This document shows positions 1 to 31,712 of a DNA stretch of 31,712 bases, in pieces. Where the stretch lies: NCBI GenBank assembly GCA_021157815.1, contig JAGGVT010000160.1:1-31712 (forward strand). The letters run 5' to 3'. Source of the DNA: a bacterium. GTDB lineage: Bacteria; JAJVIF01; JAGGVT01. The translations under genes were made by a program, and so were the position numbers. Below the pieces are notes generated by a model. It made no database searches. It saw only the letters and a program-made list of their open reading frames with translations, and was not told the origin of the DNA. How positions within the stretch are numbered: the stretch's first letter is position 1; each line of letters begins with the position of its first letter.

Positions 1-1822
1 CTCCGCAGCAGAAACTGCGCCCATGATTACGAGCCATTTCCCCAACCTCGACACCAATCGCTTTTAGAATTTCTCTCGGCGGATCATAAATTGAATTATG
101 GCGTCCAAGGTAGCATGAGTCATGATAAACAGCTCGCGTTTCCAGTTTTCTCTCAATCTTAAGTTTACCGTTTTGAATCAATTCCCAGATTAGTTCGGTA
201 GAGTGTTTAACCTCAACATCCCAGCAGAAATCGGGAGATTCCTTTTTAATTTCATTGATGAACTGCGGATACTCATTCTTGATTGTATTAAACCCGTGCG
301 GACAGCATGTAACAATTTTCTTAATTCCATATCCGACCATTGTCTCCATGTTCTGCTTTGCCAGGATTTGATAGAGATATTCGTTGCCCATTCGACGTGC
401 TGAATCGCCGCAGCATTGTTCCTCGACTCCAAGAATCGCGAACTTAATCCCGGCAGCTTTAAGAATTTTAGCCATCGACTGCGCGATTATTTTGTAGCGT
501 TCATCAAAAGAGCCGGAGCATCCGACATAAAAACAGTATTCTATATCCTCTCCGACTCCATCACTGTAAACGGGAACATTAAACCCTTCAGCCCAATCAC
601 CTCTGCTGTCGAATCCGATACCCCATGGATTGGAGTTTGTTTCGATATTCTGAAGTGCGATCTGTCCCTCCTCCGGCAGATTACCCTCCATGAGAGTTAA
701 GTGCCGTCGCATGTCCACGATTTTCTGAATGTGCTCATTCATTACGGGACATTCAAACTCGCATGCGCCGCATGTTGTGCATGACCAGATTTCATCAAAT
801 GACTGCTGGTCCTTGCCATCTCCAATAAGCGCCATTCTATCTTCAGTGCCGGGCGGTTTATAACCTTCTTTTATCATCATGTGTTTCAAGTCAAGGTGAA
901 GTTTTTTCGGTGAAAGAGGCTTGCCGGTTATGTTTGCCGGACAGACAATCTCGCATCTTCCACATTCCTGGCACGTGTTAGCATCGAGCAACTGTTTCCA
1001 TGTGTAATCGGGAATAGTGTTCACTCCCCACGATTCCTGTTCCTCAATATCCGCGATTTCCTGAACCGTGCCCATTTTATTCAGTCGAGCAAAAAACACG
1101 TTAAAGGGACCTGTCATGATATGCTGATGTTTTGATATTGGCAGGAAAATAAGGAATCCGAAGAAAATAGCATAATGAAACCACCAAGAGAAACAATAAG
1201 CGTACAGGGTGTTCGATTCATGCCCCTCTCCGATTCCAAGCGCTCCCCAGATAATCGCTGCCAGTTTGCTTAAATAACCTCCCGGCATTTCAGCGCCCAT
1301 TCGTATTTCAGCGCCGCTTATCATCAGGTCGGTTATCATCATGACGGCGATAAGCCCAAGTATAATCAAAGCTTGTGCTGATAATTCCAGCTCTTTTGGT
1401 TTTACAATCAGGCGGCGTGCAAAAGCGTAAACCATCGCAAAAAGAACAAGAAGAATAAACACGTCTGCCAGGAAGTGATACCAGGCATAGCCAATGGTAA
1501 ACGGCAGATGGACATCCCCGAATCCGCTTAAAAGAAAATTGAGTATGGTCAGCGACAGGATTAGAAAACCGTAGAATATCAATATGTGAATCAAACCGAC
1601 GGCTGGCCTGAGAAGCAGTTTTTTCTGTCCGAGCACGATTGTTATCACATTGAGAATACGCTCACCGATTCTGTCCCATCTGATTTCCGGCTTGCCTTGT
1701 GAAATGAGTTTGATGATTCTTTCATAGACATAGTATAGAAACACACCTGTAAGAATCATACTGAGAATTATGTATAAAACTGCGAAAGCAGTCCCACTTC
1801 CGGGTATTAGGAATTCAGGCAT
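1..1822 (-). CDS. Membrane-bound HdrD/NarI-like iron-sulfur oxidoreductase (partial)
   Basis: The reading frame is open from an ATG at 1822 to the left edge, giving about 607 residues without the C-terminus. An AGGAG lies 10 bases before the ATG. The N-terminal 240 residues hold several membrane segments with histidines in them, like the cytochrome b (NarI) module. Two ferredoxin-type motifs CX2CX2CX3CP follow at C284-C294 and C348-C358. Then come cysteine-rich CCG-type segments (EEQCCGDSARR, VTCCPHG, YHDSCYLGRH, and FCCG at the edge) as in heterodisulfide reductase subunit HdrD. In known families this fusion of NarI-like and HdrD-like parts passes electrons between soluble partners, such as electron-transfer flavoprotein, and the quinone pool (mycobacterial EtfD and related ETF:menaquinone oxidoreductases). 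The specific partner is inference, because the neighbouring genes lie outside the window. Confidence 0.85.
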   Translation of the reverse strand, partial: MPEFLIPGSGTAFAVLYIILSMILTGVFLYYVYERIIKLISQGKPEIRWDRIGERILNVITIVLGQKKLLLRPAVGLIHILIFYGFLILSLTILNFLLSGFGDVHLPFTIGYAWYHFLADVFILLVLFAMVYAFARRLIVKPKELELSAQALIILGLIAVMMITDLMISGAEIRMGAEMPGGYLSKLAAIIWGALGIGEGHESNTLYAYCFSWWFHYAIFFGFLIFLPISKHQHIMTGPFNVFFARLNKMGTVQEIADIEEQESWGVNTIPDYTWKQLLDANTCQECGRCEIVCPANITGKPLSPKKLHLDLKHMMIKEGYKPPGTEDRMALIGDGKDQQSFDEIWSCTTCGACEFECPVMNEHIQKIVDMRRHLTLMEGNLPEEGQIALQNIETNSNPWGIGFDSRGDWAEGFNVPVYSDGVGEDIEYCFYVGCSGSFDERYKIIAQSMAKILKAAGIKFAILGVEEQCCGDSARRMGNEYLYQILAKQNMETMVGYGIKKIVTCCPHGFNTIKNEYPQFINEIKKESPDFCWDVEVKHSTELIWELIQNGKLKIERKLETRAVYHDSCYLGRHNSIYDPPREILKAIGVEVGEMARNHGRSFCCG

Positions 1823-1968
1823 GAGAGAAATTCTCCTGAGTACAGAAATCAGCCGGGACTCCTTGTTCAACATTTCACAATTTGCTGAACGGGAATGCCG
1901 GACAAAAGAAAAAATCAGTATGACAAACAGTTAAAAATGTGTCAAGACAACGAGGGCAGTCGGGACAT

Positions 1969-2001
1969 AAAAAAAGGACAACCGCTTATGCGGCTATCCT
2001 T
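1969..2001 (-). terminator. Rho-independent terminator after the STAS gene
   Basis: Read on the minus strand, a hairpin with arms AAGGATAGCCGC and GCGGTTGTCCTT (loop ATAA, one mismatch) is followed directly by seven T. It lies 60 bases after the stop of the STAS gene and ahead of the oxidoreductase gene, so it should separate the two transcription units. Confidence 0.85.
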
Positions 2002-2060
2002 ATGATTGCTTTTTGAAAGCTCACAATCACTACGATGGACAGCAAAACTTGTCCTTAACG

Positions 2061-2399
2061 CTAGTTCTGATAGCTTGAAACCGCTGCCAGTTCATCCTCG
2101 AAAATCTGGAAGACTTTGTTCAGCCTTGTCAGTTCGAAAATGCTTTTGACCTCATCCTGCAGGCCCCAGATTCTGAGGTCGCCGGATAACCTGTTGGCGT
2201 TTTTCAATCCGCTGACCAAAACACCAAGGCCGGCTGAATCCATGTATGGAACAGCGGATAGGTTAATCAGAATCAGGGATTTGCCATCGGTTATTTTCTC
2301 GTTGATTTTCTCTTTCAGGATACTCGCGCTTTTGGCATCAAGGTCACCCTGAACATCGAAAATAAGGACTTTACCTTTTTCTCTTGTTGATATATCCAT
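2061..2399 (-). CDS. STAS-domain anti-sigma factor antagonist (SpoIIAA/RsbV-like)
   Basis: This 112-residue protein is a single STAS domain, the usual size for SpoIIAA/RsbV. The phosphorylation-site motif PYMDSAGLGVLVSG is present, with Asp54-Ser55; Ser55 is the expected phospho-acceptor. In the family, the unphosphorylated form binds an anti-sigma kinase and frees the target, and a PP2C phosphatase reactivates it. The PAS-PP2C-HATPase protein encoded at 3580-5097 carries both opposing activities, so the two probably form a partner-switching pair. That pairing is inference from proximity. An AAGGA lies about 11 bases before the start. A strong terminator follows the gene. Confidence 0.9.
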   Translation of the reverse strand: MDISTREKGKVLIFDVQGDLDAKSASILKEKINEKITDGKSLILINLSAVPYMDSAGLGVLVSGLKNANRLSGDLRIWGLQDEVKSIFELTRLNKVFQIFEDELAAVSSYQN

Positions 2400-2508
2400 T
2401 TTAGAATAAATCCTTGCTCAAAGATTAAACAGCAAAGAATCAATACTCATATTTAATATCATTTGAAATCATAAAATTTTGCAAACTGTCAGCATGAAGA
2501 TTTGCAAA

Positions 2509-3417
2509 TTATTCCATGCCGCCCATTGGAGGCGTGCCGCCGCCCATCATTCCGCCCATCATTGCGCTGAAATCAAATGGAACAGGAGTGCCGGTGATTT
2601 CGCTCGCAGCGCCGGATGGCTGGAAACCGGTCATGTCAACGTTGATATCCATGTCAACACTCTCTTCTGTATCCTTGATATTCATCGCGAATTTCAGGAA
2701 TGCTGAAACCGGAATTGAATCATCCGCGTAGGTTATGCCTTTTGCATAACCGCCTTTCTCGCCGCCTTCGAATGTGCAATAGGTGGCGTTAGGATAAGCA
2801 TTGCCGGCTACTGTAATACTCTTTTTTCCACAGTCGAATTTGACATCCGGTGTTTTTTCTTCCATTTCATCCATGGGCATTTTATCTACCATGGCGTCGA
2901 AATCCATACCAGTCATCATCTGAGAGAGACCTTCCATTGCCATGAAATCGATTATCTGCGGCTCGTCGCTGTTTAGCTGGAAAACAACCTTTTGGATGAG
3001 TTTGCCTTCGGCAAATTCCTGCATCGCGGCCTTTGGGTCTTCCTGGAATTTTGTCGGATCCTCAATTTGCTTTAAGAGGAGTTTCACCCTAAGCGTTTGA
3101 ACCATTCCAGCCGCTTCAGGCGGCAGTCCAGTGAGGTTCTTGGCATCAAACTCAAGCCAGTAGAAATCATTGCCTTCAATTGTTTCTTTTCCGACCAAAG
3201 CCATTCTGAGATCACAACCGAACGGCTGGTCCGTATCCGGTATGCCGCTGACTGAAATCGCGTAGTTTACAGACTGCCCGACTTGCCAGTCAGGCGGGTT
3301 GATTTCGGGAAACTTGAAATCACCAAACGGATTAAATTCCGCTTGAACCGGTGTGGACAAACCAACCAGCATAAGTCCCAAAAACATTAGTGGTAAAACT
3401 TTCTTTAACAGGTGCAT
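2509..3417 (-). CDS. Exported protein of unknown function with Met/Gly-rich tail
   Basis: I do not recognise the family. The frame opens at 3423, but an AAGGAG sits directly against that first ATG and six bases before a second ATG at 3417, so I take 3417 as the start (302 residues). The N-terminus MHLLKKVLPLMFLGLMLVG followed by a VQA-type cleavage site is a standard Sec signal peptide. There is no lipobox cysteine. The mature protein has two cysteines in its C-terminal half (FDCGKK and YCTFEGG), an acidic Met-rich stretch (MDFDAMVDKMPMDEMEE), and a low-complexity tail MMGGMMGGGTPPMGG. It lies between the phosphatase/kinase gene and the STAS gene on the same strand, with gaps of 162 and 109 bases. 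Confidence 0.75.
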   Translation of the reverse strand: MHLLKKVLPLMFLGLMLVGLSTPVQAEFNPFGDFKFPEINPPDWQVGQSVNYAISVSGIPDTDQPFGCDLRMALVGKETIEGNDFYWLEFDAKNLTGLPPEAAGMVQTLRVKLLLKQIEDPTKFQEDPKAAMQEFAEGKLIQKVVFQLNSDEPQIIDFMAMEGLSQMMTGMDFDAMVDKMPMDEMEEKTPDVKFDCGKKSITVAGNAYPNATYCTFEGGEKGGYAKGITYADDSIPVSAFLKFAMNIKDTEESVDMDINVDMTGFQPSGAASEITGTPVPFDFSAMMGGMMGGGTPPMGGME

Positions 3418-3579
3418 CTTCATCTCCTTAAACTTAAATTTGCTTAAATTTAGTTAAATGTTACATTTGGCTCATAGTAACATTGAGATTATCGGATGTA
3501 AAGATAACCGTTGCAGTAAAATCCATGCTCAATGAACCATCAATTATGACTACCTAATACTGTGATTGGTTTCACGATC

Positions 3580-5097
3580 TTACTTGAAATTCCTGACAAT
3601 TGTAATTTCGTTTCCAGTCTCATTAAATGAAACCTCATCCATGACCTCGCGAGTGATATAAACGCCTCTTCCATATTGGTTCAGGACATTATTCTCCAGA
3701 GTAGGGTCAGGAAGATTTTCATATTCGAACCCCTCGCCCATATCGCGTATTTTGAAAATGCATTGTTTTGAGTCTATAAGATAGCTAACATGCACCGGTT
3801 CGCTTGCTTTTCGCTTGTTGCCATGCTTTTGCGCGTTAATGACACACTCATCGACAGCGAGCCGGATATCAAATATCGTATCCTCATCCAGGTTTGTTTC
3901 ACCAAGTTCAATAATGATTGAATCTATCATCTCATCGAATCCTCTTGGTGGAATTTCCCATGTTGTCCACATGTTCGGAACCACGGAGAAGATTGCGATT
4001 GCGATATCATCCGCGCATTTCGCTCCCGCACTGAAATTCTCAATATCCCGAATCAGGGCATCAAGAATATCCCCGCCCGGTTTTTTCCCATTACTTTTAA
4101 GAAATGCAATCAGGCGTTCGTGCCCGTAACGCTCACCATCCGGATTAACAGTGTCAGTCAAGCCATCCGTATATAGAAACAAATGATCATCATCTTTAAG
4201 TTGAATCTGCTGAGTCTGGTAAAAAGAATTTGCGAACATACCAAGCGGAAGCCCCTCGCCTTTAAGCGTTTCCATCTCGCCTTTCTCCGCGCGATAAACA
4301 AGCGGTAATTCATGCCCGGCGCGTGAGTATGTAACCGTGAGATGCGTAACAAGAATTCGGGCGTAAAACGCCGTGGCGTACCAGAAATCACTCTTGAACC
4401 TGCTGTGAAGCATGGAGTTGATAAGTGCCAGCAGTTCGCTCGGCGGACGCATAAGCTTTGCTTCCTGCATGAAAAACGTGTGAATTAAAATCGCCATCAA
4501 ACTTGCGGGTATTCCCTTGTCAACCACATCACCGATTACAACGCCAATCGCGTTTGGGCTTAGCTCGGTTATCGAGAAAAAATCGCCCGCGAGGTCATCC
4601 GCCGCTTTCAAATATGTATGGACATCAATCCGTTTTTTCTGGAAACTTGTTGGGAACAGGTCGCGCTGCAAATCCTGGGCAATCCTGATTTGAGGCCCGT
4701 ATTTCTCCTCAAGCAGTTTTGCCATTTCACTGTTTACCAGCTCTTTGGTTACATCCTCGCCCTCGATAATAAATCCGCCGGGGAATTCATGCCCGGTGAA
4801 TTTCCATTGGCATTCCTCGCCGCCTCTTTTTAATGTGTTGGTAAATTCAAACGCTTTGCCGTCATTGGCAAGCTTCATAAGCTTATGGCGTCTTCTGTCG
4901 CCAAAAATTCTGCTGTTTTGGAGTGGTTTGTTGATTTCCAGGTTGATGTTGATCTTCAGGGCTTCAGCCATTCGCTTGTTGATATGCACGATATGGCCAT
5001 CCGCGGACGCGATTAATACACCTCTGGGAGACGCCTCACAGATTTCGAAAAGAGCATCAGGATCCATGCCTGTTTGTTGAGATCTGCTTAAAGGCAT
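3580..5097 (-). CDS. PAS - PP2C (SpoIIE/RsbU) phosphatase - HATPase (RsbW) fusion
   Basis: The 505-residue protein has three parts. A PAS-like sensor spans roughly residues 15-115 and a helical linker (QDLQRDLFPT) follows. A SpoIIE-type PP2C phosphatase domain runs from about 160 to 350, with metal-binding motifs DDLAGDFF, GDVVDKG and YTDGLTD. A GHKL ATPase domain runs from about 375 to the end, with N-box DECVINAQKHGN, DMGEGF (G1) and GRGVYI (G2), as in RsbW/SpoIIAB kinases. It may therefore both dephosphorylate and phosphorylate a STAS antagonist, probably the one at 2061-2399. No transmembrane segment is seen, so it should be cytoplasmic. It starts 9 bases after the TPR gene stop; the nearest GGAGG is about 14 bases upstream, inside the end of that gene, which suggests translational coupling. 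Confidence 0.9.
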   Translation of the reverse strand: MPLSRSQQTGMDPDALFEICEASPRGVLIASADGHIVHINKRMAEALKININLEINKPLQNSRIFGDRRRHKLMKLANDGKAFEFTNTLKRGGEECQWKFTGHEFPGGFIIEGEDVTKELVNSEMAKLLEEKYGPQIRIAQDLQRDLFPTSFQKKRIDVHTYLKAADDLAGDFFSITELSPNAIGVVIGDVVDKGIPASLMAILIHTFFMQEAKLMRPPSELLALINSMLHSRFKSDFWYATAFYARILVTHLTVTYSRAGHELPLVYRAEKGEMETLKGEGLPLGMFANSFYQTQQIQLKDDDHLFLYTDGLTDTVNPDGERYGHERLIAFLKSNGKKPGGDILDALIRDIENFSAGAKCADDIAIAIFSVVPNMWTTWEIPPRGFDEMIDSIIIELGETNLDEDTIFDIRLAVDECVINAQKHGNKRKASEPVHVSYLIDSKQCIFKIRDMGEGFEYENLPDPTLENNVLNQYGRGVYITREVMDEVSFNETGNEITIVRNFK

Positions 5098-5106
5098 CCG
5101 CAGGTT

Positions 5107-6168
5107 CTATCCCTCCCGCCCTCGAAGTTCCTGGACATCTTCTATTAATCGTTCGCTGCCTATCCAGCGAAGACGTGACTCAAGGCCCTCAAGAAAATCG
5201 CTTCGCGCCTCACCGCGTAAATCTCGAGAGGCATCCTGTACCGCACTCAGCCATTTCGATTTCATTTGCTCATCTGATTTCATGCTCGATATTATCAGAA
5301 GTTTTGCCGCTGTTGACGCCTTGAGCATTGTTTCCGATTCCAGCTCCGGTTTGCTGTAGATATCCTCAAGCTCATATTTAGCCTCATCAGTTCTCTTCAG
5401 TGAGATAAGAGCCTCGGCGATATTTATTCTCTGGCTGATAACATCGCGAGTAAGCCCAAGCTCATCATAGGACGCCCTGGCTTCATTGAAAAATTTCAAC
5501 GCCTGGCTGAGATGCTCATTCGCGTGTTTGCCGGATTCACGCATTTCCGCAATATGAGCGACAAGCCGACCGAGATGGGCGCTGACCCTGGCTTTTTTCT
5601 CCCTGTTGTCCTTTTTGCCGCGCTTGTCATCCATCGATTCGATTCTGTCAAGCAGTTCGCGAGCTTCTTCAATCTCCTGAAATTCAAGATGCATCTGCGC
5701 TCGATTCATTAAAACCTTCGACAGAAGCACATTTCTCTCAGGTTCATCGAATTCCTTCACGATTTCTTCCGCCCTGATAAATCCGGTCAACGCTCTTGCC
5801 TTGTCCCTGAATCGTGTTCTAAGGATTGCAAGGTTCATTATCGCGCTGAATCTCTCTCTCTTTGCGCCATCTCCCGCCTTTTCAAGAATCTCCATGGCTT
5901 TCTCATAGCATTTCGCGCTTTCTTCCAGCGAACGCATGTTCTTGTGTATGATCCCGCGGTTGATATATATCCTGCTCAGGTTAAGGTCGCGCTCGTAGGG
6001 TGAAATCTTTGTGTCCGCGAGTATCGATTTCTCAGCGGAGACAAGAATCTCAAACGCCTTCGAGGTTTGTCCTGACTGGGCAAAATGCTGGGATTGCCTG
6101 AGAATCTCCCTGTAATCCACAAAAGGAGGCGGAGATGGCGGGCGCACTTTAATATTATCGTGTTCCAT
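5107..6168 (-). CDS. TPR-repeat protein
   Basis: The 353-residue protein is almost wholly helical, with tetratricopeptide-like repeats: YINRGIIHKNMRSLEESAKCYEKAM (residues about 68-92) is the clearest, and further helix pairs continue to about 290. It has no signal peptide and no membrane segment, so it is probably cytoplasmic. It is the first gene of a minus-strand set and ends 9 bases before the PAS-PP2C-HATPase gene, so it is likely an adaptor or scaffold for that regulatory module. That role is inference. The ATG at 6168 has AGGG six bases upstream. A perfect palindrome lies 55-71 bases upstream. Confidence 0.75.
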   Translation of the reverse strand: MEHDNIKVRPPSPPPFVDYREILRQSQHFAQSGQTSKAFEILVSAEKSILADTKISPYERDLNLSRIYINRGIIHKNMRSLEESAKCYEKAMEILEKAGDGAKRERFSAIMNLAILRTRFRDKARALTGFIRAEEIVKEFDEPERNVLLSKVLMNRAQMHLEFQEIEEARELLDRIESMDDKRGKKDNREKKARVSAHLGRLVAHIAEMRESGKHANEHLSQALKFFNEARASYDELGLTRDVISQRINIAEALISLKRTDEAKYELEDIYSKPELESETMLKASTAAKLLIISSMKSDEQMKSKWLSAVQDASRDLRGEARSDFLEGLESRLRWIGSERLIEDVQELRGREG

Positions 6169-6222
6169 GACGCACCCTGTTTCTTGATGTAATAAAGAAA
6201 ACGTAACCCCTCACACTACCAA

Positions 6223-6239
6223 TATCGGTAGTACCGATA
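6223..6239. promoter_or_regulatory. Palindrome upstream of the TPR gene, possible operator
   Basis: TATCGGTA-G-TACCGATA is a perfect inverted repeat with 8-base arms and a one-base centre. It lies 55 bases upstream of the TPR gene start. The T-run on the minus strand comes before the hairpin, so it does not fit a terminator for the gene ending at 6282. The close spacing of the arms suits a dimeric repressor site. No cognate regulator is encoded in the window. Confidence 0.35.
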
Positions 6240-6281
6240 AAAAATGTATTATTGATATTTGGTAAATTCATAATTCCCGCT

Positions 6282-6968
6282 TTATCTTGGTATGAAAAAT
6301 TTAATAAGGACAAAAGCCGCGCCGCTCGAAAACACCGGAACAATCAGATTGTCAAATCCTCGAACACTGATAGCCTCGAGAAATGTCCCGAAAAGCGAAA
6401 CTACAGCCGCTATGATTGTCATCTCCGTAATGCTTAACATGGGATGTCCCCAGATAGTCAGCATTATAATCAGCGCGAGATAACTCATAACAAACATCGC
6501 GACCGAACCCTCGATACTCTTTCGTTCCCGGAAGAAATGATAGAAATGCGTTCCGAAATTACGCCCGAAGATGCTGGCAGCCGCGTCACCCCATGCCATC
6601 ACAAGTATTCCGAGAATCGCCGCGACCCGGTCAGGCCCACTATCCCAGAAAATAATCATCACGATACAGAAACTAATCGGAAACAGCATCGTGCCAAGAT
6701 TGTTGCCATCCTCTTCCTCCATCGCCTTGAAAAACTTGAACTTGTACGACAGCAGGTTGACAATTATAAACACTACCGGCGGCACAAGCGCGAAATACAA
6801 CGAGTGGAAAATGTAGAATGTCGGAATGATAAAAGTGCCGATTGCGATGTGAACGAATTTGCGCGTGAAATCCTTTTTCAGCTCAAGGTTGTGGCGAATC
6901 AACTCAGCTACACCGAGAACCGCCGCGACATACAGGAACGCAAATACTACAGCTACAGGATCTGACAT
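6282..6968 (-). CDS. Membrane CTP-dependent lipid kinase / cytidylyltransferase-like protein
   Basis: The 228-residue polytopic membrane protein has about seven hydrophobic segments. The conserved block AWGDAAASIFGR followed by a downstream KSIEGS matches the SEC59/DGK1/VTE5-VTE6 group, related to CdsA phosphatidate cytidylyltransferases. Members phosphorylate dolichol, diacylglycerol, phytol or related alcohols using CTP or another NTP at the membrane. The early RKFVHI motif also fits that family. The true substrate here cannot be told from sequence. The start has GGAG eight bases before the ATG. It seems to be a single gene, with gaps of 113 bases downstream and 359 upstream. Confidence 0.8.
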   Translation of the reverse strand: MSDPVAVVFAFLYVAAVLGVAELIRHNLELKKDFTRKFVHIAIGTFIIPTFYIFHSLYFALVPPVVFIIVNLLSYKFKFFKAMEEEDGNNLGTMLFPISFCIVMIIFWDSGPDRVAAILGILVMAWGDAAASIFGRNFGTHFYHFFRERKSIEGSVAMFVMSYLALIIMLTIWGHPMLSITEMTIIAAVVSLFGTFLEAISVRGFDNLIVPVFSSGAAFVLIKFFIPR

Positions 6969-7327
6969 TCACGAATCTCCATGCAAATATTTCCGGCAAG
7001 CCCTGAAAGTAAAGGTTTTAAGCGTCAAACCTGCCAGAAGTGAAACAAGGCAATTATATCACCAGTTTGCCAATTAACAAAACGCATGTCGTGAAATTTA
7101 ACTTAAAATTATCCTGACAGCATTTCAGATTGATATAGCAATTAATAGAGTGCGAAGTTTGGTGGTGAATGTTCAAATCCTCACGTTAAAACTTGCACAT
7201 GGCGGCGTGGGTTATCCACAGGAATATAGACTGCAAAGTAATGTAGCGCTGGCGTCCCGCCGGCTGTGTCGGAAACGTCCCGTTTCTCTTGCCCTCGGGA
7301 CGGGGACGCCAGCGCTACGGGCAATAC
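6969..7327. other. Intergenic region of 359 bases
   Basis: This gap lies between the lipoprotein gene end and the lipid-kinase-like gene start. It holds the inverted-repeat element at 7243-7318 and one perfect DnaA-box-like word TTATCCACA at 7212-7220. The rest must include the promoter of the gene at 6282-6968, but I see no convincing box. No coding signal is seen. Confidence 0.6.
7243..7318. repeat. Short inverted-repeat element, GTAGCGCTGGCGTCCC type, copy 1
   Basis: The 76-bp element begins GTAGCGCTGGCGTCCC and ends with the exact reverse complement GGGACGCCAGCGCTAC. An inner hairpin CGTCCCG/CGGGACG is present. The same ends occur at 19837-19993. It starts 9 bases after the stop of the lipoprotein gene (7328), where the hairpin could also act as a transcript end. 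Confidence 0.85.
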
Positions 7328-9175
7328 CTAATAAGCGTTGAATGACATTGGATATGAGACAGTATGATTCTGAATCAACTGCTGATTTGTCCCGTCAGCG
7401 TTCGCAAGGTAATAGTCACATAACATAGTGCTGAAATCAGTGCGATTGAAGAGTATCATTGTACCGTCGGCGTTGATGTCAGGGTAGTAATAACAGATAT
7501 CTCCGCCTGCATCGTTGGTTATTTGAACAAAGTGGGGAGTTTGATTCTCCCTGTAAACCCAGACATTGTAACGATATGAATCAACCGCGGATTCACGCAG
7601 AAAGACAATGCTGCTGCCATCAGCGCTGGTTTGAATATCCTTTTCTTCTAATAGGACGGTATCTGAAATTTGTTTCCAAAGGTTTGTTGAGATTGTGTAT
7701 CGGTAAACGTTATAAGTGTAAACATCTACTCTTTTCACCAAATAAACCACGTCTCCGTTAGCTGTCATAACAGGATCCAACTCACCGAATCCATTTGACG
7801 GATCTGGAAATATTTCAGTGTTTATGTCTGACATGTCGCGATACGCCAGATCAGCTTCGCCATTATCATAAGAAATATAGGCTATCCTTGAACCATCCGC
7901 ACAGATGCAGGGACTGAATTCAATAGATGGAGAATACAACCTTGTGGGAAATGTGCCGTAATTTTGTGCGACCCATACCTGGTTGTTCCATTCATAAACA
8001 GCCGTTTCACCATTGTCGCACGCGCCGCCGAACTCCCCAAGAATCCAGATGATACTGCTTTCTCCACCTATCTCATGAATATAGTTCACGTGTCCGAATG
8101 AATAATTCAGCGATGATGAATAGACGTGAGTCTTGTCGCCAGTGATATAAGTGTTGCTGGAGATTACGTCAGTCTTGTATTGATAGAGCGGTCCCTCGAA
8201 ATCTGTCCACGCGACTGTATTAAAGAAATTTGTGTCCGTGTAGCTGAACTGCTCCACACCGGGTTGGTGACCGACTTCAATCGGCAAATAATTACAATAA
8301 AAAGCATTATTGACATTTGGAGAATATGCGGAGAGAAGCAGATTGTAAACTCCACCCTCTGCGCCCATTGAATTATAGAGATCACATTCCCATTTTTCAC
8401 TGACCGGATTAAATGCCAGATTAATTGTGGAGCCTTCGAGAGGAGCAGCATATAGTGCGACTTGCGCGATATCATCCTGCCAGTCAAGAAGCTCAACCTC
8501 AACAAGCATCGAGCCGCCAGTGGAGTCGAGATGTCCGGTGGTTGTTAGTGATGTCATTTCCACAACATCCTTAATGTGTTGCCCTAGTCCGCAAACAGCG
8601 ATGATATCAAAATCCCAGGATGTGAAACTCTCATAGGCAACATCGATATCCCTGTAAATCAGGTGTCCGGGACCGGCTGGAAATCGTCGCTCCGGATCAC
8701 CCGGCTCATAGAAATAATAGAATGGGTTAATTATTTCGCCACCTGGAGGATCGAACAAGTTTGTGTAACCGTCCGGTTCCAACATCGTTTTTTCATCGAG
8801 ATTCGTGAATATTATACGCACATCGTACGGCATTAAGGCGATGGGGTTGGTCAGCCGACACTTAAGATAAATCATGCTCTCATCCGCCCACAACAGGTGG
8901 ATTTCGAAACAACCGCCCGGGCACATTGGCAGGTAATCTGTGAAATTGAAATTAGCCATTTCCCGCGATTCGGATATCGTGACTTCCTTCGTTTCAGGAT
9001 CGATTGAACAATGCCACGCGCCGAACAGCTGCGCTCCATCGTCAGATTCGATTATCTGCGCAACCTCATCTGAAGGCAGCGTTGGATTGTTCTGCTCCAT
9101 CGCTCCATTTGAGCATGCAATGCCCATAAGAGCAAATATGGAGACCAGTACTACAGCCAGTAGTTCAGTTTTCAT
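7328..9175 (-). CDS. Lipoprotein with C-terminal TolB-like beta-propeller
   Basis: This 615-residue protein starts with a signal sequence ending in a lipobox-like MGIAC, giving lipidated Cys21, so it should be anchored in the cell envelope. The C-terminal part, from about residue 420, has repeats of the PD40/TolB propeller type, such as CADGSRIAYISYDNGEADLA, SADGSSIVFLRES and NADGTMILFNRTD. The N-terminal 400 residues are not recognised and look beta-rich. The start has GGAG nine bases upstream. TolB-like propellers usually bind protein partners or act as structural domains. No neighbouring gene indicates a specific role. Confidence 0.75.
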   Translation of the reverse strand: MKTELLAVVLVSIFALMGIACSNGAMEQNNPTLPSDEVAQIIESDDGAQLFGAWHCSIDPETKEVTISESREMANFNFTDYLPMCPGGCFEIHLLWADESMIYLKCRLTNPIALMPYDVRIIFTNLDEKTMLEPDGYTNLFDPPGGEIINPFYYFYEPGDPERRFPAGPGHLIYRDIDVAYESFTSWDFDIIAVCGLGQHIKDVVEMTSLTTTGHLDSTGGSMLVEVELLDWQDDIAQVALYAAPLEGSTINLAFNPVSEKWECDLYNSMGAEGGVYNLLLSAYSPNVNNAFYCNYLPIEVGHQPGVEQFSYTDTNFFNTVAWTDFEGPLYQYKTDVISSNTYITGDKTHVYSSSLNYSFGHVNYIHEIGGESSIIWILGEFGGACDNGETAVYEWNNQVWVAQNYGTFPTRLYSPSIEFSPCICADGSRIAYISYDNGEADLAYRDMSDINTEIFPDPSNGFGELDPVMTANGDVVYLVKRVDVYTYNVYRYTISTNLWKQISDTVLLEEKDIQTSADGSSIVFLRESAVDSYRYNVWVYRENQTPHFVQITNDAGGDICYYYPDINADGTMILFNRTDFSTMLCDYYLANADGTNQQLIQNHTVSYPMSFNAY

Positions 9176-9269
9176 TTTCCATCACTCCGCATATTGGTGA
9201 GTTTAATCAATAAAGAATAGTTTACCAGATAGTAATTATACTGATAATATTTGGGTTTATCAAGTTGCG

Positions 9270-9373
9270 GAAAAATAGGGACAGTTACCTATTTTATGTC
9301 GCCGATAAACACTGGCAACTTGACTTTGGCTTAACCATGCGGTTTATAAAACAGGTAACTGTCCCTATTTTTC
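9270..9373. repeat. Inverted-repeat element with GAAAAATAGGGACAGTTACC ends
   Basis: The element of about 104 bp is bounded by GAAAAATAGGGACAGTTACC and its inverse GGTAACTGTCCCTATTTTTC. The similarity continues inward for about 8 more bases (TATTTTAT against TGTTTTAT). Its right end touches the stop codon of tnaA (9373-9375). No transposase gene is present, so it would be a non-autonomous element or a REP-type hairpin. Confidence 0.85.
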
Positions 9374-10749
9374 TATTTATACCTCAACCTGACAGTAAAA
9401 TGCCGGAGGTGTTCGGATTCGTAGGTTATTTGCATGCCTTTCATGCTGGATGCTCTATCGACTAGTTTCGCGGCTGAGTTGGCAACGTGGTCGAGGTGGG
9501 TTTGCGTGTACATGCGTCGCGGGATTGCGAGGCGGACAAGTTCGAGCGGGGCGATTCGGTTTTTTCCGGTTTTCGGGTCGCGTCCAGCCAATAGAGTTCC
9601 AATCTCAACCGCGCGGACTCCGCCTTCGATATACAGTTCAACAGCGAATGTGTGCGCGGGGAATTCCTCGACATCGATATGCGGAAGCATGGTTTTGGCG
9701 TCAACGTAAACCGCATGGCCGCCGAACGGTTTCAACATCGGGATTCCGCTTTCCTCCATTTTTGAACCGAGATATGCGACCTGCCCGGTGCGATATCGCA
9801 GGTAATCAACATCAGTCGCTTCACGAAGTCCCTGAGCGATTACATCCAAATCACGCCCGGCAAGTCCGCCGTAAGTTATATAGCCCTCATTAAGAATAAG
9901 ATATTCTTTCAACGGCTGGAATATTTCCTCATCGCGAGTAGTGATTAATCCGCCGATATTCGACAATCCATCCTTCTTTGCGGACATGATGAAACCATCG
10001 GCGTAACTCATCTGCTCAAGCAGAATTTCACGAATCGATTTGGATGAGTATTCGCTGTCCCGATCATGGATGAAGAAAGCGTTTTCGGTCATGCGCGCGG
10101 CATCGAAATAAAACGGAAGTCCGTATTTATCCGCAAGTTCACGGGTCTGCCTGATATTATCCATGCTTACAGGCTGTCCGCCTAGAGTGTTGTTGGTGAT
10201 TGTAAGGAGAATCAGCGCGCATGCATCTTTCCCTTTTTCCTTTATGAAAGCATCCGCGGCATCGATGTCCATATTACCTTTGAAAGGTGCTTCGAAAGTT
10301 GGATCGAGAGTTGTTTTAGGAATGAAATTAACTGGGATAGAACCGCGGGCATCGATGTGTCCGGTCGTTGTGTCGAAATGCCCGTTTCCGAGGACATACT
10401 GCCCCGGCTGCGCCATTACCGCGAAAAAGACCTTCTCCGCGCCGCGTCCCTGATGCGCTGGGAGAACGAGTTCAAATCCGGTTAGCTCTTTTACAGATTC
10501 CAGCAGACGGTAATATGATCGCGCTCCGGCGTATGATTCATCACCGAGCATCAACGCGCTCCACTGTTCCTGGCTCATCGCTCCCGTGCCGCTGTCGGTT
10601 AGAAGGTCAACGAGTATTTCTTCAGCTTTGAGGTTAAACACGTTGTAATACGCATTTGCAATCAGTTTCACACGTTGCTCGCGTGTGGTCGATTGAATCG
10701 GTTCGATCATTTTAATTCTGAACGGTTCCATTGGGTAATCAACAGACAT
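9373..10749 (-). CDS. tnaA: Tryptophanase (tryptophan indole-lyase)
   Basis: This PLP enzyme cleaves tryptophan to indole, pyruvate and ammonia. The frame extends to 10791, but the ATG at 10749 has an AAAGG about 11 bases upstream and places EPFRI seven residues from the start, as in E. coli TnaA, so I prefer it (458 residues). Numbering here is for the longer frame. The PLP lysine is Lys273 in MSAKKDGLSNIGG. Three positions separate tryptophanase from tyrosine phenol-lyase, and all match tryptophanase: Asp140 in HFDTTTGH, Ile397 in AVEIG, and His464 in LRHFT. The long match around LAGRDPKTGK and PRRMYTQTH supports it. No tnaB-like permease or TnaC leader peptide is seen upstream. Confidence 0.93.
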   Translation of the reverse strand: MSVDYPMEPFRIKMIEPIQSTTREQRVKLIANAYYNVFNLKAEEILVDLLTDSGTGAMSQEQWSALMLGDESYAGARSYYRLLESVKELTGFELVLPAHQGRGAEKVFFAVMAQPGQYVLGNGHFDTTTGHIDARGSIPVNFIPKTTLDPTFEAPFKGNMDIDAADAFIKEKGKDACALILLTITNNTLGGQPVSMDNIRQTRELADKYGLPFYFDAARMTENAFFIHDRDSEYSSKSIREILLEQMSYADGFIMSAKKDGLSNIGGLITTRDEEIFQPLKEYLILNEGYITYGGLAGRDLDVIAQGLREATDVDYLRYRTGQVAYLGSKMEESGIPMLKPFGGHAVYVDAKTMLPHIDVEEFPAHTFAVELYIEGGVRAVEIGTLLAGRDPKTGKNRIAPLELVRLAIPRRMYTQTHLDHVANSAAKLVDRASSMKGMQITYESEHLRHFTVRLRYK

Positions 10750-10791
10750 TAACAAACCAGCCTTTCCGTCAAGCGGTTTTGAATAACTCAT

Positions 10792-11107
10792 ACCAAAGAT
10801 GCAATATTAAGAGAAAATGGGGTAATTGGCAACCGGGAAAATTTATGACAGTAAAAAGTCTTGTTGTTATTGGGGGTGTGAGGATAATCTTCACGTTAGG
10901 GTACAGCACGGAAATTATCTCAGAACTTCATTATAAGCGAAGAAGTTTGTCATTCTGAGCGCAGCGAAGAATCTATGAGTTGCTGTGTTGATTATTAAAC
11001 CTAATGGGCACAATTCGTATCGTCGAGAATAGATCCTTCGCTTCGCTCAGGATGACAGAAAATGTGGGTTCTGAGACACCTTCCACGCTGTGCCCCTACG
11101 ATTTAAT
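10792..11107. other. Intergenic region between flgJ end and tnaA start
   Basis: The 316-base gap contains the inverted-repeat element at 10948-11058. The remaining sequence should hold the tnaA promoter, but I see no clear -35/-10 pair and no short leader ORF with a convincing ribosome binding site. Confidence 0.5.
10948..11058. repeat. Inverted-repeat element, TGTCATTCTGAGCG type
   Basis: The left end TGTCATTCTGAGCGCAGCGA and the right end TCGCTTCGCTCAGGATGACA are inverse copies with a few mismatches over about 27 bases, enclosing about 60 bp. Each arm also holds its own short palindrome (GCGCAGCG, TCGCTTCGCT). It lies 50 bases after the flgJ stop. Confidence 0.85.
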
Positions 11108-11605
11108 CTAGAAATCCAACATGCTCTCTTGATGAGGGTTCAACCTGAAATCGGATATCTGTTTCTGAATGCCGTTTTGTAATTCGTTGATGTCCTGAGC
11201 TGCTGATTTATCCTCTAAAGACCGGATAATCGATTCACTCAATCCAAGTCCGCCATTTGTTTTAGACATTTCATTGGCAATCTGCTCGAAGAACATGTCC
11301 ATGTACATCTTGCTTCCCGGCGTTTCACCAAACAGTCCGCTTTTCATATTAGCCGAATGAAATTTCTTCAGGATTGAATACATGAAATACGCTTCCATAT
11401 CCTCAGAAACTTTTTTCAACTGCGCGACTTCATCCGGCTTGTGCAGTTGCTTGTCTAATGCAATGGATTTGTTTTCCAGAGTCGCTTTAAAATCGCTGGT
11501 TTGGCTTTCGCTGTCGGAATGTGCAGGCTGCGCAGCATTCCGCATGTTGGGCGACTCGGGAGGAGGCAGCGGACCAAACGGATATTTAATGCCGGGAATG
11601 TCCAT
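11108..11605 (-). CDS. flgJ: Flagellar rod-binding protein (FlgJ N-terminal domain only)
   Basis: The 165-residue protein matches the rod-binding N-terminal domain of FlgJ: LKKVSEDMEAYFMYSILKKF and GSKMYMDMFFEQIANEMSKT, residues about 63-130. The muramidase domain found in enterobacterial FlgJ is absent, as in many other phyla where a separate enzyme opens the peptidoglycan. It caps or helps assemble the rod in the periplasm. The ATG follows the flgI stop directly with no gap, and its GGAG lies within the end of flgI, so the two should be translationally coupled. It is the last gene of the operon. Confidence 0.88.
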   Translation of the reverse strand: MDIPGIKYPFGPLPPPESPNMRNAAQPAHSDSESQTSDFKATLENKSIALDKQLHKPDEVAQLKKVSEDMEAYFMYSILKKFHSANMKSGLFGETPGSKMYMDMFFEQIANEMSKTNGGLGLSESIIRSLEDKSAAQDINELQNGIQKQISDFRLNPHQESMLDF

Positions 11606-12832
11606 TTAGATTATCTCCAGTTCAGCTTCCAGAGCGCCAGCCGCTTTTATTGCCTGGAATATCGCGACAATATCCTGCGCGGTTGCTCCCATTTGGTTAA
11701 GAGCGCTGATCAGATTTTCACTTGTTACCTGAATAAACTCCGCGGCACCCTCGGCGACTATAATCCCGGATTCAGGCACCACAGCAGTCGCCCCTCTTGA
11801 AAGCGCGCCCGGCTGGCTGATTCCAAATGACTCCGATACGCTCACCGTGATATTTCCATGCGCGATACTGACCGGCATTATTTTTACATTGCCGCCCAAA
11901 ACGATAGTTCCGTTTTTTTCGTTTATTACAATTTTCGACGGCGCATCCACTCCGATTTCAATCTGCTCGATCTGCGCGATGAATCCAATCGGATTGCTGT
12001 ATGATTCACGAGGAATCCTCATTCTAATTGTGGATGGGTCAACAGCTGTCGCTTTTGATAACGGATAAATTTTGTTAATCGCGCGCGCGGCGCATGTCGC
12101 GGTTGTGAAATCGCTTTTACGAATTATCCATGTCAGAATTTCTCCATCGCTGAATGTAAACGGAACCTCACGCTCGACAACAGCGCCGGATGGAATTCGC
12201 CCGACTGTAAGGAAATTCTTTTTAACTTTCGCGCCTGACTGTCCGGATGCTCCGAATCCGCCAAGTGTAATCGCTCCCTGCGCGACAGCGTATATCTCAC
12301 CGTTTGCCGCCTGCAGCGGAGTCATTACAAGCGTGCCACCCTCGAGTGATTTCGCGTTTCCCATTGCCGAGACTGTTATGTCAATCAAACTGCCGGGTTT
12401 CGCGAACGGCGGCAGGTCGGCTGTTACCATGACGGATGCGAAATTCTTCACCCTAATATCGGACGGGCTTGCCGCGATTCCCAGATTATTCAGCATATTA
12501 GAAATCGCCTGCGCGGTGAATTTAACCGAGTTTGTGTCATCGCCTGTTCCGCTTAATCCGGTTATTAGTCCAACACCAAACAACTGATTTTTCCTGACTC
12601 CCTGAAGGCGCGCGATATCTTTCAGGCGCACTTGCACCAGGTTTTTTGGAATATTATCAATAACAACCGGTTTTGTTCTTGCCGGCGCGGCTGTTGTTGC
12701 AGGTGTGGAGTCAACAGTGTCTATAAGGAAACTGTATTGACGCGATTTATTGTCGCTGTCTGAATCCTGCCCGAAAGCGGGACATGCGAGCAACATAATA
12801 AATAGTATATATAACGCTGTTCTTATAATCAT
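11606..12832 (-). CDS. flgI: Flagellar P-ring protein
   Basis: FlgI forms the periplasmic P-ring around the rod in the peptidoglycan layer. The N-terminus MIIRTALYILFIMLLACPAFG is a Sec signal peptide. Family motifs are clear: VRLKDIARLQGVRKNQLFGVGLITGLSGTGDD, NMLNNLGI (both split over residues about 65-115) and VVPESGIIVAEGAAEFIQV. At 408 residues it is about 40 longer than the usual FlgI, because of a Ser/Thr/Ala/Pro-rich linker (TVDSTPATTAAPARTKP) between the signal peptide and the conserved domain. The start has AGGA seven bases upstream. It lies 15 bases after flgH. Confidence 0.95.
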   Translation of the reverse strand: MIIRTALYILFIMLLACPAFGQDSDSDNKSRQYSFLIDTVDSTPATTAAPARTKPVVIDNIPKNLVQVRLKDIARLQGVRKNQLFGVGLITGLSGTGDDTNSVKFTAQAISNMLNNLGIAASPSDIRVKNFASVMVTADLPPFAKPGSLIDITVSAMGNAKSLEGGTLVMTPLQAANGEIYAVAQGAITLGGFGASGQSGAKVKKNFLTVGRIPSGAVVEREVPFTFSDGEILTWIIRKSDFTTATCAARAINKIYPLSKATAVDPSTIRMRIPRESYSNPIGFIAQIEQIEIGVDAPSKIVINEKNGTIVLGGNVKIMPVSIAHGNITVSVSESFGISQPGALSRGATAVVPESGIIVAEGAAEFIQVTSENLISALNQMGATAQDIVAIFQAIKAAGALEAELEII

Positions 12833-12847
12833 GGTTATTTCCTTTGT

Positions 12848-13468
12848 TTAAAATATCCAGTTAAATATTTTTGAAAGAAGTCCCGGCTTCTGGCGAGATG
12901 CAACAGGACCTTTGCCCTTATAGAAAATCTCAGCATCAGCGATTTGAGTCGAGAAAATTGTATTAATCGGCGTGATATCCAGCGGACGAACTACTCCCGT
13001 CACAACCATTTCCTGATTTTCCTCATTGACTCGCACGTTGCGTGTGCCCTCAATAATGAAATTCCCGTTCGGGAGAACCTCTATTATCGTGGCTGTCATT
13101 CGTGTTGAGAAACTGTTTTTGCTGGATGTTTCCCCGGAGCCGTCAAAACTCTCATCAGGATTAATATCCAAATCCTTCAATGGCCAGATCGGTTCAAAGA
13201 AATTCGGCGCGAGATAATCCAAAAAACCCTCTATCTTCACGCCGCCATCCATGTCAACCTTCTTTGCGAATTTGCTGTTTCCCTTCGATGACGCTGTTGT
13301 TGACTCAATCACGATAATAGTCAGGATATCTCCCACCATTCTCGCGCGAAGATCTTTGAATAAACTGGCACCGCGAGCGTCAAACAGCGATTCCGCTTGA
13401 ACAGCGGCAATCGTATTCAACGGCAGAATCAGCAAAATCGAAATAATAATTATCGTTATTGTTTTCAT
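12848..13468 (-). CDS. flgH: Flagellar L-ring protein, without lipobox cysteine
   Basis: FlgH forms the L-ring in the outer membrane, stacked on the FlgI P-ring. Conserved segments include SLFDARGASLFKDLRARMVG, DILTIIVIESTTASSKGN, and near the end RPLDITPINTIFSTQIADAEI. It has 206 residues, slightly short of the usual 220-240. FlgH is normally a lipoprotein, but this one has a plain signal peptide ending near AVQA and no cysteine anywhere, so it cannot be lipidated in the usual way. An AGAGGT lies eight bases before the ATG. Confidence 0.93.
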   Translation of the reverse strand: MKTITIIIISILLILPLNTIAAVQAESLFDARGASLFKDLRARMVGDILTIIVIESTTASSKGNSKFAKKVDMDGGVKIEGFLDYLAPNFFEPIWPLKDLDINPDESFDGSGETSSKNSFSTRMTATIIEVLPNGNFIIEGTRNVRVNEENQEMVVTGVVRPLDITPINTIFSTQIADAEIFYKGKGPVASRQKPGLLSKIFNWIF

Positions 13469-13528
13469 TTTATTGTACCTCTTTATTAATCCCCTGGGAA
13501 CGCAACCGGCCCGGTCACACTCCGGTCG

Positions 13529-14299
13529 CTATAACTCAACCTCACCATCGCCTGTTACCTCACATACAATGGTTTTCCTGCTTTTCTCGTTCAGCACTTT
13601 TATTCGTTCGTGAAGTTTACCGGATTCAAGCGCTTTTCCAATCATCGTTAGCATAAGACCGTTATGATCGAAAAACACAATAACCCTGTCACCCTTGTGA
13701 ATGATATCCGGCGTTACCATCAGATTCCTGTCGAGTTCACGCCCGGCACGGCAGTTTACTTTTAAGACAAAACTGTCAATTTCATCGTCCTTGTAAACAG
13801 GCACCCTGACTGAACTTGTTGAAAGGTCGCGCCATGCGAATTTGTACGCTTCTGTATCGTTCAAACTCTCGCCGCGTTTTATATCTCGTGTTGCGACAGC
13901 CACCGGAACCTCGATTCCGATATATACCCTCAATTCAAACCGCCGTATTGTCTTACCCCCTGACATCAGCACTACCTGGAAATTGTCGCTTTTCAAAAGT
14001 GAATTTCTCTTCCTGTCAACAATTCTGATTTCTATTGCGCCCTCGGAACTGACTGTATCCATTATTCGTTTTGAATACAGCCTGTGAGGAACATCAGAAT
14101 AAACCTCGTGCTGCGACAGGAATTCCCCAAAAACGCTGAGCATTTCATCATGTGAAACCTGATATTTCACCTGCTCAGCGCTTGCGGGAGGCGACAGCGT
14201 GAGAAGCGCCAGCAGAATCAGAAGCGCTGACACAATGGTGATAGCAGCCATCGCGATTTTCGTTATCGTGCGTTTCTTTTCAAGTTTAGAGTCACTCAT
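13529..14299 (-). CDS. flgA: Flagellar P-ring assembly chaperone
   Basis: FlgA is the periplasmic chaperone needed for P-ring formation by FlgI. The 256-residue protein has an N-terminal hydrophobic stretch (residues about 13-38) after a charged lead MSDSKLEKKR, which could be an uncleaved anchor or a long signal peptide ending in ASA. The C-terminal SAF domain is clear: VAVATRDIKRGESLN, RAGRELDRNLMVTP and HKGDRVIVFF. AAGGAG lies seven bases before the ATG. It starts 3 bases after the flgG stop. Confidence 0.9.
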   Translation of the reverse strand: MSDSKLEKKRTITKIAMAAITIVSALLILLALLTLSPPASAEQVKYQVSHDEMLSVFGEFLSQHEVYSDVPHRLYSKRIMDTVSSEGAIEIRIVDRKRNSLLKSDNFQVVLMSGGKTIRRFELRVYIGIEVPVAVATRDIKRGESLNDTEAYKFAWRDLSTSSVRVPVYKDDEIDSFVLKVNCRAGRELDRNLMVTPDIIHKGDRVIVFFDHNGLMLTMIGKALESGKLHERIKVLNEKSRKTIVCEVTGDGEVEL

Positions 14300-14302
14300 A
14301 GC

Positions 14303-15091
14303 TTATCTCCTTAACTGGTTCGCCATCTGCAGGATTTCATCAGCGGTCTGGACAGCTTTGGAATTGGTCTCAAATCCACGCTGTGCGAGAATCAGATTAA
14401 TAAGTTCCTCAACGATACTGACATTCGACTGCTCGATATACCCCTGAGAGATAGTGCCAAAACCGTCCTCACCGGGATTTCCCGCCTGCGGAGAACCGGA
14501 CGCGTCCGTCTCGACAAACAGGTTCTTGCCCATTGCCTTGAGTCCGCCGGGATTCTGGAATCGCGCGAGTTGAATCTGCCCGACCTGGGTCATCGCGGTT
14601 TGGCCGGGAAGCATGACCGACACATTGCCATCCGGCGCGACATCGACTGAAATCGCGTTTTCCGGCACGACAATATTTGGATTAAGCTGCAATCCATCGG
14701 ATGTTACAATGTTTCCAGTGCCGTCCAGTCTCATGGTGCCGTCGCGCGTGTACGCGGTGGAACCGTCCGTCATGAGTACCTGGAAGAAACCGTCGCCCTC
14801 GACTACGAAATCGAGCGCGTTTCCGGTGTGTTGAAACGCTCCCTGCGAAAACAGTTTTTCTGTCGCCACAGGTTTTACACCCAGGCCGACTCTCAAGCCG
14901 GTTGGCTGCTGCGCTCCGGACAGTGTTGTCGAACCCGCCTCACGATATGTCTGATAAAGCAGATCCTGGAAATTGATCCTGTCCTTTTTGAAACCGGGAG
15001 TGTTCGAGTTGGCGATATTATTCGCCACGACGTCCACATGCATCTGCTGGGCCTGAAGCCCACTGGCTGCGGAGAATAATGCGCGGATCAT
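14303..15091 (-). CDS. flgG: Flagellar distal rod protein
   Basis: FlgG builds the distal rod of the flagellum. The frame is open to 15130, but GGAGG lies eight bases before the ATG at 15091, and that start gives MIRALFSAASGLQAQQ, the standard FlgG N-terminus, and 262 residues, the standard length. The rod signature VDVVANNIANSNTPGFKKDR is at about 18-37, and the C-terminal helix SNVSIVEELINLILAQRGFE is also typical. It is the first gene of the operon flgG-flgA-flgH-flgI-flgJ. No flgF is found beside it. A sigma-28-like promoter and a hairpin leader precede it. Confidence 0.95.
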   Translation of the reverse strand: MIRALFSAASGLQAQQMHVDVVANNIANSNTPGFKKDRINFQDLLYQTYREAGSTTLSGAQQPTGLRVGLGVKPVATEKLFSQGAFQHTGNALDFVVEGDGFFQVLMTDGSTAYTRDGTMRLDGTGNIVTSDGLQLNPNIVVPENAISVDVAPDGNVSVMLPGQTAMTQVGQIQLARFQNPGGLKAMGKNLFVETDASGSPQAGNPGEDGFGTISQGYIEQSNVSIVEELINLILAQRGFETNSKAVQTADEILQMANQLRR

Positions 15092-15114
15092 ATTTACGTC
15101 CTCCGGTAGACATA

Positions 15115-15166
15115 AAGCCCTCTCAATCAATCAAGGGCTTCCGACCTCCCCGAAGGGACCAGTCGG
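15115..15166 (-). promoter_or_regulatory. Structured 5' leader of the flagellar operon (two hairpins)
   Basis: Read on the minus strand, two hairpins lie back to back. The first (15141-15166) pairs CCGAC with GTCGG around an inner TCCC-TTCG-GGGA stem with a UUCG tetraloop. The second (15115-15140) pairs AAGCCCT with AGGGCTT around a 12-base loop. The flgG ribosome binding site is 10 bases further on. No long T-run follows, so a terminator is unlikely. The stretch does not match a riboswitch that I recognise, including GEMM c-di-GMP aptamers. The hairpins are seen directly; a regulatory role is inference. Confidence 0.5.
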
Positions 15167-15208
15167 TTAAGGTAATTTAATCTTCCAAATAAATCCTTCT
15201 CACAAACC

Positions 15209-15236
15209 GTATCGGAAACTTCATGGAGGGACTTTA
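15209..15236 (-). promoter_or_regulatory. Sigma-28 (FliA)-type promoter for the flg operon
   Basis: On the minus strand TAAA (15233-15236) and TCCGATAC (15209-15216) are separated by 16 bases. The flagellar sigma-28 consensus is TAAA, about 15 bases, then GCCGATAA. The -35 extends as TAAAGT. The position ahead of flgG supports it. Transcription would begin near 15201, giving a leader of about 110 bases. Confidence 0.6.
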
Positions 15237-15284
15237 ATTCTGATTCAATTTAATTTAGAGTTTTTTTTGGTGGATTTAGTTTTT

Positions 15285-15368
15285 CAACCTGGGAGCGCTG
15301 GACTCTGGCCGGCGCACAAAGGCGTCCTCGCCTTTTTAGGGGAGCGCTTTCGCGCTCCCAGGGGTTGG
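15285..15368. repeat. Inverted-repeat element with TGGGAGCGC ends
   Basis: The ends CAACCTGGGAGCGC and GCGCTCCCAGGGGTTGG are inverse copies apart from two inserted bases. The right arm also forms its own hairpin GGAGCGC-TTTC-GCGCTCC. Inside is AGGCG-TCCT-CGCCT followed by five T, a small terminator-like stem on the plus strand. It lies between the PIN gene end and the flg promoter. Confidence 0.75.
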
Positions 15369-15477
15369 AACATTTAATTTTGCACTCCATAGTCGCCTTT
15401 TCAGGATTTTACAATCGACAGCAACACCAGCGTTTAGTTGATAGTATTACTTAGGAGTTAACAAAGCAGGTTACCTT

Positions 15478-15951
15478 TTAAGTATTTTCAAATGGGAGTT
15501 TTGGTTGATTAACCTGAGGTTTCTCAATTACCAGTGCAGGATTGCCTGCTATAATATTTTTTGAAAGCAGATGTTCATCAAACGTATTGAACAACTTAAT
15601 TTTATCAATCATCGCAGTAGATATATGGATTGCATCTTTTGGTTTTATACCAAAAGACCACACTATCTCACGAGCAAATTCAGCAATATGAATGGTTACA
15701 TTTTTAACTGCAATATAATCACTCCTGAAAAACAATACTACTTTATCCTTATCCTTGACAGGAATGGGTGATTTGCCTTTAATGTAAAGAACCTCAGCAA
15801 TTGTAAGAGCTGAGGTAACAATCATTATATTTCCTTCTTTAGCCTCTTCTAAAACAGTTTTGCAAAGATCTTTTTTATCAGACTCACCTTTTAACATACC
15901 CAAAAAGCAATCTGAATCCCAGTATCTGATTTCCTTTTGAACTTTTTTCAC
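15478..15951 (-). CDS. PIN-domain ribonuclease (VapC-like toxin candidate)
   Basis: The 157-residue protein is a single PIN domain, the usual size for VapC-type toxins. The acidic residues that hold the metal are in place: Asp12/Asp14 in YWDSDCF, Glu53 in LTIAEVL, Asp106 in KPKDAIHI and Asp125 in NTFDEHLL. VapC toxins cut specific tRNA or rRNA. The start is a GTG whose G is the last base of the preceding gene's TAG, so translation is coupled to that gene. This tight arrangement with an upstream partner is typical of toxin-antitoxin pairs, although the partner is not a known antitoxin type. The pair looks more AT-rich than its neighbours, hinting at transfer. Confidence 0.85.
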   Translation of the reverse strand: MKKVQKEIRYWDSDCFLGMLKGESDKKDLCKTVLEEAKEGNIMIVTSALTIAEVLYIKGKSPIPVKDKDKVVLFFRSDYIAVKNVTIHIAEFAREIVWSFGIKPKDAIHISTAMIDKIKLFNTFDEHLLSKNIIAGNPALVIEKPQVNQPKLPFENT

Positions 15952-16691
15952 TAATAATTCTCCAGAATACCAATTACACTGTGGAAATCAGGAATATCAT
16001 CCGCTTCTGGGAAAGGAATGACATTATCAACTGTAATACTGACTGGGGTTCCATCCTTTTTATATCTGATGTCTCCAAAAACCTCTATTCGCTTTCCAAA
16101 TAATTTAAACATACTACTAAGCTTGTTCTCATCTATCCAACATCTTATAGCTTTATCCCAAACAGGTTCATATAATACAAAATGAGGTTTTTCTCTCATA
16201 CTAATTGTGTGCAACCAACCTTCGACAGAACCGTAAGCTTGCCCTGCTCTCAAAATCTCCTTTGTGTGTTCGATTATATTGTTTGTGATGTTTACTGGCT
16301 TAGATCGTCCTAAAATTGAAATAGATAAATCTGTTCCTTTGCTTTTTCCCAAAATCCCTGCCAGTTGTTGAGCATGCCTGATCGCCTTATCAGAAAAATA
16401 TCTTGGTTCCTCAATTTTTTCTTCGAGTATTCTTAATCCTTGCTGGACAGAGTCTTTTACTAATTCCACTTTTCGAGCCTTACAATCCTGGTGTTGTTTA
16501 AAAACAACTTCAGTGCTACCTTCGCGAACCTGAATAATCCATTTTATTAACGATTCATCTTCACATATTTCCTCTGTCACTGCTTTAATAATTTTGAAAA
16601 ACTCATTTACGCCATCAATAAATACTTCAGGCAACAAATCATGCCCTTCAAACTTGATAGTCAATTCATTATTTTTGTCCTTGGATTGCAT
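15951..16691 (-). CDS. Unrecognised protein coupled to the PIN gene, possible antitoxin
   Basis: I do not recognise a named family. The protein has 246 residues from the ATG at 16691 (247 if the adjacent GTG at 16694 is used). It has no signal peptide, membrane segment or visible DNA-binding motif. The N-terminal half is charged and helical (LRILEEKIEEPRYFSDKAIR). The C-terminal half is beta-rich, with KRIEVFGDIRYKKDGTPVSI and IPFPEADDIPDF near the end. It is far larger than usual VapB antitoxins, which are about 70-90 residues. Its stop codon overlaps the PIN gene start by one base. No Shine-Dalgarno is seen; a TAAAAT lies nine bases before the ATG, so it may be leaderless. Confidence 0.7.
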   Translation of the reverse strand: MQSKDKNNELTIKFEGHDLLPEVFIDGVNEFFKIIKAVTEEICEDESLIKWIIQVREGSTEVVFKQHQDCKARKVELVKDSVQQGLRILEEKIEEPRYFSDKAIRHAQQLAGILGKSKGTDLSISILGRSKPVNITNNIIEHTKEILRAGQAYGSVEGWLHTISMREKPHFVLYEPVWDKAIRCWIDENKLSSMFKLFGKRIEVFGDIRYKKDGTPVSITVDNVIPFPEADDIPDFHSVIGILENY

Positions 16692-16700
16692 CACATTAAT

Positions 16701-16706
16701 ATTTTA
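16701..16706 (-). promoter_or_regulatory. Possible -10 box of the PIN cassette
   Basis: TAAAAT on the minus strand ends nine bases before the ATG at 16691. This matches the spacing seen at four other genes in the window that lack a Shine-Dalgarno. The -35 region at the normal distance (TTATCT) is weak. Confidence 0.35.
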
Positions 16707-16917
16707 ACTCATTTAGAATGAAAAGATAAGGGGCTTTCGATATATTACTCCCGTTTTTAATATTTGCTTATCACTAAATAACATTGGCTATCTTGATTAT
16801 ATCTTGAACATTGAATGCTTGTTGTTTTCCAAACCCGTTTAATTATCACTCGCTAGCATACCGTTCCTACCTCCTAGCTCTCTTGTCGTGAGTACCCGTA
16901 ATTTCAACAACCTACCC

Positions 16918-18207
16918 TTACCCACTCCGAATCTGCGCCCTAACCAGCACTACCCCTATCGCCAGAAACACAAGCGCGAACGCAATCAGCATTCCGAACT
17001 GGGGCAACATACCCATTAGGCCCTGGTGCTGCCAGAATACGTTGTGGAAGCCGTCAACCGCCCATGTTACAGGCGAGATGACTCCAATTTGCAGAAGTAT
17101 TTTCGGCATGATGAAACGCGGCACCATCGCGCCGCCGATCGCTGAAAGCGCGATTATAACAAGCGGAGCGAGGCTTCCAATCTGCTCCTCTGATTTCGCG
17201 ATTCCCGCCAGCATTACACCCAGCCCGCTTGCCATGAGTGATGTAGCGAATGCCATGAGGAATAGCTGTCCGGGATATGACCATATTTCCAGTTTAAAAA
17301 CGATCCAGCCGAAAATCAGCATGAAATAAACCTGAATCAGGCCGGTTGTCATGAGTCCGAGCAGTTTTGCCGCCATGATTCCCTCTACGCTTAACGGCGA
17401 TGTCAACAGGCGTTTGAGAGTTCCGCTTTGCTTTTCACGCAACAGCGTACCCGCGCCGAATGAGATTCCGAATAGAAGGAACATGACCATCGCGCTGACA
17501 ACGGATTGCACGTACCCCGCGGATGAACTTATATCCTGGCCCACTACCTGTTCGCTTGATATTTTAATCGGCAAATCATCGAACATGGCATCCATTGATT
17601 GCGCGCCGGATTTTTTGTCGGAATTATCCTTATCTGTTTTAGCGCTTCCCATCTGCGGAACGATGTATTTATCAATATAGAATCTCGCGACTTTTATATT
17701 CTCCTCGCTTTCACCCTGTTGCCTGAGAAGTTTTTCAATCATGTTGGGCATGAAGTATTCACCGATATCAGCCGTGAATAGCATTTCCTGCATCTTGCCC
17801 TGAATCAAACCGTTTTCGAGTTGGTTGGAGGGGTCGTAAATCAGTTTCAAATCGGCATCGTCGCCGGCGATTACCTTATCCCCGAAACCGGTGGGAATAA
17901 TCAGCGCCACGGAACGCTTTCCGCTTTTGACGTGTTTGTATGCCTCCTCCTGAGTAACTTCCTTCAATATGAGAACGTCATCATCGCCAACCGCTTTCAC
18001 AATCTTTCCGCTGATTTCAGATTTATCGTTGTCGGCGACATCAAAATAGATTTCAAGATCCTCAATGATGCTGCCGCTCCCGCCGCCGAAAGTAAATCCG
18101 AAAATTAAAGCCATCAAGACAGGGACAATAAATGACATAATCACAGCGCCCCTGTCGGAGAAAAACAGTTTCATATCCTTGATATAGAGGTTAAACAGAG
18201 GACCCAT
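16918..18207 (-). CDS. ABC-2 type exporter permease
   Basis: The 429-residue membrane protein has the ABC-2 layout: one N-terminal membrane helix (about residues 20-42), a large extracytoplasmic domain (about 45-225), then five or six helices to the end. The block LLREKQSGTLKRLLTSPLS is the usual cytoplasmic coupling stretch of the ABC-2/YhgE-NatB group. Together with the ATPase encoded just upstream it should form an exporter; drugs, sodium, lipids or peptides are possible substrates and none is indicated. Its ATG shares one base with the ATPase stop (TGATG), so the two are translationally coupled. Confidence 0.9.
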   Translation of the reverse strand: MGPLFNLYIKDMKLFFSDRGAVIMSFIVPVLMALIFGFTFGGGSGSIIEDLEIYFDVADNDKSEISGKIVKAVGDDDVLILKEVTQEEAYKHVKSGKRSVALIIPTGFGDKVIAGDDADLKLIYDPSNQLENGLIQGKMQEMLFTADIGEYFMPNMIEKLLRQQGESEENIKVARFYIDKYIVPQMGSAKTDKDNSDKKSGAQSMDAMFDDLPIKISSEQVVGQDISSSAGYVQSVVSAMVMFLLFGISFGAGTLLREKQSGTLKRLLTSPLSVEGIMAAKLLGLMTTGLIQVYFMLIFGWIVFKLEIWSYPGQLFLMAFATSLMASGLGVMLAGIAKSEEQIGSLAPLVIIALSAIGGAMVPRFIMPKILLQIGVISPVTWAVDGFHNVFWQHQGLMGMLPQFGMLIAFALVFLAIGVVLVRAQIRSG

Positions 18208-19151
18208 CAGTCGCGAAGCTCCTTTCCTGTGAGATGCAGGAACACGGTTTCGAGATTCGGCTTGCGAATTGTCGCGCTGGTTATATCACAATTTTTGGAT
18301 GTAATCGAATTCATAATTTTTTGGAGTTTCGCCCCGCCATTCGCGGTTTGAATAATGAGCCTGCCGTCAATGAATTCAACCGTGCCGTCATCGACAATCT
18401 GCTTTAAATCACCATCCGAAAGCGCGCCCTGAATTTCAAGTTCGATAACGTCCTTTTCGCCGATGATATCTATGAGTTCGTCAACAGTGCCTTTCGCGAT
18501 AATCCGCCCCTGATCGATTATCGCTATATGTTTGCATAACCGTTCAGCTTCATCCATGTAGTGCGTTGTGTATAGAATAGTCATGCCGTCGTTCGCAAGA
18601 TTTTCTACGAGATCGTAAATCAGATTTCTGGATTGCGGATCAATCCCGACCGTAGGCTCATCCATCATAACAATTTCAGGTTTGTGGATTATTCCGGCTG
18701 CCAGGTTTAATCGTCGTTTCATGCCTCCGCTGTATGTTTTAGCTCTATCATTCCTGCGGTCATGCAATCCGGTGAATTCCAGCAGTTCATTCGCGCGACT
18801 ATCCAGATCAGAGCCTTTCAAGCCGAAAAGGGAGCCGAAGAATTTCAGGTTCGCGATTCCGGACAGATTTTCATAGATGGCAAGTTCCTGCGGCACGATT
18901 CCGATTTTACGCTTGAACTCATACGATGCGGGATTGAGCGGTTCACTGTCGATGAAAATCTCACCGCCATCGATTTGATGAAGCCCTAGAATTGCCAGTA
19001 TCAACGTGCTTTTACCAGCACCGTTGGGCCCGAGTAAACCAAACACGCAATTCGCGGGAATTCTGAGTTCAGCGCCGTTTAACGCGGTGATGTCGCCAAA
19101 CCGCTTAACTACATTTTTAGCCTCAATACGATATTCAGTCGATGCGCCCAT
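18207..19151 (-). CDS. ABC transporter ATP-binding protein
   Basis: This is the ATPase of the exporter whose permease follows. All motifs are present (numbering from the ATG at 19151): Walker A GPNGAGKST at 41-49, signature SGGMK at 141-145, Walker B IVMMDEP at 160-166, and the H-loop TTHYMDEAE. The C-terminal 80 residues are the extra domain common in ABC-2 drug and sodium exporter ATPases. The frame is open to 19169, but GGGAGG lies just upstream of the ATG at 19151, giving 314 residues. It overlaps the end of rnhB by 17 bases, so it may be co-transcribed with it. Confidence 0.92.
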   Translation of the reverse strand: MGASTEYRIEAKNVVKRFGDITALNGAELRIPANCVFGLLGPNGAGKSTLILAILGLHQIDGGEIFIDSEPLNPASYEFKRKIGIVPQELAIYENLSGIANLKFFGSLFGLKGSDLDSRANELLEFTGLHDRRNDRAKTYSGGMKRRLNLAAGIIHKPEIVMMDEPTVGIDPQSRNLIYDLVENLANDGMTILYTTHYMDEAERLCKHIAIIDQGRIIAKGTVDELIDIIGEKDVIELEIQGALSDGDLKQIVDDGTVEFIDGRLIIQTANGGAKLQKIMNSITSKNCDITSATIRKPNLETVFLHLTGKELRD

Positions 19152-19782
19152 ATTCCCTCCCATTCTCAAGCGCTTTTTTCACAGGTGCGAAACTTCGTCG
19201 ATGATATTTTGTCGCACCGAATTTCATCAATGCCTCGAAATGTTTTTTCGTTGGGTATCCGAAATGGCTGCTGAATCCGAATTCGGGAAATTCATCCGCA
19301 AGTTTGAGCATGTACCTGTCGCGCGTAACTTTCGCAATTATACTGGCAGCCGCTATCGATGCGCTTTTCGTATCACCTTTCACGATTTGCACCTGCGGTT
19401 GGAGTCCGTGCACCGGACGGTTGCCATCGACCAGATAAATCGCGTTTTCCTCGTTCAGTTCTTTCGACGCCTTGAACATGCCAAAAAGCGCCGCATTCAG
19501 AATGTTGATTCTGTCTATCGTTGCGACATCGATAATCGCGACCGCCCATTTAATCGCGCCAGCGGTGATGCGGTCATAAAGCAATTCTCTTTTTTGCGGT
19601 CTGAGTTTTTTTGAATCGTCGATGCCGTCGATTGGATTGTCCAAATCGAGAATACAAGCCGCGGAAACCACAGGCCCCGCAAGCGGCCCTCGCCCAGCCT
19701 CATCAAGCCCGACAACGACTGCGCCGTTTTGCGCGTAATGGCGGTCGAATTCGTAATGCGGATATCTCGCGGATGAAATCAC
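19135..19782 (-). CDS. rnhB: Ribonuclease HII
   Basis: RNase HII removes ribonucleotides from DNA and RNA from RNA/DNA hybrids. From the GTG at 19782 the protein has 215 residues. The active site is complete: Asp27-Glu28 in GLDEAGRGPLAGPV, Asp119 in YLVDGN and Asp155 in VTRDRYM. The start is uncertain. The frame is open to an ATG at 19935, but that part runs through the repeat element at 19837-19993 and is unlike RnhB. GTG 19782 gives a normal N-terminus (ISSARYPHYEFDRHYAQNG); a TTG at 19809 is the other choice. Neither has a good Shine-Dalgarno. Confidence 0.9.
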   Translation of the reverse strand: MISSARYPHYEFDRHYAQNGAVVVGLDEAGRGPLAGPVVSAACILDLDNPIDGIDDSKKLRPQKRELLYDRITAGAIKWAVAIIDVATIDRINILNAALFGMFKASKELNEENAIYLVDGNRPVHGLQPQVQIVKGDTKSASIAAASIIAKVTRDRYMLKLADEFPEFGFSSHFGYPTKKHFEALMKFGATKYHRRSFAPVKKALENGREYGRID

Positions 19783-19836
19783 AGGTTCGCCCGATATGAT
19801 AATGCACAAACGCGCGTCGGGCAAATACAAGTTAGG

Positions 19837-19993
19837 CTCGTAGCGCTGGCGTCCCGGGGTTCCGCATAGATAGCCGCTTCCCCGGCATGCCTGATTCACC
19901 TTATAGATAATTGTTTCTTTAGTTCGGGACGGCATGACCGGGTTACGGGAAAAATAGGCTTTTTCAACAGCCCCGGGACGCCAGCGCTACGAG
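19837..19993. repeat. Inverted-repeat element, GTAGCGCTGGCGTCCC type, copy 2
   Basis: The 157-bp element has perfect 23-base inverted ends: CTCGTAGCGCTGGCGTCCC then GGGG at the left, inverse at 19971-19993. It shares its outer 16 bases with the element at 7243-7318, but the interior is different and longer. It lies about 55 bases upstream of the likely rnhB start and carries an open frame joined to rnhB. Confidence 0.88.
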
Positions 19994-20094
19994 AATGCAA
20001 GGGAAAATGATAGAATATTCGCGTGAACCTATTACAGGCGCTCGCGTGTCTATATGATATACATGTATACTCGCATACACGTTGAGTGTTTTGA

Positions 20095-20544
20095 GTGTGT
20101 GTACTAACCAAACTACAGGATGTCGTTTTGCTGGTAATCATTAGCATACCGCTTAGCTTTTTCATCTACGTGATTTTCTCATGGGCAATCGCGGGACCGA
20201 TGGCTGGCATGTATTCATACGGGCAGGAGCAGATTGGCGTGATTACAGCATTTGCACTTCTTGTGATTTTTTCTTTTATCTCAGGATTCCTCGGCGGATA
20301 CATCTCACGTGAGCGGATTGGCCCGCTTTTCGGCGGGATAATCACCGCGATTTATATCCTGAGCTACAACGACGGCACCCTGATAAGCAAAGCGATTTTT
20401 TACGCTCCGTACGCAACGCTTGGTTCTGATGATGTCCTTCTGGGCATCTCCAGTATTCTCTTCTTCTTCCTCTGGGGAGGGAAACTCGGGGAACAGTATG
20501 GCTTTCGAAAAGACAGAAGCCGACTGCTCCCCGAAGGTGTATAG
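20095..20544 (+). CDS. Small polytopic membrane protein
   Basis: The frame encodes up to 149 residues with about four membrane segments: residues about 10-35, 45-70, 78-92 and 112-127. A glycine-rich stretch SGFLGGYISRERIGPLFGGI lies between the second and third. No family is recognised. The start is uncertain: GTG at 20095, or TTG at 20128 with AGGA seven bases upstream, which would begin just before the first membrane helix. It diverges from rnhB and stands alone ahead of valS. The palindrome TATACATGTATA lies about 30 bases upstream. Confidence 0.6.
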   Translation: MCVLTKLQDVVLLVIISIPLSFFIYVIFSWAIAGPMAGMYSYGQEQIGVITAFALLVIFSFISGFLGGYISRERIGPLFGGIITAIYILSYNDGTLISKAIFYAPYATLGSDDVLLGISSILFFFLWGGKLGEQYGFRKDRSRLLPEGV

Positions 20545-20624
20545 CCTCATTTTCCCCTTTTGCCAGGGATTTTAATCCCATGTCTCAAACCAACTTTCTT
20601 GATTGTTTTTTTTACATTACCCCG

Positions 20625-20652
20625 TTGGGGCAAAAACTGAATGAGGTATAAT
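20625..20652 (+). promoter_or_regulatory. valS promoter, leaderless arrangement
   Basis: TTGGGG at 20625-20630, a 16-base spacer and a perfect TATAAT at 20647-20652 precede the valS ATG at 20660 by only seven bases. Transcription would then start at or beside the ATG, with no room for a Shine-Dalgarno. Confidence 0.6.
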
Positions 20653-20659
20653 ACGCATC

Positions 20660-23389
20660 ATGAAAAATCATAAACGGCCTGATAAAGCAAGCATTATGGA
20701 ACGCGCCTACGACCCGGCTGAGGTCGAGAAGGACTGGTATGAATTCTGGGAAAGCGGCGGTTATTTCGCCACGACAGGAGAGGGAAAGAAATTCAGCATG
20801 GTAATACCGCCTCCTAATGTTACAGGTGATCTGCATATCGGCCATGCGCTGAATCTGGGACTTCCCGATGTTATCATTCGCTACAAGCGCATGTGCGGAT
20901 TCGATACGCTGTGGCTTCCCGGTGTGGATCATGCGGGAATCGCGACGCAGACAGTCGTGGAGCGAAAACTTCTCGAAAAGGGGATTAAAAAAGAGGAACT
21001 CGGGCGTGAGAAATTCCTGGAGGAAGTCTGGAAATGGAAAGACTCGGCGTATGACTATATAACGAACCAGATGCGAAAAATGGGATTCAGCGTTGACTGG
21101 TCGCGCGAGCGATTCACACTCGATCCCGGACTGGCGCGCGCGGTGCGTGAGGTTTTCGTGCGCCTGTATGAAAAAGGCTGGATTTATCGGGGAACGTACA
21201 TGGTGAACTGGTGTCCGGTCTGCCAGACTGTCCTCAGCGATCTTGAGGTCGAACATGTAGATATCGAGGGTGGTTTGTACGACATCACTTATCCGCTTGA
21301 GGGCGGCGATGGCAATACGGGCATTACTGTCGCGACAACGCGCCCTGAAACAATGCTGGCGGATACTGCGGTTGCGGTTAATCCGAACGATAAGCGTTAT
21401 AAAAAATTGATTGGCAAGAATGTAATTCTTCCTCTGATGGATAAACCGATTCCAATTATCGCGGATGATTATGTCGATATCGAATTCGGAACCGGCGCGT
21501 TGAAAATCACTCCGGCGCATGATCCGAACGACTATGAGGTCGGGCTTCGGCACAATCTGGATGCGCCAATCGCAATCGGCAAGGATGGGAATATAACCGA
21601 CATTCATTCTAAATATCAGGGAATGGACAGGTATAAAGCGCGAGAGGAAATTCTTAAAGACCTGAAAGAGCTTGGACTGCTTGGGAAAATCGAGAAATTC
21701 ACTCACGCGGTGGGACATCATGACCGGTGCAAAAACGAGATAGAACCGTACATCTCGACACAGTGGTTCGTGAAAATGGATGAGTATGTCAAACCCGCGA
21801 TTGAGATTGTCCGCGACGGCAGGTTGAAACTCATCTCGGACAGGTGGTCGAAAGTTTATCTCGACTGGCTTGAGAATATTCACGACTGGTGCATCAGCCG
21901 CCAGTTGTGGTGGGGGCATCGCATCCCGGCGTTCTATTGCGATGACTGCAATGAGATTATTGTCGCGCGTGAGGACCCGTCAGAATGCCCGAAATGCGGA
22001 TCGAAAAATATCCGCCAGGATGAGGATGTGCTCGATACATGGTTCTCAAGCGCTCTCTGGCCGTTCAGTACAATGGGCTGGCCGGATGAAACCGATGATT
22101 TAAAGCGATATTACCCTACTGATTTGTTAATCACCGGCTACGATATTATTTTCTTCTGGGTCGCGCGGATGGCGTGGAGCGCAATGGAATTCATGGGCGA
22201 TGTTCCGTTCCACGAATGTTTCATCCACGGTCTTGTCAGGGATGAACACGGCAAGAAGATGTCGAAATCAACCGGAAACGCTGTTGACCCGCTTGAGACA
22301 ATCGCGGAATTCGGATGCGACACTCTCAGGTTCACGCTCACAAGTTTGACTTTCAGGGGCAAGCAGGATATCAGCCTCGGGCGGGACAAGCTGCAGTCGA
22401 GCAGGTTTTTCATGAACAAACTGTGGAACGCGGCGAAGTTCGTTTTAATGAATCTCGAAAAGCCGTTCAATGCTGAAAAGCTGGACGATATCGAGAAGGA
22501 AATCAAGGGATTGAAAAAAGGCGGGCAGCTGAATATCGCGGATGAGTACATTCTCGACAAGTATTACACTGCGGTTAAAAAAGCGACAAATGAACTTGAT
22601 CGTTATAATTTCGGTGAATATACCTCGACACTCTACCAGTTTTTCTGGGATGAATTTTGCGACTGGTACATAGAATGCGCGAAAACACCGCTACGGTTAA
22701 GCGGTGCGAACCAAAAACACGCGCGCTTTATTCTGCAGATGATTCTAATGCGAATGCTGCAGATCCTTCATCCCGCGATGCCATTTATCACGGAAGAAAT
22801 ATGGCTCGAATTTCCCGGACAGTACAAACCGCTGATTGTCAGCGACTGGCCCGGGGTTTACGAGCGATGCATCGATGAGCACGCTCGCGCTAAATTCGAG
22901 CAAATCAAATCGGTTGCAAGCGCGATTAGAAGTTTGCGCAAGGATATCGGTTTGAAAGATTCTGCGGAGGCGCGTGTCGCGGTGATGGCATCCGATGAGG
23001 ATTTGCACGGCCTGTTAATAAGCCAGCAGACAATGATTCGCGATTTGACCAAACTGCAATCGCTTGAAATGATGCCTGCCGGTTCGGATGATCCTGAAAA
23101 TTCAATATCACTCGAACTCGATGATGGCACTTCCGATAAGCCATCCACGAAAGTTTTTCTGTTAATCGATGACCCATCGATACTTGACACTCAAATCAAG
23201 CGTCTCGAAAAAGAGGAAGCGAAAATCGGCAAGTATGTCGAATCGCTGAAAGGCAAGCTGTCGAATCCCGGATTTGTTGATAAAGCGCCACCGGCGGTTA
23301 TTGATGCGGAGAAAGCAAAGCTGTCCAAAAGCGAAGGCGAGTTGAATATTGTGCGGGAGCGGCTCGCGAAGATGCGGGGGTTGTTGTAG
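20660..23389 (+). CDS. valS: Valyl-tRNA synthetase
   Basis: This class I synthetase charges tRNA-Val. The 909-residue length is normal. The HIGH motif is at residues 59-62 (GDLHIGHAL), the KMSKS motif at 533-537 (GKKMSKSTGN), the editing-domain block TTRPETMLADTAV near 225, and the C-terminal coiled-coil tail lies at about 840-905. A zinc-knuckle-like CX2C-X12-CX2C (C427, C430, C443, C446) sits in the catalytic half. The first ATG lies seven bases after a TATAAT, so translation may be leaderless. Met13 (MERAYDPAEVEKDW) is the other start and also lacks a Shine-Dalgarno. No T-box is seen. Confidence 0.97.
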   Translation: MKNHKRPDKASIMERAYDPAEVEKDWYEFWESGGYFATTGEGKKFSMVIPPPNVTGDLHIGHALNLGLPDVIIRYKRMCGFDTLWLPGVDHAGIATQTVVERKLLEKGIKKEELGREKFLEEVWKWKDSAYDYITNQMRKMGFSVDWSRERFTLDPGLARAVREVFVRLYEKGWIYRGTYMVNWCPVCQTVLSDLEVEHVDIEGGLYDITYPLEGGDGNTGITVATTRPETMLADTAVAVNPNDKRYKKLIGKNVILPLMDKPIPIIADDYVDIEFGTGALKITPAHDPNDYEVGLRHNLDAPIAIGKDGNITDIHSKYQGMDRYKAREEILKDLKELGLLGKIEKFTHAVGHHDRCKNEIEPYISTQWFVKMDEYVKPAIEIVRDGRLKLISDRWSKVYLDWLENIHDWCISRQLWWGHRIPAFYCDDCNEIIVAREDPSECPKCGSKNIRQDEDVLDTWFSSALWPFSTMGWPDETDDLKRYYPTDLLITGYDIIFFWVARMAWSAMEFMGDVPFHECFIHGLVRDEHGKKMSKSTGNAVDPLETIAEFGCDTLRFTLTSLTFRGKQDISLGRDKLQSSRFFMNKLWNAAKFVLMNLEKPFNAEKLDDIEKEIKGLKKGGQLNIADEYILDKYYTAVKKATNELDRYNFGEYTSTLYQFFWDEFCDWYIECAKTPLRLSGANQKHARFILQMILMRMLQILHPAMPFITEEIWLEFPGQYKPLIVSDWPGVYERCIDEHARAKFEQIKSVASAIRSLRKDIGLKDSAEARVAVMASDEDLHGLLISQQTMIRDLTKLQSLEMMPAGSDDPENSISLELDDGTSDKPSTKVFLLIDDPSILDTQIKRLEKEEAKIGKYVESLKGKLSNPGFVDKAPPAVIDAEKAKLSKSEGELNIVRERLAKMRGLL

Positions 23390-23582
23390 TGGATAAATAT
23401 TAAGCAGAGGTGCGAAAACGCAGGTGGTTGTACACGCAGAGGGATAAATCCCTCTGCTATGGGAGAATCGGAATTTGCAGCGGTTTAAGTTATTCCGCAT
23501 GGGGTTAAAACCATATGCTGTGATTTTTGTTGAAATACTTGCGTTACACAGTGTGAGGTTTTAATCTGATGCGGGAAATGAA

Positions 23583-23760
23583 ATATTGAGACCTCTGAAA
23601 AAGAAGAAATGATGCTGGTTTTATTAGTGAAAAAGAATAGATTTCTGAGGACAGACTAAAGAACCGGGTCAAGCCCGGAATGACATTGTTAAACCTGGAA
23701 TGACAGTAGTTTGTCATTCCGGCGAAAGCCGGAATCCATCCTTTTTCAGAGGTCTCATAT
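23583..23760. repeat. Middle inverted-repeat element, GAGACCTCTGAAAAA ends
   Basis: The ends GAGACCTCTGAAAAA (from 23588) and TTTTTCAGAGGTCTC (to 23756) are exact inverse copies, with ATAT flanks matching apart from one extra base. The element of about 178 bp lies inside the outer pair and encloses a further pair, so it looks like an insertion into an older element. Confidence 0.8.
23664..23737. repeat. Innermost repeat pair, GGAATGACA type
   Basis: CCGGG-TCAAG-CCCGG followed by GAATGACA faces TGTCATTCCGGCGAAAGCCGG in inverse orientation. A partial copy, CCTGGAATGACA, lies between them at about 23695. The sequence resembles the widespread short repeat containing TGTCATTCCGGCGAAAGCCG. Confidence 0.7.
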
Positions 23761-23837
23761 TAAATAGCAGGGGGATTTATCCCTCTGCTTTTCCCTAACC
23801 CTCTGCTTTTTTAATTAATCCAAACTGGAGGTGAAGC

Positions 23838-24956
23838 ATGCAAAATATTCTGAAAGATCAATCAGGCTTTACACTAATTGAGTTCCTTGTGATGATTACT
23901 CTTTTTGGAATCATGGTCTCCGCAGGTTGTATGGGAGCCATTAAAGCAAGAACGAATTCCAGAGAGGACGAAGTTAAATCGAATATACACGCTATTCAGG
24001 TTGCGCTTGAACGCTACGCTGTAGATTCAGGTGGAATCTATCCGCTAATTCTTTATGGCGGAGACCACACCGATTCATTCACCACCCGATCTTCTCCTGA
24101 CTTTCAGGATTCAACAGGAAAGATGCAATCCGGTATCAGCGAATACAATGGAGATATAGATGTTCTGTTGGAATACGGTTACCTTGCTGAATATCCTGTA
24201 AATCCATTTCGAAGAAAGTATGATGTGAAGAAATACGGTCACGTACTTACTCAACCATCACAGTATAATCTTCCACAGCTTAATTATCGTGTTAACATTT
24301 GGGCAAATCATCCTGATCCTGTCCACGGACATTCAGACAGGGCGCAGCAGTTGGTTGAACGACAGGTTGGCGGTAAAAAAGCCAATCTCATGTGGGATGT
24401 TTCAGAGGGACAAAGGCATGCTCCTTTTCCGATAGTGGTTGTTCCTGATCCGTCTCCTGATGCACCTGGCAATTATTATGATTACGTAAATCCCAGAATA
24501 GGCTTCAATATTACTGATGTAGCTCAACATGAGACCGACTATCTATTCTTTCTTCTTCCGGGTAACTTCTACTACTATGCAACCTTCAACAGTCCCGGAG
24601 GATACAGCGCGTTTATTAACGGAGACCTGAATCGACCCTTCAAAACTGATGTCATCGGATACAATCTGGCTGGTTATGGTTCCATTGAGAACCTGGGAAA
24701 AGGTGTTATTGATGTTTATAACATTATGGGTGATTATACCGATCGTTCACTATTTACAGTCAATAACCCAGATCAGGATTTTGCCGGTTTGTCGCCAGAG
24801 GAAGTTAGCAACAAGATTTATGTAGGACCTGATGGCCGAAATGATGGTGTTGTCATCGTTGTTCAATCAGGATTTGATATAAAACCGAAGCCTAAGGTTG
24901 ATTTAAAACCTGACGAGATACTGATGCTTGGTTCAGATAAAAGCAAGGATTTGTAA
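23838..24956 (+). CDS. Large prepilin-like protein (type IV pilin / pseudopilin N-terminus)
   Basis: GGAGG lies seven bases before the ATG. The N-terminus MQNILKDQSG followed by FTLIEFLVMITLFGIMV is a class III prepilin signal: cleavage is expected after Gly10, with Phe as the first mature residue and Glu at mature position 5. The next part, IHAIQVALERYAVDSGGIYP (residues about 54-73), is like the helix of GspG-type pseudopilins. The 372-residue total is far longer than usual (about 130-180). The C-terminal 280 residues are rich in Tyr, Asn and Asp and are not recognised. No other pilus or type II secretion gene is nearby, so assembly machinery must lie elsewhere. Confidence 0.85.
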   Translation: MQNILKDQSGFTLIEFLVMITLFGIMVSAGCMGAIKARTNSREDEVKSNIHAIQVALERYAVDSGGIYPLILYGGDHTDSFTTRSSPDFQDSTGKMQSGISEYNGDIDVLLEYGYLAEYPVNPFRRKYDVKKYGHVLTQPSQYNLPQLNYRVNIWANHPDPVHGHSDRAQQLVERQVGGKKANLMWDVSEGQRHAPFPIVVVPDPSPDAPGNYYDYVNPRIGFNITDVAQHETDYLFFLLPGNFYYYATFNSPGGYSAFINGDLNRPFKTDVIGYNLAGYGSIENLGKGVIDVYNIMGDYTDRSLFTVNNPDQDFAGLSPEEVSNKIYVGPDGRNDGVVIVVQSGFDIKPKPKVDLKPDEILMLGSDKSKDL

Positions 24957-24989
24957 CGGCGGTTATCTGATAAATCGCTTCCTTTTGCC

Positions 24990-26735
24990 TCACTTCACCT
25001 TTCGCTTCTTTAACAAGCGTTCATCGGGCGAGTCAGCGAGGATGTTCTTCTCTTTCTTATATGTAACAAAACCCTTGTCGCCGCCTTTGGGTTTGTTGAC
25101 ATATTTCAACTGCGTGTAATCGACCGGGACTTTGGTCGCGCCTTTTACTTTCGAGTGATAAACAGCCAGCTGCGCGGCGAATACAAGCGTATCGAACTCT
25201 ATCGCCTCCCCGCGGCGTGGAATAAGGACATGGCTTCCGGGGATGTTTTTTACATGAAGCCAGTAATCATCCGCCCGTCCCCATTTGCATAAAACCTCGT
25301 TGGCGCGGTCGTTGCCGCCGACATAAATATCGTGCCCCTCGACTGATTTATAATGATGAATATTCTCGCCCCTTAGTTTTTTCGGCAGCTCGACAGATAT
25401 CTCCTCCGGCTGTTTCGATTTAACATACCTCCGAACTTTCCCGCCTTTAATTTCAGCCAGCGCTTTTTGGAACTCAGCGTCGTCAGCGTGCAGGATTTCA
25501 TCCGGCGGATTCAGCAGCGAGTCAAAATCCGCGAGTTTATTCTCAGTCTCCTCAAGGCGCGATGTTATTTCCTTCATACCTCGTGACATTCGGGACGCCC
25601 GCCGGTGATATTCCCTTGCGCTCGACACCGCATCCTTTCCCAGCAGAAGTTTCAGTTTTATCCTGTCGCCTGATTCAGGATTGATTATGTCATCGACTTC
25701 AATCGCGCGCGCGCCATCCTTGAATTCATGCAGGAAAGCGTAAATCAAATCGCCCTGTTTACGGTATTCATCGGACTTACGCGCTTTCGATTTGTCCTTC
25801 TCAAGATTTGAAACAAGTTTTTTCAACGATTTAATTCTCGCCTCGACAACCTTCCGCCACTGGTTTTCCCGACGTTTTATTCTCTCCTGCTGCGTGGAAT
25901 CATCATAGAATCGCCCAAGCGCGCGATTAACGGGGAAATCATCCGATTTTTTAATCTCTAAAATCCTGCTGAAAGGCGGAAACAGGTTGTTTGATTCAAA
26001 GCGGTCAATCGCCGCTGTCAGCGCATGATGCAGATTCTCTATCTGTTCATCAGAGAGATTATCAAGTTTCAATTTTCTGTCCAGGTTCGCATTTTCAGCG
26101 ATAAATTCAACAAATCCGGGAGTAACGCTAGAAAAGACAGACAGAAGCAATCGTCCCCATTCCTGGCCGCTGTCAGAATTTTCAATGAATTTGATAAAAT
26201 CAGCGAGTGGATATTTTGTCAGCGGGATTCGCTCAGCCGTTGATGGCAGCGTGTATTTATGCCCCGCCCTGAATGTACGCCCCTCTTTATCCCGCGATGA
26301 CTGCATCCTGTCCGATACGATAATAACGCCCTCTTCATCGGTCAGGATAAGATTCGAATGGCGTCCCATCAATTCAGCGACCAACCTGCATCGCTTTATT
26401 TCACCCGAGAATTCCTTTCGCGTGGTGTGAATCTCGATAATCCTTTCGCCATCATGCAGGATAAAATCCTCGATAATCGCACCATCGATATGATGCCGCA
26501 GCGTCCGGTGGAAATGCTCATCCCTGCCTTCACTTCGAGATGGGATTTTTCCCACCAGATGCATACGTGAATTATCAGCCTCTGCGGATAACAAAAGCGC
26601 AAGCAGGTTGTCATTTCTCAGTATTAACGCGACAGATCGTTTTCCCCGCGAGATAATATCCTGAATCCGCGTATCCATCACATGCGGATAAAGCTCATCG
26701 AAAGCGAGTTTTATGGTGATATAATCGAGTTGCAT
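24990..26735 (-). CDS. rqcH: NFACT-family ribosome quality control factor RqcH
   Basis: RqcH binds stalled 50S subunits and adds alanine tails that mark unfinished peptides for destruction. The 581-residue protein has the NFACT-N domain at the N-terminus, with LMGRHSNLILTDEEG at about 128-142 and HDGERIIEIHTT before it. A coiled-coil middle follows (about 285-410). The NFACT-R domain covers about 460-575, with DIYVGGNDRANEVLCKWG and DYWLHVKNIPGSHVLI. Length and domain order match bacterial RqcH/FbpA. It converges on the prepilin gene with a 33-base gap. No Shine-Dalgarno is seen; a TATAGT box ends eight bases before the ATG. Confidence 0.93.
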   Translation of the reverse strand: MQLDYITIKLAFDELYPHVMDTRIQDIISRGKRSVALILRNDNLLALLLSAEADNSRMHLVGKIPSRSEGRDEHFHRTLRHHIDGAIIEDFILHDGERIIEIHTTRKEFSGEIKRCRLVAELMGRHSNLILTDEEGVIIVSDRMQSSRDKEGRTFRAGHKYTLPSTAERIPLTKYPLADFIKFIENSDSGQEWGRLLLSVFSSVTPGFVEFIAENANLDRKLKLDNLSDEQIENLHHALTAAIDRFESNNLFPPFSRILEIKKSDDFPVNRALGRFYDDSTQQERIKRRENQWRKVVEARIKSLKKLVSNLEKDKSKARKSDEYRKQGDLIYAFLHEFKDGARAIEVDDIINPESGDRIKLKLLLGKDAVSSAREYHRRASRMSRGMKEITSRLEETENKLADFDSLLNPPDEILHADDAEFQKALAEIKGGKVRRYVKSKQPEEISVELPKKLRGENIHHYKSVEGHDIYVGGNDRANEVLCKWGRADDYWLHVKNIPGSHVLIPRRGEAIEFDTLVFAAQLAVYHSKVKGATKVPVDYTQLKYVNKPKGGDKGFVTYKKEKNILADSPDERLLKKRKVK

Positions 26736-26743
26736 TGTTGTTA

Positions 26744-26772
26744 ACTATAAAGCAGACTGCGGATAATTTACA
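26744..26772 (-). promoter_or_regulatory. rqcH promoter, leaderless arrangement
   Basis: On the minus strand TGTAAA (26767-26772), a 17-base spacer and TATAGT (26744-26749) end eight bases before the rqcH ATG. The predicted transcript would begin at or near the start codon. Confidence 0.5.
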
Positions 26773-26839
26773 GTGTTAAATTTATTATGCATCAAATAAC
26801 ACCATGCTTAAGCGTAGTGTTACAGAAAAGGAAAAACAG

Positions 26840-27244
26840 ATGCGACCCCAGACACCGGCTTTAACAGTGGATGCCGTAATCAATCACACGGATGGCGGAA
26901 TCATTCTTATCAAACGCGGACATGAGCCGTTCAAGGACTGCTGGGCGTTGCCGGGCGGATTTGTGGATATCGGCGAGACTGTCGAGGATGCCTGCATTCG
27001 TGAAGCTAAAGAGGAAACCGGGCTGGATATACGAATCGACAAACTACTCGGAGTCTATTCCGACCCCACACGAGATCCTCGCGGACACACTGTCAGCGTT
27101 GTGTTTTTGTGTACGACAGTGTCAGGTGAACCGGTCGGCGGCGATGATGCCAGCCTTGCGCAGTCTTTTAATCGTGAGGAAATGGGAAAAATCGATCTGG
27201 CGTTTGACCATAAGGAAATTATGTCAGATGCGGGCATGCATTGA
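26840..27244 (+). CDS. Nudix hydrolase (ADP-ribose pyrophosphatase-like)
   Basis: Nudix enzymes cleave nucleoside diphosphates linked to another group. The frame opens at 26804, but AAGGA lies seven bases before the ATG at 26840, giving 134 residues, a normal size. The Nudix box is complete from Gly40 to Leu62: GGFVDIGET then REAKEETGL, with the metal-binding REXXEE. WALPGGFV just before it is typical of small Nudix proteins acting on ADP-ribose or oxidised nucleotides; the substrate is not certain. It is divergent from rqcH, with about 100 bases between their starts. Confidence 0.9.
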   Translation: MRPQTPALTVDAVINHTDGGIILIKRGHEPFKDCWALPGGFVDIGETVEDACIREAKEETGLDIRIDKLLGVYSDPTRDPRGHTVSVVFLCTTVSGEPVGGDDASLAQSFNREEMGKIDLAFDHKEIMSDAGMH

Positions 27245-27902
27245 GCATGTCGGGAAAGGTTATTTTTATATCTCGTCCCCCCCTTAATCCCCCCGCGAGC
27301 GGGGAGAGATTTTATTCCATTTGCTTACACAATATATTCGGTCTATATACTTGTGAAGGGAAGAGACAACATTCTCCCTCCCCGCTCGCGGGGAGGGCTG
27401 GGGTGGGGGCATCATGTTGTTTAAGCATCAAAATGCGCGAAGACCGGTTGAAAAAAAACCGGCCTTCACTGGTGGGTGGAGATTTACTTAAATGACCTAC
27501 TCTATGTCCCTGGAACGCCCTGGATTAATATGGCAGAAGGGATCCCACCTCTGTGAGGTGAATCCCACTATTATCCCTCCTGCCAATCGTTTTTTACCTC
27601 CCCTTTGGCAGGCAAATCCTTTTTGTAATATGCCCCTTCGCCAGAGTCCAGAAATATTGAACCCGATGACCTTTTGACGGTAAGGAGTGTTGTTCCCTCA
27701 ACAACTTTTTCCTCTAACTCAAATTGAAATCCAGAAGAAAATAAAAAAACAGCAAAAGTCAACCACATCTATCTTCTGGTTTTCTCTTGCTATAGGAGTT
27801 TTTTTCAGATGTTAGTCAATTCCTAAATCTTTATAACAATTCACATTATACCTTTAAATCCAAAAAACCGCAATGATACCAATTGGAAATTGTTTTTATA
27901 TT
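27245..27902. other. Intergenic region of 658 bases with hairpins
   Basis: The gap holds the G/C-rich element at 27276-27410 and a hairpin at 27439-27467 (GAAG and CCGGTT arms with an A-rich loop). A further hairpin near 27540-27568 pairs GGGAT/CACCTC with GAGGTG/ATCCC. Another pair, CCTGCCAA/TTGGCAGG, is near 27580-27613. Two short open frames here lack ribosome binding sites and do not look coding. The AT-rich right part (27720-27900) shows nothing recognisable. Confidence 0.55.
27276..27410. repeat. Inverted-repeat element with CCCCGCGAGCGGGG arms
   Basis: The left part (CCCCCCTTAATCCCCCCGCG then AGCGGGGAGAG) and the right part (CTCCCTCCCCGCTCGCGGGG then AGGGCTGGGGTGGGGG) are imperfect inverse copies about 135 bp apart. 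The core CCCCGCGAGCGGGG of each is close to palindromic. This resembles a short repeat seen in many bacteria. Confidence 0.8.
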
Positions 27903-28661
27903 TCATCGTATCAAATGCAGAATTTTATCAGAGATTTTTTCCGCTTCATCGCCGCCTTTGATATCAACCACGCCCAGCGCGCTGACTTTCATGCCAAGAT
28001 ATCCGGCGATAAGCGATTCAGGAACAATTGCCCGTCCAAATGTCCCCGCTCCCGCCTGCATTGCTTTCGATAGGATATCCTCTGATGTGGATTCACTTGT
28101 TGCCAGATGCACTACTGACGGATAATCACCCAGTTTTTCGGAAATGTAAAGCGATTTGGCATCCAGGAAAAACTCCTCCGGTTCATTAGGCATCATCCAG
28201 TAATCCAGAGGATTTATGCCTGTCATGTCGATATGGTCATCGATTCGCACGATTGCGCTGTTAATTTCACCAAGTGCGCTTACACCGTCGATAATCATCA
28301 CCGACTCAATCTTAAGCCATTTGAAAACATGAAGAGCGAACGACATCTTCTCAAAGACATTATCCGGCTCATCAGAATCGCAAGAATAACAAACGGATGG
28401 TGGATTTTCTCCGCAATCAATTAGCGAAAATCCCATTGATTCATTTTCACTGCCAATTTCCAGAGTATGCTTTCTGGATGTTATAAGCGCTTTCAGCTCA
28501 TCCGTCAGGGATGGCCCAAGCAGGATTGATGATTTGAATTCGCCCACATCGGAACCAATCAAAACCTGACGAGCTGTATTGATTGGTATTTCAGGTGGAT
28601 ATTGTGATGGCAGTTTAATCGGCAATCTTAACGCCTTTGGGATTATTTTAAAACGTCGCAT
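27903..28661 (-). CDS. Degenerate purine nucleoside phosphorylase-like protein
   Basis: The 252-residue protein keeps the frame of trimeric purine nucleoside phosphorylase: LIGSDVGEF at 34-42 for the ILGSGLG loop, DHIDMTGINPL at 142-152 for DHINxTGxNPL, and VPESLIAGYLGMKVSALG at 213-230 for VPEVIxARxxGxRVxGxS. The working residues are replaced. The GRxHxYEG segment is missing, TNAAGG is IDGVSALG (124-131), GPxFET is ATSEST (187-192), MST before VPE is RAI, and the base-binding Asn of ITN is Ile in VDIK (232-235). It is probably not an active phosphorylase and may bind a nucleoside or act as a partner. No Shine-Dalgarno is seen; TATAAT ends nine bases before the ATG. Confidence 0.8.
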   Translation of the reverse strand: MRRFKIIPKALRLPIKLPSQYPPEIPINTARQVLIGSDVGEFKSSILLGPSLTDELKALITSRKHTLEIGSENESMGFSLIDCGENPPSVCYSCDSDEPDNVFEKMSFALHVFKWLKIESVMIIDGVSALGEINSAIVRIDDHIDMTGINPLDYWMMPNEPEEFFLDAKSLYISEKLGDYPSVVHLATSESTSEDILSKAMQAGAGTFGRAIVPESLIAGYLGMKVSALGVVDIKGGDEAEKISDKILHLIR

Positions 28662-28670
28662 ACTTACCGT

Positions 28671-28698
28671 ATTATATCAGCATTTTCGATAAGTTCAA
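28671..28698 (-). promoter_or_regulatory. Promoter of the PNP-like gene, leaderless arrangement
   Basis: On the minus strand TTGAAC (28693-28698), a 16-base spacer and a perfect TATAAT (28671-28676) end nine bases before the ATG at 28661. Confidence 0.65.
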
Positions 28699-28747
28699 AA
28701 AGCGCGAATTGCAACCCGGCATCCCTTTGCCGAGGTAATGCATGAGT

Positions 28748-28884
28748 TGTAGCCCGGGAATCCATTTCCCGGGAAAATTGACTGCCGCAATGCAATATGG
28801 TATTCAATCAAGCATGGTTTATTAAAAATTCTTGTTTGTTTATCTATGTTCCGTTTTCCCCGGGAAATGGATTCCCGGGCTACA
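28748..28884. repeat. Inverted-repeat element, TGTAGCCCGGGAATCC type
   Basis: The 137-bp element has ends of about 30 bases that match in inverse orientation with only one inserted G: TGTAGCCCGGGAATCCATTT at the left and AAATGGATTCCCGGGCTACA at the right. Each arm is partly palindromic (CCCGGGAATCCATTTCCCGGG). Its right edge is two bases from the HAD gene stop. Confidence 0.9.
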
Positions 28885-28886
28885 TT

Positions 28887-29588
28887 CTATTGTTTTATAA
28901 AAGCGTTCAATAATGTATTCAGACTAAAATCCTCGCCAACGATAGCAAATCGCATGCCTGCGTTCATCGCGCCGACAGCGTCATATTCCTCCCTGTCGCC
29001 TATGTATAACGCCTCTGATGCCTGAACGCCCAAATCATCCAGCGCTTTTAGAAATATGCGCGGATCAGGTTTTCTTTTTCCTATTACACTCGATATAACC
29101 ACCGTTTCAAAATAATTCTCAATTCCGACCTTGCGCATCAACTGCCTGATTCTGCTTTCCGAATGTGTTGCGTTTGACACCAGTCCGATTTTGTAACCGT
29201 TATTTTTAAGAAAATCCAGCAATTCGATTGCGCCGTCAATGGCAATGGTGCTGTCATGTTCGAGTTCGAATATCAGATCATCAAACGGTTTCGCAAGCCG
29301 TTTTGCCGATTCATCCGTGAAACCCAGCTGTGAAAAGAAAGCCTGATTAAAATCGGTGATTTTCAATTTTCTGTCTTTGGAAAAAAATTCATCCTGCATC
29401 GTAATCCAGTACCGCTCGATAATCATGCGGAAATCGGAATATGAGATTCGAGGGTCGTCATCGGTGAGTAGATTTTGAAATTCCCTGTACGCATCCGGCG
29501 ATGGATTATTGATGTATTCAATCAATGTCCCGCCAAGGTCGAACAGCACCGCTTTTATGCCTGTTATATCGATTGCCGGTTTAATCAT
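28887..29588 (-). CDS. HAD-superfamily hydrolase
   Basis: The 233-residue protein has the haloacid dehalogenase motifs: FDLGGTL (Asp17 nucleophile), LVSNATHS (motif II), the lysine in GKRKPDP (motif III) and YIGDREEYDAVGAMNAG (motif IV). A helical cap lies between motifs I and II, about residues 30-100. The second Asp of DxD is Gly19, which removes the usual acid/base residue of phosphatases; such DLGGTL variants exist in the family. The substrate is unknown. No Shine-Dalgarno is seen; TATAAT ends eight bases before the ATG, which argues for leaderless translation. Confidence 0.87.
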   Translation of the reverse strand: MIKPAIDITGIKAVLFDLGGTLIEYINNPSPDAYREFQNLLTDDDPRISYSDFRMIIERYWITMQDEFFSKDRKLKITDFNQAFFSQLGFTDESAKRLAKPFDDLIFELEHDSTIAIDGAIELLDFLKNNGYKIGLVSNATHSESRIRQLMRKVGIENYFETVVISSVIGKRKPDPRIFLKALDDLGVQASEALYIGDREEYDAVGAMNAGMRFAIVGEDFSLNTLLNAFIKQ

Positions 29589-29596
29589 ACAGCAGG

Positions 29597-29602
29597 ATTA
29601 TA
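29597..29602 (-). promoter_or_regulatory. -10 box of the HAD gene, leaderless arrangement
   Basis: A perfect TATAAT on the minus strand ends eight bases before the ATG at 29588. The -35 at 17 bases (GTGAAT) is weak. Confidence 0.5.
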
Positions 29603-29638
29603 ACCAATGATCGGATAAAATTCACTACTCGTAATTAA

Positions 29639-29655
29639 TTTGTACCCGGTACAAA
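29639..29655. repeat. TTTGTACCCGGTACAAA palindrome, copy 1
   Basis: TTTGTACC-C-GGTACAAA has perfect 8-base arms and is flanked by AATTAA and TTAA. An identical copy lies 131 bases away at 29770-29786. It lies about 50 bases upstream of the HAD gene start. It may be an operator for the divergent HAD and lipoprotein genes, or one end of a small mobile element. Confidence 0.6.
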
Positions 29656-29769
29656 TTAAAAACAACCAAGTATGACTGATTATTGTTAATAAGACATAAT
29701 ACGTCAATCCCGCATCCAATGCGCAAAGCGAGGAGAATAATCGGAATCCGTTTAAGGCACGCAAATTAG

Positions 29770-29786
29770 TTTGTACCCGGTACAAA
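29770..29786. repeat. TTTGTACCCGGTACAAA palindrome, copy 2
   Basis: This is an exact second copy of the 17-base palindrome, also followed by TTAA. It lies 15 bases upstream of the -35 box of the lipoprotein promoter, a position where a bound regulator could act. Confidence 0.6.
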
Positions 29787-29801
29787 TTAAATGCTCCAAA
29801 A

Positions 29802-29830
29802 TTGTATCAATCTAATAATCCTGATATAAT
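29802..29830 (+). promoter_or_regulatory. Promoter of the C-terminal window lipoprotein
   Basis: TTGTAT at 29802-29807, a 17-base spacer and a perfect TATAAT at 29825-29830 precede the gene starting at 29914, giving a leader of about 75 bases that contains a GAGG ribosome binding site. Confidence 0.55.
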
Positions 29831-29913
29831 CTTAACTTGCTTTAGAAATAAATGTATCACCAATAATTTGGCAGTAATTTGACGATAATCAATAACCATA
29901 ATGAGGTGCGATA

Positions 29914-31712
29914 ATGAGATATCTGCTGGCTTCAGTTATGCTTCTTACACTATTTATTTTGGGATGCTCCTTCGGTTCATCCTCTCCGGCGACGCCGTCT
30001 GAAACGGACGACATTCAAACAACGCTTAACCGCGCCGCTGATGCGCTTGAAAGCGGCAATGTCGATGAATGCCTCAAGTATTTCCATAATCCTGACAAAT
30101 TTGGTGATACTCTCAGAAAAATGAAAAAGCAATTTCCCCTGCTTGCGAAAGCGATTAGAAACGCAATCGTGGAGGAGTCGGATGGTGATCAGATTCGCTT
30201 GAAAATCCGCATGCAGCGACCCGACAATCCGAAAGCATTCATCGAATCAAGAATGTTTCTTCTAAAATCGCACAACGGCAAATGGCTGATTAGCGCGGTC
30301 CCTGTTCGCTATAAAAATCCGGATGAGCGCAAGGCTGAATGGATGGCTAAAAGTACGCACGGATCATACCTGACTCGCGCGATTATCGAATACTACATCC
30401 GAAACTACCAGAACGACTGGGAATTCACCGGCGCAAATGGGCTGCTGAACCAGAAAAATCATCTGTACCAGACAACCGGAACGCATCCGGGTGTAATCGA
30501 TACAGTTCTCGGATTGTACGATGTCGATATTTACAACAACATCCCGCCCGAAGCGTTAATTGTCGGCAATGTCCCATCCGCGCTTCTGCAGATTGGCTCA
30601 ATCGACGAGGACATTTTTGTCGGCGAGTATGATTCCGGAATGAACCTTACTTTCAATCGTGATATTCAACTCGATACATCAAGCGGATTGAAATTTACAA
30701 CATCCAATAGTTTCGGCGACGATGACGACACCTTCTTCAAAGGCTACGCTCATTTCCTGACTCCGCTGAATCAGGACTACTACCAGGAATCATTCATCGG
30801 ATTCAACGACATTGGATTTCTCGGCGACCAGTCTGCCAACAGCGCCCCGACATACAGATGGGGCCTGGGGTTGGAAAATATTGGGCCTATCAGCATAGTC
30901 GATATCGTTGACATGCGTGAAAACTGGAATCGTAAGACATGGCAGTACGCGATTCAGTTATTCGAGGATGCGCAAACCGAACCTGGTATTTTAATCAAGG
31001 CGAAAAAACTCGCTGATTCATTCTACGTGCTAGGACACATCCTGCACCTTCTGGAGGATTCAGGGATTCCGGCGCATGTTCGCAACGACATGCACGGCGT
31101 ACCCGCGCTGCACTACATTCCCGGTTTCGATTACCTTCAGCCTGACCCGCTTGAGGACTGGGCTGGCACATTCGAATCCAGTTTCATCAACAGGACAATC
31201 GAATTATGGCAGGAATTGTATTTCGATTTCGACCCGATAAGACGCTATCCCGGCGGATTCTCCACTCACGACCCGCTTTTGCATTATTACTACAACAATG
31301 CTGAAATGCCTGAATACGCCGGATATGAGGCCATTTTCAAGAGTCTTGCGTTTATGACCAACCGGACTTTCTTCAGCGAGGACACAATCCACCGCTCAAC
31401 GCAAAGTTACGCCAACACTACACAATATCCGCTTATCACCGATTGGGAATTCGATTACGGCGGACGCACTGTCCTCTACGGCCGCGCCGGACTGCCGTTT
31501 TACAACGAAGTGCATCCCCTCGCGGTCTCAACACTTTGGTTCGATACATGGTGCACGGGATTCTACGCAATCCACTGGCGATGGCCCACGCTTGCAGAAG
31601 TAATCGATGAACTCGAAGATGATGACGACCTGTTCACAATCTGGGATGAATGGGACGAGGACTTCTTCTCCGACGGCAGAAAGGGAATATGCGAAACCGA
31701 ATGGGAAGTCCA
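29914..31712 (+). CDS. Lipoprotein with zinc phospholipase C-like motif (partial)
   Basis: The frame is open from the ATG at 29914 (GAGG seven bases upstream) to the right edge, 599 codons without a stop. The N-terminus MRYLLASVMLLTLFILGC is a lipoprotein signal with Cys18. Residues about 30-150 are a small helical-plus-strand domain of the kind used to track load or stress in lipoproteins (NTF2-like is possible). The clearest motif is LGHILHLLEDSGIPAHVRND at residues 373-392, with His375, His378, Asp382, His388 and Asp392, as in zinc-dependent phospholipase C / S1-P1 nuclease folds. An envelope-anchored metal hydrolase is likely; the substrate is unknown. Confidence 0.75.
   Translation, partial: MRYLLASVMLLTLFILGCSFGSSSPATPSETDDIQTTLNRAADALESGNVDECLKYFHNPDKFGDTLRKMKKQFPLLAKAIRNAIVEESDGDQIRLKIRMQRPDNPKAFIESRMFLLKSHNGKWLISAVPVRYKNPDERKAEWMAKSTHGSYLTRAIIEYYIRNYQNDWEFTGANGLLNQKNHLYQTTGTHPGVIDTVLGLYDVDIYNNIPPEALIVGNVPSALLQIGSIDEDIFVGEYDSGMNLTFNRDIQLDTSSGLKFTTSNSFGDDDDTFFKGYAHFLTPLNQDYYQESFIGFNDIGFLGDQSANSAPTYRWGLGLENIGPISIVDIVDMRENWNRKTWQYAIQLFEDAQTEPGILIKAKKLADSFYVLGHILHLLEDSGIPAHVRNDMHGVPALHYIPGFDYLQPDPLEDWAGTFESSFINRTIELWQELYFDFDPIRRYPGGFSTHDPLLHYYYNNAEMPEYAGYEAIFKSLAFMTNRTFFSEDTIHRSTQSYANTTQYPLITDWEFDYGGRTVLYGRAGLPFYNEVHPLAVSTLWFDTWCTGFYAIHWRWPTLAEVIDELEDDDDLFTIWDEWDEDFFSDGRKGICETEWEV

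Follow-up and report, generated by a model that had tools for sequence, protein, structure and literature searches.

A minority of the genes of this bacterium are probably expressed from leaderless mRNAs, and this is the best reading for three genes of the window, specifically rqcH, a gene labelled PNP-like, and the gene of a HAD-family hydrolase, as judged from the placement of promoter-like boxes in the DNA. The window, meaning the whole stretch of 31,712 nt that was analyzed, is contig C29 of a 221-contig genome (3.2 Mb, 91% complete, 44% GC). In the proposed mechanism, the boxes preceding the HAD, rqcH, and PNP-like genes would serve as −10 elements in promoters of the usual housekeeping-sigma kind, in many cases with the TGn extension; transcription would start at the A of the ATG or within 1–2 bases of it, the mRNAs would be leaderless because the −10 element is placed against the ATG, and translation would begin by direct recognition of the 5′-terminal AUG rather than through a Shine-Dalgarno (SD) sequence. 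The three genes would belong to a minority class of ∼40–55 of 943 genes (4–6%) in an otherwise SD-using genome, where SD words peak 4–9 nt before starts in the 1.40 Mb sampled.

An earlier sequence-only reading of the window had reported TATAAT-like boxes before five genes, each 7–9 nt from the start codon and each lacking an SD, and had predicted leaderless mRNAs from this. All five boxes were located as reported (Table 1). The spacing holds for valS, rqcH, the PNP-like gene, and the HAD gene; for the PIN-partner gene it depends on an ambiguous start, the box lying 6 nt from a GTG at 16694 or 9 nt from an ATG at 16691. An SD-like tetramer is absent from the 25 nt before the starts of the rqcH, PNP-like, HAD, and PIN-partner genes, and the good SDs described for flgA, flgI, flgG, and the prepilin gene are likewise visible, but the absence of an SD is not clean for valS. 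The leaderless prediction thus fits rqcH, the PNP-like gene, and the HAD gene, whose first ATGs are fixed, and leaves valS doubtful and the PIN-partner gene ambiguous. Gene by gene, we consider leaderless expression highly likely for the HAD gene, whose box has a posterior of 0.81 in the motif model described below, likely for the PNP-like gene, somewhat less securely likely for rqcH, and doubtful for the PIN-partner gene. The name PNP-like found no confirmation, as a Pfam search with a cutoff as permissive as E = 1 gave no match to the protein. The same holds for the product of the PIN-partner gene; the PIN protein itself is encoded by the partner of that gene (15478–15951, PF01850).

Table 1. 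Boxes and associated genes in the window, with strand and spacing to the start codon.
Feature	Position	Strand	Remarks
TAAAAT, weak −10-like box of the PIN-partner gene	16701..16706	−	1 mismatch to TATAAT
GAGGT, possible displaced SD of valS	20643..20647	+	12 nt before ATG
TATAAT box	20647..20652	+	7 nt before valS ATG 20660
valS (valyl-tRNA synthetase)	20660..23389	+	Pfam PF00133, PF08264, PF10458
rqcH (NFACT family), predicted leaderless	24990..26735	−	residue 4 matches position 1 of the PF05833 NFACT_N profile
TATAGT −10 box	26744..26749	−	8 nt to rqcH ATG 26735; no SD; in-frame TAG inside box
PNP-like ORF, 252 aa, predicted leaderless	27903..28661	−	no Pfam family
TATAAT with upstream TG (TGATATAAT), extended −10	28671..28676	−	9 nt to PNP-like ATG 28661
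HAD-family hydrolase gene, predicted leaderless	28887..29588	−	residue 11 matches position 1 of the PF00702 profile
TATAAT −10 box	29597..29602	−	8 nt to HAD ATG 29588; in-frame TAA inside box

The window also contains several repeats. A palindromic 28-mer (AATTAATTTGTACCCGGTACAAATTAAA) occurs in two near-identical copies (29633–29660 and 29764–29791), and its core (GTACCCGGTACAAA), with both strands counted, has 13 occurrences in the 1.40 Mb sampled. An interspersed repeat (GTAGCGCTGGCGTCCC / GGGACGCCAGCGCTAC) lies at 7241–7320 and 19840–19990, with nine occurrences of its 15-mer core in the 1.40 Mb, four of them in the window. A 97% inverted repeat (TGTAGCCCGGGAATCCATTTCCCGGGAAAA, 28748–28884, 77 nt between the arms) separates the HAD and PNP-like genes, and its core has about a dozen copies in the 1.40 Mb. 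Two further inverted repeats of 25–28 nt are found at 9270–9373 and 23436–23788, one of which centers on GGTAACTGTCCCTATTTT, a sequence that occurs six times in the 1.40 Mb. No hit came from scanning the window for Rfam families or tRNAs.

The case of valS is complicated by a GAGGT whose final T is the first T of the TATAAT box, so that the claimed lack of an SD is unclean. We lean, on balance, toward the alternative that valS, and perhaps other boxed genes, is leadered, with GAGGT as the SD, a promoter further upstream, and an accidental TATAAT. In two genomes of the same class (G001 and G003), GAGGT lies exactly 8 nt before the valS ATG and no TATAAT is found there (GAGGTATAAGTTAATG and GAGGTACGAAAAAATG), a comparison that favors an SD origin of the signal; however, the upstream likeness among these relatives amounts to a few bases, and the spacing of 12 nt is poor for an SD, whereas the 7 nt between TATAAT and the ATG would suit a leaderless start ideally. 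A leaderless valS is in our judgment possible but questionable. The best named matches of the valS product are from Clostridia (Lachnospiraceae) at 45–49% identity, which fails to place the genome; as close relatives may be missing from the collection, these matches are no demonstration of gene transfer.

Could the start codons instead be miscalled, with the real starts downstream and the boxes serving as normal −10 elements of short leaders? This is very unlikely. An in-frame stop lies 12–18 nt upstream of the valS, rqcH, PNP-like, and HAD starts (a TGA at 18 nt in valS), making the called ATG the first possible start in each, and the matches to Pfam profiles start at residue 4 in RqcH, at residue 11 in HAD, and at residue 1 in both RuvX and FolE2, which fixes these four starts and argues against miscalling. 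With many ValS homologs the alignment does not begin until residue 13, which is a Met, as this alternative would have it, but this Met lacks a preceding SD, and the ValS proteins of two same-class relatives carry N-terminal extensions of a similar kind. Furthermore, a gene was left out of the strict genome-wide test, described next, if an SD preceded any of its candidate starts within 50 codons. ATG was the start in 47 of the 50 genes with a posterior >0.5, under a start choice that preferred first ATGs.

The genome-wide scan covered 1.40 Mb of the 3.2 Mb, in which 944 genes were called with a dicodon model and 943 analyzed. Genes without an SD were defined either loosely (n = 391; no 4-base run of AGGAGG at any start within 50 codons) or strictly (n = 228; a wider SD definition, applied to every plausible start within 50 codons), and 467 SD genes served for comparison. 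These non-SD sets were chosen after the profile over all genes had proved flat; two definitions of an SD were tried, as were two ways of choosing starts, and the excess reported here was present in all four. Among the boxed genes of the window, only the HAD gene belongs to the strict set, since valS, rqcH, and the PNP-like gene each have a weak SD word near a later or neighboring candidate start.

The scan for TANNNT proposed with the original prediction revealed no peak over all 943 genes (97 seen vs. 102 expected at gaps of 6–9 nt), and the profile of TATAAT over all genes likewise lacked a clear peak, because SD genes dilute the signal; exact TATAAT among genes without an SD, in contrast, was strongly enriched. 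In the strict set, 11 boxes were observed at gaps of 6–9 nt vs. 0.8 expected (P = 1e-9), and 15 vs. 1.4 at gaps of 5–11 nt (P = 3e-11), whereas the SD genes had no excess (3 vs. 8.2 expected at gaps of 5–11 nt). In the looser set, TATAAT at gaps of 6–9 nt (16 vs. 2.75) ranked first of all 4096 hexamers by enrichment, and other permutations of its letters occurred 0–6 times each. Boxes preceded 11 of 202 non-SD ATG starts vs. 39 of 10149 intergenic ATGs that are not starts (odds ratio 15, P = 2e-9). Under the strictest start filter, only four boxes were left vs. 1.2 expected, a point against the leaderless reading.

Raw counts of TATAAT-N6-9-ATG, set against an N16-19 control, were made in 30 genomes. 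In the genome studied here, the whole-genome count was barely above the control (243 vs. 226); dilution of a small leaderless class would have this effect, but the count offers no independent support. Three genomes of other lineages (G007, G019, and G022) had clear peaks (34 vs. 6, 54 vs. 18, and 21 vs. 5, respectively), which shows that the raw-count test can detect a frequent signal, although it is insensitive for this genome; the peaks suggest common leaderless use in those three genomes.

Several properties of the boxes would fit promoters. The TGn extension precedes 8 of the 15 boxes in the strict set vs. 11 of 251 (4%) TATAAT hexamers inside genes. A nine-base motif learned by expectation maximization (EM) from positions 15–95 upstream of SD genes only, and hence from leadered promoters, was found at gaps of 5–11 nt in 24% of non-SD genes (bootstrap 16–28%; LLR 43), compared with 4–10% of non-SD genes when other distances were taken and with 0% of the SD genes at the same gaps; these absolute fractions are rough, because the motif, whose fit took in almost all SD genes, is loose. 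Net of background, the motif model yields ∼40 genes, and at most ∼55 of 943, or about 4–6%. A search for −35 elements at the boxes gave no clear signal (mean match 2.7/6 vs. 2.5 at random positions), which counts against the promoter reading. Extended −10 promoters can tolerate a weak −35 element.

It is highly improbable that the boxes are A/U-rich translation enhancers within a leader, such as sites for ribosomal protein S1, rather than promoters: S1 sites may underlie the AT-rich bias before non-SD starts (Nakagawa, 2017; PMC5397173), but of 20 permutations of its letters only TATAAT itself gives the signal, which is also accompanied by TGn and matches the leadered promoter motif of the genome itself. 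Least credible is chance, whereby AT-rich intergenic DNA would yield TATAAT near ATG and the window would have been noticed for that; the window is indeed an outlier picked afterwards, and one or two of its five boxes could be accidental, but the genome-wide P-values (1e-9 to 3e-11), backed by a number of controls, are against it. TATA[AG]T at leaderless spacing precedes 20 of the 943 genes, specifically 4 of 25 in the window and 16 of 918 elsewhere (post hoc P = 0.0024 for this contig and 0.006 for any contig), and the boxed genes seem locally clustered in the contig, a speculative hint at a locally shared expression mode.

Leaderless initiation as read here has precedents. Leaderless genes were found in 207 of 953 bacterial genomes, accounting for ∼40% of genes in Deinococcus-Thermus, ∼19% in Actinobacteria, and often a few percent in other groups, and the TA-led signal was described as TANNNT or TATAAT ∼12 bp before the start without an SD, the full TATAAT being found in medium-GC genomes (Zheng et al., 2011; PMC3160421). 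The genes described here resemble these TA-led genes in the −10 box, the absence of an SD, the full TATAAT at 44% GC, and the share of a few percent, and differ in the notable TGn extension and in that their transcription starts are predicted from sequence. They share the promoter-to-ATG spacing and the lack of an SD with the leaderless mRNAs of Deinococcus-Thermus and Actinobacteria; however, ∼20–40% of genes are leaderless in those groups, whereas the present genome is dominated by SD initiation, and its share of about 4–6%, with no TANNNT peak over all genes, falls short of a genome-wide use by at least ∼20% of genes. The mechanism is thus already described, and the lineage is poorly sampled.

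Comparison with three other genomes of the class revealed a mixed pattern. The rqcH gene of G002 has TGATAGAGT 7 nt before the ATG and no SD, consistent with the same leaderless mode, although this single case may be due to chance. In the genome studied here, ruvX (L281–L284) has a leaderless-type promoter, with TGATATAAT 9 nt before the ATG, whereas in G001 and G003 the TATAAT of ruvX is kept and is followed by a leader of ∼20–27 nt with a strong SD (GGAGGAGG or GGGAGGAGG). For the glycosyltransferase (GT2) gene L112, no such box was found in G001, and the leaderless spacing of neither ruvX nor the GT2 gene is conserved in the relatives, which likewise tells against leaderless expression; for FolE2, no relative was found in the class. 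From rqcH, ruvX, valS, and L112 taken together, changes of initiation mode seem to affect genes one at a time, as has been reported between related genomes (Zheng et al., 2011; PMC3160421). On a speculative and rather unlikely account, for which ruvX would be an example, leaderless genes of this lineage arise when the leader that carries the SD, located between the ATG and a conserved −10 element, is lost.

An all-gene scan alone would have missed the leaderless class, and for annotation, starts without an SD are worth checking for a −10 box at 6–9 nt. The leadered and leaderless-type forms of ruvX within one class provide a small, testable case of change in initiation mode, and the boxed genes would add a lineage with little sampling to those in which this known, minor mode of initiation is used.
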